Source: Deltaproteobacteria bacterium
GTDB lineage: Bacteria; Desulfobacterota; Desulfomonilia; UBA1062
Length of the DNA stretch: 64,000 bases
NCBI GenBank assembly: GCA_029547185.1
Contig: JAKPPU010000087.1
Span: 1-64,000, forward strand
Direction of reading: 5' to 3'
Shown here: piece after piece, positions 1 through 64,000 of the stretch
Position numbering within the stretch: position 1 is the stretch's first letter
Layout: each line of letters opens with the position of its first letter
Notes under the pieces: generated by a model
Told to the model about the DNA's origin: nothing
Database searches by the model: none
What the model saw: only the letters and a program-made list of their open reading frames with translations
Made by a program: the position numbers and the translations under genes

Positions 1-522
1 GCCGTCCTGTTCGCGCAGGGCGTCCGCCAGCTTCCGGATGACGGACAATGGCCAGCGGATCTCTCCGGCATGCTGCAGAGAAGCGAGGGAGCGCTCGACT
101 CTGTCGAGGTCCGAGAGACCGTCTTCGGGCTCCGGCCTTGCAACGTCGAGATGCACGATCCCGGACAGCGGCGAGAGGTCTGCCGCCCCGGGCGCCTCCC
201 AGCCTGCCGCATCGATGCCGTCGTCGAGGGAGGGTTCTCCTGCAGGCATGATCGATTCCGGGACCGTAATGGTGACGTCCTCGACGATGGCGGAAAGGCA
301 GGCATTCACGAGCCCGTCTGCAGGATCGTTCTCGACCGTCCCCGGTGCGGGCTTCGACTCGACCCTGCCGGCCGTTACCTGCACGAGGCATTTGCCGCAC
401 GTGCCTTTTCCGCCGCAGGGCAGGTCGATCATGACACGAGCGCGCCAGGCCGCATCGATCACGCCCGTGCCTGGGGCCACATCGAGCTGTGTCCCGCTGG
501 GGAGAAATGTCACCTTGGGCAT
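1..522 (-). CDS. acsV: Corrinoid activation protein (RACo/AcsV-like), partial at the 3' end
   Basis: This is the first 174 codons of a protein whose C-terminal part lies beyond the window. Translation shows an N-terminal plant-type [2Fe-2S] ferredoxin domain with Cys36, Cys42 and Cys45 (CGGKGTCGKC) and Cys75. In the RACo family this domain delivers electrons for ATP-driven reduction of inactive Co(II) corrinoid protein to Co(I), and an ASKHA ATPase domain follows; that part is not visible here. The ATG at 520-522 lies 4 bases after the acsC stop, so the gene is translationally linked to its presumed client, the corrinoid iron-sulfur protein. The ferredoxin motif is seen; assignment to RACo rather than another DUF4445-type activator rests on context. 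Confidence 0.85.
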   Translation of the reverse strand, partial: MPKVTFLPSGTQLDVAPGTGVIDAAWRARVMIDLPCGGKGTCGKCLVQVTAGRVESKPAPGTVENDPADGLVNACLSAIVEDVTITVPESIMPAGEPSLDDGIDAAGWEAPGAADLSPLSGIVHLDVARPEPEDGLSDLDRVERSLASLQHAGEIRWPLSVIRKLADALREQDG

Positions 523-526
523 ATGT

Positions 527-1867
527 TCAAACCACTATGTATGATTTGATGAAGCCCTCGAGGTCTGCCGCCTCCTCGGGCCCCACCAGGACCTTCCATC
601 CGGAGAGGCTGTCCTCGAGCTCCCCGCTTATCTGGGAGACGTATCCCGGGATCACGATCGTGCGCGTCCTGATCTTATCTTCGACGCCGTTTTCCCTGAT
701 GAACTTCGCGATCGTCGCGGCCGAGAACTTGCCCGCAGCCCAGGCCGTGAGCACGCTCATGCCCTCGCACTCCGGCACGGCGAGCCAGGCGCTGATGCCG
801 CTGTTCTCTATCTCGCCCGAGACGATGAAGAAGGTGAGCGAGAAGTTCGTGGTGACGAACACGGGTGAATCCGGCGTGGGCTCGCCGATCGCATAGAGCT
901 TCGGCTCCACCTGGATGGGCTTCTGGGGGTCGGTATAGATGTTGAGCCTAAGCGTCAGCAGGGTCGCGAGCTGCGCGGGATCGAAGCTCGGCAGCACGCA
1001 GATGCTCCCGTACTTCGTGATCTCGGTCACGGCCTCGGCCGTATCGTCCATGAGGCTTCCGGTCCCGACGAAGCGCAGGAACGGAAATCCGAGCGGCTTG
1101 AAATTGTCCCTGACGGCGGCACGCCGCGCAATCGTGTTCGTCTGGAGCCCTTCCGAGAGGGAGTTCGTCCCGAAGTGCAAGAAGATGTCCGTGAACCCGC
1201 CGTCGCGGAGCTTTGCCGCATGCCCGGCAAGGGTGTCGAGGTCGGGCGCGCTCAGAGCCAGGGCATGCCCCTGCTCCTTCACGACGGGCAGCAGGGCATT
1301 AATGGATTCCTCATCCCGGACGCAGACGATGCTGTGCGAGCCGGCAATCTTCGAGGCTGCTTCAATGAGCGCCTGCGTGCTCGGGCTCCTCAGGATAAGA
1401 GGCTTGCCCGTAGCTTTGTATGCCTTTTCCGCAAGGGAGACAAAGGCAGAGGCATCGTTCGAAAGCTGGGTCACGGCCGCCATTTCGATAGTGAGAGATT
1501 CGCCCACGCGCTCGAGCACATAGCCCTTCACGGCGTGGAGCGTCTCCTCGATCTTTTCCGGCGCATCGGTGTCGTTCACATTGATCGCGATGACGGTCCT
1601 GTTTACGAAGGTCTTGTCGTGGCGGTAGAGCACGAGCTCGCCGCCTGCTGTGATCTTCCTGTCGGGCCCGAGCGCGATCGACCTGACCGGCGGCTCGTTG
1701 GCGAGCCCGAGGACGCCTTTTGCCTCGTCCGAGGCATAGGGGCAGCCCGAGATGTCGGCTTTCTTCGAGGCGAGCTTCATGGCAAAGGCCAGGCAGGTGT
1801 TCGATCCGCACTCCTTGCAGTTCGTACCGGGAAGAAGCTTCTGTATCTGCAGTCCTGTCAGCGCCAC
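527..1867 (-). CDS. acsC: Corrinoid iron-sulfur protein large (gamma) subunit
   Basis: With AcsD this subunit forms the corrinoid protein that carries the methyl group from methyl-THF to acetyl-CoA synthase. Cys17, Cys20, Cys25 and Cys42 (motif CKECGSNTC plus a later GCPY) bind the N-terminal [4Fe-4S] cluster used to re-reduce cobalt. The start chosen is the GTG at 1865-1867, because a GGGAGG site lies 7 bases upstream and the product then begins ALTGLQIQKLLP and is 446 residues, the normal family length. A GTG at 1882 in the same frame would add five residues. The start overlaps the end of the acsB-acsD fusion by 10 bases, which indicates coupled translation. Confidence 0.95.
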   Translation of the reverse strand: MALTGLQIQKLLPGTNCKECGSNTCLAFAMKLASKKADISGCPYASDEAKGVLGLANEPPVRSIALGPDRKITAGGELVLYRHDKTFVNRTVIAINVNDTDAPEKIEETLHAVKGYVLERVGESLTIEMAAVTQLSNDASAFVSLAEKAYKATGKPLILRSPSTQALIEAASKIAGSHSIVCVRDEESINALLPVVKEQGHALALSAPDLDTLAGHAAKLRDGGFTDIFLHFGTNSLSEGLQTNTIARRAAVRDNFKPLGFPFLRFVGTGSLMDDTAEAVTEITKYGSICVLPSFDPAQLATLLTLRLNIYTDPQKPIQVEPKLYAIGEPTPDSPVFVTTNFSLTFFIVSGEIENSGISAWLAVPECEGMSVLTAWAAGKFSAATIAKFIRENGVEDKIRTRTIVIPGYVSQISGELEDSLSGWKVLVGPEEAADLEGFIKSYIVV

Positions 1868-4800
1868 GGCCTCGCCTCCCACAGGTTCGTAATGGTCTTC
1901 TTCAGTGCCGCACCGGCTTCAGGGTGGTACATGACCAGGATCGACGCACCGGCATAGAGCAGGGAGAGGGCGGTCGAGTACTCCCACAGGCTCGCCCTCT
2001 TCTCGAGGTCTCCCCAGGCCGGGAACTCCGACTCGAGAGCCTTCATCTCCTTGATCTTCGCGCATTCCTGTCCGGGGCTCACGATGATGGGCGAAGCGAG
2101 CATTTTGTCTCCACCGAGGCTCGTGAGCCGGATCCTCTCCATGACCGAGTAGGTGTACTCGATGCCGTACCCGATGGCGCTCGTGACCGGGTCGATCACG
2201 ATCCGCTCGAGCGGGATGTTCATGTTGGTGAGCAGGATGTTGAGCTGCTTGGCGATGTTCACGTCGATGGGGCTCTGGGCCACGATCGAATGTCCGTATG
2301 CCAGGGCGGCGCCGGCGATGGTCCGGTAGTTGTCCTGCTCGACCCAGGAGAGGAGGAGGTTCTCGCCTTCGCAGCCTCTCGCGATCTCCTTCATCACCTC
2401 GTTGTTCTTCTCGAAGTGGCTGTGGCCGGTGACGATGAGCGGCACGTCGACGGCATCGAGGATCGACTTCACGACCTCGAGGGCCCGCTCCGGGCTCGCG
2501 TTGCCCTTTTCCGGATGGGTGCCTTCGAGCCGTACGCTGATGAGGTCTGCCCCGTACTTCCCGACGCACACCTTTGCCATCTCGGCAGGGTCGTGGATGA
2601 GGTCGCCGTATGCTCTCCTCAGGACTTCCGGATACTTGTCGCTGACGCGATCGAAGACCTCCATGGCGACGAGGGGCCTGTTCGGCATCTCCCCTTCCCA
2701 GAAGTGGAAGGGCATCGACGTTTCTCCGCCTACGGTGAGGGTCCGTCCTCGCGTCCCTCCCTGCTCTTTCGTAGCGCCGAGGACCACCTCGCTGACGGCC
2801 TGCTCGCACTTCTCTTTCCTGACCGGGACCGACGCGATGGAGGCGATGCGCTCCCTCACGCTTTCCTTCTTTTCATCGGGAGCTTTTCCGCCCTGCCCTG
2901 CTGCCCTGGCAGCGAGAGCATCGGCCTTGAGCCCTGCGCCCGGGAACTTCTCGTTCAGGGCAGCGACGAGGTCGGTGACGATCTCGCTCGTGAGCCCCTG
3001 CCTGATCTCCTCCTTGATCTGGGAGATGAGCTCTGATTTGAGCTGCTCGATAAGGCCGGGCGGATACGCTCCATCGGTCTTCTTCACTGCGGGTGCAGGT
3101 TCGGCTGCGGTTTCCTGCGGCCTCTCCTGCGCCTTTGTCCGGGCAGGCTCGTCGTCCTGCCGGGCAAAGGCGGAAATGTCGCCCATCTCAAGCACGGGGT
3201 GCTTCACCTTCTCGAGGTAGGCCTTGATGTCGTTCGGGTCGATGGCGATCGACTCGTCCGGGATCTTGTCGAGGAGGTCCGGTGCGCCCTGCTCCTCAAA
3301 GCGCTTCTTCAGGTCTTCGCCGAGCGCATCCTTGAGGCTTCTGGTCATCCAGATGAGGCGCTTGTGGCCGCCCTCGGCAAAGAGGAACTTCCTCGAGGTG
3401 AGGAACACCTTGCCGCATCCCATGAAGCCGGGCGTCTGCTGGCCTCCGCCCACGCTGCCCGCGAGCGTCGAGAAGGTCATGCCGGCGGGCGTATCGCCGG
3501 TGTACTCGCGGTTGACCGCCATGATGCCGTTGCATTCGGGCACGTAGGAGCAGATCACCTCGAAGCACCCGCAGCTCGTCATGGGCCTGTCCATGATCGA
3601 GTAGGCGCACACGGAATCGACCGTCTTGTGGGAGTTGAGGTACACGTACTCGTCCACGCCGGTCCAGGTGCCCTTGACCGGATCGAGGCACGCACCCTTC
3701 TTCACGGGCTGGTTGGGCCCGGTCTCGTCGATCTCGTAGGCGGCCCTGGCGTCGAGCCAGTTGTAGGCCCCGCACAGGCCGAGGCGCTCGGGCGTGACCA
3801 CGCACACGTGGTTGGGCGCGAACGACTGGCAGAGCAGGCACGAGTAGAAGATCTCCACCGACTCGTCGGTCATCGACTCGAGCCTGCGGTTGCGCTCGAC
3901 GTAAGTGCTCCGCGCAATGACGAGCCTCTTTTCGACCTCCTCGAGGTCCGTGATGAGGGTGACCTTCACCTTGTCCACGATGGCCGGGTAGTTGCCGAGG
4001 AGCTTTGCATGGAGGATCTCGCCGTAGTGCCGGAGCCTCAATCCCTTGTCGAACCCGCTCTTCGAGATGCGCGTCCACACGATGTCTCTCTGCCCCATGT
4101 GCCAGATGCCCTCGGCGCCGTTGATGAGGTGGTGGATCTGGCGCTCGAGGATGGCCTCGAAGTCGGGCTGCATCTTCCTCCCCGCCACCTCCACCCAGAT
4201 CGAAAGCGGCAGGGCCGAGCCTTCCGGCACCTCATCCACATCAGGGCCGATGATGTCTATCTGACCATCTTCGATCTCGTCCATGCCGACCATGGTGACG
4301 AACTCGAAGGCGGGCGTGATGTTGCCGCCGAACTCGACCCTCGTGTCCTGCTTGCGGATGCGCTCGCCCTCGAAGGCAGGCCCGTAGGGCACGGGGATGG
4401 GCACCTTCGTTATCCTCACCTTGCAGCCTCTCACCTCGAGAGCCTTGTCGACCATGGTCTCGTAGGGCACGCTCGATACCACATGCTCGTAAGTGCAGAT
4501 GCCGGTGGGCAGGATTTGAGGAATGTCGGTATCCGCGATGACCGGGAAGCCGTAGTTGATGGCTCCGGCCGCGACAGCGTACTTGTCGGCGTCGACCTCG
4601 TCGAACGCGAGCACGAAGGCGAAGATGCGCTCCTTGTTGTACTTGAGGTTGGCTTTGTAGTCGCCCGGCTTCACGTTGCCGAAGGAGAGCGCCGAGCGGC
4701 TGGCGAAGCCGAGCGGGTAGATGAGGGCCGAGACGTCTTGACCGAAGGGCACGAGCCTCGATTCCCACCCGAGCTGGACCCCCTCTTCCTTGAGCTGCTC

Positions 4801-5349
4801 CGCGAACTGCCTGCCGTTGGTGGAGCCTGCCATGAACACGTAGATGTTCTTTTCCTGGAGCTCGCGGGCGATCTTCACCGCGATCTCGTTGGTGGGCGCT
4901 GCACCCGTGACCGCGGCGAAGCCGGGTGCGGTGCCGTCCACGAACTCGAGCCCGCGCTCGCGCATGATCACGTCATTGGCGGCCCCGAGCCAGATGCCGT
5001 TAACCGGATCGGGGCCGATGAGATACTTGCACGCCTCGATGATCTCGCAGGCAAAAAGCGTCGCCACCCCTGCATCGAGGGCATTGCCGAGGTACGGGAG
5101 CCAGACCTTCTCCGACGGCGGGGCCGGAAGCAGGGTCCTGGCACGGTCGAGGACCGGCTTGAGGTCACGGAGCGTCTCGACCTTTTCGCCCGTGAAGGAG
5201 TAGATCACGGGCAGGTAGTAGGCGGTGTCCGGAAAGGCTACCCGGCAGCCCTCGCCCTTCGCTTCGATTGCTTCGCGGAGCTTCGCCTCGGCGCGGGCCA
5301 CCCATTGGTAAGCCCCGTGGATCGCACTGCCGCAGATGAGCTTAGACAC
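1858..5349 (-). CDS. Acetyl-CoA synthase fused to the corrinoid protein small subunit (AcsB-AcsD)
   Basis: One uninterrupted frame encodes 1163 residues. Residues 1 to about 725 are acetyl-CoA synthase: Cys504, Cys507, Cys516 and Cys526 match the A-cluster [4Fe-4S] ligands, and Cys593-Gly-Cys595 match the distal nickel site. Residues about 726-845 are a Pro/Ala/Lys-rich linker with a charged helical stretch. Residues about 846-1163 match the corrinoid protein small subunit AcsD, including VVLGATKEQGGTR and a TIM-barrel sequence to the end. In well-studied acetogens these are two proteins of about 730 and 310 residues. The GTG start at 5347-5349 has AGGAGGGAG upstream. It overlaps cooS by 8 bases and acsC by 10. 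The fusion could tether the methyl donor to the A-cluster (inference). Confidence 0.93.
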   Translation of the reverse strand: MSKLICGSAIHGAYQWVARAEAKLREAIEAKGEGCRVAFPDTAYYLPVIYSFTGEKVETLRDLKPVLDRARTLLPAPPSEKVWLPYLGNALDAGVATLFACEIIEACKYLIGPDPVNGIWLGAANDVIMRERGLEFVDGTAPGFAAVTGAAPTNEIAVKIARELQEKNIYVFMAGSTNGRQFAEQLKEEGVQLGWESRLVPFGQDVSALIYPLGFASRSALSFGNVKPGDYKANLKYNKERIFAFVLAFDEVDADKYAVAAGAINYGFPVIADTDIPQILPTGICTYEHVVSSVPYETMVDKALEVRGCKVRITKVPIPVPYGPAFEGERIRKQDTRVEFGGNITPAFEFVTMVGMDEIEDGQIDIIGPDVDEVPEGSALPLSIWVEVAGRKMQPDFEAILERQIHHLINGAEGIWHMGQRDIVWTRISKSGFDKGLRLRHYGEILHAKLLGNYPAIVDKVKVTLITDLEEVEKRLVIARSTYVERNRRLESMTDESVEIFYSCLLCQSFAPNHVCVVTPERLGLCGAYNWLDARAAYEIDETGPNQPVKKGACLDPVKGTWTGVDEYVYLNSHKTVDSVCAYSIMDRPMTSCGCFEVICSYVPECNGIMAVNREYTGDTPAGMTFSTLAGSVGGGQQTPGFMGCGKVFLTSRKFLFAEGGHKRLIWMTRSLKDALGEDLKKRFEEQGAPDLLDKIPDESIAIDPNDIKAYLEKVKHPVLEMGDISAFARQDDEPARTKAQERPQETAAEPAPAVKKTDGAYPPGLIEQLKSELISQIKEEIRQGLTSEIVTDLVAALNEKFPGAGLKADALAARAAGQGGKAPDEKKESVRERIASIASVPVRKEKCEQAVSEVVLGATKEQGGTRGRTLTVGGETSMPFHFWEGEMPNRPLVAMEVFDRVSDKYPEVLRRAYGDLIHDPAEMAKVCVGKYGADLISVRLEGTHPEKGNASPERALEVVKSILDAVDVPLIVTGHSHFEKNNEVMKEIARGCEGENLLLSWVEQDNYRTIAGAALAYGHSIVAQSPIDVNIAKQLNILLTNMNIPLERIVIDPVTSAIGYGIEYTYSVMERIRLTSLGGDKMLASPIIVSPGQECAKIKEMKALESEFPAWGDLEKRASLWEYSTALSLLYAGASILVMYHPEAGAALKKTITNLWEARPWR

Positions 5350-7291
5350 CGAGCTCCCTCCTGTCCTTCATGTCCATGAGCTTGCGCTCGGCCTTGCGGT
5401 TGATGCCGAGCCTTTCCCTGCGTTCATCGATGATCTGCAAAATCGCCTGCGCTGCCTCTCGTGGATCTTCATGGACATGGAACGACGCGCCGAACATCTC
5501 TTTCGCCTCAACGCCCAGGAACTTCACGACATTGTCGGAGCCGGACACGTAGAACGGATGTCCGAGGATGACGTCGATCCCGGAGGCCACGAAGTAGCAG
5601 CCGATGGCGATGGCCTTTTCGCTCATCCATTCCGGCGCAACGCCCACGACCGGCACGTCGGACAGGTCGTCCCCGAGGCCGCCTTCGGACACGATCTCGG
5701 TGGCTGCCTCGAGGAGGCGGGAGTTGTCCACGCAGCTCCCCATGTGGAGGACCGGCGGCATTCCGACAGCCTCGCATACCTCTTTGAGGCCGTGGCCTGC
5801 AAGCTGATAAGCGGCTTCGGGCGTGAGGTTGCCTTCCTTGGCCGAGGCAATGGCCGCGCACCCGGTCTTCAGCACGAGCACGTTCTCGGCAAGGAGCTCT
5901 TTCGTGAGCGTGTTGATGTAGGAGTCGAGCTTCGTCTTGGGGTTGTTGCATCCCACGATGCCCACGACCCCCCTGATGCGGCCCTGAATGATCGCGTCGT
6001 TGAGCGGCCTGAACGATGCGCGGTAGCTTCCGCCCAGCATGTACTTGATGCTCTCCACGGAAAAGCCTGCGACGAGCGGGCTCGAGTGCTGAGGGATGGC
6101 GACCTTCTTCGGGTCGCGGTTCCCGTAGTTGTCGATTGCCCGTTTGAGCAGACTCTTGGCTTCGTCATAAGCCCTGTCTGTATGGAAGGGTGCCGAAACC
6201 GCGCCTGCGGTCTTCGCGATCCCGCTCGTGGAGACGATCTCGGTGTGATACGCCTTTGCCACGTCCGGCAGCCCCGGCATGCAGCACTGGACGTCGATCA
6301 TCATCATCTCGACCGCGCCCGTGACGATGGCGAGCTCCTGCTGGAGAAAGTTGCCGGCGAGAGGTATCCCGTGGCGCATGAGGATCTCGTTGGCGGTGCA
6401 GCAGATGCCTGCGAGCGTGATGCCTTGCGCGCCTGCCTTTTTCGCATAATCCTTGATCTCGGGGTCGTTCGAGGCGGCCGCGAGCATCTCCGAGAGGGCG
6501 GGCTCGTGGCCGTGCACGAGGACGTTCACCGTTTCCTCGCGAAGGATGCCGAGGTTCGCGGTGCTCCTCACCGGGAAGGGCGTCCCGAAGAGGATGTCGG
6601 AGACCTGCGAGGCGATGCGGGAGCCGCCCCACCCGTCCGCAAGGGCGAGCCGGAACACGTGGAGGAGGACGTTCCTGTAATCGTGGTCGACCCCCATGTG
6701 GGTGCGGTGCATGGACTCGACCACCATCCGGTCGATGCCTGCCGGCGCGATCTCTCTCTTCTGCCACACGCCCTGGCGGCTTAAGGGCGCGAGCTTGAGG
6801 GTCTTCAAGGGCTCTTCCTGTGAGGTGAACTCGCCGATCATGAGCTCGGCCAGCCGAACGGCCAGGTCGCGAGCAGGGACGCCCTGCTCCTCGATCCCAT
6901 AGGACTTCGCGATCCTGCGAAGGGCCGGCTCGTCCTTGATCGCATATTCGCCGCCTTTGCCCTGACCGATCTTCCCGAGGAGAAGCACGAGGTGCCTGGC
7001 GTGGTCGGAGTGGGCCGCAGAGCCCCCTGCCACCTCGCGGAGAAAGTTGCGGGCAACGACAGTGTCCGCATCGGCGCCGCAGACGCCCTGCGGCGTCTTG
7101 TTCGTGATCCTGCATGGCCCCATGTGGCATATCCGGCAGCACAGGCCCTTCAATCCGAAGCCGCACTGGGCCCCCTGCCGATCCATGCGGAAAAAACTCA
7201 GGTCGACGCAGTCTGCCTCGGCCTTTCTGATCGCCTCGATGGAGGCGAGATCGCACGCCCTTTCTTCAGCCGGTTTCTGACTTTTTTCCAC
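5342..7291 (-). CDS. cooS: Ni-containing carbon monoxide dehydrogenase
   Basis: This 649-residue enzyme interconverts CO2 and CO and supplies CO to acetyl-CoA synthase. Visible ligands include Cys43 and Cys51 (D cluster), Cys52, Cys55, Cys60 and Cys71 (B cluster), and His262, Cys297, Cys336, Cys448, Cys478 and Cys520 (Ni-Fe-S C cluster), all spaced as in characterised bacterial CODHs. The length is normal. The GTG start overlaps the preceding cooC gene by 26 bases, and the stop overlaps the acsB-acsD start, so cooC, cooS and acsBD are translationally coupled. In acetogen nomenclature this would be acsA. Confidence 0.97.
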   Translation of the reverse strand: MEKSQKPAEERACDLASIEAIRKAEADCVDLSFFRMDRQGAQCGFGLKGLCCRICHMGPCRITNKTPQGVCGADADTVVARNFLREVAGGSAAHSDHARHLVLLLGKIGQGKGGEYAIKDEPALRRIAKSYGIEEQGVPARDLAVRLAELMIGEFTSQEEPLKTLKLAPLSRQGVWQKREIAPAGIDRMVVESMHRTHMGVDHDYRNVLLHVFRLALADGWGGSRIASQVSDILFGTPFPVRSTANLGILREETVNVLVHGHEPALSEMLAAASNDPEIKDYAKKAGAQGITLAGICCTANEILMRHGIPLAGNFLQQELAIVTGAVEMMMIDVQCCMPGLPDVAKAYHTEIVSTSGIAKTAGAVSAPFHTDRAYDEAKSLLKRAIDNYGNRDPKKVAIPQHSSPLVAGFSVESIKYMLGGSYRASFRPLNDAIIQGRIRGVVGIVGCNNPKTKLDSYINTLTKELLAENVLVLKTGCAAIASAKEGNLTPEAAYQLAGHGLKEVCEAVGMPPVLHMGSCVDNSRLLEAATEIVSEGGLGDDLSDVPVVGVAPEWMSEKAIAIGCYFVASGIDVILGHPFYVSGSDNVVKFLGVEAKEMFGASFHVHEDPREAAQAILQIIDERRERLGINRKAERKLMDMKDRRELGV

Positions 7292-8069
7292 GCACCTTCT
7301 CTCCTGCGAGATTCAATCGGGACACGAACCTCTTCATCCCGGACAGCACCGGGTTCGACATCTGAACCGTGTGAATGCCCTGCCCTGTCTCCGCTGCACG
7401 GGCGATCTCGTCATCGAACGGAAGCGTGACGAGACAGTCAGCCCCCATGTCCCGGATCATCCCGGTCGGGTCCTCCATCATCGAACCCTCCCTGACCAGG
7501 TTTATCACCACTGCCAGCGTCTCGTACTCGATTTCCATTTCCTTTGCAAGGCGATACAGCCTGCGTACCGTCTCGATCCCGCGCTTCGAGGGGTCGCCTG
7601 CGATCACGAGGAGGTTTATCTTTCGGTAAAGCCGCCGTGAGAGGTTCTCGAGGCCGGCCTCGTTGTCGATCACGATGAAGGGATATGCCTTCGAGAGCTC
7701 GGCGATCACGTCCCTGAACAGGCTGTTCGCATAGCAGTAGCAGCCCGGCCCTTCGGGCCGACCCATGGCAATGAGGTCGAAATCGTCTGCCTCGACGAGG
7801 CATTCGGCTATGCGGAGCTCGATGAGCTCTCTCTTCGAGATCCCGCCAGGCTGGCCTGCCCCGGCGTCCCTGCTCTCTTCCCGGATCTGCCCGACCGTCT
7901 TCTTCACCCGGACGTTCAATGCCTGGTCGAGGCAGGAGTTGGGGTCCGCGTCAACGGCCAAGACCGGGGCATGCCCTCCTTTGATGAGGCAGGCGATCAG
8001 AGAGGCGGCGATGGTTGTCTTGCCCGTCCCGCCCTTTCCCGTGATCGCGATGGTGTATGGGATATTCAA
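7266..8069 (-). CDS. cooC: CODH nickel-insertion ATPase (CooC type)
   Basis: This is a 267-residue MinD/ParA-fold ATPase with a deviant Walker A motif GKGGTGKTT at residues 11-19. The Cys110-Tyr-Cys112 pair is the metal-binding CxC signature of CooC. The family loads nickel into the C cluster of CODH or activates acetyl-CoA synthase. The start is a TTG at 8067-8069; no better in-frame start keeps the Walker motif. It sits immediately before cooS and overlaps it, so CODH is the likely client. The second CooC-like ATPase of the operon (9318-10085) has only moderate resemblance to it, suggesting division of labour between CODH and ACS. Confidence 0.92.
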   Translation of the reverse strand: MNIPYTIAITGKGGTGKTTIAASLIACLIKGGHAPVLAVDADPNSCLDQALNVRVKKTVGQIREESRDAGAGQPGGISKRELIELRIAECLVEADDFDLIAMGRPEGPGCYCYANSLFRDVIAELSKAYPFIVIDNEAGLENLSRRLYRKINLLVIAGDPSKRGIETVRRLYRLAKEMEIEYETLAVVINLVREGSMMEDPTGMIRDMGADCLVTLPFDDEIARAAETGQGIHTVQMSNPVLSGMKRFVSRLNLAGEKVRGKKSETG

Positions 8070-8086
8070 GGCTCACACGTTCCTTC

Positions 8087-9163
8087 TCAGAGCCCGGATG
8101 TCTCGCGAACGTGCGGGGAGAGCCTGCGGAGCATGTCGAAGACCGCCTCTGCATCGCTCTCTCCGAGCGAACCCGTGCCGCACGATGGCGTGATGAGCGA
8201 CTGTTCGAGGATGAGCTGCCGATCGATCCCTGTCTTCGATGCCAGGTTGGAGGCGAGGTCCATGAAGCGCCCGGCGAGGGAGGCGACCGTCTGCTCGCGG
8301 ATGGCGATCGAGGTGGGCACGATTCCCCAGGCAATGAGCCCGCCTGAGGTGATGAACCCCGATACCGCGTCCGGGTACAGGGCAATGGTCTCTCCGTAGC
8401 TGAAGGCGTCGAGGTTGATGAGATCGACCCCGGCATCGATGAGGATGGACCAGTCCGTATTTCCGCAGCAGTGCACGCCGGCGATCGCACTGTCGCTGTG
8501 CACGGCCTCGACGACCTCGGCGATGAGGCCGACCACCTCCTCGCGCTTGACCGAGATATAGGTCGAGGAGCCGAAGGCCGAGAGGATGGGCTCGTCGATG
8601 AAGCAGATGACCTTGTCCGCAAAGGGCGCAAACTTCCGGATCTGCCAGCGGCACTTCATGGCCAGCGCCTTGACGACGACATCGCGGAACTCTTCGTTGT
8701 AGTAGACCGCACGCTTGCTCTCGTCCGTGATGGTGAGCGCGAACGAGCACGGGCCCGTGGTCTGGACCTTGATGAAGGGATACTTCCTGCCTTCTTTCCT
8801 CAGACGGCTCTCGAACTCGGGGAGCCCTTTCGAGAACTCGCTGCTTATGGCCATTGCCGAGCAGTCGCCGCTCCCTTCTGAAGGGTCCATGGCAGCCATG
8901 TACGACTCGTAGAAGAGGGCGAAGTCTTCGGAGTAGTCGCCCGAGGTGTCGAAGTACATGCGCCCCTTGTCGCGGTCGATGACCGCGCGGGGCATGCCTT
9001 CGGAGTACTGGATCTCCATCTGCTCATTGAGCCCCTGCTTCGGAAGCTGCGGCCACAGGGGCGCGTCCGGAAGCGCCCCGAAAATGATGTCGAGCGCCTT
9101 GCCCACGTCTCTGTGGGGAAAGCTGCCGATGGCGGTTGCAATGCACTTTGTCTTGATTGTCAT
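8087..9163 (-). CDS. Core MetE-like (UROD/MetE superfamily) corrinoid-linked methyltransferase, MesB-type candidate
   Basis: The 358-residue protein has the catalytic barrel of cobalamin-independent methionine synthase without the N-terminal folate-binding half. It shows the zinc-type ligands His231 and Cys233 (HCCGN) and Cys328 (PSCGTG), plus the IDEP segment at 189-192. The third MetE ligand, Glu, appears replaced by Asp near 252. Core methionine synthases of the MesB family occur in anaerobes with the Wood-Ljungdahl pathway and are proposed to take methyl groups from the corrinoid iron-sulfur protein. Its place between two cooC genes upstream of acsBDC fits that role. A methylcobamide:thiol methyltransferase with another acceptor is an alternative. 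Confidence 0.72.
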   Translation of the reverse strand: MTIKTKCIATAIGSFPHRDVGKALDIIFGALPDAPLWPQLPKQGLNEQMEIQYSEGMPRAVIDRDKGRMYFDTSGDYSEDFALFYESYMAAMDPSEGSGDCSAMAISSEFSKGLPEFESRLRKEGRKYPFIKVQTTGPCSFALTITDESKRAVYYNEEFRDVVVKALAMKCRWQIRKFAPFADKVICFIDEPILSAFGSSTYISVKREEVVGLIAEVVEAVHSDSAIAGVHCCGNTDWSILIDAGVDLINLDAFSYGETIALYPDAVSGFITSGGLIAWGIVPTSIAIREQTVASLAGRFMDLASNLASKTGIDRQLILEQSLITPSCGTGSLGESDAEAVFDMLRRLSPHVRETSGL

Positions 9164-9192
9164 GTGATATCCCGATGGACTTTGTCCTGTTT

Positions 9193-9310
9193 TTATAACA
9201 ACTTCTGGATTACATCCTTGAAAAGCCCTAGCAGATTCGGCCTGATATTGTCAATCGCGGACTTGCCGGCATGAACTTCCGCAGGCTTGACTCTATTTAA
9301 TGCACAGCCG
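9193..9310 (-). pseudogene. Decayed C-terminal remnant of a CooC-like ATPase
   Basis: Between the second cooC-like gene and the methyltransferase gene, a short minus-strand frame reads AIDNIRPNLLGLFKDVIQKLL followed by TAA at 9193-9195. It lines up with the last residues of the adjacent intact ATPase (VIDDLDDSLLALFEDMAGKLL then stop), with 11 identities in the last 22 positions. No start codon or P-loop is present. The simplest reading is a tandem cooC duplication that has decayed to its last 35-40 codons. The short length leaves chance resemblance possible. Confidence 0.5.
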
Positions 9311-9317
9311 AACTCTG

Positions 9318-10085
9318 TCAGAGCAACTTCCCGGCCATGTCTTCGAAGAGCGCCAGAAGTGAATCGTCGAGATCATCGATCACCGACCTGCCGTCCCGGT
9401 CGTTTGCCAGGAGCGCCTCCGAGAACGGGATGAAGCCGAGGATCTCGCGGCCTGATACTGCCTGTCTGATGAGGTCTTCGTCGGCCTTCGACCTGAGCTT
9501 GTTGCCGATGATGAAAAGCTTCTCGATGCCGATCTCCTCCGCCATGGCCGAGATGCGGCGGAACGATTCGATGGAGCGCTGGCCCGGCTCGACCACGATG
9601 ATGAACGAGGTCACGCCCCGGGCGGTCGCCCGACCGATGTGCTCGATGCCGGGCTCCATGTCCATGAAGAGCGCCTCGCCCCGGTGCAGGACGAGATCCT
9701 GGACGAGCGAGCGCAGGAGCACGTTCTCCGGGCAGGCGCAGCCCGTGCCTCCGCCCTCGATCGCGCCTAGGACGAGGAGGTCGACGCCCTTGTGCCGATA
9801 GCTGTATTTCTCGGCGATATCCGCAACTTCGGGATTGATCCTGAAAATCTGACCGTACTGCTGCACCTTCGCGCCCGTGCGCTCCTCGATGAGCCTCTTC
9901 TGCCGTGCGATCGTGAGGATAGCCTTCTGGTCTGCAAGGGGGATGCCCAGGGCAGAGGCGAGGTTGGCGTCCGGGTCGGCGTCGATGGCGAGCACCTTCA
10001 TTCCTCTGCCGGCCGTGATCAGGGCGAGCGCCGCCGTGATCGTGGATTTCCCCACCCCGCCCTTTCCTGTCACTGCGGTTTTCAC
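9318..10085 (-). CDS. CooC/AcsF-type maturation ATPase
   Basis: This is a 255-residue MinD-fold ATPase. Walker A is GKGGVGKST at residues 7-15 and the CooC-type Cys116-Ala-Cys118 pair lies in GTGCACPEN. The GTG at 10083-10085 is chosen because it places the P-loop at the N terminus and follows the fhs stop by 10 bases; the frame stays open further upstream but that part lies inside fhs and is a shadow. In acetogens AcsF activates acetyl-CoA synthase with nickel, and CooC proteins activate CODH. Which client this copy serves cannot be read from sequence, but the other copy is fused by overlap to cooS, so ACS is a reasonable guess here. Confidence 0.88.
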   Translation of the reverse strand: MKTAVTGKGGVGKSTITAALALITAGRGMKVLAIDADPDANLASALGIPLADQKAILTIARQKRLIEERTGAKVQQYGQIFRINPEVADIAEKYSYRHKGVDLLVLGAIEGGGTGCACPENVLLRSLVQDLVLHRGEALFMDMEPGIEHIGRATARGVTSFIIVVEPGQRSIESFRRISAMAEEIGIEKLFIIGNKLRSKADEDLIRQAVSGREILGFIPFSEALLANDRDGRSVIDDLDDSLLALFEDMAGKLL

Positions 10086-10095
10086 GGGCCGTCTT

Positions 10096-11769
10096 TCAGC
10101 CGCTGATGCCGGTGATGTTTCCGTCATCGTCGATGTCGATGCCGTACGCTGCAGGGGCCTTCGAGAGCCCGGGCATGCGCAGGATCTCGCCGGTGATGGG
10201 GATGAGGAAGCCAGCGCCCGCCGCGATCTTGATCTCGCGGACCGTGACGATGAAGTTGCTCGGCAGCCCGAGCAGGGCCGGGTTGTCGGAGAGCGACTGC
10301 TGGGTCTTGGCGATGCAGACCGGGAGCTTGTCGTACCCAAATTTCTTGATGACGTCGAGGTTGCGCTTGGCGAGCGGCTGGTAGTCGACCGAGACGGCTC
10401 CGTAGATCTCGCTTGCAACGGTGAAGATCTTGTCCTCGACCGGAGCGTCCCAGTCGTAGAGCGGCCGGTACGTGCCGGTCGCCTCCCGGCAGAGACTGAC
10501 GGTCTTTTCCGCGAGTTCGATGCCGCCCTCGCCGCCCTTGTCGAAGATGTCGGCCGGCGCGATGTTCATGCCCTCGTCTTCCGCTGCTTTTACGACGGCG
10601 TCGATCTCCTCGTCCGTGTCGGACGTGAAGCGGTTCAGGGCGATGATGCACTCTATCCCGAACTTCGAGATGTTCTCGTAGTGCTTGCGCAGGTTCGCCA
10701 TGCCGAGAACGGCCAGGCGGGGGTTCGGAACGTGCAAATCCTCGCGGGGCACGCCGGCGTGGTACTTGAGCGCCCGCACCGTGGCTACGAGCACGACCAC
10801 CTTGGGGTTGAGCTCGCCGTAGCGCGCCACGATGTCGAAGAACTTCTCCGCCCCGAGGTCGAAGCCGAACCCGGCCTCGGTGACCACGTAATCCGCGAGC
10901 TTGAGCGCCAGGTCGGTGGCCATGATGCTGTTCGTCCCCTGCGCGATGTTGGCGAAGGGACCTCCGTGGAGGATGACGGGCACGCCCTCGGTCGTCTGCA
11001 CGAGGTTCGGCAGCAGGGCGTACTTGAGGAGCGACGTGACGGCGCCCTCGATCTTGAGGTCGCCGGCATGGACCGGCCTGCCGTCATAGGTGAAGGAGAG
11101 GAGGATGTTCCGGATCTTCTCTTTGAGCTCTTTGTAGGAGCGCGACAGGCACAGGATCGCCATGATCTCGCTCGACGGCACGATGTCGAACCCTGTCTCC
11201 CGGGGCACTCCGTTGATGGATCCGCCCAGGCCCACGACGATGTCCCTCAGGAACCGGTCGTTCATGTCCATGACCCGGCGCCAGGTGATCTTGCGCGGGT
11301 CGATGTTGAGCGGATTGCCGTGAAAGACCGAGTTGTCCAGGAGGGCTGCCAGGAGGTTGTGCGCGCTCTCGATCGCGTGGAAGTCGTTCGTGAAGTGGAG
11401 GTTGATGTCCTCCATGGGAAGGATGCGGGAGCGTCCGCCGCCCGTTGCGCCCCCCTTGATGCCGAAGACCGGGCCCAGCGACGGCTCACGCAGAGCCGCA
11501 ACTACGCTTTTTCCCAGCTTTGCCAGCGCCTGGGTGAGGCCTACGGAGACGGTTGTCTTGCCTTCCCCCGCAGGGGTGGGCGTCATGGCGGAGACGAGGA
11601 TGAGCGATGAGCCTTTCTTGCGCTCGAGCCTGCGGATCGCCTCGAGCCTGACCTTGGCCATGTAGCGGCCGTAGTACTCGAGATCGCCCTCCTTGAGCCC
11701 GACGGATGCCGCAATCTCCTGGATGGGTTTCATGCCCGTGCTTCCCTGATGCGTTTTTGTTTTCGCCAT
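10096..11769 (-). CDS. fhs: Formate-tetrahydrofolate ligase
   Basis: This 557-residue enzyme makes 10-formyl-THF from formate, THF and ATP, the second step of the methyl branch of the Wood-Ljungdahl pathway. The nucleotide-binding loop TPTPAGEGKTT is at residues 63-73, and the full-length family pattern continues to the end, including HGGPFANIAQGTNS and KYHAG. The ATG at 11767-11769 follows the stop of the ACT-domain gene by only 4 bases. The rest of the methyl branch (FolD, MetF, methyltransferase AcsE) is not in this window and may lie downstream of position 1. Confidence 0.97.
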   Translation of the reverse strand: MAKTKTHQGSTGMKPIQEIAASVGLKEGDLEYYGRYMAKVRLEAIRRLERKKGSSLILVSAMTPTPAGEGKTTVSVGLTQALAKLGKSVVAALREPSLGPVFGIKGGATGGGRSRILPMEDINLHFTNDFHAIESAHNLLAALLDNSVFHGNPLNIDPRKITWRRVMDMNDRFLRDIVVGLGGSINGVPRETGFDIVPSSEIMAILCLSRSYKELKEKIRNILLSFTYDGRPVHAGDLKIEGAVTSLLKYALLPNLVQTTEGVPVILHGGPFANIAQGTNSIMATDLALKLADYVVTEAGFGFDLGAEKFFDIVARYGELNPKVVVLVATVRALKYHAGVPREDLHVPNPRLAVLGMANLRKHYENISKFGIECIIALNRFTSDTDEEIDAVVKAAEDEGMNIAPADIFDKGGEGGIELAEKTVSLCREATGTYRPLYDWDAPVEDKIFTVASEIYGAVSVDYQPLAKRNLDVIKKFGYDKLPVCIAKTQQSLSDNPALLGLPSNFIVTVREIKIAAGAGFLIPITGEILRMPGLSKAPAAYGIDIDDDGNITGISG

Positions 11770-11773
11770 AATC

Positions 11774-12313
11774 TTACTTGCTGATCACTGCGTCGAATCT
11801 GATATCGATGTTGTACTCGTCGCTGATGCGTGAGAAATCGTTCTTGAGCTCGATGACCTTGACCGTCGGAGGAACCGAGAAGAAGCAGGTCATCTGGAAG
11901 ATGTTGGCGCCCGTGACCGGGTTGCTGTCCACGTTGCTCGACATGTCGTCGATGTTGATGCCCCTCGTGAACAGAACCTTGCAGATCTGATGGACGATCC
12001 CCGGGTGATCGAGGGAGGTGGCGAGGAGCTTGTAGGGGATCGAGGGCATCACCTCGCGGTGGGTGGGCGCCTTGGTCTTCCTCACGTGGATGTCGAGCCC
12101 GGTTTTCTTGCGCAGGCTGTCGAGCTCGCCGATGAACCGCTCGATGTCGTCGGTCAGCCCCGAGGTGAGGATGATCATGCCGAACTCGTTTCCGAGCACG
12201 CATCCCCGCGAGCGCTCGATGTTGATGCCCCGCGCGGTGAAGAACTCTGAAATCTCCTTTGCCAGGCCCGGCCTGTCAGGCCCCATGCATGAAAAAACGA
12301 CAAACGATCTCAT
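11774..12313 (-). CDS. Tandem ACT-domain protein (GcvR-like), first gene of the Wood-Ljungdahl operon
   Basis: The 179-residue protein consists of two ACT domains, the first starting FVVFSCMGPDRPGLAKEIS and the second near residue 94 (LLATSLDHPGIVHQI). This is the layout of GcvR, which controls glycine cleavage in E. coli by protein-protein contact rather than DNA binding. ACT domains usually sense amino acids such as glycine or serine. It is the promoter-proximal gene of the operon, 4 bases from fhs, so it may link one-carbon or glycine status to acetyl-CoA pathway expression or enzyme activity (inference). No DNA-binding or enzyme domain is visible. Confidence 0.85.
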   Translation of the reverse strand: MRSFVVFSCMGPDRPGLAKEISEFFTARGINIERSRGCVLGNEFGMIILTSGLTDDIERFIGELDSLRKKTGLDIHVRKTKAPTHREVMPSIPYKLLATSLDHPGIVHQICKVLFTRGINIDDMSSNVDSNPVTGANIFQMTCFFSVPPTVKVIELKNDFSRISDEYNIDIRFDAVISK

Positions 12314-12385
12314 AGATCAAGCTCCCTGATTTTCGTATTTCAGTACCAATCAGATTTTATAGCACATATCCATCCTGCACGTGCC

Positions 12386-12391
12386 TGTCAA
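12386..12391 (-). promoter_or_regulatory. Candidate -35 element for the Wood-Ljungdahl operon
   Basis: Read on the minus strand, a perfect TTGACA lies about 75 bases before the ACT gene start and directly after the mscS terminator hairpin. The best-spaced -10 hexamer (TATGTG, 17-base spacer) is poor, while a better TATAAA lies 24 bases away. The assignment is therefore tentative; the location between a terminator and the first operon gene is its main support. Confidence 0.35.
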
Positions 12392-12412
12392 GAAAAAGCC
12401 GTGGGCGGCTTT
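12392..12412 (-). terminator. Rho-independent terminator of the mscS gene
   Basis: On the minus strand the sequence AAAGCCG-CCCA-CGGCTTT forms a perfect 7-bp hairpin with a tetraloop and runs into TTCTT, giving a T-rich tail. It lies about 55 bases beyond the mscS stop, and separates that gene from the acetyl-CoA pathway operon. Confidence 0.7.
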
Positions 12413-12465
12413 CCTGAGGCCCGCAACGTACGGGAGAATATGAACTTTGAAAAGCTGACCTTCCC

Positions 12466-13317
12466 CTAGTTGTCGACCTTGCCCAGGCTCGCGGGAATGG
12501 TTCGTGCGCCCCCGTGATCGTAGACATGGATGTTCCGCTGCGGGACAGGCAGGGATATGCCCTGGCTGAAGAAGCGCCTGCTCCCTGTCTCGATGAGGTT
12601 GGAAGAGACGTCGGCGTAATCTTCGGTCTTCACCCAAGCCCTCACCTGGAAGACCATGCTCCCTTCCCTCATCTCCTTGAGGATGACTGCCGCCTCAGGA
12701 CTTGGGAGTATCCTCGAATCCCCTTTCACCACATCCCGCAGGCATGCCTTGACCTTGTCTATGTCGTTTCCGCATCCCACGGTGAAATCGACATCCACCC
12801 GCCTGGTCTTCTTTGCCGAGTAATTGATGATGTTGTCGCCCATAAGCTTGGCATTGGGGATGATGATCACCTTGTTGTCCACGGTCATGAGCGTGGTGGT
12901 GAACACCTCGATCTTCTCCACTGTTCCGGCCGTTCCGGCGCCCTCGATAAAATCCCCTGCCCTGAACGGCTTGAAAATGATCATGAGGAACCCGGCGGCG
13001 AAGTTCGCGAGCGACCCCTGCAGGGCCAGGCCGATGGCGAGGCCTGCCGCGCCGATGACGGCGATGAACGAGGTCGTCTGAATCCCGAGCTGGGCCATGG
13101 CCGCTATAACCACGAAGGTGACCACGGCGATGTAGCTCAAGTGCTCGGCAAAGGAGACGATGGTCGGGTCGACCTTTCTGCTGTTCAGGACCCGCCCGAT
13201 CAGGCTTTTCACCATCTTGGCGGCCCACCGCCCTGCGACGAGAATTACCAGCGCGGCAATGAGCTTGATCCCGTAAAAGGCTACCCACTCCTGGACCTTG
13301 AGCCATATGTCTTCCAT
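12466..13317 (-). CDS. mscS: Small-conductance mechanosensitive channel (MscS family)
   Basis: The 283-residue inner-membrane protein has three N-terminal membrane segments (about 15-35, 60-78 and 85-115). The third carries the Gly/Ala-packed pore helix (GAAGLAIGLALQGSLANFAA) followed by FKPFRAGDFI, both diagnostic of MscS. The C-terminal half is the cytoplasmic beta and alpha/beta cage. It would release solutes under hypo-osmotic shock. The ATG has GGAG 7 bases upstream. The length is close to E. coli MscS (286). It is a single-gene unit between a divergent lipoprotein gene and its own terminator. Confidence 0.95.
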   Translation of the reverse strand: MEDIWLKVQEWVAFYGIKLIAALVILVAGRWAAKMVKSLIGRVLNSRKVDPTIVSFAEHLSYIAVVTFVVIAAMAQLGIQTTSFIAVIGAAGLAIGLALQGSLANFAAGFLMIIFKPFRAGDFIEGAGTAGTVEKIEVFTTTLMTVDNKVIIIPNAKLMGDNIINYSAKKTRRVDVDFTVGCGNDIDKVKACLRDVVKGDSRILPSPEAAVILKEMREGSMVFQVRAWVKTEDYADVSSNLIETGSRRFFSQGISLPVPQRNIHVYDHGGARTIPASLGKVDN

Positions 13318-13531
13318 ATGCAGTCTCCTTTCTTCTGCTGCCGGACCTGATATCCGGCGGTTGTCCGCCGATCCTGCTGCCAGTATAGGTGCATTTCATC
13401 GGCCGAGTCAATCGGATGATTCCCTTTTATGATTGCCGTATTTACATCGCCCGGCCAGGGGTATAAAAGAGGCCTCAGAGACCGGACGGGTTCCCCCGTT
13501 CCGGTTGAGAATGGAGGAGGTTCAAAAAGAC

Positions 13532-14449
13532 ATGCGTGGTCCAAGCAAGGCGTCATCTCTGATCCCGGGATTCATCGGGTGGTTCGTGGTATGTTGCATA
13601 TGCCTGACCCTGGCGGGTTGTCCTGCAAAGCAGCTCCCGCCCCCGGCAAAACCCAAGCCGGCCAGGATCGCCGTGGTGCTGGGCGCAGGCGCCTCGAAGG
13701 GGTTTGCCCACATCGGTGTCCTCAAGGTCCTCGAGGCCCAGAAGGTCCCCATCCACATGGTGGTGGGCACGAGCGCGGGCAGCCTGGTGGGAAGCATCTA
13801 TGCCTCCGGCAAGAGCGCCTTCGAGATGCAGGCCATCGCCATGAAGCTGGAAAAGGACCACGTGATCGACTATGACTGGAAGATCTGGAAGGGCGGGCTC
13901 ATCAAGGGCGAGAAGCTCGAGAACTTCATCAACCAGATCGTGGGCAACGCCCCCATAGAAAAACTCAAGATCCCCTACTATGCCGTGGCGACCAATGCGG
14001 GAACCGGCAAAGAGACGGTTTTCGCCAGGGGCAACACCGGCATGGCCGTCCACGCCAGCTGCAGCGTACCCGGGGTGTTCCAGCCCGTCGTGATCGGGAA
14101 GGACAGCTATGTTGACGGCGGCGTGGTCAGCCCGGTGCCCGTCGACGTGGCGAGGCGCTACGGGGCAGACGTCGTCATCGCCGTGGACATCTCCGGCGGC
14201 ATCAGCAATGTCGCTCCGCGCGGGATCATGAGCTCCGTGTCGAGGTCGGTCGACATCATGTACATGAAGAACATCGACGACCAGCTGAAAAGAGCCGATG
14301 TCGTGATCCGCCCGAACGTCAAGGACATCGGGTCGACCGACATGGAAAAGTTCAACGAGGCGATCTTCGAGGGCGAGAAGGCGGCCACTGCCAAGGTCAA
14401 TCAGATTCAGGCCATCCTCGCAAAGCTGAGCCAGGAAGGTCGGCTCTAG
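13532..14449 (+). CDS. Patatin-like phospholipase lipoprotein (RssA type)
   Basis: The protein is a patatin/NTE-family serine hydrolase of 305 residues. It shows the oxyanion-hole glycines (GAGASKG), the nucleophile elbow GTSAG and the DGG motif that supplies the catalytic Asp. The N terminus has a hydrophobic signal ending in LAGC, so a lipid-modified Cys should anchor it to the periplasmic side of a membrane. The ATG at 13532 is chosen because GGAGGAGG lies 11 bases upstream and the signal peptide then begins normally; the frame extends upstream without such support. The substrate is unknown; lysophospholipid or acyl-ester hydrolysis is typical of the family. Confidence 0.9.
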   Translation: MRGPSKASSLIPGFIGWFVVCCICLTLAGCPAKQLPPPAKPKPARIAVVLGAGASKGFAHIGVLKVLEAQKVPIHMVVGTSAGSLVGSIYASGKSAFEMQAIAMKLEKDHVIDYDWKIWKGGLIKGEKLENFINQIVGNAPIEKLKIPYYAVATNAGTGKETVFARGNTGMAVHASCSVPGVFQPVVIGKDSYVDGGVVSPVPVDVARRYGADVVIAVDISGGISNVAPRGIMSSVSRSVDIMYMKNIDDQLKRADVVIRPNVKDIGSTDMEKFNEAIFEGEKAATAKVNQIQAILAKLSQEGRL

Positions 14450-14472
14450 AAAAGCAATCGACCGCGGTTCGT

Positions 14473-14506
14473 CTGACAGTCCCTCCGGAACACGAGGGCC
14501 TGTCAG
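14473..14506 (+). terminator. Hairpin after the patatin gene
   Basis: CTGACAG-CCCTC pairs with GAGGG-CTGTCAG around an 8-base loop, with one internal mismatch, 23 bases after the stop codon. There is no T-run, so it may be a transcript-end stabiliser rather than a classical intrinsic terminator. Confidence 0.5.
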
Positions 14507-14597
14507 GCTCAATGATGCCGCAATCCATACCGCTGGTGTTTAACACCGGATGCTATGATCACACAGCAGACGGGGAGCCTGCATCTTGAGTGAAAGA

Positions 14598-14915
14598 TCA
14601 TCGGCAGAGCGATATCCACCGTGCGGGGTTTGATGCCTGAGATATGCTGACTACCAATTCCTCTTCGAACGTATCGACGTGGATTATTGTGCCTTGAAGA
14701 GTCAACGTCTCGGACATGAAGTTGACCTCCAATGTTTTATTCAGGATTCGATCTTCGATCGTTTGCCCCAGGAAGGAAAACAGTTCGTGTGAGTTGATAC
14801 GCACACCATCAATGCTGATATTTTTCGTATAGCCGTACCCCTTGATAATTTCATTTAATTTCAACAACACCTGCACCTTGTAGTTTTTCCTGGGATTGCC
14901 CCTTCTATCAACCAT
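14598..14915 (-). CDS. PilZ-domain protein
   Basis: The 105-residue protein is a single PilZ domain, a cyclic-di-GMP receptor fold. The binding motifs are recognisable as RRGNPRKNYKV near the N terminus (RxxxR) and NISIDGVRI (D/NxSxxG form). The ATG at 14915 is preferred over one 63 bases upstream because AAAGG lies 7 bases before it and the RxxxR motif is normally close to the start. It stands alone, so the controlled process cannot be told from context; the partner may be a motility or polysaccharide system elsewhere. Confidence 0.8.
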   Translation of the reverse strand: MVDRRGNPRKNYKVQVLLKLNEIIKGYGYTKNISIDGVRINSHELFSFLGQTIEDRILNKTLEVNFMSETLTLQGTIIHVDTFEEELVVSISQASNPARWISLCR

Positions 14916-15341
14916 TTGAGACCTTTCGAGAAATTGATCTTTCCAGCATATTATAAAAAGATCTCCGGAGAAATGCATCAGGAGATTGTCGTCAAGCCGA
15001 CATTTTCATATCCGGGTGCGGATATCTCCTGAAGACGATGAGCTTTCCATGGCTGCGCACGGGATTCAGCAGGTTCTTCCGTCTTCAAAAGGTCCGCAGT
15101 AAGGCAGGACGGCGGATGAGTCTCTGATGATTTTTACCAAGGGGCTTATATTATATCTTTTGGGAGCGTCTCTAAACCTTTGACAGGCTTGAGTCTCATC
15201 CGAGCTCCGGAACTTTCAGATCTCCCCATGGCGGCGCACTGCCCATATTCAGTCTTTCCGATGGAGATGGGAGGTAAATAAAATCTCGGAAACAAGCCTT
15301 TGAAGAGGGGTATGCGGTTCAATACGTTGAAGGAGGAAGGA
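14916..15341. other. Intergenic region without a recognisable gene
   Basis: This stretch of about 425 bases separates two divergently transcribed genes and should hold both promoters. A short pair of repeats, ATCTCC and GGAGAT at 14961-14986, could form a 6-bp hairpin. The only open frame, on the minus strand at 15146-15358, has no ribosome site or family resemblance. Nothing else was identified. Confidence 0.5.
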
Positions 15342-16685
15342 ATGAAAAACAGACTCATTATCTTTTCCGTTGTCTTTCTTGCGTTCGCAATTGCACACCC
15401 AGGCGGGCCTTCACTCTATGCGCAGGACAAGAACAGCCCCCCACCGGCAGTTTTTGCCAATGACCTCTTGAACCTCACCTTTGCCCAGGATATGATTGAA
15501 CAGGGCAAGTCGATCTTTCGCTTCGACACGTTCGGTGATGAGGCGTTCTGGGGTGATCAGCTCCAGCTCCACAAGGCGATTGCCGGAGCGGCGAACGGCG
15601 GCGTGGGGCCGGGAGTGAGCCCCAATACAGCCCTTGCAGTAGGCCTCAAAGTCGATGTGGATGCGCTGCCCGCAGACCTCCGGAACAGCATCAAGGCAGG
15701 AGCGGTAAACCTGGATGATCCGGCCACGACCCTGGCGCTGTTGAAGCTCGATGCCGTCGTAGGTATCAAAGGATTCTTCGACGAGAAGGGCAGCATGACC
15801 TCCGTGGGCATCACCTGCGCCATCTGCCACTCCACGGTCGACAATTCCTTTGCTCCGGGCATCGGCAAGAGACTCGACGGCTGGGCGAACAGAGACCTGA
15901 ACGTGGGAAAGATCATATCGCTCGCGCCTAACAAGGCACCTCTCGAGCAAGAGCTCAACGTGGATGAGGCGACGCTGCTCACGGTCCTGAACAGCTGGGG
16001 GCCGGGGAAGTTCGATGCCCTGCTGAACAAGGACGGCAAGGCCTTCCGCCCCGATGGAAAGACCGCGGCTGTATTGATACCTCCTGCGTTCGGTCTGGCC
16101 GGGGTGAACCTGCATATGTGGACGGGTTTCGGGTCCGTACCGTACTGGAACGCCTATGTCGCCGTGACCGAGATGCACGGCCTGGGAACCTTTTTCGATG
16201 AACGGCTCAACGACCCTGCAAAATATCCCCTGGCCGTCAGGAACGGCACCTGGAACGTCCGGAACACCCCCGATCTCGTGACCTCCAAACTGCCCGCTCT
16301 GCATTTATACCAGCTCGCGCTCCCGGCGCCCAAGCCGCCAACCGGCAGTTTTGACGAAGCAGCGGCCGCCAGGGGCAAGGCTCTCTTCACCGGCAAGGCG
16401 ACATGCGCGCGGTGCCATGTACCCACCCTCTACACTGACCCGGGGCATAACATCCACAAGGCCGATGAGATCTGCATCGACTCCTTCCAGGCCGACCGCT
16501 CACCTGATCTCGGCTATCGCACCTCTCCCCTGAAAGGACTCTGGACCCACACCAAAGGGGGCTTCTACCATGACGGCAGGTTCGCTACATTGCTGGATGT
16601 GGTGAATCATTATGACAGCTGCTTCAGCCTGGGATTGAACGATCAGGAGAAAAACGATCTGGTCGAATACCTGAAGTCTCTGTGA
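15342..16685 (+). CDS. Periplasmic diheme cytochrome c (cytochrome c peroxidase/MauG-like)
   Basis: The 447-residue protein begins with a cleavable signal peptide ending near PSLYA and has two heme c sites, CAICH at about residue 164 and CARCH near residue 360. The C-terminal part (GLWTHTKGGFYHDGRFATLLDVVNHY) is typical of the second heme domain of bacterial diheme peroxidases, but the protein is about 100 residues longer than classical CCP. It would reduce peroxide or modify a substrate in the periplasm. The ATG has GGAGGAAGG immediately upstream. Whether it is a true peroxidase is not proven. Confidence 0.85.
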   Translation: MKNRLIIFSVVFLAFAIAHPGGPSLYAQDKNSPPPAVFANDLLNLTFAQDMIEQGKSIFRFDTFGDEAFWGDQLQLHKAIAGAANGGVGPGVSPNTALAVGLKVDVDALPADLRNSIKAGAVNLDDPATTLALLKLDAVVGIKGFFDEKGSMTSVGITCAICHSTVDNSFAPGIGKRLDGWANRDLNVGKIISLAPNKAPLEQELNVDEATLLTVLNSWGPGKFDALLNKDGKAFRPDGKTAAVLIPPAFGLAGVNLHMWTGFGSVPYWNAYVAVTEMHGLGTFFDERLNDPAKYPLAVRNGTWNVRNTPDLVTSKLPALHLYQLALPAPKPPTGSFDEAAAARGKALFTGKATCARCHVPTLYTDPGHNIHKADEICIDSFQADRSPDLGYRTSPLKGLWTHTKGGFYHDGRFATLLDVVNHYDSCFSLGLNDQEKNDLVEYLKSL

Positions 16686-16711
16686 CCGGAGAGGAAACAT
16701 CGTTCTTAAAG

Positions 16712-16745
16712 GGGGCAGAACCGTGTCTCACACCGGTTCTGCCCC
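16712..16745 (+). terminator. Hairpin after the diheme cytochrome gene
   Basis: A perfect 12-bp stem, GGGGCAGAACCG against CGGTTCTGCCCC, encloses a 10-base loop 26 bases after the stop codon. No T-run follows, but the stability and location suggest transcript termination, perhaps for the convergent gene as well. Confidence 0.6.
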
Positions 16746-16869
16746 ACCCGCCTGCCGATTGCAGTCAGGAATATCCTGGTGCGAAAGAATCACCCATAGC
16801 CTGTTGCGAAATTCGATCATCGCCATAGGGAGGTTCCGGTCTGAAGATTGCGCTCTGCGGATCTGCGAT

Positions 16870-17610
16870 TCATCCCTTGTATCCCACGGGCATGATGAGC
16901 AGGGGCGTATGGGACTGGGGAATGCCCATTGCCTTGATGGCCTCTCCGTCGATGAATGCACCCACGATGCCTGCCGAGAGCCCGATCGCTGCGGCCTCGA
17001 TGAAGATGTTCTGGGCGATGTGGCCGGCCTCGATCATGGCATAGCGTATGCCCCTCTCCCCGTATTTCCCGGTGATCCTGCCATAATCGGAGCAGATCAC
17101 GAGGCTCACCGGGGCACGTGCCATCCAGGTCTGGGAAAGGCAGGACCGGGCAAGCTCGCCCCTGATGTCCCGCTGGGATACGATTGACAGGCTATGGTCT
17201 TCCGGCACGTACCGGTAGAGGCCCGGCTCGATCCCGGCAGCCGTTCCCCTGCCGGTTGCGGCATAGAGAAAGCTCGGATAGAGGGCCCCAGCCGAGGGCG
17301 CCGTACGCTTCCCCCATGCCCCGGTGATGCCCTGCCCTGCCCAGAGGACCTGCGAGAGCTGCCGGACATCCAGGAGTTTCGAGCTGAAAGACCGGACGGT
17401 CCTTCTCTCTGTGAGGGCCTCTTCCACAGAGACCCTGCCTACCCGGTCCGCCTTGGGCAGTTTCATCTCTCCCTCCTTCGGCTTTCCCGCTTCCGATGCC
17501 GCCGGAAGAAGCGGGAAGAACGACAGAAAAGGGACGACGGCACATCCCCTGGCGAGCGTGCCGATCAGCCTCCTCCTGAAAGAATCGACCGTCCCTTCCA
17601 CCGTGCTCAC
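16870..17610 (-). CDS. SagB/ThcOx-type nitroreductase-family oxidoreductase, exported
   Basis: The 246-residue protein belongs to the FMN-dependent nitroreductase superfamily, SagB-type branch, as seen from TERRTVRSFSS near residue 70, SAGALYPSF, and IEAGHIAQNIFIEAAAIGL. Its N terminus has an arginine cluster (FRRRLIG) followed by a hydrophobic stretch, which looks like a Tat-type signal, as would be expected for a flavoprotein exported folded. The start used is a GTG at 17608-17610, 22 bases after the Lon-like gene; the exact start is uncertain. The substrate is unknown, and no peptide cyclodehydratase partner is nearby, so a RiPP role is not supported. Confidence 0.8.
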   Translation of the reverse strand: MSTVEGTVDSFRRRLIGTLARGCAVVPFLSFFPLLPAASEAGKPKEGEMKLPKADRVGRVSVEEALTERRTVRSFSSKLLDVRQLSQVLWAGQGITGAWGKRTAPSAGALYPSFLYAATGRGTAAGIEPGLYRYVPEDHSLSIVSQRDIRGELARSCLSQTWMARAPVSLVICSDYGRITGKYGERGIRYAMIEAGHIAQNIFIEAAAIGLSAGIVGAFIDGEAIKAMGIPQSHTPLLIMPVGYKG

Positions 17611-17631
17611 CCGGGGATGCTGGCATGCGGT

Positions 17632-20076
17632 TTATATGCTTGTCCCGTGATTGCCTCCGCTGTAGTTCATCCACATCTCGGAGAACTTACGGAGCTGGTC
17701 GTCCACCAGACTGTTGACCGAACCCTCTTCGAACATGCCTTTCTCATCTCGCTTTCCGGCCTTCCTGCCGGTGAGGACCTCGATGCCCTCATCGATGGTG
17801 GATACCGTCCAGATGTGGAACCTGCCCTCCTTGACCGCTTCTATCACCTCGTCCTTGAGTATGAGGTTCTGGGCATTGCTCGCCGGGATCATCACCCCCT
17901 GCTCGCCGGTAAGGCCCATTTCCTTGCACACACCGTAGTATCCCTCGATCTTGTGGTTGACGCCGCCGATAGCCTGCACCTCGCCCTTCTGGTTCACCGA
18001 TCCGGTGACCGCTATGCCCTGCTTGATGGGAACGCCGGAAAGATCCGAGAGGATGGCATAGAGCTCAGTGGACGATGCCGAGTCTCCCTCGATGCCCGAA
18101 TAGCTCTGCTCGAAGACGACCCTCGTGGCCAGGCTTAAAGGTTTGTCCTGGGCATACCGGTTGGCGAGATATCCGGAGAGGATGAGAACGCCCTTTGTGT
18201 GGATGGGGCCCCCAAGCTTTGCCTCGCGCTCGATGTCGATGAGACCCTGTGTTCCCAGCCCCGTGCTCGCGGTGATCTTGCTCGGCCTGCCGAACATGAC
18301 ATCGCCCATCTCCATGACTGAAAGGCCGTTCACCTGGCCGACCTTTTCACCCTCCACGTCGATCATGATGAGGCCCTGTTTTATCATTTCGCGGATCTTC
18401 TCCTGGATCATGTTCGATCGGTTGAACTTCTCCTCGATGGCCTCCTTCACATGTTCGACAGTCACCACGGGTGCATTCTGTCTTGATGCATAGAAGCTCG
18501 CCTCCCTGATGACGTCCGCCACATCGCCGAACTCGGTCGAGAGCTTGTTCTGGTCTTCCGCAAGCCTGGAGCTGTACTCGACGATCTTGGCGATGGCATC
18601 CTTGTCGAGGTGCTTGAGGTTTTCCTCGTTGCATACGTTGCATACGAACGAGGAGAAGCTCTTCATGTTCTCATCGTTGCGGTCCATGACCCTGTCGAAA
18701 TCGGCCTTGACCTTGAAGAGGTCGTGGAAGTCGGGGTCGAGCTCGTAGAGACGGTAGTAGATGAAGGGCGACCCGATGAGCACCACCTTGACGTCCCACG
18801 GGATCGGCTCGGGGACGAGCCACCGTGTGGTCAGGTATCCCAGCCGCTCTTCCGGCTCTTCTATCCGGATATCGTTGTTCCTGATGGAGCGCTTCAGGCT
18901 TTCCCATGAGAAGTAGTTCCTGAGCACGTCGAGGGCCGGCAGGATGAGGTACCCGCCGTTCGCCCTCATGAGAGAGCCGGACCTCACCATGGTGAAGTCG
19001 GTGAACAGGGCGCCCATCATGGCCTCCTTCTCAATCCTGCCGAAGAGGTTGTTGTAGGATGGATTGAGCTCCATGATGATGGGAGCGCCCTTGACGTCCG
19101 TGTTGTCCACGACCACGTTCACGCTGTATTTCCTGAACTTCATATCTTCTTTGGGCATCATGGGCATGGGCATCCCCATCTGCTGCATCTGCTGCATCTG
19201 CATTTCCTTCATCTTCTCCTGCATCTGCTCGTCGGCCCTGAACATGTCGAGGTTGTTGAGCATGTCCTCCTTCATCTCGTTGAGGTAATCAATGACCTTC
19301 GGGTTGTCCGTGTAGTTTTCCCTGAGCTCTTCGAGGAGCATCTCAAGGGTGAAGGAGCCGATCTCGCGGTCGAGCTTTTCGATCACGTCCATGGTTTTCT
19401 TCTCGATGGAGATCATCTGCCTGCCGGTCTTCTTCAGCTCTTCGTTGAGCACCTTCTGCTTCTCCTGGATCTCGTTCTGGGTCTCCTTGTCGAGCGCCCG
19501 GAATTCTTCTTCCGTGAGCGGCCTGTTGTCCTTGACCGGGATGGTCAGCAGGCCCATGGGGGTCGCCTGGATGACGAAGCCGTCCTTCTGGGCCTCGTCG
19601 TTGATCTTGTTGATGAGTTCTTCTCTCTCCTGCTGGACCTGCTTGATGGCGTTGTTCCGCTTGGCGGCATAGTCCTCGCCCTCGAAGGCCTTGCTGATCT
19701 CGCGCCTCGCCCCTTCGACGAAGGCATCCACCTGCTTTTTGAATTTCCTCGCCGTGCCTGGAGGCAGCGATATGGCCCTGGGCTTGTAGTTTTCCTGGAA
19801 ATTGTTCACATAGCACCAGTCGGGCGGCGTCGGCATGCCCTTGGCGATCTCTTCGAGGTAGCCTTTTACTGCTGTCTTCTTTCCGGTTCCGGGAACACCG
19901 GATACGTAGATATTGAATCCTTTCTCCTTGATATTGAGGCCGAACTGCAGCGCCTTGAGCGCCTTGGCCTGGCCGACGATTCCCTGGAGGGGCTTACCGT
20001 CTGCACTGGTACTGCATCCGAATATGTCAGAGCTGCACCTGCAGGTAAGCCTGTCATAGGATAAAGCTTCGGTCAT
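17632..20076 (-). CDS. ATP-dependent Lon-like protease (AAA_32/LonC-type)
   Basis: The 814-residue protein has an N-terminal AAA+ region with Walker A GVPGTGKKT at 60-68 and a C-terminal Lon protease domain. The catalytic pair is Ser666 (GDSAS) and Lys709 (GGVNHKIEG). It lacks the substrate-recruiting N domain of classical LonA and has a long coiled-coil insertion at about 110-290. An unusual Met/Gln-rich run, with 11 Met in 285-307, follows the coil. Members of this group probably degrade unfolded or specific regulatory proteins in the cytoplasm. The ATG is at 20074-20076. The SagB-like gene follows on the same strand. Confidence 0.93.
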   Translation of the reverse strand: MTEALSYDRLTCRCSSDIFGCSTSADGKPLQGIVGQAKALKALQFGLNIKEKGFNIYVSGVPGTGKKTAVKGYLEEIAKGMPTPPDWCYVNNFQENYKPRAISLPPGTARKFKKQVDAFVEGARREISKAFEGEDYAAKRNNAIKQVQQEREELINKINDEAQKDGFVIQATPMGLLTIPVKDNRPLTEEEFRALDKETQNEIQEKQKVLNEELKKTGRQMISIEKKTMDVIEKLDREIGSFTLEMLLEELRENYTDNPKVIDYLNEMKEDMLNNLDMFRADEQMQEKMKEMQMQQMQQMGMPMPMMPKEDMKFRKYSVNVVVDNTDVKGAPIIMELNPSYNNLFGRIEKEAMMGALFTDFTMVRSGSLMRANGGYLILPALDVLRNYFSWESLKRSIRNNDIRIEEPEERLGYLTTRWLVPEPIPWDVKVVLIGSPFIYYRLYELDPDFHDLFKVKADFDRVMDRNDENMKSFSSFVCNVCNEENLKHLDKDAIAKIVEYSSRLAEDQNKLSTEFGDVADVIREASFYASRQNAPVVTVEHVKEAIEEKFNRSNMIQEKIREMIKQGLIMIDVEGEKVGQVNGLSVMEMGDVMFGRPSKITASTGLGTQGLIDIEREAKLGGPIHTKGVLILSGYLANRYAQDKPLSLATRVVFEQSYSGIEGDSASSTELYAILSDLSGVPIKQGIAVTGSVNQKGEVQAIGGVNHKIEGYYGVCKEMGLTGEQGVMIPASNAQNLILKDEVIEAVKEGRFHIWTVSTIDEGIEVLTGRKAGKRDEKGMFEEGSVNSLVDDQLRKFSEMWMNYSGGNHGTSI

Positions 20077-20350
20077 GGTATCTTCTCCCTTGTCTTAGAT
20101 TTTTAACGAGCGCATCTTCAAGCCGGATCGGTCCTTCCTGCGGCCTCTCGATTAAGCAGAGGGGCAAAGCGCTATGGGTGGTGAATTGCGTGCGAGCGGA
20201 ATCGACGTATCATACATAGTATATATCTAGCCCGATGCAGAAACAAAGCAACCGAGAGCGTCCTCGTCCTGACCCCGGAACACGGTCCTTTACATGCGGC
20301 AGGGAATGCTCTATGAGCTTCAGATATTGCGTATGGAGAAGGATTTTTCG

Positions 20351-21490
20351 ATGTTCAGCTACCTCAAGAACAGCCGTTTCTTTGCCCAGATCGCCGACGG
20401 TATGGAAGACCTCGGTACGAGCGAGCTCATGGAACTCGGGGCGCAGGACGTCAAGCCGACCTTCAGGGGGCTTTACTTCACTGCGGACAAGGAAACGCTC
20501 TACCGCATCAACTACACGTCCCGGCTGGTGACCCACGTGCTCGCGCCCCTCGTGAGCTTCGACTGCCACACCACGAAGTATCTCTACAAGATGGCGCGGT
20601 GCATCCCCTGGAACGACATCTTCGGCCTCGACAAGACCTTCATGGTCATGTCCAACGTCTCCCACAGCAAGATACGGCACTCCCAGTATGCAGCGCTCGT
20701 GCTCAAGGATGCGATCGTCGACACCTTCTCGGAATGGTTCACGAAGAGGCCGAACGTCGAGAGGATAAAGCCCGACGTGATCTTCAATCTCCACATCTTC
20801 AACAACAAGGCCACGATCTACCTCGACACCTCCGGCGGATCGCTCCACCGGAGGGGCTACAGGAAAGAGTCCGTGGACGCCCCCATGCAGGAGACGCTGG
20901 CGGCATCGATCATCCGCATGAGCGGCTGGGACGGTGCGACGCCTCTCCACGATCCCATGTGCGGGTCGGGCACGCTCCTGTGCGAGGCCCTCATGCACTA
21001 CTGCAGGATCCCTGCAGGATACCTGCGCACGTCCTTCGGGTTCGAGTACCTGCCGGACTTCGAGAAGCCGCTGTGGGAGAAGGTCAGGAAGAAGGCGGAC
21101 CGGGGCATCAGGCCCCTGCCGGAAGGGCTCATCAGAGGCAGCGACGCCTCGATGCGGGCCATCGAGGCGGCCAGGGTCAACACGGGCCGCCTGCTCGGCG
21201 GCAAAGGCATTGTCCTGACAAAACGCAGATACCAGGACTTGCATCCGCTCAGGGACGTGACCATCGTCTGCAACCCGCCCTACGGCATCCGGATGAAAAG
21301 GGAGCAGGACATGGTCCGGTTCATGAAGGATTTCGGCGACTTTCTCAAGCAGCGCTGCCAGGGCTCGAAGGCATACGTCTACTTCGGGGACAGGGCGCTC
21401 ATCAAATCCGTGGGCTTAAGGACTTCATGGAAGCGTCCCCTCAAAAACGGCCCCCTCGACGGCCGGCTCGTGAAGTACGAGATGTACTAG
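20351..21490 (+). CDS. THUMP-domain RNA guanine-N2 methyltransferase (RlmL/RlmK family)
   Basis: The 379-residue enzyme has an N-terminal ferredoxin-like/THUMP region (FFAQIADGMEDLGTSEL) and a Rossmann methyltransferase domain. The SAM motif DPMCGSGTLL and the catalytic NPPYG are visible. Proteins of this type add N2-methyl groups to 23S rRNA or tRNA guanines. The ATG at 20351 is chosen because GGAGAAGG lies 8 bases upstream; in-frame ATGs lie further upstream without a good site. It is shorter than fused E. coli RlmKL (about 700) and matches the stand-alone RlmL half. Confidence 0.88.
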   Translation: MFSYLKNSRFFAQIADGMEDLGTSELMELGAQDVKPTFRGLYFTADKETLYRINYTSRLVTHVLAPLVSFDCHTTKYLYKMARCIPWNDIFGLDKTFMVMSNVSHSKIRHSQYAALVLKDAIVDTFSEWFTKRPNVERIKPDVIFNLHIFNNKATIYLDTSGGSLHRRGYRKESVDAPMQETLAASIIRMSGWDGATPLHDPMCGSGTLLCEALMHYCRIPAGYLRTSFGFEYLPDFEKPLWEKVRKKADRGIRPLPEGLIRGSDASMRAIEAARVNTGRLLGGKGIVLTKRRYQDLHPLRDVTIVCNPPYGIRMKREQDMVRFMKDFGDFLKQRCQGSKAYVYFGDRALIKSVGLRTSWKRPLKNGPLDGRLVKYEMY

Positions 21491-21868
21491 GGGAATGGAG
21501 AAGGGGAATGGGTTCGGACCAGGATAATCTCTGGGAATGATATGAAGTATGATTGAAAAGAGGGGTTTATTCAGGCTTAGGGCACCTTTTTTGATACCCA
21601 AAAGGCACTCTAATGAGACAGGACCCGAGAGAAGATTTGAACCTCTTCCTTAACCCATCATTTTCGGGCTCAAAAATGGCACTCTAAAGGCTGATAAATG
21701 CCTTATTTTTATATCAATCGCCGTAATGTTAATACCTTGCCTTGGTCCGACCCCTGATCCCTCATCCCTACGAGGGAATAAAGTTTGAAATAAAGAGCTC
21801 TTGACCTGAGTCAATTACCCGTCTCACGAAATGGTCTAGAGAAAAGACAGTAAAAGAGGAGGTGCGAT
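21491..21868. repeat. Noncoding repeat cluster with imperfect inverted termini
   Basis: No gene is seen in this 378-base gap. GGGTTCGGACCAGG at 21510-21523 is mirrored by CCTTGGTCCGACCCC at 21740-21754, so the segment between has imperfect terminal inverted repeats about 245 bases apart. Inside, AAAGGCACTCTAA (21601-21613) recurs as ATGGCACTCTAA (21676-21687), and TTAGGGCACCTTTT near 21578 is an imperfect inverse of the first. The layout suggests a MITE- or REP-like nonautonomous element. No transposase gene is in the window to pair with it. Confidence 0.5.
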
Positions 21869-22498
21869 ATGAAGAACATAACATTATCGGCTGCCGTTTT
21901 CGTTGCTCTCGGTTTGTTTGCCTTTGCCCCGGTGACTGTCCTTGCCCACTGTGACACGATGGGCGGACCCGTGATCTCCGATGCCCAGAAGGCCCTCGAC
22001 ACCGGCAGGGTGAACTACGTTCTCCCCTGGGTGCAGAAGAAGGACGAAGAGGAGATCCGGCACGCCTTTGAGGAAACCCTGAATGTCCGGAAGCTGAGCC
22101 CGCAGGCAAAGGCCTTTGCGGACAGGTATTTCTTCGAGACCCTGGTGCGCATCCACCGTGCAGGAGAAGGGGCGCCGTATACCGGCATCAAGCCTGCGGG
22201 CACCGACCTCGGTCCTGCGGTGAGTGGCGCCGACAAGGCCCTCGAGACCGGATCTGTCGAGCCGCTCGTGAAGCTGGTGAATGAAAAGGCTGCAGAGGGG
22301 ATCAGACACCGCTTCGAGCGTGCCATGGAGCTCAAGAAGCACGCATCGCATAATGTGGAAGCAGGGCGGGAGTATGTCAAAGCATACGTTACCTATGTTC
22401 ACTATGCGGAAGGCATCTATGACATGGCCGCATCCGAGTCTGCACACCATGAAGGCGGCGGCGAGGACAATGCCACGAAGCATCAGCATGGGGAATAA
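21869..22498 (+). CDS. Exported DUF6448-like protein
   Basis: The 209-residue protein starts with a signal peptide ending near VTVLA and the mature part begins HCDTMGGPVISDAQKAL, the hallmark of the DUF6448 family. Two similar helical units are visible: KALDTGRVNYVLPWV and KALETGSVEPLVKLV, about 90 residues apart. The last 25 residues are His/Glu-rich and could bind metal. GGAGG lies 6 bases before the ATG. The function of the family is unknown. It forms a single-gene unit ended by a strong hairpin. Confidence 0.85.
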   Translation: MKNITLSAAVFVALGLFAFAPVTVLAHCDTMGGPVISDAQKALDTGRVNYVLPWVQKKDEEEIRHAFEETLNVRKLSPQAKAFADRYFFETLVRIHRAGEGAPYTGIKPAGTDLGPAVSGADKALETGSVEPLVKLVNEKAAEGIRHRFERAMELKKHASHNVEAGREYVKAYVTYVHYAEGIYDMAASESAHHEGGGEDNATKHQHGE

Positions 22499-22512
22499 TG
22501 TCGTCTGAACAA

Positions 22513-22546
22513 CTGCTGCCGAAGGTTCGAAAGCCTTCGGCAGCAG
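22513..22546 (+). terminator. Strong hairpin after the DUF6448 gene
   Basis: A perfect 13-bp stem, CTGCTGCCGAAGG against CCTTCGGCAGCAG, with an 8-base loop starts 15 bases after the stop codon. The T-run is missing, but this is the most likely transcript end for the gene. Confidence 0.65.
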
Positions 22547-22592
22547 GCACCCGCTTCATTACATGAACCATTACTCTGCAGGGAGATTGCTT

Positions 22593-22904
22593 ATGAAGAT
22601 CACAAAAGTAACGGAAACCGGAACATTTCAGAACCCCCATGGGATAGACGCACGGAGGCTCATGGATCTGCCGCAAGCACAGGTCGTGCACATGAGACTC
22701 GGGCCTGGAGATTCTCTGAAAAAACACATAACGCCGGTTGATGTCTTTTTCTATGTGCTCGAAGGCGAAGGCGTCGTTGAGATAGGAGACGAAAAGGCCA
22801 CTGTGGGCACGGACACTCTCATAGAAAGTCCGGCAAATATACCGCACGCATGGTACAATGAGAGCCGGGGCACCTTGAGGTTCCTCGTAGTGAAATTATC
22901 ATGA
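22593..22904 (+). CDS. Small cupin-domain protein
   Basis: The 103-residue protein is a single cupin beta-barrel. The pattern GPGDSLKKHITPVDVFFYVLEGEGVVEIGD followed later by IPHAWYNES carries likely metal-binding His residues at each of the two cupin motifs. Such stand-alone cupins include isomerases, dioxygenases and sugar or metal binding proteins; no specific activity can be inferred. GGGAGA lies 6 bases before the ATG at 22593, which is why this start is preferred over one 30 bases upstream. It is not obviously coupled to either neighbour. Confidence 0.8.
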   Translation: MKITKVTETGTFQNPHGIDARRLMDLPQAQVVHMRLGPGDSLKKHITPVDVFFYVLEGEGVVEIGDEKATVGTDTLIESPANIPHAWYNESRGTLRFLVVKLS

Positions 22905-23021
22905 GCACGCCCGGTCCTTGTAAAGAGTCCGCATTGCCGGACAGGATACGTGCGGCAGTCAGAGGGTGGATCACTCCGGAAGGAAGCCCTCGCATGGATC
23001 TCCCGCTCGCTTGAAACCGGC

Positions 23022-23411
23022 TCAAGGCTTGATGGTTGTGAACGAGCCTCTCGAGTTTATCGTGGCGCCCTGGATGAGAAAGCTGCCGAAACTGGAGCCG
23101 GCGGTGCCGCTCCCGGGACGGATGGCATCGATGTACAGGTGGTCGATCTCAACGGTTGAAGAATCGGGGCCATGGCAGGTTATGGAGCCCTCGAAATCCA
23201 CGCCGCTCAACGTCAGGAGACCCTTCAAAACGGTCATGGACTCGACGTGCGATTTCTGACTCGTCGTTTCTCCGTCGGCAGGCCCTGTCCGGCCGACGAT
23301 TTCGCTCAAGGCGTCATCAGATAAAGCCGTCTTCCCGGCAAACCCTGTTTGCGGCAGAATGAACATCCCTATCATGAGCAAGAGAAAAGCGATCTTGGAT
23401 ATCAGGATCAT
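23022..23411 (-). CDS. Small exported protein of unknown function
   Basis: The 129-residue product has a clear signal peptide (a hydrophobic stretch, then QTGFAG) and a mature start TALSDDALSEIVGRTG. This LSDxxLSxIxG-type opening is seen in several short secreted beta-rich proteins, but no characterised family is recognised. The remainder is Ser/Thr/Gly-rich with a beta-strand pattern. GAGG lies 7 bases before the ATG. Role unknown. Confidence 0.65.
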   Translation of the reverse strand: MILISKIAFLLLMIGMFILPQTGFAGKTALSDDALSEIVGRTGPADGETTSQKSHVESMTVLKGLLTLSGVDFEGSITCHGPDSSTVEIDHLYIDAIRPGSGTAGSSFGSFLIQGATINSRGSFTTIKP

Positions 23412-23603
23412 TGGAATACCTCTATTATAGAATATACGTCTGAATCAGATGAAATCAAGGCAGGCAACATCGCCAACAAAACACTGATGAACCATGCGGA
23501 AGCAGACGAACGGGTTACTCCGGCGAGGGAGGTATTCCTCCGGACCCTGCCATCACCGGACGAGCCTTTCAGGAAATTCCCGTACTGCACCCCTGCCCCG
23601 GGC

Positions 23604-24068
23604 CTAACCTTTCAGTGCCTTCATGGCCCTGGGGACCGTATCCTCGGGGCTTACCCTGGAGCAGGCATCCATGATCCTGCCCTTTTCGTCGATGAGGAAG
23701 AGCGACCGGATAATGCCTTCGGTTTTCTTCCCGCGGATGTTCTTCTCTCCCCAGGCGCCGTATGCCTCTGCCACGACGTGGTCAGGGTCGGAGAGCAGGG
23801 AATATCCGAGGCCGAGGTCTGTATCGAACTTTTTCTGCTTCATGGGATCGTCCGGGCTTATGCCGATGGGAACGACCCCGAGCTCTTCGAGCATCCCCTT
23901 TGCATCCCTGACGGACCGTGCCTGGAGGGTGCACCCCGAGGTTCCCGCCTTGGGATAGAAAAAGAGGAGAACCTTTCTGCCCCGGTGCTCGACGAGGCTC
24001 TCCTCGACGCCGTCCTGGTTGAGAAGCTCGAAGTCGGGAGCCTTGTCGCCTTTTTTCAGTTTTGCCAT
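23604..24068 (-). CDS. Peroxiredoxin, Bcp/PrxQ type, lacking the usual resolving cysteine
   Basis: The 154-residue protein is an AhpC/TSA thioredoxin-fold peroxidase. The peroxidatic Cys is in KAGTSGCTLQA, where the common motif is TPGCT. The resolving Cys normally five residues later is Arg here (QARSVRD), so it should act as a 1-Cys enzyme or use the only other Cys, in MDACSRV near the C terminus. It detoxifies hydroperoxides in the cytoplasm. The ATG at 24068 is chosen for the GGAGGTGG upstream; an upstream in-frame start adds 16 residues with no family match. Confidence 0.88.
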   Translation of the reverse strand: MAKLKKGDKAPDFELLNQDGVEESLVEHRGRKVLLFFYPKAGTSGCTLQARSVRDAKGMLEELGVVPIGISPDDPMKQKKFDTDLGLGYSLLSDPDHVVAEAYGAWGEKNIRGKKTEGIIRSLFLIDEKGRIMDACSRVSPEDTVPRAMKALKG

Positions 24069-24164
24069 GACACCACCTCCTGGGGATTGTATAGGCTCCA
24101 CAGAGCGGCAAATCAAGCCGGCCTGAAGCCGGGCACCGGCAAGGGCTCTTCCTCTATGGCTCGG

Positions 24165-24590
24165 CTATTCGGAAGGCAGAGTCTCCTCGGGCGGCATGGA
24201 ATCCAGATAGTCATCTTCAGGGGGCACCACCTCGTACGGCTCTTCCTGGTACATTTCGTCCTTGCCGGGAAATTCCCGGGGATCATCAGCCTGCACGTCG
24301 GGAAAATCCCGGGGATCATCGGCCTGCACGTCGGGAAGCCGGCCCTCGTCGTTAGGCGTCCCTTCCCGGGGAGGGTCTTCAGACCAGCCGCTCCGGGGAA
24401 GAATGACCGGGACGGACCCTGACCGGTCGCCATAGGATACGGCCTGCACGCCCTGGTTTATCCGGGGGCTGGTGACGGTATCCGCGGGCTTCGCCTTCGT
24501 ACTGCCCATGGTTGCAAGACCCTGCATGGAAACGATCACTGCTATCAGAATAAGCAAACAAACGCCGGCCAGCCACCACCTGTTCTTCAT
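24165..24590 (-). CDS. Membrane-anchored acidic protein with 11-residue tandem repeat
   Basis: The 141-residue protein has one N-terminal transmembrane segment (about residues 5-24) and then a low-complexity acidic, Pro-rich tail. A 33-bp tandem repeat near 24266-24336 encodes two copies of DVQADDPR(D/E)FP. No known domain is recognised. GGGGAGG lies before the ATG at 24590. It is transcribed away from nrdJ and shares an intergenic region with it. The tail is expected to be disordered and outside the inner membrane; the role is unknown. Confidence 0.6.
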   Translation of the reverse strand: MKNRWWLAGVCLLILIAVIVSMQGLATMGSTKAKPADTVTSPRINQGVQAVSYGDRSGSVPVILPRSGWSEDPPREGTPNDEGRLPDVQADDPRDFPDVQADDPREFPGKDEMYQEEPYEVVPPEDDYLDSMPPEETLPSE

Positions 24591-24740
24591 GGCAACCTCC
24601 CCGTTCACGGTCTGTCTTTCAAGAAGAGCGATCCGCTGTCCTTTCATCTTACCCTCTGGGGCCGGAACATTCAATATTTTCCTTCTCGAGGTCTTTACCG
24701 CCGGTTTTTTCCCGTTATTACTACGGTATGGAGGAACATC

Positions 24741-26471
24741 ATGAGAATCGAGCTCTCGGAAAATGCGCTCAAGATCCTCGAGGCCAGGTACCTGAAGAAG
24801 GACGAGCAGGGCAACCTGGCTGAAACACCCGAGGAGATGTTCCGCAGGGTGGCGCATCACGTCGCATCAGCGGAAAAGGTCTTCGACTGGAACTCCAAGT
24901 CGGCCAGGTACGAGGAAATATTCTTCGAGCTCATGGCGTCCCTCACCTTCCTTCCCAACTCGCCGACCCTCATGAACGCAGGAAGGGAGCTCGGCCAGCT
25001 CTCGGCCTGCTTCGTCCTGCCCGTCGAGGACCGGCTCGACTCGATCTTCGAGACGCTCAAAGAAACCGCGCTCATCCACAAGAGCGGCGGCGGGACCGGG
25101 TTCTCCTTCAGCAGGCTCAGGCCCGAGAACGACATCGTGGCCACGACCAGCGGGGTTGCGAGCGGGCCGGTGTCCTTCATGAAGATATTCAATACCGCCA
25201 CGGAGATCGTCAAGCAGGGTGGCACGAGACGGGGCGCAAACATGGGAGTGCTCCGGGTGGACCATCCCGACATCGAGAGGTTCGTCACCATCAAGAGAAA
25301 TTTAAACGAGCTGCAGAGCTTCAACCTCTCGGTGGGCATCAGCGACGGCTTCATGAGCGCCGTCAAGGCAGGCAGGGATTACGGGCTGGTCAATCCCAGG
25401 ACGGGGAGGCCGGTCCGGAGGATTGCCGCCGGAGGCCTCTTCGACCTCATCACGGAGTGTGCCTGGGAGAGCGGCGAGCCGGGCCTGCTCTTCCTCGACC
25501 GCATCAACCGGGACAATCCCCTGCCCCTCCTCGGGGCCATCGAGGCGACGAACCCCTGCGGCGAGCAGCCCCTCCTCCCCTATGAATCGTGCAACCTGGG
25601 ATCGATCAACCTGACGAAGATGATCAGGAGAACGCCCGATTCCGCCCTGGTCGACTGGGACAGGCTCAAAGATACCGTAGCCCTCGCCGTGCGCTTCCTC
25701 GACGATGTGATCGAGGTCAATCATTTCCCGTTTTCCGAGATCGAGAGGATGACCCGGCTCAACCGGAAGATCGGGCTCGGCGTCATGGGCTTCGCCCATT
25801 TCCTCATTCTGCTGGGCATCGAATACGGATCGCCGGAAAGCATCAGGGTTGCACAAGAGGTCATGTCCTTCATCTCCGAGCATGCGCACGCCGCATCGCG
25901 CGAGCTCGCCGGGCAGCGGGGGGCATTCCCGAACTATGCCCGGAGCATTTATCCCCGGAAGGGAAAGATACCGTTAAGGAACGCCGTCGTAACGACCATC
26001 GCCCCCACGGGAACGTTGAGCATCATTGCGGACTGCTCCTCCGGGATCGAGCCCCTTTACGCACTCTCGACCACGAAGGTCGTGGCAGGAGGCATCGAGC
26101 TCTCGGAGATAGACCCGGTTTTCGAGACGACGGCAAGGGAGCGCGGGGTCCTGATCCCTGAACCTCGGACCGGGTCATGCCCCGAATCCGTGCTCAAGGG
26201 GGAAATACCCCTTCCGGAAGACATACGGGACCTCTTCGTCACGGCGCTCGAGATACCGCCTTCGAAGCATGTCGAGATGCAGGCCGCATTCCAGCGTCAC
26301 ACCGACAATGCCGTCTCGAAGACCATCAATTTCCCCTCCTCCATCGAGGTCTCAGAGATGAAAGAGACCCTCATGCTCGCCTATGAGACGGGCTGCAAGG
26401 GCATCACGATCTATCGCGACCGCAGCAGGGCCGGACAGGTCATCCGCTGCAGCACGGACAAGGTGTGCTGA
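24741..26471 (+). CDS. nrdJ: Adenosylcobalamin-dependent ribonucleotide reductase (class II)
   Basis: The 576-residue enzyme converts ribonucleotides to deoxyribonucleotides using a radical from adenosylcobalamin, so it works without oxygen. It shows the first redox Cys in LSACFVLPVEDRL, the active site CGE in NPCGEQPLLPYESCNLGSINL, and the PTGTLS loop. The C terminus ends in CSTDKVC, a likely thiol relay pair, but the longer zinc-ribbon tail found in many class II enzymes is absent. GGAGG lies 6 bases before the ATG. B12 dependence fits the corrinoid-rich metabolism of this genome. Confidence 0.95.
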   Translation: MRIELSENALKILEARYLKKDEQGNLAETPEEMFRRVAHHVASAEKVFDWNSKSARYEEIFFELMASLTFLPNSPTLMNAGRELGQLSACFVLPVEDRLDSIFETLKETALIHKSGGGTGFSFSRLRPENDIVATTSGVASGPVSFMKIFNTATEIVKQGGTRRGANMGVLRVDHPDIERFVTIKRNLNELQSFNLSVGISDGFMSAVKAGRDYGLVNPRTGRPVRRIAAGGLFDLITECAWESGEPGLLFLDRINRDNPLPLLGAIEATNPCGEQPLLPYESCNLGSINLTKMIRRTPDSALVDWDRLKDTVALAVRFLDDVIEVNHFPFSEIERMTRLNRKIGLGVMGFAHFLILLGIEYGSPESIRVAQEVMSFISEHAHAASRELAGQRGAFPNYARSIYPRKGKIPLRNAVVTTIAPTGTLSIIADCSSGIEPLYALSTTKVVAGGIELSEIDPVFETTARERGVLIPEPRTGSCPESVLKGEIPLPEDIRDLFVTALEIPPSKHVEMQAAFQRHTDNAVSKTINFPSSIEVSEMKETLMLAYETGCKGITIYRDRSRAGQVIRCSTDKVC

Positions 26472-26494
26472 ATCCGGCAATACTCAGGCAGGCC

Positions 26495-28090
26495 CTAATC
26501 GACCGTTATCTCTTTGTCATCGATGATATAGGCGAAGGCCAGGAATCCGTCCCCGGCATCAAGACCTTTCCAGAAGCCGAAGCATCTGACACTATCCCTC
26601 TCTTCTATATCACCGAATGTTGCGAGACATTCGCCGTTGATGTCTATCCCTGTCGCATCGTATCTGATGCTCACTTTGATGGAGCACTGAAGCGTTTCGT
26701 CGTATACAGAGATTACTCTGGGAAGACCGGGGATGTCCTCTACCTTTCCTGCGACACAATCGGGCATAATCCTCAACTCGAGTGGTTTACCGCAACGTTT
26801 GATGACTCTCACCCTGTATGGATGTTGACCCAGGAGAGGAATCAAATTTTCAGGGAAACATCCATCTCCCTCAATGAAAATACGGGTATCCCATGTTATC
26901 GGTATCTGCGCTGTCTGGCCATCATCCAGTATGATGGTTAGGGTGTAATTGCCCGCGACCCCTTCCACCATTTTCGTAGTTCCTTCAATGGGAAGAACGA
27001 GTACGATGGCGGCGTTGAGTTTATCAGCAACATCCTTGCCCAATACGAGGACATGCATGCCCTCCTCCAGCACCGGAACAGGGGTGTTGCATCCGGAGAC
27101 AATGGGTGTCAGGCTGTCGAGGACGACTCCAGCGGTTTCAGTAATCGATTCTTCTGTTACATACTCCAGGTTGAATCCCATACCGCTTACCGGGCCCCTG
27201 ACAATACCGCACTGGCGTACGACATCTCCTATGATAATGAGATCCGCCTTTATGCATCCGTCATCCACTTTGCCCCTTACCGTGACATACTGCCCATTCT
27301 GAATCTCCAGGGCAGACCCGAAGGTGCCGTTTGTATTGAAGATCAGAGTTTCTTCGGTGATGAGCACATCGACGCTTCCCAGACAGCCATCGTTCCCCAA
27401 GCAATGCTCGTCATTCCTGAGCAGGATGAACGACTCGGGGTATGCATCGTCATCTGTGTTATTAAGCGCGCTCACCGCGCCTTTCATAAAGATAGGGCAC
27501 TCGGGAGGATTCTCCTTTGAAAGGATTTCCACAAAGACTATGGGTCGGAAATTTTCCCCATTTGAAATATTGAGCATCTTGTTCGCATCGATATCGAGCC
27601 TGATGTACAGGGTAGTATCTGCCTTTACCTCGAAAGGACCTCGCGGATTGAGATCTATTTTACCACTCGGGACCTTAATTTCCTCACTCTCGCTGCTTAA
27701 TTTATCAATAACTTCTACCTTCTGAACCCTGAGCCGTATCTTCTCGTATTTTCCCACAGGGACGTTATCACCCAGCTTGAGGAGAAAGTCCTCGTCCCGG
27801 TATGCAAGGAGATCGAACCTGTACCCCTCGCTTGAGCTGAAGATGACGACGCCGTGATCGTTCCCCTCCGGCAGGAGCGATACCTCGGTGATGGTGACCC
27901 AGATGTTCTCGTAGTCGTCCGAGGGCCCGTCCGTGAGGAGGATCCCCACCTTGCCATACCCTGCGGCTTCGCTGTTTGCCGTCTCGGAGGAGCTTCCCCC
28001 GCCCCCGCCGCATCCGAACGATATCAGAACAGCACATACGCAGAGTGCGACCATGCCCCGTATGGCATCATATCTCCTCATCTTCTTCAT
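26495..28090 (-). CDS. DUF4382/DUF5666-type lipoprotein
   Basis: The 531-residue protein has a lipoprotein signal ending in ISFGC followed by a Gly/Ser run, so it is lipid-anchored at a membrane surface. The first mature part (VGILLTDGPSDDYENIWVTITEVSL) is typical of the DUF4382 domain. Further on come repeated beta-strand units of about 60-80 residues that resemble DUF5666 modules. GGAGAGGGG precedes the ATG at 28090; an in-frame start 126 bases upstream lacks such a site. It is convergent with nrdJ, 23 bases apart. Function unknown, possibly surface binding. Confidence 0.8.
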   Translation of the reverse strand: MKKMRRYDAIRGMVALCVCAVLISFGCGGGGGSSSETANSEAAGYGKVGILLTDGPSDDYENIWVTITEVSLLPEGNDHGVVIFSSSEGYRFDLLAYRDEDFLLKLGDNVPVGKYEKIRLRVQKVEVIDKLSSESEEIKVPSGKIDLNPRGPFEVKADTTLYIRLDIDANKMLNISNGENFRPIVFVEILSKENPPECPIFMKGAVSALNNTDDDAYPESFILLRNDEHCLGNDGCLGSVDVLITEETLIFNTNGTFGSALEIQNGQYVTVRGKVDDGCIKADLIIIGDVVRQCGIVRGPVSGMGFNLEYVTEESITETAGVVLDSLTPIVSGCNTPVPVLEEGMHVLVLGKDVADKLNAAIVLVLPIEGTTKMVEGVAGNYTLTIILDDGQTAQIPITWDTRIFIEGDGCFPENLIPLLGQHPYRVRVIKRCGKPLELRIMPDCVAGKVEDIPGLPRVISVYDETLQCSIKVSIRYDATGIDINGECLATFGDIEERDSVRCFGFWKGLDAGDGFLAFAYIIDDKEITVD

Positions 28091-28233
28091 ACCCCTCTCC
28101 TGCCATAAAGTTCCTGCATCATCATCCCGCAGGAAAAACCCTATCCTATGCCTGAAGATACTTGTTGTCCAATGCATTATAGAATAATCGCATCCAGTAA
28201 TTTTGCAAGCATTCAAGGATGTTGCAAAATAGC

Positions 28234-30099
28234 CTAGATCTTTACATGAAAAGCGGCGAGGTGATCGTCCATGCCGCTCGTCCGGATATCCGGCATGTCG
28301 TTGAAGTCGGCAGGGAAGCTCCTCCCGAGCGCCTTTTCAAGAGACCGCAGCACCCGCCCTTCTTCCCGAGCACCTGCCTCCCTGGGGAGAAAAACATTCA
28401 AAATGTGCACCTCGCCTTCGAGAGGAACGAGCGTCAGGGCATGGCCGGCCTCACCGAGATCGGTCCTCAGGAAGAGCTGGATCGAGCGGGAGGCATGTCC
28501 CGTGGCCATGAATTCCCTGTCGTTCAGATGGGGCGCTCGCGGTGCAATCGCCTTCAGGAACAGGATGTCTTCTTCATGCCGGAAATATTCATCGGGCACG
28601 ATCCAGGTGAGGAGGGTGAAGGGATTTGCCTCGAGGATGGGACGCAGGACCCTCCGTATCCGCTCTTTTCTGTCCCGCCACGACGGGTCGGCGATCTCGA
28701 CGGCGAGGGCCTGACCGATCGATCCGGCGGGGACGGCATCATTTGGCGCGTTCCCGGCGAGGATGAGGCGGCTGATGATTCTCGCCCCGTCGTTGCTTGA
28801 AGGCGCATTCCCCGTCCGGGGAAGCTCGATCGGGAAATACGATTCGCCCGTGAGGCGCTCGGCATGGGCAAAGGCCTCCCGCATTTCTTCAGGCCCCATC
28901 CAGGGCGTCTTCGTTACATAGTACGGGGGCAGGTCCTGATACGAGATGCCCATTCCGGACGCCTGCGCCTTGAGGAGCGTACCGGGGAGCACGCTCACGG
29001 GAAAGAGGTTTAAAGAATCGCAGAGATTGTTTTGGAGCACGAAATCGATGGAGCGCTTCACGTCGTCGATGGCATCTCCGGGGAGGCCAACCATGATGTC
29101 TGTCGCAACGTGCACGCCCCGTGCCCTCAACAGGGAGACGCCCCTGGTGAACAGAGCCTCGTCGAAGCGCCTGCCGCTTAAATTCAGGGCCTTCCCGTTC
29201 GTGCTCTGGAGCCCGATCTCCGCATGCGTCAAGCCTGCGCGCACGAGGGCGTCCGCAGTATCCTGTGATACGTCTTCTGCATTGAGCTCGCAGCTTATCC
29301 TCATGGGCCTGGTCTTTTGCGCATGCTCGAGCAGAGAGAGGAGCGATTTCAGCTCAGGCCTGCGGGCAAAGCACGGATCGATGAAGCTGATCTCTTCGAC
29401 ACCCTCATGAAGGGCACGGTCGACCTCGGCAGAGACCCTCCCGAGGTCGAACGTGCGGAGCTTCCTGAACTGCTTGTGGTAGGAGCAGTAGGAGCATCGG
29501 TGCACGCAGCCCCTCACCGTCTCGAGGAAGATCGTTTTCATATACGACGGACCCACTGCTCCGGCAAGGTAGGGAGAAGGGATCGAGTCGAGATCGCGTG
29601 CGGGCCCGCGCTTAAAGGTTTCCGCAAGCCGCTCCCCCTGTGGCACGATGAGGCCGGGGATTGCAGACAGGTCGCTCGAGCCTCGTGCCCATGCAGCGAT
29701 CAGATCACGGAAGGTCTCCTCTCCCTCGCCGTGGATGGCCGCATCGAACCCGCCCCGGGAAAGGAGGCTGCTGTCCCCGGTGATCTCGGGGCCGCCGAGG
29801 ACGGTCCGGACCCTTCCAAGCCGTTCACCGATCTTCCGGCAGAGGTGCAGGCTCCTCTCGATGTTCCAGAGATAGCAGGAGAAGCCCACCACATCAGGCT
29901 TCAGATTCCCGATCCAGTCGAGGATCGCGGCGTCGCCCCCGAGGGAAACGATGTGCGGGGGGCAGATCTCCATTTCGATGCCGCCGGGAAGGTTCTGCCC
30001 GGCATATGCCTTGAGGTAGCCCGCAGCCAGGGGGATGTTCTCCAGGGAGTATCCGTAGTCGTGAGACTGCACGGGAAGCTGCAGGAGCGCCGCCTTCAT
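28234..30099 (-). CDS. B12-binding domain radical SAM protein
   Basis: The 621-residue protein has an N-terminal cobalamin-binding Rossmann domain (VVGFSCYLWNI, VLGGPE) and a radical SAM domain with Cys198-x3-Cys202-x2-Cys205 in RGCVHRCSYCSY. A C-terminal extension of about 200 residues (after 400) includes a DUF4080-like region. Enzymes of this class methylate or rearrange unactivated carbons in many pathways; no specific substrate is evident. The ATG at 30097-30099 is chosen since GAGGGG is 9 bases upstream. It follows the SIR2-like gene on the same strand, with a 112-base gap. Confidence 0.88.
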   Translation of the reverse strand: MKAALLQLPVQSHDYGYSLENIPLAAGYLKAYAGQNLPGGIEMEICPPHIVSLGGDAAILDWIGNLKPDVVGFSCYLWNIERSLHLCRKIGERLGRVRTVLGGPEITGDSSLLSRGGFDAAIHGEGEETFRDLIAAWARGSSDLSAIPGLIVPQGERLAETFKRGPARDLDSIPSPYLAGAVGPSYMKTIFLETVRGCVHRCSYCSYHKQFRKLRTFDLGRVSAEVDRALHEGVEEISFIDPCFARRPELKSLLSLLEHAQKTRPMRISCELNAEDVSQDTADALVRAGLTHAEIGLQSTNGKALNLSGRRFDEALFTRGVSLLRARGVHVATDIMVGLPGDAIDDVKRSIDFVLQNNLCDSLNLFPVSVLPGTLLKAQASGMGISYQDLPPYYVTKTPWMGPEEMREAFAHAERLTGESYFPIELPRTGNAPSSNDGARIISRLILAGNAPNDAVPAGSIGQALAVEIADPSWRDRKERIRRVLRPILEANPFTLLTWIVPDEYFRHEEDILFLKAIAPRAPHLNDREFMATGHASRSIQLFLRTDLGEAGHALTLVPLEGEVHILNVFLPREAGAREEGRVLRSLEKALGRSFPADFNDMPDIRTSGMDDHLAAFHVKI

Positions 30100-30211
30100 G
30101 CAGAGCATCCCCTCGCGGTGCCTTCCTGGCCGGATTCGAGCCTGTGGGCCATGATCCCTCTTTCCTCAAGGAATATCTTTCCGGTCTGTATGCCATGGAT
30201 GCGGCGAGGTT

Positions 30212-31267
30212 TCAATGCCCGGGCCCCAGACCGTATCTGCAGAAGTCCCTGAACGTCCGGTTGAGGTAGTATACGCAGTCCTTGTCCCTGAAGAACCGCC
30301 TGTAGCGGAGCTCTTCGATATGCCGGTATTCGTTCTTCTTGCCCTCGTACTCGTTGACCACATAGATCTCGGGCCTGGGGTCGAAGTTCATCTCGACGCG
30401 CTTGAACATGTACCTGACGAGCAGGTCTGCATCCGGGAACGAGTATCCGCAGAAAATGATCCTTTTGACATGCCTGAGTGCGGACTCGGCCCTGCGCATG
30501 ATCTGGAGCAGGAAATAGTTTTCCATGCCCTGCAGATAGGTGGGAGGGGTGATGATGGGCACGGTGGACATTCCGCAGTCGAGGCAGGTGACCGGCTCCT
30601 CGACGAGCCGTGCGACCTCGCGCTCGCGGGGAGTGAGCGTCAGGGAGATGCACGTGGGGCAGTAGAGCCAGTTCAGGGACCCGTGGAGCTTGTAGAGCTC
30701 GATCGCCCTTTCCTTTCTCGGCCGCATCCAGTTGTGCCCGCGCCCGTAGTTCGTGAACTCCACCCGGTAGTCGAGGTCGTACTCGGGATGGAGCTCGGTG
30801 AGGGCATTGTCGATGAGGATGTCGTAGTTGAGCGAGAGGAAGGCGGTCGATCGTATCCTTCCCTCGTCCGTGAGTCGCTTGACGAGGGCCCTGTGGTATC
30901 CCTTGGGCTCCATGAGGGTACGGTTGAGGACCAGGGCGATGAGGAAGATGAGGTCTTCGCGGATGGTCTGCACGTCCGGCGACCGGATCATGGCTGAGTA
31001 TCCCTTGAAGCTCTCTCCCCGGTCGATGGCGATCTCGAGGATGCCCAGGACCTCCTCGAACGACGGGAAGATGATCCCATCGACAGGCCCCTTGATGTCG
31101 ACGCCGAAGAACTGTTTGAAGAAGCGGTGCAGCCTTTCGATGCTGGCGGGATTGCGGGGATAGCCGCTGTCGGTCCTGAAGAACTCCGCAAACAGGTCTT
31201 TCTGCACGGGCGCGCCCTCGGATGCCGAAGCGCCTGCGCCGAGAACGATCATGTCTTCGATTGCCAC
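30212..31267 (-). CDS. SIR2-like domain protein
   Basis: The 351-residue protein carries the sirtuin-like NAD-binding signature: GAGAS at 10-14, Asn147-Tyr-Asp149 in SLNYD, the catalytic-type His195 in KLHGSLNW, and GYSFPDAD near 274. Two Cys pairs, Cys203/Cys206 and Cys228/Cys231, could hold zinc. SIR2-like proteins of this branch are often NADases of anti-phage systems, but no partner (HerA, Argonaute, TIR or DSR-type gene) is adjacent, and it sits in a core-like region. A deacylase or a housekeeping NAD-binding role is also possible. GTG start at 31265-31267. Confidence 0.82.
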   Translation of the reverse strand: MAIEDMIVLGAGASASEGAPVQKDLFAEFFRTDSGYPRNPASIERLHRFFKQFFGVDIKGPVDGIIFPSFEEVLGILEIAIDRGESFKGYSAMIRSPDVQTIREDLIFLIALVLNRTLMEPKGYHRALVKRLTDEGRIRSTAFLSLNYDILIDNALTELHPEYDLDYRVEFTNYGRGHNWMRPRKERAIELYKLHGSLNWLYCPTCISLTLTPREREVARLVEEPVTCLDCGMSTVPIITPPTYLQGMENYFLLQIMRRAESALRHVKRIIFCGYSFPDADLLVRYMFKRVEMNFDPRPEIYVVNEYEGKKNEYRHIEELRYRRFFRDKDCVYYLNRTFRDFCRYGLGPGH

Positions 31268-31333
31268 AGCCGGTCCCCTTCAAACATCACCATAGTGTCT
31301 ATAATCAGAGGCTCATGGGGAGTATGCAAGCAG

Positions 31334-31525
31334 GGCACCGCGAGTCGCATTGACGAGAAGGAGGGCGACATCACGGTCGATGACGAGAACAACCATTACC
31401 CCGTCACTGTCCATTTGAAGACGCAGGACCGTCACAAGGTGAAGGTCGGAGACAGGGTGAGGATCAAGCTTGAGCGGGGCTCACTCATCGCCAATACGGT
31501 TATCGTGGAGAACAAGGCAAAATAA
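31334..31525 (+). pseudogene. Truncated inverted copy of the neighbouring small exported protein
   Basis: The reading GTASRIDEKEGDITVDDE, continuing to VHLKTQDRHKVKVGDRVRIK, closely matches the C-terminal domain of the intact gene at 31537-31863 (GTVTSIDEKKGDINVMDE, VHLKAEDRSKVKVGDRVKIL). The copy lacks the signal peptide and an N-terminal start, and it faces the intact gene tail to tail, 12 bases apart. It is read here as a truncated inverted duplicate. A GTG further upstream in frame could in principle make a short leaderless product. Confidence 0.7.
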
Positions 31526-31536
31526 ATTTCGAGTCC

Positions 31537-31863
31537 TTATTGATCAAGCGGTTTCTGCGGGAGGATCGTCCTGGCCACGTTCGTATTCGGCTGGGTCAGG
31601 ATCTTTACCCTGTCCCCGACTTTAACCTTGGAACGGTCTTCCGCCTTCAGGTGGACGGTGATCTCGTAATGCTTGGCCTCGTCCATGACGTTGATGTCGC
31701 CCTTCTTCTCGTCAATGGACGTGACCGTTCCCAGGACCGTGCGTCCCATGCTCGGCCTGAATTTGTCTTCGTCGGAGCCTGTGGAAATGCCCCCGGAAAA
31801 ATCCGCCGATGCCTGGAACACGAATGCAAACAGCATGATGACGCTCATCAGTACCTTCTTCAT
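31537..31863 (-). CDS. Small exported protein with a beta-barrel-like domain
   Basis: The 108-residue protein has a signal peptide ending near FQASA and a short mature domain with a strand-rich pattern (VLGTVTSIDEKKGDINV, KVKVGDRVKIL) like an OB-fold or DUF5666-type module. The ATG at 31863 is chosen for GGGAGG 9 bases upstream. Beside it is a truncated inverted copy. The function is unknown; the similar exported protein in the copper locus (43773-44111) shares the general layout of a strand-rich VKTGD-type ending. Confidence 0.7.
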   Translation of the reverse strand: MKKVLMSVIMLFAFVFQASADFSGGISTGSDEDKFRPSMGRTVLGTVTSIDEKKGDINVMDEAKHYEITVHLKAEDRSKVKVGDRVKILTQPNTNVARTILPQKPLDQ

Positions 31864-32054
31864 GACCTGGGTCCTCCCTGTCGAACCGGATCTCTGTGTC
31901 CTGCAATGCAAGATATGTAGGGAAAAGGCAAATAAAAAGCAACCCATAACCGCGCTTACCGTGCGGTTTCATACATCCTTTTTCTTTCACTGGCATCTAA
32001 TCGGATAGAAGCATATAAGCATACTGGTCTGAACAAGAACACACGGGAGGATGG

Positions 32055-34355
32055 ATGAAGGGAACAAAAGGGCAGAGCGACCACCTGAACCTGCTCTGCG
32101 ACATCGGCGATCTGACCGACCTGCTCGTCAGCAGCTTAAGCGTGGACAACTTCCTCCAGCGCGCCGTCGAGATGGTGGCCCGCTACCTCAACGCGGACGT
32201 CTGCTCCATCTACCTCTATGACGAGCCCTCGGGCGAGCTCTATCTCGCTGCGACGACCGGTCTCAATCCGGAGGCCGTGGGAAAGGTTCGCATGAAGATC
32301 GGTGAAGGGATCGTGGGCCACTGCTTCCAGAACCTCAGGCCGGTATGCGAGGGCAAGGCCGTCCTCAATCCTCACTTCAAGCGCTTCGAAGAGGCGGGCG
32401 AGGATCGCTTCAAATCGTTCATGGTCGTGCCGATCCACCGGGGAGCCGTCAGGATCGGCGCCATCGTGGTAGAGCACGAGAGGCCGGATGTGTTCGAGGA
32501 GGCCGAGATCATGGCGCTGCGTGCCGCTTCGTCACAGCTCGCCTCATCCATCGAGAACGCGCGGCTTCTCATGGAGGTGAAGCGCGAGGAAGGAGCGGCT
32601 CCGGCCGAACACCCGCCCGCGATCAAAAGCCCCCTCAAAGCGGAGATTGCCAGCGAAGGGATCGCCTATGGCCCGGTGACCGTGTTCAGGAGGAGCAGCC
32701 CTGCCTCGCTCATCGAATCCTCGCCCGAGGATGCCTCTCTCACCCTGGAAGATTTCCGCAGGGCCGTTGACGTCACGGCAGAGCAGCTTCAGTCCCTCCA
32801 GTCGCAGTTTGCCAAACGCCTGCCCGAGAGTGCATCCCTCATCTTCACCACCCATTTCATGATGCTCAAGGACGAGAGCTTCGTCGGCAGGATGGCCGCG
32901 CTCATCGAGCAGGGCACGAACCCCCTGCACGCGGTTTCCCAGGTATCGGGGCATTACACTGCCCTGTTCCTCGCCAACCCCCATGAATACGTCCGTGAGA
33001 AGGCAAACGACGTCGAGGACCTGACGCTGCGCATCCTGCGCAACCTCAAAAGGCCGGGGTCTGCCGGTGCGGGATTCGGCAGCAAGCGCATCGTCATCGC
33101 GAGCCAGCTCTATCCCTCCGACATCCTGAAGCTCGTCGCCAATGACACTCAGGGGGTCATCCTGGTCGGCGGGGGCGCCACAGCCCACATCTCCATCCTC
33201 TCGCGCTCGCTCCATATCCCGCTGCTCATGGCCTCCCAGCACGAGCTCCTGAGCATCCCCGAGGACACGCCGGTGCTCATGGACGGCTACATGGGCAACA
33301 TCTATATCAGACCGTCCCAGAGGGTCATAAAGGGATTCAAAACACGTGAGAATACACGGCTGGCGGCAATCCGCAGGGACAAGCCTATCTCCCCGGTCAC
33401 ACGGACGAGCGACGGCGAGGAGGTCGGCCTCCTCGCGAACATCAACCTCTTAAGCGAGATCCCCCTTGCCAAGGAGCTCAAGGCGCAGGGAGTCGGGCTC
33501 TACCGGACCGAATTTCCCTTCCTCATCCGCTCGACCTTCCCTTCCGAGACCGAGCAGTATCTGGTATACAAGCGGCTCTTCGACGAGATGAAGAACCACA
33601 CCGTCACTGTCCGCACCCTCGACGTGGGAGGAGAAAAGGTCCTCGCGTACCTCGACACCCCTCCCGAGGCCAATCCCGAGCTGGGCATGCGGTCGATCCG
33701 CTTTTCCCTCGACCGCCGCGACGTCTTCGAAACCCAGATCAGGGCGATCCTCCGGGCTGCGCACGGATCGAGGGATGCGCGGATCATGTTCCCCATGATC
33801 TCGTCGGTGGATGAGTTCCTGGAGGCGCGGCGGATCGTGCTGGACTGCATGAAAGGGCTCAAGAAAGAGCATCTCCCCTACAACTCCGCGATCTCCATCG
33901 GCATGATGGTGGAGCTCCCCTCCATAGGAGAGATCATCGACAGCCTGTCCGAGGTATCCGACTTCTTTGCCATCGGCACGAACGATTTCATCCAGTACAT
34001 GCTCGCAGCGGACCGGACCAACCAGCGGGTTGCACGGTACTACGCCGCTCACCACCCCGCAGTTTTGAGGGGCCTCTACCGCGTGGTCGAGGCGGCCAGG
34101 GGCAGGAACAGGGAAGTTTCCATCTGCGGAGAGATGGCGCACGAGATCTCGCACCTCCCCTTCCTCCTCGGCATCGGCATCCGCAGCTTCAGTGTGGACC
34201 CCCAGTTCCTGCCAGCCCTTCAGGAGGCGGTCTCAAAGATAAGCATCCCCGATGCAGTCGAATACGCGAAGCTCCTCCTCTCGAAATCGAGCCTCAGGGA
34301 CACTCTGGCCCTGATGGAAGACGGGGCGTGGAAGAAACGCTTCGGCAGGATATGA
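32055..34355 (+). CDS. ptsP: GAF-domain PEP-protein phosphotransferase (EI-Ntr type)
   Basis: This 766-residue protein has an N-terminal GAF domain (about 15-175) followed by the full PEP-utilising enzyme I: phospho-His378 in GGGATAHIS, the PEP-binding TIM barrel, and active-site Cys691 in SICGEMA. It would take phosphate from PEP and pass it to an NPr-type HPr, the first step of the nitrogen-related PTS that adjusts metabolism rather than sugar uptake. GGGAGG precedes the ATG. No HPr or EIIA gene is near. The GAF domain, unlike sugar PTS enzyme I, suggests allosteric control by a small ligand. Confidence 0.93.
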   Translation: MKGTKGQSDHLNLLCDIGDLTDLLVSSLSVDNFLQRAVEMVARYLNADVCSIYLYDEPSGELYLAATTGLNPEAVGKVRMKIGEGIVGHCFQNLRPVCEGKAVLNPHFKRFEEAGEDRFKSFMVVPIHRGAVRIGAIVVEHERPDVFEEAEIMALRAASSQLASSIENARLLMEVKREEGAAPAEHPPAIKSPLKAEIASEGIAYGPVTVFRRSSPASLIESSPEDASLTLEDFRRAVDVTAEQLQSLQSQFAKRLPESASLIFTTHFMMLKDESFVGRMAALIEQGTNPLHAVSQVSGHYTALFLANPHEYVREKANDVEDLTLRILRNLKRPGSAGAGFGSKRIVIASQLYPSDILKLVANDTQGVILVGGGATAHISILSRSLHIPLLMASQHELLSIPEDTPVLMDGYMGNIYIRPSQRVIKGFKTRENTRLAAIRRDKPISPVTRTSDGEEVGLLANINLLSEIPLAKELKAQGVGLYRTEFPFLIRSTFPSETEQYLVYKRLFDEMKNHTVTVRTLDVGGEKVLAYLDTPPEANPELGMRSIRFSLDRRDVFETQIRAILRAAHGSRDARIMFPMISSVDEFLEARRIVLDCMKGLKKEHLPYNSAISIGMMVELPSIGEIIDSLSEVSDFFAIGTNDFIQYMLAADRTNQRVARYYAAHHPAVLRGLYRVVEAARGRNREVSICGEMAHEISHLPFLLGIGIRSFSVDPQFLPALQEAVSKISIPDAVEYAKLLLSKSSLRDTLALMEDGAWKKRFGRI

Positions 34356-34379
34356 CCCCGTACAAGCGAGACGTATGAT

Positions 34380-34417
34380 GGAATGACTTTCCTGTCATTC
34401 CCTTAGAAGGCGGGAAT
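34380..34417. repeat. Short palindromic repeat, dRS3-like
   Basis: GGAATGAC at 34380-34387 pairs with GTCATTCC at 34394-34401, and ATTCCC at 34397-34402 is followed by CGGGAAT at 34411-34417. The combination resembles the ATTCCC-CGGGAAT palindromes dispersed in many proteobacterial genomes. It may also act as the terminator of ptsP. Confidence 0.5.
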
Positions 34418-34515
34418 CCAGAGGATCTCGTGCTCCCGAGACCACTCCACCCGGTTTATACACTAAACGCATTCCTCCCTACCGCGTCATCCACGTAAAA
34501 TGAGGATACAGGAGA

Positions 34516-35526
34516 TCACGGATCGAGGACGAAATCCGTGTGCAGCATCTGCCATGCGACAATGGCGATGAAGATGAAATAGAGGATGAGGCTCATCGCG
34601 GAGAGCCTTTTCTGGAGGGGCGGGAGAGATGCCGCAAGGCTCTTCACCCTGCCGAAGGGCGCCAGAAGACCGACGCCGAGCCCGGATACGGCTCCTCCGA
34701 AGAGCGCCCCGTAGAGCAGATAGCCGATCGAATGATAGTCCCCCTGCAGGATGCAGAAGGGACAGTGATGCGTGGGGAGCTCGTAGAAGTAAAGGCAGAG
34801 AAACGAGACGAATGCAGCGGCCGATGCCATGAAAAAGGCCGAGCTCGAGGCTGAAAAGAAGACCCCCAGCCGTCTGAAGCCGAGGAGAAAGAGCGTCCCC
34901 GAAACCAGGGTGAGGAGGCCCGACCCGTAGAAGGCACACTTGAGCGGACCGACAGGGAGGTCCGCTACGGCGGACAGCGATCCCTTCGAGGCCGTCTCCC
35001 CGCTGCTGAAAAGGCTCCCGCAGCATGACGTGATCACGTCGGCCTTCAGGTTGACGAAAAAGGCCCCTTCGAAAAAAACGTCCGCCAGCACCAGCGGTGC
35101 AAGAAGGAGGAGGAACAGGTACTTCGCCCTCGTGAGGGGATAATCGCGGCCGAGGCTGTCGGCATGGTTCATGATGAGCCACAGACCGGCCAGGATGAAG
35201 GCCGCTGCCTTTACCGTCAGCGATGGATATCCGTACCGGTTCACGTTCAGGGTCCCTGCGCCGCACATCGCTCCTGCGAAGAGCCCGTGCAGGTCATCGG
35301 CCGTGTAGATGAACAGGAAGAACGAGAGGATCTGAAAGCCGAAGGCATAGGCCACGAGCATGGAGACGAGGTAGGTCTTCTTTTCCAGCCCGATCTGCTT
35401 CTCGCTCCCGCTCTGTGGGTCCCAGCTTGCCGCGATCCGGCATGCAAAGAACGAGGCGGTAAGGATCATCAGGCAGACCAGCGCCGATCCGATCACCAGG
35501 GCGATGACGGCAGGATGGAGAATCAT
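34516..35526 (-). CDS. Cys-containing polytopic membrane protein of the copper locus
   Basis: The 336-residue protein has eight or so hydrophobic segments. Conserved-looking Cys clusters lie between them: CGAGTLNVNRYGYP near 87, SCCGSLF near 167, and HHCPFCILQGDY near 256. The last motif recalls CPxC redox or copper-binding sites in vitamin-K-epoxide-reductase-like and thiol-disulfide proteins, but no family is firmly recognised. Its ATG overlaps the ABC ATPase stop by four bases (ATGA), and it is the last gene of the copper operon. A role in moving or reducing copper or thiols across the inner membrane is inferred. Confidence 0.6.
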   Translation of the reverse strand: MILHPAVIALVIGSALVCLMILTASFFACRIAASWDPQSGSEKQIGLEKKTYLVSMLVAYAFGFQILSFFLFIYTADDLHGLFAGAMCGAGTLNVNRYGYPSLTVKAAAFILAGLWLIMNHADSLGRDYPLTRAKYLFLLLLAPLVLADVFFEGAFFVNLKADVITSCCGSLFSSGETASKGSLSAVADLPVGPLKCAFYGSGLLTLVSGTLFLLGFRRLGVFFSASSSAFFMASAAAFVSFLCLYFYELPTHHCPFCILQGDYHSIGYLLYGALFGGAVSGLGVGLLAPFGRVKSLAASLPPLQKRLSAMSLILYFIFIAIVAWQMLHTDFVLDP

Positions 35527-36209
35527 GTCCCGGCCCCATTGCCCGTGATGCGACCGTCTCTCATCTCGATGATCCGCTCGACGATCCCCGAGGTGAAGAC
35601 GAGCGGGTCGTGGCTGGCCAGGAGGATCGTCTTTCCCTCATGAGCAAGCCTCGACATGATATCCATGAAGTCGATCGAGAGCTTGGTATCGAGATGCGCC
35701 GTGGGTTCGTCTGCTATCAGGACGGCCGGATCGTTGATCAGTGCCCTGGCAATGGCCACCCGCTGAGCCTCCCCGCCGGAGAGCCACTCGATCTTGGCAT
35801 CGATCCGATGGCAGAGGTCGAGGGCCTCGAATATCCGCTGCGCCCTGTCCTTGAGCATGCGATGCCTGCATCCCGTGGGATACGCAGGGAGCATAACGTT
35901 CTCGAGGGCGGTGATGCCCTGGATGAGGTTCAGCTGCTGGAAGATGAAGCCGAACGTGCCCCTTCTGATCTCGGTGAGGAAACGGTCCGGCAGACTCGAT
36001 ATCTCCTCGTCTCCGATAAATACGCGGCCTGCCGTCGGCTTGGCCATGCACCCGATGATCGAGAGCAGCGTGGTTTTTCCCGACCCGCTCGGCCCCTTGA
36101 AGACAACCACCCTCTCCTGCCCGATCTCCAGGTTCAGGCCCTTGACGGCCGTGAATTCATCCGGCCTGCCCCGATTGAACGTCTTCGACACACCTTTAAG
36201 GCTGATCAT
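35523..36209 (-). CDS. ABC transporter ATPase (MacB/LolD type) of the NosL-linked transporter
   Basis: The 228-residue ATPase has Walker A GPSGSGKTT, the signature LSGGEAQR, Walker B VLIADEPTAHLD, and the H-loop SHD. Its closest groups are LolD/MacB-type ATPases that drive FtsX-like permeases. The ATG at 36207-36209 is chosen because GGAG lies 5 bases upstream; the frame is open further upstream but that part overlaps the permease gene. It pairs with the permease whose stop lies 24 bases upstream. Confidence 0.93.
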   Translation of the reverse strand: MISLKGVSKTFNRGRPDEFTAVKGLNLEIGQERVVVFKGPSGSGKTTLLSIIGCMAKPTAGRVFIGDEEISSLPDRFLTEIRRGTFGFIFQQLNLIQGITALENVMLPAYPTGCRHRMLKDRAQRIFEALDLCHRIDAKIEWLSGGEAQRVAIARALINDPAVLIADEPTAHLDTKLSIDFMDIMSRLAHEGKTILLASHDPLVFTSGIVERIIEMRDGRITGNGAGT

Positions 36210-36232
36210 GCCGTCTCCATCCTCTGCCCGGG

Positions 36233-37366
36233 CTAGAGCCGCATCACCGAATCGGGATCGAGCGTGGCAGCGAGCCATGACGGGATGATGGTGGCGACCG
36301 TGTAGGGTATGACCGTAAGGAAGAACAGCGCCGAGATATGGTAGGGATCGATCACGGGCGTGAGGCTGAACTCGGGATAGATCACCGCCCATCCCTTCAG
36401 GACCGGCTCGAAGATCGTGGATGAAGCGAAAAAGACATGGACATATGCCAGGAGGATTCCGGCGAGGAACGAAGAGAGTGAGATGATGACCCCTTCCCAC
36501 GACCTCAGACTGATGATGTCCACGGTTTCCCAGCCCACGGCCTTCAGGATCCCGATCTCCCTCCTCTCCTGGATGCTCAGTCCCGTGGCCTTGTCCCAGG
36601 AAAAGATGAGAAAGGCCAGAATCGCGCCCGTGAAAATGACCAGGAGGAGACCGCTCCTCCAGGAGAAAACCGCGTCGTAGGTCCTCAGGATCTCCTCCTT
36701 GATGACAGGCCTTGTATCGGGGAGGACCCGCCGGATCTTGTCGGATACGACGACCCTCTCGCGGGCATTCCTGACGCTCAGGGCCATGTCCGTGTATCGG
36801 TCCTCCGGGATGCCGAAGAGGTCGCGGAAATCCTTTTCCGACATCTCGATGAGGTCGGCGGACACGAACTCGCAGCTGCGCGGGAACAGGGCCCCCACCT
36901 CGAAGCTCAGGTACGACCCGTCGTGCCCCTTGAGCGATATGGTATCACCCCTTCCTGCATGAATCGCCCTCGACACCCCCTGCCCGATGGAAACGACCCC
37001 CTGCTTCGGAAGGGGTCTGTCGGTTACGACGATCGTATAGTTTGCACCCACTGAAGGGTCGAAGTAGTATGCCCACAGGCGCCCCCGGACAGCTGACACC
37101 CCCGTGATCCTGCCGAGCGTGTCTCTATACCCGGAGGGAATCAGATCCTGCCTGCCGGCGAGGGTGCGCTGGACGATGATGTCGGGGCATGCCTCGAGGA
37201 CGGCCTTTGCCTCTTTCCTGATCGCGCCGGTGAAAAAGACGACCGATGCCAGAACGAAAACGACGAGGGTATACACCGCCACGAGGGCGATGTTCTTCTT
37301 CCATCGCCTCATGAGCGATGACAGGGCAAAATCGATGATGTACCTCTGCTTCTCAATCCAGGGCAT
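36233..37366 (-). CDS. FtsX-like ABC transporter permease
   Basis: The 377-residue permease has an N-terminal membrane helix (about 25-48), a periplasmic domain of about 180 residues, and three C-terminal helices with the QERREIGILKAVG coupling motif that contacts the ATPase. This is the MacB/LolC topology in which ATP hydrolysis moves the periplasmic domain rather than carrying small solutes through a pore. It overlaps the small membrane-protein gene upstream by 14 bases. With NosL-like genes next to it, it resembles Nos-type accessory transport for copper centres, or a mechanotransmission device. Confidence 0.88.
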   Translation of the reverse strand: MPWIEKQRYIIDFALSSLMRRWKKNIALVAVYTLVVFVLASVVFFTGAIRKEAKAVLEACPDIIVQRTLAGRQDLIPSGYRDTLGRITGVSAVRGRLWAYYFDPSVGANYTIVVTDRPLPKQGVVSIGQGVSRAIHAGRGDTISLKGHDGSYLSFEVGALFPRSCEFVSADLIEMSEKDFRDLFGIPEDRYTDMALSVRNARERVVVSDKIRRVLPDTRPVIKEEILRTYDAVFSWRSGLLLVIFTGAILAFLIFSWDKATGLSIQERREIGILKAVGWETVDIISLRSWEGVIISLSSFLAGILLAYVHVFFASSTIFEPVLKGWAVIYPEFSLTPVIDPYHISALFFLTVIPYTVATIIPSWLAATLDPDSVMRL

Positions 37367-37661
37367 GCCGGTTCAGGTGTGGCGGCAGCGCGACAAGGGC
37401 GCCCGAGGGGAAGTGGTCGAAGCACATGGGGCTGTCCTGAAACGAAGTGTGCCGGTCGGCCACCGCCGGGTTTCTCGTATAGCTCGCCTCGGTGAAGAGG
37501 CAGATGTCGGTGAGGCCGAGACTCCTTACGAAGGCTCTCTCCTCCCTGATCCTGCCTGATCCGGATTCGGAAGAGATGAAGGCATGAAAGAGAAGGACCG
37601 TGCACGCCAGGAGATTCAGCGCCAGGTACAGCATGAGCATTTCCGACTTTCTCACCCCCAT
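37353..37661 (-). CDS. Small single-span membrane protein in the copper locus
   Basis: The 102-residue protein starts MGVRKSEMLMLYLALNLLACTVLLFH, one membrane helix, followed by a periplasmic tail with Cys in LTDICLFTEASY and DSPMCFDHFP. The second motif has a Met-Cys-Phe-Asp-His grouping that could bind copper. No family is recognised. Its start follows the NosL-like stop at once and its stop overlaps the permease, so it is embedded in the operon. AGGGGG lies before the ATG at 37661. Confidence 0.65.
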   Translation of the reverse strand: MGVRKSEMLMLYLALNLLACTVLLFHAFISSESGSGRIREERAFVRSLGLTDICLFTEASYTRNPAVADRHTSFQDSPMCFDHFPSGALVALPPHLNRHALD

Positions 37662-37662
37662 T

Positions 37663-38148
37663 TCAATCGATCCCCCTGACGATGCCTGGTGTAACCTCTT
37701 CATACCGGAGGATCGCCCTTCCCTTGTGGTCCGACATGAACTCCTCGGCCTCGGATTTCTTCTCGAACGGGATGAGCTCCTTTCCCATAGGGCCGTAGAC
37801 ATCGCTTCCGATGACATAGAAAGCCTTCCCGGCATCTATAGGCGTGAGCCGGTAGTATTCGGTTACGGAAACGAGGGAGATGTCCGACAATCTCCTGCTC
37901 GGATCGTATTTCCTGAGCGCAAGGAGATACTTGAACATGTCCTTTGCGCCGTCGAAGTAACGGGTGTTCCCGTCACTGAAAACGATCCGGGCTATGAAAT
38001 CGGGATACTTGTAGACGAACATGCCGCAGACCGGGCACTTGTCGGTCCGCGAGGGCTTGGCCGGACCCGGAGTCCCGGCAATCACGAGAGAAGCCGCCAG
38101 GCATATCATTGACGCGACCGTGAAAACGATCAAGGTCTGAAGGCTCAT
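37663..38148 (-). CDS. NosL-like copper-binding protein
   Basis: The 161-residue protein has a signal or anchor segment (about 5-24) and the NosL metal motif CPVCGM, with Cys38, Cys41 and Met43. NosL binds Cu(I) and assists maturation of the nitrous oxide reductase copper cluster; NosL-like proteins are also found without nosZ. The ATG at 38148 is chosen for the AGGGGG 7 bases upstream; an in-frame GTG lies 27 bases earlier. No nosZ gene is in the window, so the client is likely something else, possibly the multicopper oxidase. Confidence 0.85.
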   Translation of the reverse strand: MSLQTLIVFTVASMICLAASLVIAGTPGPAKPSRTDKCPVCGMFVYKYPDFIARIVFSDGNTRYFDGAKDMFKYLLALRKYDPSRRLSDISLVSVTEYYRLTPIDAGKAFYVIGSDVYGPMGKELIPFEKKSEAEEFMSDHKGRAILRYEEVTPGIVRGID

Positions 38149-38165
38149 CCTCAGGCCCCCTGCCG

Positions 38166-38708
38166 TTATTCGCACTTGTGCCCCTGCTGCTCCATGATCG
38201 CCTTCACCTTCATCATCTTCATCTTGCGCCTCTCCCGGATCATGTTCGTGTCCGCGTACATGTCTTCGTAAGAGCCCTTGATAGCCTCGTCATAGCTTGA
38301 GATGCCGCCGCCGTTTGCCTTCACGAACGCATCCGCATCCTCCCTGCTCTCGAAGGCCCACTTGGCCCTCTTCGTCATGACTCCCGGCTTGTCTCCGCCG
38401 ACGACCCAGAAGGCCTTCGATGCGTCGATGAGCTTCCTGGTGTTATAGTCTCCCACCTCGATGGATGTGGGCGTCTTGTCGATATTCAGCGCCAGCTCTA
38501 CGGCTGCGCAGTGAATGCTGCACGTCCCCACCACGGTTCCGTCGTCATAGGTCACGAGAGTCCTGCTGTGGCTGAATTTCGTGCGGTCCATGCCGCAGTA
38601 TTTGCAGGACTTGTATGCAGCCGTGTCATCGAGGGCAAAAACGACACCGGCAGCGCAGAGGAAACCCAGGCAAGCCGGCAGAATAAAAACCTTCTTGAGC
38701 TTCATCAT
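38166..38708 (-). CDS. NosL-like copper-binding protein, second copy
   Basis: This 180-residue exported protein has a signal peptide ending near VVFA, the motif CKYCGM (Cys35, Cys38, Met40), and an additional CSIHC pair near residue 63. A late Lys/Met/Arg-rich tail with MKMMKVKAIM follows. It is clearly related to the adjacent NosL-like protein but differs in the tail and the extra Cys pair, so the two may hold copper in different states or hand it on. GGAGG precedes two adjacent ATG codons, the first at 38706-38708. It sits between cusA and the second nosL. Confidence 0.85.
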   Translation of the reverse strand: MMKLKKVFILPACLGFLCAAGVVFALDDTAAYKSCKYCGMDRTKFSHSRTLVTYDDGTVVGTCSIHCAAVELALNIDKTPTSIEVGDYNTRKLIDASKAFWVVGGDKPGVMTKRAKWAFESREDADAFVKANGGGISSYDEAIKGSYEDMYADTNMIRERRKMKMMKVKAIMEQQGHKCE

Positions 38709-38745
38709 ATATCCTCCTTTTCCCCTTGGGGTTCATGATCGCACT

Positions 38746-41700
38746 TTACGCCGGAGAGATTCCGCTCTCCCCGGCGCCCATCGTGCCTTCTTCCTTCCTC
38801 ATCTGCTTCCTTGCCCACAGCATGAATACGGCCGGATAAACGGCCAGCTCGAGGATCGTCGAGGTGACCACACCCCCGATCATGGGTGCGGAAATGCGCT
38901 TCATGACCTCGGAGCCCATGCCGCTGCTGAACATGATGGGGATGAGGCCGGCGAGAATGGTCGTGACCGTCATGACCTTCGGCCTCAGCCGCTTGACCGC
39001 GCCGTGCATGACCGCTTCACGCAGGTCCTGCTCGGTTCTCATACCCCCCTGCTCGAGCCGCTGCCTGTAGGCCAGATCAAGGTAGAGAAGCATGATGACG
39101 CCCGTCTCGGCATCGAGCCCGGCCAGGGCGATGATCCCCACCCACACGGCCGTGCTCATGTTGTAGTTCAGGAGATACAGGAGCCAGAAGGAGCCGATGA
39201 GCGAGAACGGCACCGCAAGGAGGACGATGGCCGTCTTCGTGAGCGACCGGGTGTTGAGGTAGAGGATGAAGAGGATGATGAGGAGGGTGAAGGGGATGAC
39301 GGTCTTCAACTGCTCTCTGGTCTTCGCCATGTACTGGTAGTCGCCCCCCCATTCGAGACGGTACCCGGAGGGGATCTTTATGCCCGCGATCTTTTTCTCG
39401 GCTTCTTTTATGTAGGAGCCCGTGTCTTTGCCCGTGGCATGGATATACACATAGGCGCTGAGCATCCCCTGTTCGCTCTTGATGAGCGACGGACCTTCCG
39501 AGACACGGATGTCCGCGAGCTCGTAGAGCGGGACCTGGGCGATGGCGCCGTCGCCCGGCCCCGAGCCGAAGGAGGCCGGTCCGCTGAGCACGACAGGCAC
39601 GAGCACCCGTCCGATCGAGTCGACTTCTCCACGGAGGTCCCGCTCGTAGCGGACATTGACGGGGTAGCGCGCCCTCCCCTCGACGGTCGTGGTCAGGTTC
39701 ACGCCTCCGATGGATGCCTGGATGGCCGCATTGACATCGTCGACGGAGAGGTTGTATCTCGCCGCCTCGTCTCTCTTCACGGCTATGTCGAGGTAGTAGC
39801 CCGTGGTGACCTTTTCGGCATACACCGTGACCGTGCCCGGCACCTGCCGGATCGCCTTCTCGAGATCGGTCCCGATCTTCTCGATGACGCCGAGCTCCGG
39901 ACCCAGGATCTTGATTCCCAGAGGCGTCCTGATGCCCGTGGAAAGCATGTCGATCCGCGCCTTGATGGGCATGGTGAACGAGTTGGCAACGCCCGGGATC
40001 TGGAGCTTTCCGTTCATCTCCTCGACGAGCTTCTGGACCGTCATGCCGGGCCGCCACTGGGACTCGGGCTTCAGATTTATCACCGTCTCGAACATCTCCA
40101 GGGGCGCAGGGTCCGTGGCCGTTTCAGCGCGGCCCGCCTTGCCGAAGACCTGCGACACCTCGGGAATCGAGGCGAGGATGCTGTCCTGCATCCTGAGCAG
40201 GCTCGAAATCTCGGATATGGAGACGCCCGGCACCGTGACCGGCATGTAGAAGAGGGAGCCCTCGAAGAGCGGCGGCATGAACTCCGACCCAAGCTTCACG
40301 ATGGGGTAGACAGTGGCGGCCATGAGGAGGCCGGCTAACATGAAGACACGGCCCGGCCGCCTGAGACTGAAGCGCACGACGGGATCATAGATGCGCTGGA
40401 GCAGCCTGTTGAGAGGATTCCCCTGCTCGGGCCTCGCTCTGCCGCGGATGAGGAGCGTCATGAGGGCGGGCGTGAAGGTGACGGCGAGGAATGAGGCAGA
40501 GAGCATGGCGAAGGTCTTGGCAAAGGCCAGGGGCCTGAAGAGACGGCCGCCCTGTGCTTCGAGGGCGAAGACCGGGAGAAAGGCAACGGTAATGACCAGA
40601 AGCGCGAAGAAGAGCGACGGCCCCACCTCGCGGGCAGCCCCGGCAAGCACGTCGGTGCGGCTTCCCGGCCGCCCTCTCGCCTCCCAGTCCTCGAGCTTCT
40701 TGTGGGCGTTTTCCACCATGATGATCGAGGCGTCCACCATGACGCCGATCGTGATGGCGATGCCCGAGAGGCTCATGATGTTCGAGGATATCCCCAGGTG
40801 GTAGAGGAACAGGAACGAGGCGATGATCGCCCCCGGCAGGGTGAGGAGGATCACGAGGGCGCTCGGCATGTGAAAGAGAAAAACGATGCAGACGAGGCTT
40901 ACGGCGAAGACGAGCTTGACGATCTCGTCACGGAGCGTGGCGATCGAGCTCAGGATCAGGTCCGACCGGTCATAGGTCGTGACGATCTCCACGCCCTGAG
41001 GCAGGCTCGGGGCAATGTCCTTCCTGATCCGCTCCTTCACCCGCTCGATGACGTCGAGGACGTTCTCGCCGAACCGGACCACCACGATCCCTCCCACGAC
41101 CTCGCCCTTGCCGTCGAGGTCGGCCAGCCCCCGGCGTATTTCCGGCCCGACCTGCACCCTGGTCACGTCCCTGAGATACAGGGGCGCGCCCCTTCCGTCC
41201 GTGCCGAGGGGGATGACCTCGAGGTCCCGTGCGTCATGGATATAGCCCATGCCCCTCACGATGTACTCGGCGCCCGAGAGCTCGATGACTCGGCCCTCGA
41301 TGTCACCGTTGCTCCTGCTGATCGCATCGAAAACCCTCGTGATGGGTATGCCGTAGGCGAGGAGGCGGTTGGGGTCGACGTTCACCTGGTACTGCTTGAC
41401 GAAGCCGCCGATGGAGGCCACCTGGGCTATGCCCGGGACGCTCTCCAGGGCGAGCTTCACATTGTAGTCCTGGAGCGAGCGCAGCTCGGAGAGGTCGTGC
41501 TCACCCCTCCTGTCAACGAGGGCATAGGAGAAGCCCCAGCCGACGCTCGATGCGTCCGGGCCGAGCAGGGGGTTCACACCCGCAGGGATCTTCCCCCTGA
41601 TAGCCTGCAGGTATTCGAGGACCCGGCTCCTGGCCCAGTAGATGTCGGTACCGTCCTTGAAGATGACGTAGATGAACGAGCTCCCCAGGAAGGAGTATCC

Positions 41701-41949
41701 CCTCACGGCCTTGACCTTGGGCATGGCCAGGAGCGTTGAGGAGACCGGATAGGTAATCTGGTCCTCCACGAGGTTGGGGCTCCGGCCTGTCCACTCGGTG
41801 TACACGATGACCTGCGTGTCGCTCAGGTCGGGCAGGGCATCGAGGGGGATCCTTTTTATGGCATGGATCCCCCAGGCGACCACGAGCGAAACGAACAGGA
41901 GGACGGCGACCCGGTTCCTCGCGCTGAAGTCGATGATGCGGCCAACCAT
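38746..41949 (-). CDS. cusA: Heavy-metal RND efflux permease (CusA-like)
   Basis: The 1067-residue inner-membrane pump belongs to the HME subgroup of RND proteins, seen from RIPLDALPDLSDTQV at the N terminus and the twelve-helix, two-loop layout. The TM4 region GVMVDASIIMVENAHKKLED is of the CusA (Cu/Ag) rather than CzcA type. It expels Cu(I)/Ag(I) from the periplasm using protons. The ATG at 41947-41949 shares one base with the stop of cusB. The outer-membrane channel that completes such pumps is not encoded nearby. Confidence 0.95.
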   Translation of the reverse strand: MVGRIIDFSARNRVAVLLFVSLVVAWGIHAIKRIPLDALPDLSDTQVIVYTEWTGRSPNLVEDQITYPVSSTLLAMPKVKAVRGYSFLGSSFIYVIFKDGTDIYWARSRVLEYLQAIRGKIPAGVNPLLGPDASSVGWGFSYALVDRRGEHDLSELRSLQDYNVKLALESVPGIAQVASIGGFVKQYQVNVDPNRLLAYGIPITRVFDAISRSNGDIEGRVIELSGAEYIVRGMGYIHDARDLEVIPLGTDGRGAPLYLRDVTRVQVGPEIRRGLADLDGKGEVVGGIVVVRFGENVLDVIERVKERIRKDIAPSLPQGVEIVTTYDRSDLILSSIATLRDEIVKLVFAVSLVCIVFLFHMPSALVILLTLPGAIIASFLFLYHLGISSNIMSLSGIAITIGVMVDASIIMVENAHKKLEDWEARGRPGSRTDVLAGAAREVGPSLFFALLVITVAFLPVFALEAQGGRLFRPLAFAKTFAMLSASFLAVTFTPALMTLLIRGRARPEQGNPLNRLLQRIYDPVVRFSLRRPGRVFMLAGLLMAATVYPIVKLGSEFMPPLFEGSLFYMPVTVPGVSISEISSLLRMQDSILASIPEVSQVFGKAGRAETATDPAPLEMFETVINLKPESQWRPGMTVQKLVEEMNGKLQIPGVANSFTMPIKARIDMLSTGIRTPLGIKILGPELGVIEKIGTDLEKAIRQVPGTVTVYAEKVTTGYYLDIAVKRDEAARYNLSVDDVNAAIQASIGGVNLTTTVEGRARYPVNVRYERDLRGEVDSIGRVLVPVVLSGPASFGSGPGDGAIAQVPLYELADIRVSEGPSLIKSEQGMLSAYVYIHATGKDTGSYIKEAEKKIAGIKIPSGYRLEWGGDYQYMAKTREQLKTVIPFTLLIILFILYLNTRSLTKTAIVLLAVPFSLIGSFWLLYLLNYNMSTAVWVGIIALAGLDAETGVIMLLYLDLAYRQRLEQGGMRTEQDLREAVMHGAVKRLRPKVMTVTTILAGLIPIMFSSGMGSEVMKRISAPMIGGVVTSTILELAVYPAVFMLWARKQMRKEEGTMGAGESGISPA

Positions 41950-43181
41950 CAATCACCGCACCCTTTCAGCTTGGCCTCGGAATCGACGAGGAAGACAGGC
42001 CTGGCAACGATGCGTTCGCCCGGCTTCAGGCCGTCCACGACCTCGACGAACGTGTCCGCACGGGCGCCGAGCTTGACGCGGCGCGCCTGGAAGAAGTTGT
42101 CTCCGGCGTCGACGTAGACGACCTTCCTCAAGCCCGTGTCGAACACGGCGTCCCTCGGCACGGCAAGCCTCTCGCCGAGGTCGAGCCGCATCAGGACGTC
42201 CGCGAACATCTGGGGCTTGAGGATCCCGTCGGGGTTGGGGATCACGAACCTGACCTTTACCGTCCGGGTGTTTCCGGACAGGGACGGATAGACGAAATCG
42301 ACCTTCACATCGAAAGCCTTGTCCGGGTAGTTGCTGAGGCTGACCGTGGCCGGCTGACCCTCTCTCATGTACCGGAGCTCATACTCGTACACGTCTGCCA
42401 GGACCCAGACCATAGAGAGGTCTACGATGTCGAAGAGCTTGTCGCCGGGATTGACGCGAGTCCCGCGGAATGTGGGCTTTTCGAAAACGTAGCCGCTCAC
42501 CGGGCTTCTGATCGTGATCGTCCTGAAGGCGTCCTTGCTCTTCTCGAGCCTTGCGATGTCCTTTTCCGTAAAGCCCCAGAGCCTGAGCTTCTGCTTCGCA
42601 ACCTCGACGAGGAGCTCCGGGTCGTAGGTTACGAACCTGCCGGTGGTTCCGTACCGGTCTCCCCACTCGAACTCGATCGTGCGCTGGAACCGGGGCACCT
42701 GGTTCTTCCACTTCATGAGATTGAGATACTCGAGCTGGGTCGAGGTGGCCTCCGGGCTGTAGATCTCGGCCAGGGGCTCGCCTTTCCTGACGTACTTGCC
42801 CGAGTAGTCGGCATGGAGCCGCTCCACCCATCCCTCGTACTTGATGTTGACCGTGGTGAGCTTTCTCTCGTCATACTCTATCCTGCCCACTGTACGGATG
42901 GTCTTGATCATGGGACGCTTCATAACTGCCACGGTTTTCAAACCGATGAGCTTCTGCCTGTCGGGAAAGATCTCGAAGAGGGGTGCTTCCTGTTGAGAAG
43001 GCAGCTTGCCCCCCGATGCACCGGCCTCGCCCGTATCCGGTGAGGGCGGGGCAATTGTTTCATATGCCCCGGGATCGGTCGCGTTCCGGGAAAGGAACCC
43101 TCTTCCCTCCCCGATCAGGAAAAAAAATGCCGCAAGCACTGCAGCAGCGAGGATGCATCCTGCAGCAATACCCTTTTTCAC
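41949..43181 (-). CDS. cusB: RND periplasmic adaptor (CusB-like)
   Basis: The 410-residue membrane-fusion protein has an N-terminal hydrophobic segment and then the barrel, hairpin and beta domains of CusB: GRIEYDERKLTTVNIKYEGWVERL, the long helical hairpin around STQLEYLNLMKWK, and IRSPVSGYV. It bridges CusA and an outer-membrane channel and can bind copper. The start is the GTG at 43179-43181 because GGGAGGG lies 7 bases upstream; an in-frame ATG 21 bases earlier has no such site. The C-terminal copper-binding domain found in some CusB is absent. Confidence 0.92.
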   Translation of the reverse strand: MKKGIAAGCILAAAVLAAFFFLIGEGRGFLSRNATDPGAYETIAPPSPDTGEAGASGGKLPSQQEAPLFEIFPDRQKLIGLKTVAVMKRPMIKTIRTVGRIEYDERKLTTVNIKYEGWVERLHADYSGKYVRKGEPLAEIYSPEATSTQLEYLNLMKWKNQVPRFQRTIEFEWGDRYGTTGRFVTYDPELLVEVAKQKLRLWGFTEKDIARLEKSKDAFRTITIRSPVSGYVFEKPTFRGTRVNPGDKLFDIVDLSMVWVLADVYEYELRYMREGQPATVSLSNYPDKAFDVKVDFVYPSLSGNTRTVKVRFVIPNPDGILKPQMFADVLMRLDLGERLAVPRDAVFDTGLRKVVYVDAGDNFFQARRVKLGARADTFVEVVDGLKPGERIVARPVFLVDSEAKLKGCGD

Positions 43182-43231
43182 AGATCGCCCTCCCTTCGTC
43201 ATGATAAAAACAGCCGGTAAAATCCCCTGAT

Positions 43232-43627
43232 TCAGCGCACGTCTATCGGAAAGATGACACGCCCGAGCTTGGCACGGTCGCGGACCGTGATGACGATATT
43301 CCACGGCCCTCTCATGATGAGGTTCATCACAGCCAGGTATCCGTCTCCCGAGGCATCGGCCCGCACCGTATAGTTCATGGGTGGCATCCCCGGCATGGGT
43401 GGCATGGAGTAGTTGACCTTCACTTCCGCTCCTCTCACACAGTTTCCCCTGCCGTCCAGGACCTTGATCCGGGTCAGGTTTTCCCCGATGACGGGCGGGT
43501 TCCGATTGATGGAGACCTCGATAACGTGCTCGCCCGACCTTCTCCTGACCTGGTAGTCACGGGTGTGAGCCGTTTCCTGGGCAAAAAGGCAGGCAGCCAT
43601 TCCCACGGCACATATCATCCGGAGCAT
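43232..43627 (-). CDS. YtkA/FixH-like periplasmic protein with a Met-rich motif
   Basis: The 131-residue protein has a signal segment ending near AQETA and an immunoglobulin-like domain of the YtkA/FixH type. It contains the loop YSMPPMPGMPPMNY with four Met in a Pro frame, a pattern used to bind Cu(I). These domains occur as adaptors next to copper pumps. It lies 50 bases upstream of cusB on the same strand. The start is uncertain; the ATG at 43627 gives the best signal peptide. Confidence 0.75.
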   Translation of the reverse strand: MLRMICAVGMAACLFAQETAHTRDYQVRRRSGEHVIEVSINRNPPVIGENLTRIKVLDGRGNCVRGAEVKVNYSMPPMPGMPPMNYTVRADASGDGYLAVMNLIMRGPWNIVITVRDRAKLGRVIFPIDVR

Positions 43628-43772
43628 TTTCCGCTTATGGGACAGGAGTCGATCAGACCCTTGCATGACGCTTCGCAACGGTTCCGATCCACGATAACCG
43701 GAACGAGGCTGACTTCCGATCCTTCCGGGCCAGGGGCATACGTTCCAGCCGGCGCATCACCGGTTGCATCCT

Positions 43773-44111
43773 TCAGGGCTTCGTATCGAGCACCTGGACC
43801 TCGAGGGCTGTCTTCATCGAGTCGACCCTGGCACGTATCACATCTCCTGTCTTAACGCTCTTGCGGGCGGCAGCCTTGCCGTTGCGGGTTATCTTCGAAT
43901 CGGAGCGCAGATAAACGATCTGGGATTTTCCCGCCTCGTTCTGCACGATCAGAGTGCCGTCAGGCTCGACGAAGCTGACCTTTCCTTCCACCGTGGCGGC
44001 AGGCTCTTTCGCCGCCTTCTTGGTGCAGGAATCTTCTGCAGCATAGGGCAGCGAGGCAGCAGCGAACATGAATACGATCAAAAGCAGGGATATCCTCCAT
44101 AGCACTGTCAT
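43773..44111 (-). CDS. Small exported strand-rich protein
   Basis: The 112-residue protein has a signal peptide ending near LPYAA, one early Cys (EDSCTKK), and a strand-rich mature part (GKVSFVEPDGTLIVQNEAGKSQIVYLRSDSKI ending in VKTGDVIRARVD) like a DUF5666 or OB-type module. The ATG at 44111 has GAGGAGG upstream. It is the second gene of the copper locus. Its role is unknown. Confidence 0.68.
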   Translation of the reverse strand: MTVLWRISLLLIVFMFAAASLPYAAEDSCTKKAAKEPAATVEGKVSFVEPDGTLIVQNEAGKSQIVYLRSDSKITRNGKAAARKSVKTGDVIRARVDSMKTALEVQVLDTKP

Positions 44112-44150
44112 GAATACCAACCTCCTCTCTGTTCAACGGAATATGACAAA

Positions 44151-44176
44151 GGAAGGACCGCATGCGCGGCCCTTCC
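44151..44176 (-). terminator. Hairpin downstream of the multicopper oxidase gene
   Basis: GGAAGG-CCGC pairs with GCGG-CCTTCC around a 4-base loop, with one internal mismatch, 24 bases beyond the oxidase stop. It may attenuate read-through from the highly expressed oxidase gene into the rest of the copper operon, since the next gene begins 40 bases later. Confidence 0.5.
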
Positions 44177-44199
44177 CCATCACTTCATCTTTCACTTCC

Positions 44200-46101
44200 T
44201 CACGGGCAACCTGCCGGGCCTGAGCAGTTGCAGTTGTTCGTGGCGGGGTCGTTGACGCAGTACGGCCTCATCATCTCGTGGTCCTCATGAGACAGGATAT
44301 GGCAGTGCCATACGTACTCGCCTGCCAGGTCGAACTTGGCGGCGATGCGCGTCACTGTGCCGGGCATCATGACCACCGTGTCCTTCCAGCCCCGTTCGTT
44401 GGGCAGAGGGGCAGTCACGGGGCCGGTGAGCTCGATGTCCGACAGGGATCCGTTCTCGGCCTGAGCCGCAGTAAAGGCCTGCCGGTTCAGGACCATGAAC
44501 TGGACGAGGTGCAGGTGGATCGGGTGGGCGTCGGGCGTGGTGTTGTAGATCTCCCAGATCTCGGTGGAATTGAGTGTGGGCTTCTCCGTGATCGGGCTCC
44601 GGTACTGGAGCATGCCGTCTGTCACCGTGCCGAGCAGGGGCTCCAGACGCCCGTAGCCGTTGGTAGCCTCGCCGAGGATGAGCTGGCGATCAGCCGGCGG
44701 ATTGCAGGGGGCATTGGGAGGGCACGGATTCGGATTCAATGCCACGGGGGTTGGACGGAGCCTGACAGGCACCTTTCCCGGAGTGCCGGTGCCTGCAGCC
44801 ACCCGGAAGGCCATGATCTGGCTCGCAGGATCGCCCGGATTCACAGGATCCCCATCCGGATAAGGGGTAGCGGCATCGTTGATGATAGTGAGCGTCTGGC
44901 CCGCAAAGGCAGAGAAATCGACCAGCACGTCCATCCGCTCGCCCGGGCCCATGAGCAGGCGCTTGGGCCAGGCAATCTTCACCGGCGCATAGAGCAGGCC
45001 GCCGTCGGTGCCGATCTGGTTGAAGGCCGGACCGGGCTGGCTCGTCGCTTCGTTGAAGAAGGCGATGTTGTAGAACCGAGAGTCAGAGCCGTTGAGCAGG
45101 TGCAGGCGGTACTGCGTGGGCTGCACGTCGATGACCGGCCAGGCCTTGCCGTTGACGAGGATGAAGTCGCCGAACATCTCGGGCTGGGCACTCGGGGCGT
45201 CGCCCGGCAGGACCGAGGGCTGTGTCGGGTAGTAGAGCTGCCCGTCGGGGGTGAACATCCTGTCCTGGATCACAAGGGGTATTTCATAGGGGAATTTGGG
45301 GAGCTTGAGGGATGCCTCGTTTGCATCTCGGATGAGGCAGAAGCCGGCCAAGCCCGCATAGACGTTGAGCCTCGTGATGCCGAGCGCGTGGTCATGATAC
45401 CAGATCGTGGCCGCCTCCTGGTCCATAGGGTACGTGTAGGTCATGTTGAAGAGTCTTCCGGTTTGAGCGTATCCCGGGGTGAACCAGGCATCGGGCAGGC
45501 CGTCGCTGAGCGACTCGGTATGGCCGCCGTGGAGGTGCATGCAGATGGGCACGGGTCCAAGGTAAGGCCCGGGCACCCGGTTCGGCGGGTCAAAGAACGG
45601 GTCTGCCCAGTCCAGGGTTGAGTCTACCGGAAGGAGGTGAGGCAGCGGATTATCCGCCTCGTCCACGAGATTGTTGTACCACTTGACCGTGATCGGCTTC
45701 GAAGAGGCAGAGCCCTTGTCGATGAGGAAGGTCCTGCCCGGATAGGTCGGGGCCTGAGTCGCCGAGCCGTATCCCCAGACCGTCGTCGTCAGGGGGGTAC
45801 CCGTCGCCGGGTTCACGAGGCCCAAGCTCTGCTGGAACTGGTATGCACCGATCTCATAATGGCTGCCTCCCGGTGTGGTCGGATTCCAGATGAAGCTCGG
45901 ATCGAGCGGGTTGGGACAGATGTTCACGAATTTGGGGTGGGTGGCCGCATCGAGCACGCATATCGTATCCGGATTGTTCGGATCAGGGACCGACCCGGGG
46001 GGGCATACCACCTGCGATTGGGCAGTCAAGGGAATGAACATGATGGCCATCAGCAGGAAAGACCATGAGTGATTCTTCAGACACTTCACGAGCGGTTTCA
46101 T
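44200..46101 (-). CDS. Exported multicopper oxidase (CotA/bilirubin-oxidase-like)
   Basis: The 633-residue protein has a signal peptide ending near TAQSQ and the four copper-ligand motifs of a laccase-type oxidase: HLHGG (His189, His191), WYHDHA (His236, His238), HPIHLH (His526, His529, His531) and HCHILSHEDHEM (His599, Cys600, His601, His605, axial Met610). It should oxidise Cu(I), metals or organics in the periplasm, reducing oxygen. Extra Cys residues in the first 65 residues and at the C terminus (NCNCSGPAGC) are unusual and may bind metal or form disulfides. GGAGG lies 7 bases before the ATG. Confidence 0.92.
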   Translation of the reverse strand: MKPLVKCLKNHSWSFLLMAIMFIPLTAQSQVVCPPGSVPDPNNPDTICVLDAATHPKFVNICPNPLDPSFIWNPTTPGGSHYEIGAYQFQQSLGLVNPATGTPLTTTVWGYGSATQAPTYPGRTFLIDKGSASSKPITVKWYNNLVDEADNPLPHLLPVDSTLDWADPFFDPPNRVPGPYLGPVPICMHLHGGHTESLSDGLPDAWFTPGYAQTGRLFNMTYTYPMDQEAATIWYHDHALGITRLNVYAGLAGFCLIRDANEASLKLPKFPYEIPLVIQDRMFTPDGQLYYPTQPSVLPGDAPSAQPEMFGDFILVNGKAWPVIDVQPTQYRLHLLNGSDSRFYNIAFFNEATSQPGPAFNQIGTDGGLLYAPVKIAWPKRLLMGPGERMDVLVDFSAFAGQTLTIINDAATPYPDGDPVNPGDPASQIMAFRVAAGTGTPGKVPVRLRPTPVALNPNPCPPNAPCNPPADRQLILGEATNGYGRLEPLLGTVTDGMLQYRSPITEKPTLNSTEIWEIYNTTPDAHPIHLHLVQFMVLNRQAFTAAQAENGSLSDIELTGPVTAPLPNERGWKDTVVMMPGTVTRIAAKFDLAGEYVWHCHILSHEDHEMMRPYCVNDPATNNCNCSGPAGCP

Positions 46102-46468
46102 CTGATAACCTCCTGATAATGATTAAATATCGTTTCGGAAATGCAGGCCGGACAAAGGCTGCAACAAGTCACTCGATACCTTGAGAGATATGAATATTAA
46201 CCTTCAAGGGAAAATCAATATGCACATATCACAAATTCCACTGACGCGTGGATCTGCTCGGCCGCGTTCATGGCTCCGACCGTGCAGGGACGGGGCTTTA
46301 TAAGGCTTGTTGAAAAAATTAAAAACTTTTGTGCTTCATTCAGTCTTGATTTATTTACGTTACTAATTATTCTTTTTCTTATATTTAGGCCTGAGAAATG
46401 CCTGAGTTCGCCATCTGATGCCTGTTTCCCAGCATGATGAAATTAAATTATTCCAGGAGGTTATTTGC
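46102..46468. other. Divergent intergenic region between the oxidase and PEP-CTERM genes
   Basis: No gene is seen in these 367 bases, which must hold the oxidase promoter on the minus strand and that of the PEP-CTERM gene on the plus strand. A sigma-54-like site is at 46271-46286. The stretch from 46310 to 46400 is AT-rich. No copper-box operator was recognised. Confidence 0.6.
46271..46286 (+). promoter_or_regulatory. Candidate sigma-54 promoter of the PEP-CTERM gene
   Basis: TGGCTCCGACCGTGCA keeps the invariant GG and GC of the -24/-12 consensus TGGCACG-N4-TTGCA at the correct distance, with mismatches at A, G and the first T. PEP-CTERM genes are known in several bacteria to be controlled by sigma-54 with the PrsK/PrsR pair. 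The 5' leader would be about 170 bases. Confidence 0.45.
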
Positions 46469-47008
46469 ATGAAGAAGCACCTTTTCATTTTCGTCGGTAT
46501 TCTGGTCTTTTCTCTCATCGGTTCCGCGAACGCCGTTGTTGTGACGTTCAATGACTTATCGGCAGGCATCGAGGTGCCGGACGGCTACGGCGGGCTCGAA
46601 TGGGACCAGTTCGATACCATGGAGCTGCCGCCCTCGTCCGGGGAGAACATCGCCTACAATGCCTTCAACAATCCCGCGCTGGTCAGCAGCTCTTCGCTGT
46701 TCGACTTCATCGGAGCGTCCTTCATCTCTCTCTTTGACGATACCAACACACTGTACATCACCGCTTACAGGGAAGGAGCAGAGGTCTTTAACCAGGAGCT
46801 GGCATTGAACAATCTTTCGTTCACCGCGTTCCAGCCCCTGAACTGGACCGGGATCGACGCGCTGAGCTTCATGACCGAGGGATTCCATTTCGGGATGGAC
46901 AACTTCGAGTACCAGCCGTCGGCCCCTGTCCCCGAGCCTGCCACGCTTCTGCTTCTGGGGAGCGGGCTCATCGGCTTTGCCCGGTTGAGAAGGAAAATTC
47001 AGAAGTAA
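46469..47008 (+). CDS. PEP-CTERM sorting-signal protein
   Basis: The 179-residue protein has an N-terminal signal peptide ending near GSANA and a C-terminal VPEPATLLLLGSGLIGFARLRR, the PEP motif, membrane helix and basic tail recognised by exosortase. Exosortases cleave this tail to attach or release the protein during export with exopolysaccharide. The mature part (VTFNDLSAGIEVPDGYGGLEWDQF) is a short beta-rich module. GGAGG precedes the ATG at 46469. The nearby PrsT/Wzz/kinase operon fits the system; the exosortase gene itself is not in this window. Confidence 0.92.
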   Translation: MKKHLFIFVGILVFSLIGSANAVVVTFNDLSAGIEVPDGYGGLEWDQFDTMELPPSSGENIAYNAFNNPALVSSSSLFDFIGASFISLFDDTNTLYITAYREGAEVFNQELALNNLSFTAFQPLNWTGIDALSFMTEGFHFGMDNFEYQPSAPVPEPATLLLLGSGLIGFARLRRKIQK

Positions 47009-47033
47009 CACTCTCCATTTCCGGAGTTCAAGG

Positions 47034-47071
47034 GATGAAAGCCCCGAAGCCGAGCCTTCGGGGCTTTCATC
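47034..47071. terminator. Perfect 16-bp bidirectional hairpin
   Basis: GATGAAAGCCCCGAAG pairs perfectly with CTTCGGGGCTTTCATC around a 6-base loop. It lies 26 bases past the PEP-CTERM stop and between two converging genes, so it can serve both strands. The AAAG/CTTT part gives a T-containing tail on each strand. Confidence 0.8.
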
Positions 47072-47136
47072 ACGCATCAGCCATTCGGCTCATGCCTTCG
47101 CATCCGCCTCATCCCTGCCGGGGCAGGAGCGGGCTC

Positions 47137-47922
47137 TCAGCCGCTGTCCCGGTTCAGGATGAAGCCGAGGAACTTGTCTTTGGGTATGAGCTCCAGCGCA
47201 TTGCTCACGACCTTCATCGAAGTCCTCCCATGGGCGATCACCATGGCGATGGAATCGACGAGGGATGACAGGACGATGGCATCGGCACCCGGGAGCACCG
47301 GCGGGGCATCGAAGATCACGAGGCGGTCGGGATAGCGGCCCCTGATCTCTTTTACGAACCCGTGCATCCTCGAAGAGCCCATGATCTCCGTGCTTTCCCG
47401 GACAGTCGCACCGCCCGACACGAAGGTCATCTTCTCGATGCCCGGCCATATGATGAGCTCTTTGAGTGGCGTTTCGCGTATGAGGAAATCCATCAGCCCC
47501 TTGCCGCTCTCTATGCCCAGGTATTTGTGGACGTCCTGCCTTTGAAAGTCGCAGTCCACGAGGAGGACGGTCTGGTCGAATTCCTTGGCACAGGTGAGGG
47601 CAAGATTGATTGCAGTCAGGGTTTTGCCTTCGCCGGGCAGAGCGCTGGTTATCATGAGCGTCTTCGACCCCTTTTCCTGCATGAGGCCCCTGATCCTGGT
47701 CCTGAGCACCTTGTACGCATCCAGGCAGGGCGAGTTTTGTATTGCGGCTATGCACCTGTTCCGCTGCATTGCCTCGATATCGGGATCGGCATGCCTCGAT
47801 TCCGTGTAGGGAGGCGAAATGCACTCGCCCCTGCGCACGGCAACCTCCATGTAGAGCTGGTTGGGGGTGCTCCATTTTCCCCTGGCCTGATCCTCCTTCG
47901 AAACCGTCTTCCTGAACCTCAC
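47137..47922 (-). CDS. Exopolysaccharide tyrosine autokinase (CpsD/XrtA-associated type)
   Basis: The 261-residue BY-kinase has Walker A ALPGEGKTLTA, Walker A' LLVDCDFQRQ and Walker B IFDAPP. It lacks a Tyr-rich C-terminal cluster, as in XrtA-associated kinases. It should cycle with the chain-length protein encoded just upstream to control polymer length. The GTG start at 47922 has AGGAGGG upstream. It is 15 bases from the Wzz-like gene, and its end faces the PEP-CTERM gene across a bidirectional hairpin. Confidence 0.88.
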   Translation of the reverse strand: MRFRKTVSKEDQARGKWSTPNQLYMEVAVRRGECISPPYTESRHADPDIEAMQRNRCIAAIQNSPCLDAYKVLRTRIRGLMQEKGSKTLMITSALPGEGKTLTAINLALTCAKEFDQTVLLVDCDFQRQDVHKYLGIESGKGLMDFLIRETPLKELIIWPGIEKMTFVSGGATVRESTEIMGSSRMHGFVKEIRGRYPDRLVIFDAPPVLPGADAIVLSSLVDSIAMVIAHGRTSMKVVSNALELIPKDKFLGFILNRDSG

Positions 47923-47937
47923 GGCAACCCTCCTGCC

Positions 47938-49509
47938 CTACATGCCCACTCGCCGGGCGAGCTTTGCCAGAAAAGGATAGAGATCCATGAACCGGAAATC
48001 GAACGCGGCAACCATTACGACCGCTGCAACGGCAAGGCTTATGATCCAGATCATCAATCGTTTCTTTCTGCGAATCGTGTCCTTAACGGTCAGGATATCC
48101 GGAATCGTTGCCAGTACGGGAAAGGATGTGAGGGCTCTCACGATCTCGGCGCTCCGTACGGAGTCGTCGGAATACTCCTTTACCGCAGCGGTGCTTATAC
48201 CCGAGCCGATGCCGAGGACGAGCCCGATCAGGGCGATGGCAAGACGGTTGGGCTTGTAAGGCTCTTCAGGGAACCGGGCAGGATCGATGATGGTGAAGCG
48301 CTCGCCCTTGCGCTCTTTTTCCAGACCCTGTGAGACCTTTGCCTCCATGACCTTGCGCATCAGATCGTCGTATTTGGCCTGTGTATTTCCCCTCTCCATG
48401 AGGAGGGCCTTGTATTTCGACTCCACTTTGGGGGATATGCCGATGCTGTGTTTATACTTGTCCCCCCGTTTCCCGAGGTCGGCAATCTGCGCCTCGACGG
48501 ATTTTATCTGGGACTGGACGCTCAGGAGCTGAGAGGAAAGCGTTATATAGGCCGGATTGTCCGGCTGCGGGGCATCTCCCGCCGAGGCGACCCTCTCGGC
48601 CTTCAGATTCTTCTTGATCTCGTCGATCTCGGCCCTGGTCTTGATGACATCGGGGTGCTCATCCGAGAAGCGCTGCTTCAGGTTCACAAGCTCTGCCTTC
48701 AGCTCGTTCAGGCGCTGTCTGTCCAGTTCCCTGAATTCGGAAGGGGTGCTCGAAAGCTTGATCTTCAGGGACTCTTCCTTTTCCTTGAGCTGAGACATCT
48801 GGTTGGAGAGCATGTCGATGGTGCGCTCGATGTCGTGGACACCCTGCATATTCACCTGAACGAGCTCGGGGAGATTGTTGACATTCTGTTCCTTGAACCT
48901 GGCTATGTCGGCATCCATGCGCAGCAGATCGCCCTTGACCTTGGCAAGCTCTGTTTCGAGGAACTTGGACACCTCGCCCGCCTGCCGCTCCCTGGTCCGG
49001 ACGTTCTCCTCCAGGAACAGGGATGCCAGGACGTTCGCCACCTGATAGACCTTCCGGGGATCATCCTTCCCCTCATAGGAAATGGTAAAAGCTATGGTCG
49101 CACTCATCGGCCTGCCGGTCTTCGGGTCCACCACATCCACGCTGACGGGCTCGAGCTTGATGTCGTTGCGCATCATGGCAATGATGTCCTCGATGGGCTC
49201 TTTGTTCCTCAGGTCGGGGTAGAGGTTGAACCGGTTGATGATGTCAAGCAGCCTGGTGGAGCTCATGATTCTCTGGTTGATGATCTGGAGCTGCTGCTCG
49301 GCATAAGTGGAGATGGTGGCCCTGACGAAGTCGGCTGGGATGTCCTGCTGCTCGATGAGAACGGTCGAGGTGGACTTGTAGATGGGAGGCAGGGCCAGAG
49401 CCAGAACGGTCATGCTTATGAGGATGACGGCCGAGGGCAGGATGAGACACCATTTCCTGCGTTTGAGGATTGCCAGGAGATCAGCCGGTGTAAATGTCGG
49501 AGCTTCCAT
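47938..49509 (-). CDS. Chain-length determinant protein (Wzz/GumC type)
   Basis: The 523-residue inner-membrane protein has an N-terminal helix (about 20-40), a long periplasmic coiled-coil domain (about 180-400), and a C-terminal helix near 470-495 preceded by the Pro-rich PARFPEEPYKPNR segment. This is the polysaccharide co-polymerase layout that sets polymer length and feeds an outer-membrane exporter. It pairs with the separate tyrosine kinase just downstream. Its start lies 35 bases after the PrsT gene. The arrangement matches XrtA-type exopolysaccharide loci. Confidence 0.9.
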   Translation of the reverse strand: MEAPTFTPADLLAILKRRKWCLILPSAVILISMTVLALALPPIYKSTSTVLIEQQDIPADFVRATISTYAEQQLQIINQRIMSSTRLLDIINRFNLYPDLRNKEPIEDIIAMMRNDIKLEPVSVDVVDPKTGRPMSATIAFTISYEGKDDPRKVYQVANVLASLFLEENVRTRERQAGEVSKFLETELAKVKGDLLRMDADIARFKEQNVNNLPELVQVNMQGVHDIERTIDMLSNQMSQLKEKEESLKIKLSSTPSEFRELDRQRLNELKAELVNLKQRFSDEHPDVIKTRAEIDEIKKNLKAERVASAGDAPQPDNPAYITLSSQLLSVQSQIKSVEAQIADLGKRGDKYKHSIGISPKVESKYKALLMERGNTQAKYDDLMRKVMEAKVSQGLEKERKGERFTIIDPARFPEEPYKPNRLAIALIGLVLGIGSGISTAAVKEYSDDSVRSAEIVRALTSFPVLATIPDILTVKDTIRRKKRLMIWIISLAVAAVVMVAAFDFRFMDLYPFLAKLARRVGM

Positions 49510-49544
49510 ACTTTTTCCCCGTAATGAGAGAGATACTCACATCG

Positions 49545-51950
49545 TTATTGCTTCTTCAAACCCAGCAGGGCACGTTCCGCTTCCTCGCGGCCGTAGTACC
49601 TTTCATCACCTTTGACCGCCGTTGCCAGCTTTTCCCGGGCCTCTTCGATCCGGCCTATCCTGGAGAGGACCATGCCCATGTGATAGTTGTAGATCGGATT
49701 CTGCGGCATCTTGTCGAGCGCTGCCTTGATGTATGCAAGCGCCTGATTTGCATTGCCCATCCTGAAATATACCCACCCGAGCGTATCATTGACTGCCGGC
49801 TCCTCGGGCCTGAGCTTCCGGGTCTTCTGTGCAAGGGCGAGGGCCCGATCGAAATCCGCTTTTGTGGAGGCATGATCGCTCAGGATGAAGGCGAGATTGT
49901 TTGCGGCAGGCCAGAAATCGGGATTTTCGGCAAGTGCCTTCGCGTACGTCCGGGCAGACCTGGCGTGATCTCCGCACTGCTCATAGAGTATCCCGAGGGA
50001 GAGATATGCAGCAGGAGATTTCGGATTGTCGCGGATTGCCTTCTCGAAGCATCTGATCGCCTCGTCCTTTTTTCCCTGGACGATATATACCCGGGCCAGA
50101 TTGCCGTAAGGCTCCGGCCAGAGCTGCCGGATCCGGATCGCGCTTTCAAAGGCGGATGCGGCCTTCGCATACTCTTTTGCGACCTCGTACGTCTTCCCCA
50201 GGAGATTATAGGCAAAGGCATCGCGGGTGTTCTTCCGGATGCGGTCTTCGCAGATCCTGACGGCCTTTTCGGGTTTGCGCCCCCTTATACATGCCCGCAC
50301 AAGGGAATCCAGCAGCTGCCACGACTGCGGATTCCTCTCATACCCCTTTTCAAGCAGGGAGATGCCCTCACGCAGCTTGCCCTGGCTGATAGAGAGCTGC
50401 GCCAGCTTGATATATCCGAGATCCTGGTCGGGATGACTTTTCAGGATCTTGCCATACTCCTGCCTGGCTTTCGTGTAATTCTTCTGTGCGCAGAAAAGAT
50501 CGCCGAGGTCGGCATGGAACCGGTAGTGATCAGGATGGTATCGGATCACCCTGCTCATTGTCTCCCCGGCAGCATCGAGGTCCTTCTTCATGACGTATGC
50601 CTTCGTCAGGGCAAGGAGAAGGTCGATGGATTTAGGATTGATGTCCAGGGGCTTGCGGAGCGTATCTATCGCAAGGTCGATCTCATGGTTCATGCTGTGC
50701 GCCTCTGCGAGCGCAAGATATCCGGGAATGAACTGGGGGCTCTCTCCGACCACTGTCCGGAACTCGGAGACGGCACTCGTGCCGTCTCCTTTCTTGAGGT
50801 AGATCCTGCCCCTGGTGAAGTGAAGATCGATGTTTCTCGGAAATACCTTAAGCGCTTCATCCGCACATCCCAGCGCCTGATCGGCTTCACCCTGCATGAG
50901 ATAGCAGAGGGCAAGGGCGTTCATCGCCCCGGCCTTGGCCGGAGTTCTCTCATCGCCCTCGATTGAAAGGCATTCGTTCAGAATGGATATGGCCTGGTCC
51001 GCCTTGCCGGTGTTCATGTACAGCTCGCTCAGCGCAAGGCGAAGCTTGATGCTCCGGCTGTTCTTCGCGATCCCTGCCTGGAGTGTCCTCTGTGCGTCGG
51101 CAATCATTCTCTTCGAGAGATAGAAATCCCTGACCATGAGCCAGGCCCCTTCATCGGCAGGCGCAGAATCGACGATTCCGCCGAGCTCACGGGTGGCTTC
51201 TTCCCTCCGGCCCGCATCCCAATAGAGGGCAGCGAGGTTGAGCCTGTTCACGGCATTCCCGGGCTCAAGCGCGATAATCTTCTTTAAAGTCTTTTCAGCC
51301 TCTGCACTGCGGCCGGTACCGGCATAGACATTTGCGAGATTGAGATACATTCCGGTCGATCCCGGACTGGCGGCGATGCCCTCTTTCAGGATCTGCTCTG
51401 CGCGGGCATTGTCATTCCTCGTCTGATATATCCTCGCCGTCATGAGATAAAGGTCAGGGCTCCTCACCCCTTTTTCGAGAAGCCCGGCAAGGATCTGCAG
51501 CGCATCCTCATCCTTCTTTTCAGCGATCAGGATGCCTGCCTTGAGGAGCTGCGCCTCCGTGTTCAGGGGCTCTCCGGCCAGGACCGAATTCACCCTCTCC
51601 ATTGCCTTGCCGGGGTCACCGGATGAGAGAAGGAGCTTGCCCATCAGTATCTGTGCCCGGGAGTGGCCGGGCACGATGGCCGCCGTCCTCGAGAGGTATT
51701 CGTAGGCGCCACGGATATCGCCCTGCTTGAGGGCGATCCGGCCGAGCATGTAATAGGCATCTGCGAATTTCGGGTCGATCTGGAGCGCATTCTTGAACTC
51801 GAGCCTTGCCCTGGTATAGTCTGACCTCTCATAGAGCGCCATGCCCTTGTTGTAATATTTCATTTTCCCGGCTTCAGGACTGCCGCATCCCGAAGCCATT
51901 AAGAAGGCCATCAGGACAGCGAATATCGATCTCATCAATCTGCTTCCCAT
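49545..51950 (-). CDS. prsT: PEP-CTERM system TPR-repeat lipoprotein (PrsT type)
   Basis: The 801-residue protein has a lipoprotein signal ending in MASGC and then at least 18 tetratricopeptide repeats to the end, for example ADAYYMLGRIALKQGD and PAAYLSLGILYEQCGD. It is of the length and layout of PrsT proteins that accompany exosortase/PEP-CTERM loci. It is expected to sit at the outer membrane, periplasmic side, as a scaffold for polymer or protein export. It is the first gene of the three-gene operon. The start used has AGGA about 8 bases upstream; a second Met five residues later is possible. Confidence 0.88.
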   Translation of the reverse strand: MGSRLMRSIFAVLMAFLMASGCGSPEAGKMKYYNKGMALYERSDYTRARLEFKNALQIDPKFADAYYMLGRIALKQGDIRGAYEYLSRTAAIVPGHSRAQILMGKLLLSSGDPGKAMERVNSVLAGEPLNTEAQLLKAGILIAEKKDEDALQILAGLLEKGVRSPDLYLMTARIYQTRNDNARAEQILKEGIAASPGSTGMYLNLANVYAGTGRSAEAEKTLKKIIALEPGNAVNRLNLAALYWDAGRREEATRELGGIVDSAPADEGAWLMVRDFYLSKRMIADAQRTLQAGIAKNSRSIKLRLALSELYMNTGKADQAISILNECLSIEGDERTPAKAGAMNALALCYLMQGEADQALGCADEALKVFPRNIDLHFTRGRIYLKKGDGTSAVSEFRTVVGESPQFIPGYLALAEAHSMNHEIDLAIDTLRKPLDINPKSIDLLLALTKAYVMKKDLDAAGETMSRVIRYHPDHYRFHADLGDLFCAQKNYTKARQEYGKILKSHPDQDLGYIKLAQLSISQGKLREGISLLEKGYERNPQSWQLLDSLVRACIRGRKPEKAVRICEDRIRKNTRDAFAYNLLGKTYEVAKEYAKAASAFESAIRIRQLWPEPYGNLARVYIVQGKKDEAIRCFEKAIRDNPKSPAAYLSLGILYEQCGDHARSARTYAKALAENPDFWPAANNLAFILSDHASTKADFDRALALAQKTRKLRPEEPAVNDTLGWVYFRMGNANQALAYIKAALDKMPQNPIYNYHMGMVLSRIGRIEEAREKLATAVKGDERYYGREEAERALLGLKKQ

Positions 51951-52440
51951 ACCGGTAATCCTGCCATGATTTTTATGTGTTCATACACTCGCATGAAAAT
52001 CAGGCTAGTAACGGCCTTAAAGCTCCGCAAGGGCGGGTGCGTTATTCTGCAGCCTCCCTGTCAAGGGCATGGCAGTGCACGAAGGTCCTCACCTGTGGAT
52101 GATCCACGATGAGCCTGATCGAATTGCTCACTGGTGTGAAGGGACGATCGATTCATGAAGGAGATTCGGGGTAACCCTCATGCACAAGCTGAATATAACA
52201 TATCAATTATTATTTATAATATTATGTATTTTGTATATTTCAATGCTGGAGAAGAATCAAGATTTCAATGGACACAGAGGATCATGTTTTTTGGTGCAAC
52301 CGGAGCGGCTGCATTTTGATCTCACCGATGGAGGACAAAGACTCGAATACCGTCCCGCAAGAGGCCCTTTCCCATGCTGAAAGAGGGGGTGCCTCCATGC
52401 CGGATGATGAGACGGTTCATCGAGGCCCTCTCCTGTCGCT
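51951..52440. other. Intergenic region upstream of prsT
   Basis: No intact gene is seen in these 490 bases, which should contain the prsT promoter and the end of the histidine kinase transcript. A minus-strand frame at about 52042-52148 translates with a protein-like ending (VDHPQVRTFVHCHALDREAAE) but has no start, so it may be a remnant. From 52185 to 52250 the DNA is very AT-rich. Confidence 0.5.
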
Positions 52441-54618
52441 TCAGCTCTCCAGAGCCTGTTGAACAGCCGCTCTGAGCTCACAGGTACCGGAAGGCTTGGC
52501 GAGCAGCCCGGAGAAGCCCATGTCTTTTGCTCCCTGCTCGTCGATGAGATCGCTGAAGCCGGTGCACAAGATAACCGGGATACCGGGACGGGTTTCCATG
52601 ATCCTTTTCCCGAGCTCCACACCTGTCATCCTGGGCATGGTCATGTCGGATATCACGAGGTCGAATGCTTCGGGGTTCTCACAGAAGAGATCGAGCGCTT
52701 CCCGGGGACTCATGAAAGCCCTCACATCATACCCCATTCTCTTGAGGGCTCGCTCGAGGGTGGCGACAACCGCTTCCTCATCGTCTATGAGGAGGATATT
52801 TTTCCTGGAGGCATCCTGATCGTCCCTGTCGGTTTCATGGGTGCCCGATCCATGGTCGCACAGGGGAAGGTATACGACGAACCGTGAACCTTTTCCAACT
52901 CTGCTTGTAACGGTAATGGTCCCCCCGAGCCTTTTCACTATGCCGTGCACGACTGAAAGTCCCATCCCGCTTCCTTTGCCAACGGATTTCGTTGTGAAAA
53001 AAGGATCGAACACCCGGTCGATCAATTCGGGCGGGATCCCGTGCCCATTGTCCTGGACCGAAAGCTCGAGGTATTCTCCCGGACTTAAATCCGGCAGGGC
53101 GTGATCCCCCTCAAGGCAGGCATCGGATAGGCGCACTTCGATAGCCCCTTTTTGTGCATCCATCGCATCAGCCGCATTCTTGCAGAGGTTCATGATGACC
53201 TGCTGAACCTGCGTCGGATCACCCATGATCGTGTCATGGGAAACATCGATCCGGTGCCTGATCTCGATAGTGCTCGGGAGGGTCGATCTCACGAAGCGCA
53301 AGGTGCTTTCCAATATCGGTGTGACCTCGACCGGGCTGAGCTTCTGTATGCTCTTCCTGCTGAAGGAGAGGATCTGCTTGACGAGATCCCTCTGCCGGTA
53401 TGCAGCTTCCAGGGTCTGGCTCAGCATCTCGTGATCTTGGGTTCCGGGAGCCGCCACGTCGAGGAGCGCCTCCGTGTTTATCACGATGGGATAGAGGATA
53501 TTGTTGAGGTCATGGGCAATGCCCCCGGCAAAGTTGCCCAGGGCCTCGATCTTCTGCGATTGCAGCAGTTGGGCTTCGACCCTTTCCTTTTCTTCCTCGG
53601 CCTTCTTCCTCTCAGCTATTTCTTCACCCAGCTTTCTGTTTTTCTCTTCAAGCTCGGACGTCCGTTCCCTCACGAGCCCTTCAAGCTGCTCCCGATATCT
53701 CATCAGCTCGTTCTCCACCCGTTTACGGCTCGTGATATCCTGGACCGTGCCGAACCCGCCGAGCAGTTTCCCATCCCGATCGAACTCCAGCTCGGCCTGC
53801 TCCCGCACCCACTTGACGGTATCACCGACGATGATGCGGTGATCGATGTCATACGGCTCACCGCGCATGGCCTCATTCCATTTCAGATCCACGTACTCAC
53901 GATCGTCCGGGTGGATGCTGTCGAGAAACCTCTCGTATGTCATGGCCGTCCCTTGCGGGATCCCGAAGATCCGGTAGGTTTCGTCCGACCAGAGGAGCTC
54001 GTTGCGCAGAACGTTCAGCCGCCAGCTCCCGGTATGCGCCACGGCCTGCGCACGGTTCAGGTCTTCCCGGCTCTCGCGCAGGGCCTGCTCGATCTCTCTG
54101 TGTCTGATCCGCCTGATGCCCATATCTCCCACTACCTCTGCAAGGGCGGCAAGATAGTCAAGGATGGGCAAGAGCTTTTCTTCATCGATGACAGGGATGT
54201 TTGCCGCCGCATCCAGATATTCGTCTTCGTCGAATCCGAACCGGCGTGCCTGCTCTCTGAAGAAGTCCGGATCCGGAGGCGTGAAGAGAAACTGGCCTGT
54301 GAAAAGGTTGGCCACGTGCTCTCCTTCGATAAGGATAGGCGTGGCGGCGTCGATGAGGCCGTTGCGGCATCGATACACCGTGTACTTCCTGCCGGATTCG
54401 ATCTGATTCGCTATGACAGTATCACTCTCGATGCACCGGTCTCTCGCTTCCGGGTGCACGCGGTGAAAGGCGGTGCAGATCGGCTGCCATCCCGAACCGG
54501 TAATTACTATCCCGTCCGGGTCTATCACTGCTGAAGGTATGCCGGTAGCCTTATAGAAAAGGTCCGCCAGCTCCTGAATCCTCTTCACATCGACCAGCTC
54601 CGAAAATGAATGCTTCAC
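52441..54618 (-). CDS. Hybrid histidine kinase with PocR and PAS sensing domains
   Basis: The 725-residue protein has an N-terminal PocR domain (about 8-165), a PAS domain (about 190-300), a coiled linker, a HisKA dimerisation domain with phospho-His369 (GGIAHDLNN), an ATPase domain and a C-terminal receiver with Asp658 (SDMTMPRMTG). PocR domains are known as small-ligand or possibly metal-linked sensors, often in anaerobes. No membrane segment is present, so it senses a cytoplasmic signal. The GTG at 54618 is preferred for GGAG 8 bases upstream; the frame extends upstream into the neighbouring gene. The response target is unknown. Confidence 0.88.
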   Translation of the reverse strand: MKHSFSELVDVKRIQELADLFYKATGIPSAVIDPDGIVITGSGWQPICTAFHRVHPEARDRCIESDTVIANQIESGRKYTVYRCRNGLIDAATPILIEGEHVANLFTGQFLFTPPDPDFFREQARRFGFDEDEYLDAAANIPVIDEEKLLPILDYLAALAEVVGDMGIRRIRHREIEQALRESREDLNRAQAVAHTGSWRLNVLRNELLWSDETYRIFGIPQGTAMTYERFLDSIHPDDREYVDLKWNEAMRGEPYDIDHRIIVGDTVKWVREQAELEFDRDGKLLGGFGTVQDITSRKRVENELMRYREQLEGLVRERTSELEEKNRKLGEEIAERKKAEEEKERVEAQLLQSQKIEALGNFAGGIAHDLNNILYPIVINTEALLDVAAPGTQDHEMLSQTLEAAYRQRDLVKQILSFSRKSIQKLSPVEVTPILESTLRFVRSTLPSTIEIRHRIDVSHDTIMGDPTQVQQVIMNLCKNAADAMDAQKGAIEVRLSDACLEGDHALPDLSPGEYLELSVQDNGHGIPPELIDRVFDPFFTTKSVGKGSGMGLSVVHGIVKRLGGTITVTSRVGKGSRFVVYLPLCDHGSGTHETDRDDQDASRKNILLIDDEEAVVATLERALKRMGYDVRAFMSPREALDLFCENPEAFDLVISDMTMPRMTGVELGKRIMETRPGIPVILCTGFSDLIDEQGAKDMGFSGLLAKPSGTCELRAAVQQALES

Positions 54619-54649
54619 CTTCCCCGCTCCTGTTGCCGTTCGTGGTGTT

Positions 54650-57436
54650 TCATGAAAGCCCCTTGTCGGGCTTCTCGCCCAGCACGGGCAGGAACACCGT
54701 AAAGGTGGTGCCTTCACCGCGATTGCTTTTAACAGTGATTGCACCCTGGTGCTCCTTCACGATCCCGTGTGCCACTGCCAGGCCCAGGCCCAGGCCTTCG
54801 CCCTTCTTGGTGGTGAAGAAGGGTTCGAAGATATGCTTTATGGTATCTTCGTCCATTCCCTGTCCGGTATCCTGCACCTCGACCAGAACATAGGGGCCCG
54901 GAGCCAGGTCCGGCGATATCCGGGCAGCTTCCTGCTCATTGAGGACTGCCGTTGATTCGCTTACATCGAGGATCCCTCCAGGATCTTTCATGGCATGCCC
55001 TGCATTGGTGCCGAGGTTGATCAGGACCTGCTTGATCTGTGTGGGATCTGCGTAGGCCATGACACGGTCGTCTTTCAGCTCATTGCGGATCTCGATAGTG
55101 GAAGGCAGGGTCGATCTCAAGAACCGCACGGTGTCTCTGATGACTTCGGGTATATCCACCGGAGCTTTCTGATGGGGTACGCGCCTGCTGAAGGTGAGGA
55201 TCTGCTGCACGAGGTCCCTTCCGAGCTTTGCCGCGCTGAGCGCATCTTCCAGGGCCGGCCGTGCCGGCGATGATTCCCCGACATCCTCCAGGGCCATTTC
55301 CGTGTTCATCAGGATGGGGGTGAGGATGTTCTTCAAGTCGTGGGCTATCCCTCCTGCAAGGTTCCCAATGGCGTCCATCCTCTGCACTTGGGCAAGCTGC
55401 TGCTGCATCCTGACTTCCTGGGTGACGTCCCGTATCAACGAGATAAGGTTGATTATTCTGCCTGCAGCGTCGCGTACCGGTGAGATAAACACGTCAACGC
55501 ATATTGTCTCTCCCGTCTTTCTCTTTCTCGTCTGGCGGCCTGCCCATGGCTTTCCTTCTTTTGCCACACGGCCGAGTATTTCTCCGATATCATGTCCGGC
55601 AAAATAATCGGCGGGTGAACCGGCTTTCCTGCCGACCACCTCATCGCGGCTGTATCCGGATATCCTCTCAAAGGCCGGATTAACGTACTCGACCATCCCT
55701 TCAGGGCTCCTCAATACGACCGCTTCACCTGTCTGATCCACGGCAGCGGCCAGACGCAGGAGATCTTCCTGCATCTTCTTGCGTTCCGTAATATCTATCC
55801 CGATGCCGATGTGGCCTTCGGACAGACGGACGGATGCCCATAAGATCCTCAGCGTATTTCCTGACCGGGTGGTAACATCAAACTCGTGCCATCCGGGTTT
55901 CGCCGTTGCAATGATGTCCACGATCTCTCTTCTGTAAGGCAGATCGGGGAAGCATCCGGCAGCGACCTCCCGGGCATTCTTTTCATTCAATGACCATCCG
56001 GTGAGCTTTTCGAACTCCTTGTTTACCAGCCTGATCTTTCCGTGCGAGTCACAGAGGGTGACGATGACGGGGATATGGTCGATGATCGTCTGGAGAAGCT
56101 CCTTCTGCTCCTCCAGCTTCTGATTCGTATTCTTGAGATCCATGGCTCGGATCTTCACCCTGCTCTCGAGCTCTATCTTCGCCATTTCGAGCTCTTCCTG
56201 GGTTTTCATCAATTCGGTGACATCCGAAAAGATGAGGAAGACGGAGCTGGGGGCTGCGTTACCGGGACCGAACATCGGGAACGAATCCATGAGGACCCAC
56301 CGGTATTCACCTGTTCTCGCATTCATGACCCTTGCCTTGCGGCTCTTCATTGCCTTGCCGGTGAGCTGTGTATGTATGAAGGCAAGCTCGCCTGCCTTGT
56401 TCGCGGTCTTCATTTTATCCGAGTCATCGAGTGATTTTCCCAACATCTCCTGGAGCTGCATTCCTTCCATCCCTGAGAAATCCAGGCCGAGGATGTCCCG
56501 CGCCGTCCTGTTTGCCGACACGAAACTGCCGTTGCCGTCGAACTCCATCACTCCCTGGCTCATGCTGTTGTACAAGGTCCTGTAGCGCTCTTCGGAGGTC
56601 CTCAATACCTCCTCTGCCCTCCTGCGGTCGGTGACATCCCTGACAATGGAGACAGCCCTCAGATTTCCGGCCGAATCCCGGAATATGGTAGAGGACATGT
56701 CCCCCAGGAAACGGGAGCCGTCCTTACGTTTATAGACCAGCAGCGCGGTCGCCCGTCCCGTCTTCTCGCCCTGCTCCATCAGAACCCCGGCGTCGGGCCC
56801 GTCCGTCGTGACGAGCGACTCCCGGTCCAGTCCCAGGAATTCCTCCCTGGTGTACCCGAACATGTCGCATGCCGCCCCGTTGACCGACAGGACTCTTCCC
56901 GGCCCGGTAGGGTCTGTTATGATGATGCCTTCGGCGGTGTTTTCAAATACTGCACGATAACGCTCCTCGCTCTCCCTGAGGGTGTCCTCGGCCTTCTTCC
57001 GTCTGGTAATATTCCTGACGGTGGCAACAACACGCAGCTTGCCGTTGAGAGCCATCGGCTTGAAGTTCACTTCGACCCAGAAGAGGCGACCTGCCTTGTC
57101 CCTGCAGTGCCATTCAAAGAGGAGCCCGCCCTGCTCGACTGCAGCCCTGATCTTCCCAATGGCCCCTTCCTGAGTATAGGGAGCTGTCCCCGAGCTGAGG
57201 TCCTCTATGGTTATCGCCCGGATTTCGTCCGGCGTGTAGCCGTACATCTCGGTCACCTTCCTGTTGGCTTCCAGGATGGCACCCGTGTCCGGGTCATGGA
57301 TGAAGACCCCATCGTTTATCGAATCGAATATCATCTTATACTTATCGCCCGATGCCGCCCGGGAAGCTTCGCTCTTCACGGCTCTCTTCCTGGGTACTCC
57401 CAACGGACCTGTTCCATTACCACGGCTGGTTGGCAT
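54650..57436 (-). CDS. Multi-PAS sensor histidine kinase
   Basis: The 928-residue cytoplasmic kinase has five PAS domains in series (each ending in a VRNITRRKKAE or VTERKKMQE-like helix), then HisKA (GGIAHDLKNIL) and HATPase domains. Unlike its two neighbours it has no receiver domain. PAS cores of this kind can bind heme, flavin or small molecules; none is certain here. The ATG at 57436 is preferred over a TTG 33 bases upstream. It ends 32 bases before the next kinase gene, so the two are probably co-transcribed. Confidence 0.88.
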   Translation of the reverse strand: MPTSRGNGTGPLGVPRKRAVKSEASRAASGDKYKMIFDSINDGVFIHDPDTGAILEANRKVTEMYGYTPDEIRAITIEDLSSGTAPYTQEGAIGKIRAAVEQGGLLFEWHCRDKAGRLFWVEVNFKPMALNGKLRVVATVRNITRRKKAEDTLRESEERYRAVFENTAEGIIITDPTGPGRVLSVNGAACDMFGYTREEFLGLDRESLVTTDGPDAGVLMEQGEKTGRATALLVYKRKDGSRFLGDMSSTIFRDSAGNLRAVSIVRDVTDRRRAEEVLRTSEERYRTLYNSMSQGVMEFDGNGSFVSANRTARDILGLDFSGMEGMQLQEMLGKSLDDSDKMKTANKAGELAFIHTQLTGKAMKSRKARVMNARTGEYRWVLMDSFPMFGPGNAAPSSVFLIFSDVTELMKTQEELEMAKIELESRVKIRAMDLKNTNQKLEEQKELLQTIIDHIPVIVTLCDSHGKIRLVNKEFEKLTGWSLNEKNAREVAAGCFPDLPYRREIVDIIATAKPGWHEFDVTTRSGNTLRILWASVRLSEGHIGIGIDITERKKMQEDLLRLAAAVDQTGEAVVLRSPEGMVEYVNPAFERISGYSRDEVVGRKAGSPADYFAGHDIGEILGRVAKEGKPWAGRQTRKRKTGETICVDVFISPVRDAAGRIINLISLIRDVTQEVRMQQQLAQVQRMDAIGNLAGGIAHDLKNILTPILMNTEMALEDVGESSPARPALEDALSAAKLGRDLVQQILTFSRRVPHQKAPVDIPEVIRDTVRFLRSTLPSTIEIRNELKDDRVMAYADPTQIKQVLINLGTNAGHAMKDPGGILDVSESTAVLNEQEAARISPDLAPGPYVLVEVQDTGQGMDEDTIKHIFEPFFTTKKGEGLGLGLAVAHGIVKEHQGAITVKSNRGEGTTFTVFLPVLGEKPDKGLS

Positions 57437-57563
57437 AGCTCTCCACCATTCATAGATTTGCCCCGGCAAGAGGGGATCTCTCCCCCCTTTGAAAGAAAAA
57501 CCTCATATAGATTACGATATCTTTCACCGAACCTTTCTCCTTACAATCACCCCAAGCAGTGTG

Positions 57564-60083
57564 TCAATACGTGGGGCTCATCCCCTTGGACTCCTCCAAG
57601 GCCTTGCCGACAGCCTTTTTCAGCTCGGTTATGCCCGTGGGCTTCACGAGCATTCCCGAGAAACCCCTCTCTTCCACATCCTTTTCATCAATGAGATCAC
57701 TGAAGCCCGTGCAGAGAATGACCGGAACATCGGGCCGGATCTCCTTGATCTCTTTGCCCAGGTCCAGACCCGTCATTCTGGGCATGGTCATGTCGGTGAT
57801 CACCAGGTCGTACGCCCCCGGGTCTTTGCGAAACAGGTCGAGAGCTCCCCCGGGCTCACTGCAGGCAGCCGCGGTATACCCCATTCTTTCCAGAGCGCGC
57901 TTGAGGCTCTGGAGAATGACATCCTCGTCATCCACGAGGAGGATGTGTCCCCTGCTCTCTTCCTGAAGGCCGCCTTCGTGAGCACGTGTCTTCGCCTCGC
58001 GATCGAGAAGGGGAAGGTATATGGTGAACCGTGACCCTTTTCCTCCTTCGCTCCGGACTGTAATGTCCCCCCCGTGCTTTTTCAGAATGCCATGGACGAC
58101 CGAAAGCCCCATGCCGCTTCCTTTCCCCACACCCTTCGTAGTGAAGAAGGGATCGAAAATACGGTCCATTATATCGGGCGGCATGCCCTTTCCCGTATCG
58201 CTTACCGAGAGCTCGAGGTATTCTCCGGCCTTTCTTTCCGGATGGGCAGGCAGCCGATCCAGGTGAGTGTTCTTAAGGCTTACCTCTATTATGCCCTGCC
58301 GCGATTCAAGGGCATCGGCAGCGTTTCTGCAGAGGTTCATGATGACCTGCTGAATCTGTGCTGCATCACCCGTGATCGTATCACGGGGTGCATCTATCGA
58401 ACACCGTATCTCGATGGTGGCGGGCAGGGTCGACCTGATGAAACCCAGCGTATTTTCGAGCAGCGGCACGATCCTCACCGGACTGAACTTCTGGATGCTC
58501 TGCCTGCTGAAGGAGAGGATCTGCTTTATGAGGTCCCTCTGCCGGTAGGCGTTCTGCAGGTTCTGCTTGAGCATCTCGTACGAGCCGGTCCCGGGCTCGG
58601 CCTCTTCGAGGAGCATCTCCGTATTTATGATCGTAGGATACAGGATGTTGTTGATCTCATGGGCTATCCCGCCGGCGAAACTACCCAGGGCCTCGATTTT
58701 CTGCGACTGAATGAGCTGTGCCTCGACTCTGGTTTTCTCTTCTTCGGCCTTCCTGCGCTCAGTTATTTCCTCCTGGAGCATTTCGTTTTGGTGCTCCAGC
58801 TCGGTTGTGCGATCTCCCACCAGTTCTTCCAGGCGCTCACGGTACTTCCTCAGCTCCTCTTCCGCGAGTTTGCGCTCGGTGATATCCTGGGCCGCCGTGA
58901 CCGAACCGACGATCCTGCCTTCCTTATCCCGTATGGGTGCGAAGCTGTAGATACCCCACCATATTTCGCCCGTATCCTTTTTCCTGATTATGTATTCCGC
59001 ATTCGAGACGGTCTCGCCTCTGAGTGCCCGCGGGACCACCCACATGTCCGGGGGTGCCGGGGTCCCGTCCGGAAAGAACAGTTCGAGAATATCCGGATAA
59101 CGGGCAAGGCTCCTGCAGCATTCCTCTCTGTTCTTAAACCTGTGAAAGGCTGCGGCTGCGTCATTGAGTTCAAGGAAATTTCCGTCGGCATCCGAGATGA
59201 AAACGGCGGCGTTCATGCTCTCGATCACGGCTTCGAGCTTGGCCTTGCTCTCGATCAATGCATCCTCGACTGCTTTGTGCCCGGTCATGTCCTGGACCGT
59301 GCCGACCATGCGCAGAGGCTTGCCCTTTTCATCGAAAGCTATCTCGGCATGTTCCAGAACGATGCGTTCGCTGCCATCGGGCCGTACGATCCGGTGCTCG
59401 ATACTGTAGTTTCTCCTCTCTGACAGCGCCCGGGCAACGGCCCCGGCAACCTTCTGCCGGTCCTCGGGGTGTACCCTCTCGAAGAAGAGCTCGGTCGTTA
59501 CCTCGACAGAGCCGGGCTCATAGCCGAATATCCGATAGACCTCATCGGTCCACCTTAAAGGATTCGAATTCATATCATCGAGATTGGTTAGTTCGATATC
59601 CCAGGCACCGAGGTGAGCTGTCTGCTCTGCCTGGCTCAGCACCGAATGGCTCCGCTCAAGGGCTTCTGCTGCCTGCCTCTTTTCCGTGATGTCCTGGACT
59701 GCTATCATAAGTCCGTCATCGAATGGTCTGCACCGGAAGCTCAGCCAGAGGTTTACGGGTTCCGGGAAGAACTCCTCCATGCTCAGGTCGGAGCCTTGTT
59801 CCAGAGCCAGGCGGAGCCTGTCCATGAGGCTCTCCCGAATACCCCCGGGAATGACCCTCTCAACGGCCTGGCCTACAAGCTCTTCCCCGGGTCTCTTAAG
59901 GAGGTCTGCCGCCTCACCGTTCGAATATGTGATCCTGAAGTCCCGATCCAGACGGATTATACCGAGCCCGATCCAGTCAAGGATGACGGAGGCATCCATG
60001 TCCCCGGTTCGGTTTCTGCTCCTGGAATTTCCGTAGCGGGGTGCATCCGTGCTCTTCTTGCATGGAGAATCTTTTGACTTCAC
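57564..60083 (-). CDS. Hybrid PAS histidine kinase with receiver
   Basis: The 839-residue protein has three PAS domains (about 30-130, 155-265 and 285-400), HisKA with GGIAHEINNIL, a HATPase domain, and a receiver with phospho-Asp in ITDMTMPRMTG. From HisKA to the end it is closely similar to the kinase at 52441-54618 (for example MPPDIMDRIFDPFFTTKGVGKGSG), so the two are paralogues with different sensor parts. The GTG start at 60081-60083 has CAGGAG upstream. No membrane helices are visible. It is the first of the three kinase genes in transcription order. Confidence 0.9.
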   Translation of the reverse strand: MKSKDSPCKKSTDAPRYGNSRSRNRTGDMDASVILDWIGLGIIRLDRDFRITYSNGEAADLLKRPGEELVGQAVERVIPGGIRESLMDRLRLALEQGSDLSMEEFFPEPVNLWLSFRCRPFDDGLMIAVQDITEKRQAAEALERSHSVLSQAEQTAHLGAWDIELTNLDDMNSNPLRWTDEVYRIFGYEPGSVEVTTELFFERVHPEDRQKVAGAVARALSERRNYSIEHRIVRPDGSERIVLEHAEIAFDEKGKPLRMVGTVQDMTGHKAVEDALIESKAKLEAVIESMNAAVFISDADGNFLELNDAAAAFHRFKNREECCRSLARYPDILELFFPDGTPAPPDMWVVPRALRGETVSNAEYIIRKKDTGEIWWGIYSFAPIRDKEGRIVGSVTAAQDITERKLAEEELRKYRERLEELVGDRTTELEHQNEMLQEEITERRKAEEEKTRVEAQLIQSQKIEALGSFAGGIAHEINNILYPTIINTEMLLEEAEPGTGSYEMLKQNLQNAYRQRDLIKQILSFSRQSIQKFSPVRIVPLLENTLGFIRSTLPATIEIRCSIDAPRDTITGDAAQIQQVIMNLCRNAADALESRQGIIEVSLKNTHLDRLPAHPERKAGEYLELSVSDTGKGMPPDIMDRIFDPFFTTKGVGKGSGMGLSVVHGILKKHGGDITVRSEGGKGSRFTIYLPLLDREAKTRAHEGGLQEESRGHILLVDDEDVILQSLKRALERMGYTAAACSEPGGALDLFRKDPGAYDLVITDMTMPRMTGLDLGKEIKEIRPDVPVILCTGFSDLIDEKDVEERGFSGMLVKPTGITELKKAVGKALEESKGMSPTY

Positions 60084-60465
60084 GGGTGCTCCTGAAAGCT
60101 GCTATATCTCATCATTGTTGGGCGTTTCCTGTTGTCCAAGAAAATATCCACTAAAGGCATGCTCGGGCCGGATAATTCCCCGGTGCGCTCAATCGCGCTT
60201 CGCTTATATAAAAGATGACATATAATGGAAAAAGATTCTCGGAATAGCCTCGGGCAGCGAATCTCTCCGACCCCCGAAAACCCGCATATCGCCATGAGGA
60301 CGGCGAAGGTCGGATTGCAATGAATACATCCGAAGATCAGATCTGCCTGCATGGAGCTCATCCTGCAGCGATGCATGATTGTTCATGGCCTTTAGACTGC
60401 GCCGGCACGGCCCATAAAGTGGGCGTTGCACTCGATCAGGGGCCGGATGAAAGGGCTCGCAAACG
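60084..60465. other. Intergenic region upstream of the kinase cluster
   Basis: No convincing gene is seen in these 382 bases. A TATATAA-containing AT-rich stretch near 60200-60225 could be the promoter of the kinase operon. A palindromic GCGC/CGCGC patch near 60185-60197 may be an operator. A minus-strand frame of 98 codons ending just inside the kinase start lacks a ribosome site and family match. Confidence 0.45.
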
Positions 60466-60840
60466 CTACTTGATGATCCTGAGCGTAAGGGGATAGTGAT
60501 AGGGGACGTTGTCGCTTGCCTTCACCGTGGCGACGATGGTGAAGATGATGTCGAGCGCCACGACGGCGGCGACCACGGGATAGAAGAGGAGCCCGATGAG
60601 AAGCGGGGTGAAGCCGATGGCGATGATGAGGGTGATGACGGCATAGATGGACATGGAGATCTGGAAGTTCATGGATTCCTTGCCCGCCCCGTCCACGGTC
60701 GGGTAATCGTTCTTCTTGAAGAGCCAGACGATGAACGGGCCCAGGATGTTCCCGAAAGGTATGCCCAAAAGGACGATCAGCGCGGAGAGATGGCAGAGCA
60801 TGGTCCATGTGCGGGCCTTGTTATCGTATGTCGCTTCCAA
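60466..60840 (-). CDS. DUF4870-type small membrane protein
   Basis: The 124-residue protein has about four hydrophobic segments and the pattern GPFIVWLFKKNDYPTVDGAGKESMNFQISMSIY, which is diagnostic of the DUF4870 family related to Tic20. The function is unknown. The start is a TTG at 60838-60840, supported by GGGAGG 6 bases upstream; no ATG gives a complete family N terminus. It stands alone between the kinase operon and the iron-sulfur operon. Confidence 0.85.
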   Translation of the reverse strand: MEATYDNKARTWTMLCHLSALIVLLGIPFGNILGPFIVWLFKKNDYPTVDGAGKESMNFQISMSIYAVITLIIAIGFTPLLIGLLFYPVVAAVVALDIIFTIVATVKASDNVPYHYPLTLRIIK

Positions 60841-61166
60841 AGGAATCCTCCCTCATTTTTCAGTGCGTCACTAAGATAATAATAACACCGTCACGTCTTC
60901 CGGCCAAGGCAGGGAATGCGCCCTCTCCCTTTCAGGCATCCGGCCTTTCCGGTCAGTATCTCCGCAGAATCAGGGTTGTCTTCCCGGGATCATCTCGTAT
61001 ATAGGGAGGTCATTGGAGAGCAGAATCTTTTTTAAGCCGAACATTGAACAGGGAAGCGCTCTTTAATCAAATGGCATGAACCCCAGGGCAAGCCCTGGAC
61101 CCTATTCCGCAGCAGACTGCGGGGAATTGACCCACGGAGATTAAGGTTTTCAAGGAGGATTCGCTC
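60841..61166. other. Intergenic leader with two tandem hairpins
   Basis: These 326 bases hold no gene. Two perfect palindromes lie in series in front of the iron-sulfur gene: CCAGGGC/GCCCTGG at 61083-61098 and CCGCAG/CTGCGG at 61107-61122. They resemble REP-type intergenic palindromes, or could be a leader control element. Confidence 0.5.
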
Positions 61167-62252
61167 ATGAGCGATGAAGTGTACCACAGGCTTGCGCATG
61201 TCCTCGACACCCTGCCGAACGGATTTCCCTCCACCAAGAGCGGCATCGAGATCATGCTCCTCAAAAAGATCTTCGAGCCCGACGAGGCAGAGCTCTTCTG
61301 CGACATGCGGATGACCTTCGAGACCGCTGCCGAGGTATCGAAGCGTACGGGCCGGCCGCTCGACGGCCTCGAAGCCAGGCTTGAATCCATGGGGAAAAAG
61401 GGCCAGCTCTTCGGGATAGAGCTCGGCGGGGCCAAGTACTTCAAGATGCTTCCCTGGGCCTTCGGGATCTACGAGTTCCAGCTCGGCCGCATGGACCGCG
61501 AGTTTGCAGAGATGAGCGAGAGGTACGGCGGGAAGTTCGGAAGGCAGTTCTTCAGACACAAGCCCCAGCTCATGCAGACGCTCCCGGTCGAGGAGACCAT
61601 CACCGTGCAGCAGGAGGCCCTGCCCTTCGAGAAGGTCTCCTCCCTCATCGAGCACAACCAGTCGTTCCTGGTGAACGAATGCATCTGCAAGAAGGGGCGC
61701 GCCCTGCTCGGGGAGCCCTGTGACAGGCCCCTTGAAGTCTGCCTCGCCATGGCGCCCGTCCCCGGCATCTTCGACAAGGCCCCCCACGGACGGGTGATCA
61801 CGAGGCAGGAGGCGTACGAGCTCCTGAAAATGACGGAGGAGCAGGGTCTCGTCCACCTCACGAACAACGTCCAGCACGGGCAGATCTTCATCTGCAACTG
61901 CTGCAAGTGCTGCTGCGGAGTCCTCCGCTCCATCAACGAGATGGGAATCCCTGCCCGGGATGCGATAAACTCGCACTACTACGCCGTGATCGACCCTGAA
62001 GAGTGCGTGAGCTGCGGGCTCTGCGCCGACGAGCGCTGCCAGGTGAACGCCGTCGAGCAGGGTGAGGACTCGTACCTCATCGCCAGGGAGAGATGCATCG
62101 GCTGCGGCCTGTGCATCGGCACCTGCCCGACCGGTGCGGTCAGGCTCGTCCGCAAGGGCCCCGAAGAGAGGGTCCTGCCTCCCGTCACCGAGAGCGACTG
62201 GTTCGAAGAGAGGGGCAGAGCTCGCGGCGTGGATTTCAGCACATACAAATAA
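61167..62252 (+). CDS. Cys-rich 4Fe-4S electron-transfer protein with winged-helix-like N terminus
   Basis: The 361-residue protein has an N-terminal region like a winged helix (residues 35-95), then Cys-rich segments (Cys172, 174, 185, 192), a dense cluster ICNCCKCCCG (Cys243-250), and two C-terminal ferredoxin [4Fe-4S] motifs (Cys280/283/286/291 and Cys310/313/316/320). The first ferredoxin motif is atypical. It resembles iron-sulfur proteins of strict anaerobes whose partners are flavoproteins. AAGGAGG precedes the ATG. The next gene, 10 bases downstream, is an iron-sulfur flavoprotein, so an electron-transfer pair is likely. Confidence 0.82.
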   Translation: MSDEVYHRLAHVLDTLPNGFPSTKSGIEIMLLKKIFEPDEAELFCDMRMTFETAAEVSKRTGRPLDGLEARLESMGKKGQLFGIELGGAKYFKMLPWAFGIYEFQLGRMDREFAEMSERYGGKFGRQFFRHKPQLMQTLPVEETITVQQEALPFEKVSSLIEHNQSFLVNECICKKGRALLGEPCDRPLEVCLAMAPVPGIFDKAPHGRVITRQEAYELLKMTEEQGLVHLTNNVQHGQIFICNCCKCCCGVLRSINEMGIPARDAINSHYYAVIDPEECVSCGLCADERCQVNAVEQGEDSYLIARERCIGCGLCIGTCPTGAVRLVRKGPEERVLPPVTESDWFEERGRARGVDFSTYK

Positions 62253-62262
62253 GGAGCCTCAC

Positions 62263-62841
62263 ATGAAGAGAAAGAAGAAGGTCCTCGTTCTGCTGGGAAG
62301 CCCGAGGAGAAAGGGCAACAGCTCGATCCTGGCCGAGAAGATCGCCGAAGGGGCCGAGTCGGAAGGCGCCGAGGCGGCGTTCGTGTTCATCCACGAGATG
62401 AAGATCGAGCCCTGCCGGTCGTGCTATGCGTGCCAGGTGCCCGGCAGCAAAGGCTGCTCCATCGACGACGAGATGCAGAAGCTCTATCCCCTGATGATGG
62501 AGGCCGATGCCTGGGTCATAGCGAGCCCGGTCTACTGGTTCACCATGTCAGCCCAGATCAAGCTGTGGATGGACCGCTGCTTCGCCTTCCCCGCCTATGC
62601 GGAAGACCCGTTTTCCACCAAGAAGATCGCCATCGCCATGAGCTACGGCGGAGAAGATCCCTTCGATTCCGGATGCATCAATGCCCTGCGGACCTTCCAG
62701 GACGCCTACGGATACGTGGGCGCACAGATCGTGGGATACGCCTACGGGAGCGCCATGAAGGCGGGCGAGATCAAGAAGAACAGGGTCCTCATGGCTGCGG
62801 CGGAAGAGCTCGGGAAAAAGCTCGTGAAGGCCGTGCGCTGA
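62263..62841 (+). CDS. Iron-sulfur flavoprotein (NADPH-dependent FMN reductase fold)
   Basis: The 192-residue protein has a flavodoxin-like fold with the FMN phosphate loop GSPRRKGNSS at 12-21 and the compact cluster motif Cys51-x2-Cys54-x2-Cys57-x7-Cys65, as in Isf-type proteins of anaerobes. They transfer electrons from ferredoxin and can reduce oxygen or peroxide. The ATG at 62263 has AAGGAG 7 bases upstream; the frame extends upstream but lies within the preceding gene. It probably works with the iron-sulfur protein encoded just before it. Confidence 0.9.
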   Translation: MKRKKKVLVLLGSPRRKGNSSILAEKIAEGAESEGAEAAFVFIHEMKIEPCRSCYACQVPGSKGCSIDDEMQKLYPLMMEADAWVIASPVYWFTMSAQIKLWMDRCFAFPAYAEDPFSTKKIAIAMSYGGEDPFDSGCINALRTFQDAYGYVGAQIVGYAYGSAMKAGEIKKNRVLMAAAEELGKKLVKAVR

Positions 62842-62848
62842 TTATGAC

Positions 62849-64000
62849 TTACCCCTGGCCGATGAGCTCGAGGATCGCGGCGGCCGCCTCCTTGGCCGCC
62901 GGTCCCACGTCGAGCACCGGGCCCACGCACATGGGGCAGCCGTGCTCGCAGGGGCACGAGCGGATGAGGCCCCCTGCCAGGTCGAGCAGGGTCGCGTGCT
63001 GCTCGAAGAGAAGTTCCGAAAAACCGACGCCTCCCGGGTAGGCATCGAAGATGAATACGGTCGGGTCGTAGGCGTCAACCATGACCTCGCCGCTTCCTCC
63101 TGCGATCTCGCCCGGGGCCGACGTGATGACCCTCCTGTCCTTGCCGTGGCGCACGTACCACTGTCCGCTCTTGTCGCCGATGCAGCGGTCGAGATCGCGG
63201 ATGTCGGCCATGAGCAGGATGGCGGCGAGGTTGTGGAGGCTGTAGGAGAGGCCCATGAGACCGTCGATGATCTCCTCCCGCCTGAAGTTCAACGTCAGGA
63301 GCTTGTCCCAGGGCACGGTGAACCAGTAGCTCGTGGTGTGCATCTGCCGCTCGGGCAGATCGACCTCGCCGTAGCCCACGTTCTCCGAGGTGTAGAACTT
63401 GATCTTCTTGTAGCCTACCACCTTGCGCACCACCTGCACCTCGCCGTGCTCCACGATGATGCCGCCCGATTTCTTCACGTCGAAGTCGTCCAAGACCCGC
63501 ACGTTCGTGTAGGTCATGGCGTCGGTGTAGTAGTCCGAGTCGACCTTGTGGACGAAGGCCTTGTTGCGCTCGAGGTCGAGCTTGTCGACGTGGTACTGCT
63601 GGGACTCGACCATGTAGATGGCGCCGTCGTGCACGGTCGTGAAGGCCCCGTCCCAGTCGACCTCGGCGATGATCCGGTGGTTGCCCGCATCGGTGGTGTC
63701 CACGACCACCACGTTCTCCGGGTTGACCGTGCGCAGGCTCACCTCGTCCGCAGGATAGCTCTCGGCGGCCCAGTGCCAGCGGTTCTCGACCCGGTGGAGA
63801 ACGCCCTTCTCCTCGAGGTAGCTCAGGAACTCTTCGAGGTTTTCCGCCCCGAACCTCTCTCCCTGCTCGAAGGGGAGCTCGAAGGCGGCGCTCTTGATGT
63901 GGTGAAGGAGGATGAGGAGGTTGTCCGGATTGATCCGGCAGTGCTCGGGAGAGCGCGAGAAGAAGTAATCCGTGTTCTCCACGATGAACTGGTCCATGGG
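62849..64000 (-). CDS. DEAD/DEAH-box helicase of the MrfA/YprA type, C-terminal part
   Basis: The visible 384 codons are the C-terminal end of a longer gene whose start is beyond position 64000. They show the MZB zinc-binding end CPCEHGCPMC and the DUF1998-type region (FIFDAYPGGVGFSELLF). Full-length members are DNA helicases with roles in repair of mitomycin-type damage. The helicase motor motifs should be in the missing part. It converges on the flavoprotein gene with 7 bases between stops. Confidence 0.85.
   Translation of the reverse strand, partial: PMDQFIVENTDYFFSRSPEHCRINPDNLLILLHHIKSAAFELPFEQGERFGAENLEEFLSYLEEKGVLHRVENRWHWAAESYPADEVSLRTVNPENVVVVDTTDAGNHRIIAEVDWDGAFTTVHDGAIYMVESQQYHVDKLDLERNKAFVHKVDSDYYTDAMTYTNVRVLDDFDVKKSGGIIVEHGEVQVVRKVVGYKKIKFYTSENVGYGEVDLPERQMHTTSYWFTVPWDKLLTLNFRREEIIDGLMGLSYSLHNLAAILLMADIRDLDRCIGDKSGQWYVRHGKDRRVITSAPGEIAGGSGEVMVDAYDPTVFIFDAYPGGVGFSELLFEQHATLLDLAGGLIRSCPCEHGCPMCVGPVLDVGPAAKEAAAAILELIGQG

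Follow-up and report, generated by a model that had tools for sequence, protein, structure and literature searches.

A CODH/ACS operon in which acetyl-CoA synthase and the corrinoid protein small subunit form a single chain

The closest described relatives of the system reported here are the CODH/ACS of acetogens and the archaeal ACDS. Acetogens make AcsB, AcsC, AcsD and AcsE as separate proteins, and an excerpt of PMC5039349 gives acsB to acsF as clustered in 14 of the 14 acetogens examined. The subunits of ACDS are also separate, its ACS lacks the A1 domain, and its CODH is of another (CdhA) type, yet its ACS is stably associated with the corrinoid protein. The part of PMC11474084 available describes an archaeal complex with 8 ACS and 8 CFeSP and a methanogen ACS whose C-terminus is extended by some 75 flexible amino acids. 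A mthfr/acsD fusion, in which, as in the locus described below, AcsD is covalently joined to another pathway enzyme, is named in the abbreviations of PMC5016858, and fused Ni-CODHs are mentioned in the supplement of PMC6344411 (both sources in excerpt). We found no mention of an AcsB-AcsD fusion in the literature searched, although the PNAS 2018 survey of CODH/ACS evolution or databases may note it.

AcsB and AcsD in one reading frame

The window, the whole 64,000-nucleotide stretch of deltaproteobacterial DNA analysed here, carries the following features.

1..522, minus strand: acsV-like gene for a corrinoid-protein activator, truncated at the contig start so that just the N-terminal part is included
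527..1882, minus strand: gene overlapping the end of acsBD (NF003195, 480.5 bits, cut-off 306)
1858..5349, minus strand: acsBD, fused acetyl-CoA synthase and corrinoid protein small subunit, GTG start, 1163 amino acids
1861..2826, minus strand: AcsD part of acsBD, after the linker (NF003376)
2827..3174, minus strand: linker of acsBD, residues 726-841, 116 amino acids, with Ala/Glu/Lys/Pro-rich arms around a conserved block
2935..3069, minus strand: conserved helix-like linker block, residues 761-805, a candidate right-handed coiled coil
3175..5349, minus strand: AcsB part of acsBD, residues 1-725, with the A1 domain and six A-cluster cysteines
5342..7291, minus strand: acsA/cooS, CODH catalytic subunit of CooS type, overlapping the start of acsBD (TIGR01702, 637.8 bits, cut-off 478)
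7266..8069, minus strand: cooC-like ATPase (PF01656)
8087..9163, minus strand: MT8087, a MetE/UroD-like putative zinc methyltransferase with invariant H231-x-C233 and C328
9318..10088, minus strand: second CooC-like ATPase, domain part of a longer open frame (9318-10418)
10096..11769, minus strand: fhs, formate-tetrahydrofolate ligase

The preliminary description, made from the sequence alone, had read acsBD as a single frame of 1163 codons with all six A-cluster cysteines, and both points are borne out: acsBD is a real single-chain AcsB-AcsD fusion. The frame has no internal stop, is preceded by AGGAGG seven bases 5′ of its GTG start, and encodes AcsB, a linker and AcsD, both parts being complete. 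The AcsB domain (residues 10-724) scores 1035.9 bits against the curated model NF040764 (cut-off 800), with the N-terminal A1 domain PF18537 at residues 22-110. The AcsD domain (residues 842-1157) scores 392.6 bits against NF003376 (cut-off 280); the remaining AcsD/CdhD models stay below their cut-offs (for example, NF040759 WLP_AcsD, 259.9 against 430, and TIGR00381, 234 against 252.9). Cysteines 504, 507, 516, 526, 593 and 595, which do not vary in 68 aligned fusions, align with cysteines of solved PDB ACS chains, and we take them to be the A-cluster ligands.

An assembly or sequencing artefact (a chimera or a lost stop codon) could be suspected, as the contig of the window starts inside the acsV-like gene and the relatives come almost entirely from metagenome assemblies. 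However, the same fusion reads through as one open frame at 77 of the 80 related loci; of the other three, one has a broken frame (L067) and two run off contig ends (L074, L081). Because 77 loci keep the frame open, a hidden frameshift is very unlikely, a lost stop codon or chimera is rejected, and we regard the chance of an artefact as negligible. The GC content by codon position within the linker is also coding-like (0.68/0.48/0.76).

An internal start near position 2800, which the preliminary description had considered as a source of separate AcsD, is not supported as a conserved feature. In the stretch from ~30 codons before to ~12 codons after the junction of linker and AcsD, ATG occurs in 10 of 92 frames (some of them duplicates), and 22 of these frames have no ATG, GTG or TTG at all. 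GTG or TTG lies near the AcsD start in 67 of the 92, though chance would often give these. It is very improbable, in our estimate, that an internal start or cutting of the finished chain yields free AcsD and a complex that would then work classically. Nor was a second, separate AcsD found in the genome of the window (a MAG, G000) or in any of 20 other fusion-bearing genomes tested, so that the separate AcsB and AcsD chains of acetogens are replaced here by one frame.

The surroundings of the fusion are otherwise largely those of an acetogen operon. Where the sequence extends far enough to show it, CooS lies upstream in 76 of 79 fused frames; the same strict criterion detects AcsC in 58 of 76 frames (in 43 of 44 loci when sought anywhere in the locus), a relative of the ATPase at 7266..8069 is present in all 44 fused loci of at least 12 kb, and acsV-like relatives are located downstream of acsC. 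We take the ATPase to be CooC, acting in nickel insertion, and the product of 1..522 to be AcsV/RACo with its 2Fe-2S domain. Catalytic domains, A-cluster cysteines, the A1 domain, CooS-type CODH and the neighbours CooC, AcsC and AcsV are thus shared with acetogens, but AcsB and AcsD form one chain, AcsE was not found, and MT8087 is present. The archaeal type is a poorer match: A1 is present, and the CODH scores 79.3 bits on TIGR00314 cdhA (cut-off 781.3) against 637.8 on TIGR01702 (cut-off 478). The stable megadalton complex in which ACDS keeps ACS and its corrinoid protein together would find a likeness in the acsBD product.

All 75 fused AcsB rows fall on one branch with a support of 100 (FastTree), which covers at least 15 phylum-level groups of uncultured bacteria by record titles. 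In the genus of the window, 3 of 8 sampled genomes carry the fusion; a search of 395 genomes of the window's phylum served to choose loci, not to count fusions. The suggestion that the fusion is a clade-specific form therefore holds for one clade of ACS genes but fails for organisms, over whose phyla it is patchy, and we read it as a distinct CODH/ACS lineage with a patchy, probably horizontal, spread. Long frames beside separate AcsB in six genomes (G651, G729, G891, G892, G931, G968) turned out on follow-up to be ordinary separate genes.

The putative methyltransferase encoded beside the fusion

AcsE, which acetogens cluster with acsBCD, is found in 0 of 44 fused loci and in 34 of 40 unfused regions (six lack it), whereas a relative of MT8087 is present in 40 of the 44 fused loci (none is visible in L003, L039, L068 and L075) and in 0 of the 40 unfused regions. 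On the level of distinct genomes, the AcsE profile reaches at least 200 bits in 0 of 30 fused and 16 of 17 unfused genomes, the profile having been built on rows from 6 of those 17 and the 200-bit line drawn after the scores were seen. AcsE relatives of ~270 amino acids score 144–168 bits in four fused genomes; long frames in this search are taken as no proof of MetH because the open-frame figure can read past stops. The genome of the window has no match to the AcsE profile, although at 96% completeness of the MAG a gene could have been missed. Its single PF00809 match reads like FolP by motif, which we presume it to be. The preliminary description makes no mention of the operon's differing methyltransferase.

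In MT8087, the residues H231, C233 and C328 of a predicted HXCXnC zinc motif are present in 49 of 49 aligned rows. A motif of this kind would fit thiols better than tetrahydrofolate, a point against the main reading set out below. Members of the family match the NCBIfam methionine synthase PRK00957 in 25 of 30 cases at E ≤ 0.1 (best 1.4e-10) and MtbA in 18 of 30 (best 4.8e-5). Pfam matches are weak (MEDS in 4 of 30, best 0.012) and absent for the MT8087 of the window, and the PDB holds no relative at E ≤ 0.1. The accessible part of PMC7005905 describes Dehalococcoides without acsE and CODH, proposes methyl transfer from the corrinoid protein (CoFeSP) to homocysteine by a core-MetE, and gives motif residues (His215, Cys217, Cys312) spaced exactly as in MT8087.

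MT8087 could accordingly be a core methionine synthase that passes the corrinoid methyl group to homocysteine, in which case acetyl-CoA may be cleaved and not made. The PRK00957 and MtbA matches, the equal spacing, the shared absence of acsE, and a homocysteine S-methyltransferase relative that occurs in 21 of the 44 fused loci but in none of the 40 unfused regions (one scanned: PF02574) speak for this reading. Against it, MT8087 of the window scores 19.9 bits on PRK00957, far below the cut-off of 258, and its operon has a CODH, which Dehalococcoides lacks according to the same excerpt. We consider it a real possibility, held with less than even confidence. As the association of the fusion with the absence of AcsE and the presence of MT8087 rests on one clade, it may reflect one event.

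The linker and its conserved block

The linker had been described as a Lys/Pro/Ala-rich segment of about 120 residues. Its size and general composition stand (116 residues with 21 Ala, 13 Glu, 10 Lys and 8 Pro), but it is not uniform, containing the helix-like block at residues 761-805, which is absent from that description. Across the 68 aligned fusions, consensus letters persist in the block and are missing from the arms, so the idea of a flexible tether captures only half of the picture. Linkers are 60–210 residues long (median 121 in 105 frames, duplicates included); in the same comparison table, nearly all separate AcsB proteins end 1–3 residues beyond the equivalent of residue 725. A model of the block, trained on 68 sequences from the set, finds it at E < 1e-3 in 73 of the 82 distinct linkers. 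The block profile has no match at E ≤ 10 in the rest of the window's genome, and among the other proteins of the fetched loci no match beyond the fused group is better than E 1.5.

The block profile weakly resembles right-handed coiled coils of the VASP type. Of 28 blocks chosen from the 68, 7 match Pfam VASP_tetra (best 7.8e-5), compared to 0 of 28 reversed and 0 of 28 shuffled blocks (one draw). The window's own block matches no Pfam family. Further families are matched as well, HerA_C in 4 of 28 blocks and Trigger_C in 3 of 28 (best 0.0017), and isolated control blocks match yet other families at values down to 0.0013 (reversed) and 0.0083 (shuffled). The 22 PDB matches of the profile include two VASP chains (1usd, E 0.52; 1use, E 4.3) and 1tgg, a right-handed trimer (E 5.3), but unrelated chains rank higher than VASP (best 7c7y, 0.0067); ACDS chains are absent from the 22, and the reversed profile finds one chain, a different one. 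The helical moment of the window's block at 100 degrees is not above that of shuffles (3568 of 5000 are as high), and for the family profile the maximum lies close to 90 degrees per residue, an observation made after the fact. The VASP tetramerisation domain, a parallel right-handed tetramer according to an excerpt of PMC4721544, shares with the block a short helix with hydrophobic residues every 3–4 positions, but it is eukaryotic, and the likeness, which is weak and confined to the profile, is most likely convergent. Our favoured but tentative reading of the block is a short helical element for oligomerisation, a candidate right-handed coiled coil.

Short conserved helices between disordered arms are the usual look of docking elements, and CooS adjoins the fusion in nearly all frames (76 of 79, as above). 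The block might then be a peptide that docks on CODH, AcsC or some other product of the operon, without self-association. The resemblance, albeit weak, to homo-oligomeric coiled coils, which the reversed profile lacks, argues against docking, and we judge it somewhat unlikely.

A simpler account would make the fusion a plain co-translational link that fixes the ratio, the block a stiff spacer and the methyltransferase difference unrelated lineage history. Seven of the 82 linkers lack the block and three are just 60–66 residues long, so it is dispensable in some lineages; since all fused rows lie on one branch, the fusion, the absence of AcsE and MT8087 may share a history without sharing a function. 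Against this account stand the consensus retained by the block next to arms with none, block codons in which non-synonymous changes per site are rarer than synonymous ones (all 6 of the pairs tested), and the tethering of AcsD to CODH as well, so that we rate it as distinctly unlikely. In three sister-family genomes (L186, L196, L197), AcsD is N-terminally fused to this different partner by a linker that is also Ala/Pro/Lys-rich and whose block looks shared by eye; the acsBD block profile has no match in the L186 fusion, the one of the three that the search covered.

Proposed organisation of the complex

Given the fusion and its conservation, the absence of another AcsD from the genomes tested, the conserved block and the operon content, we favour with moderate confidence a single-chain ACS-CoFeSP subunit with a leashed AcsD carrier, an oligomerising linker block and MT8087, not AcsE, as the methyl partner; the leash, the helix and its oligomerisation, the role of MT8087 and the direction of the pathway are what we infer from the genes. 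The AcsB half would dock on CODH through its A1 domain and bear the A-cluster, and the AcsD half would form the corrinoid protein with AcsC. An AlphaFold3 model in the accessible part of PMC12289521 has an AcsD-type subunit touching the N-terminal domain of ACS. The long linker would leash the corrinoid carrier to its own ACS, turning the meeting of the A-cluster and methyl-cobalt into a movement inside one assembly. A fixed 1:1 ratio and a raised local concentration are expected from the covalent joining alone. The linker blocks may join several CODH/ACS units in one larger assembly, as a bacterial equivalent of archaeal ACDS, and the carrier's methyl partner would most likely be the neighbouring MetE-like zinc protein MT8087. 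The broader proposal is that the carbonyl branch of the Wood-Ljungdahl pathway has a line of its own here, with a right-handed coiled-coil AcsBD megacomplex, a leashed carrier for each ACS, and MT8087 as a new zinc methyltransferase family that takes over from AcsE the entry or exit of methyl groups; it is tentative and rather unlikely to hold in full.

The acsBD operon is best read as a CODH/ACS variant in which ACS keeps its corrinoid protein on a leash, in which the linker may bring about oligomerisation, and whose methyl route we read from gene content. Contact between ACS and its corrinoid partner has become visible only lately, in the PDB entries 9fzy, 9fzz and 9g00, each of which contains ACS and the delta subunit (such a complex is cited in the excerpt of PMC12289521), and a natural leash would offer a one-chain system in which to trap the state of methyl transfer. 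Genome surveys that use acsE as the marker of the pathway would misjudge many uncultured lineages if MT8087 takes the place of AcsE.

The acsBD fusion and its operon

The fusion gene joins AcsB to AcsD through a linker (residues 726-841) and shares its strand with the gene of a putative methyltransferase, here called MT8087:

5349-1858, minus strand: acsBD fusion, single frame of 1163 codons, GTG start
8087-9163: MT8087, MetE/UroD-like zinc-motif protein

The GTG start is preceded by a good ribosome-binding site. Residues 1-725 constitute a complete bacterial-type ACS and residues 842-1163 a complete AcsD; the preliminary description of one 1163-codon frame holding both full proteins is thus borne out by the frame and the domain matches. 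acsBD overlaps its neighbours on both sides, cooS upstream and acsC downstream. Also upstream, on the same strand, are the genes for CooC, MT8087, a second CooC-like ATPase and fhs. Position 1 of the window is the first base of the contig and falls within a downstream acsV-like gene, which it truncates, so genes beyond this side of the operon are out of view. No second AcsD was found in the window's genome, a 96%-complete MAG.

By its domains, the system is a bacterial CODH/ACS, although it lacks both the separate chains and the clustered AcsE of the usual form. One study states that acsB to acsF were clustered in all 14 acetogens examined (PMC5039349). In genome G651, acsB and acsD are separate genes and acsE lies close by. 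No report of an AcsB-AcsD fusion was found in the literature searched, in which surveys of CODH/ACS evolution are incompletely covered; within that coverage, the fusion is a seemingly unreported variant of bacterial CODH/ACS.

Distribution and origin of the fusion

Of the 177 stretches matched in a scan of 84,980 species genomes, 166 were relatives, and the best 80 of the 166 were used. The same fusion, which the preliminary description proposed to seek in related genomes, occupies a single frame in 77 of these 80 loci, a set biased to close kin because it comprises the best 80 of the 166 relatives and the search patterns were derived from the window protein. In the three exceptions, the frame is broken (L067) or runs into a contig edge (L074 and L081). 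Further genome surveys were not steered by the fusion. Among 60 relatives, it was present in four genomes, one of them contig-cut, all from the window's family (4 of the 24 genomes sampled there, and 3 of 8 in its genus), and AcsB was separate in class neighbours. The phylum of L003 (Spirochaetota by title; 247 genomes, 30 with any match) yielded 11 fused versus 15 separate AcsB, counts that include several partial matches or matches split over contigs. The phylum of L005 (240 genomes) yielded six fused, five separate and one with a broken frame. In the phyla of L024 (Bacillota by title; 348 genomes) and L014 (Planctomycetota; 246 genomes), the centre genome was the sole fused one among the matches listed.

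The AcsB part is at least 65% identical to that of the window in the 77 fused loci versus at most 62.2% in separate AcsB. In a FastTree phylogeny of 156 AcsB rows, all 75 fused rows share one branch with a support of 100; the sole row labelled unfused inside it is L074, in which a linker and the beginning of AcsD can be seen before the contig runs out. Going by their record titles, the fused loci are assigned to at least 15 phylum-level groups; some of these names may be explained by binning errors, as nearly all the loci are metagenome assemblies. A single origin followed by horizontal spread would fit these sequence data best.

The linker and its conserved block

The linker is 60-210 aa long (median 121; 105 fused frames, duplicates included). 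Nearly all separate AcsB end 1-3 residues beyond its starting point; four (L083, L085, L088, L089) have acidic C-terminal tails of 48-50 residues ending in Trp. In an alignment of 68 fusions, the linker arms show no consensus and a mid-linker block (residues 761-805 of the window's fusion protein) does. The consensus of the block is LKxxIxxEVxxExKxxxTxEIVxDIIxTLSxKFLG. A model of the block, trained on 68 sequences drawn from the same set, matched 73 of 82 distinct linkers at E<1e-3 and two more weakly; the block was absent from seven. Its codons carry fewer non-synonymous than synonymous changes per site in 6 of 6 pairs, and G000, the window's genome, holds no second copy.

Scanned alone, 7 of 28 blocks chosen from the 68 matched the Pfam VASP tetramerisation domain (best 7.8e-5), as did none of the 28 reversed and none of the 28 once-shuffled blocks; matches to other Pfam families were fewer and weaker in all three sets. 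The block profile gave 22 PDB matches at E<=10. The leading ones (best 7c7y, 0.0067) are taken for chance; the list also includes VASP 1usd (0.52) and 1use (4.3) and the right-handed trimer 1tgg (5.3), and the reversed profile gave a single match, 2kw3. The window's own block has no Pfam match, and at 100 degrees its helical moment does not stand out. Taken together, the sequence comparisons make the block a candidate right-handed coiled coil.

AcsE, MT8087 and the methyl route

BLAST with the window's proteins against 44 fused loci of at least 12 kb found CooS and CooC in all 44, AcsC in 43, the second CooC in 41, MT8087 in 40, AcsV in 38 and fhs in 4. (In genome G400, fhs is two adjacent frames, L184:2026-3240 and 3244-4266, possibly a split gene or an assembly error.) An AcsE profile made from five unfused operons matches unfused loci and no fused locus. 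In a further set of 40 unfused regions, hand-picked from the phylum-level surveys, AcsE is present in 34 of 40, versus 0/44 fused loci, and MT8087 in 0/40 versus 40/44. The regions without AcsE are L210, L211, L213, L214, L219 and L229; the fused loci without MT8087 are L003, L039, L068, which starts at its own contig's start, and L075. MT8087 was also matched in the contig-cut loci L074 and L081, whose AcsB belongs to the fused group; no linker is visible in L081.

Genome-wide, AcsE profile A5 reached 200 bits, a line set afterwards, in 16 of 17 unfused genomes (G578 being the exception; 6 of the 16 contributed rows to A5) and in none of the fused genomes, of which 30 are distinct (31 handles; match positions coincide in G367 and G420). 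A5 was unmatched in G000 and six further fused genomes. In nineteen handles, its matches sit in frames given as 600-1250 aa, taken by length alone for MetH. G427, G428, G436 and G439 each carry one ~270-aa relative (144-168 bits); the relatives in G424, G431 and G435, about 290 aa long, score lower. These could be substitutes and argue against a clean absence of AcsE. The sole PF00809 protein of G000 reads like FolP.

MT8087 has no solved relative, and its Pfam matches are weak, none convincing; a methionine synthase model is weakly matched by 25 of 30 members, MtbA by 18 of 30. All 49 aligned rows keep H231, C233 and C328, with the spacing of His215, Cys217 and Cys312 in core-MetE of Dehalococcoides, a bacterium that is without acsE and whose core-MetE is proposed to accept methyl groups from CoFeSP (PMC7005905). 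A homocysteine S-methyltransferase relative occurs in 21 of 44 fused loci, possibly an undercount since most lie near the locus edge, versus 0/40 unfused regions; examples are L029:241-1128 and L062:13500-15140 (PF02574), and in some of the 21 it directly precedes MT8087. MT8087, possibly a new methyltransferase family, may load the corrinoid protein in AcsE's stead or unload it to a thiol.

Some operons contain two AcsB genes (L188:4568-6718 and 6981-9113; L190:4294-6432 and 10633-12786). At L193:1151-2770, L194:1589-3208 and L195:734-2041, AcsD is separate and carries a long C-terminal tail rich in Ala, Pro and Lys; two of the tails continue into charged repeats. In three neighbours from the window's class (G312, G406, G410), a single frame of 1108-1135 aa carries AcsD fused to the N-terminal side of the CODH catalytic subunit, with a separate acsB alongside:

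L186, 6890-10294: AcsD-CODH fusion
L196, 4679-8002: AcsD-CODH fusion
L197, 3862-7245: AcsD-CODH fusion

The linker here is Ala/Pro/Lys-rich, about 125-160 residues long, and holds a block that, by eye, seems to be shared. We read the two fusions as convergence, and this second way of tethering AcsD gives the strongest reason to suppose that selection favours proximity as such. PMC12289521 describes an extended ACS conformation in agreement with an AlphaFold3 model of ACS with bound CoFeSP, in which the CoFeSP small subunit contacts the ACS N-terminal domain. The acsBD linker, which connects the C-terminus of ACS with the N-terminus of AcsD, would act as a leash that keeps this encounter local while ACS opens and closes. 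Bundling of three or four linker blocks, should it occur, would cross-link CODH dimers, each with two ACS, into larger bodies, much as the archaeal complex keeps 8 ACS together with 8 CFeSP (PMC11474084).
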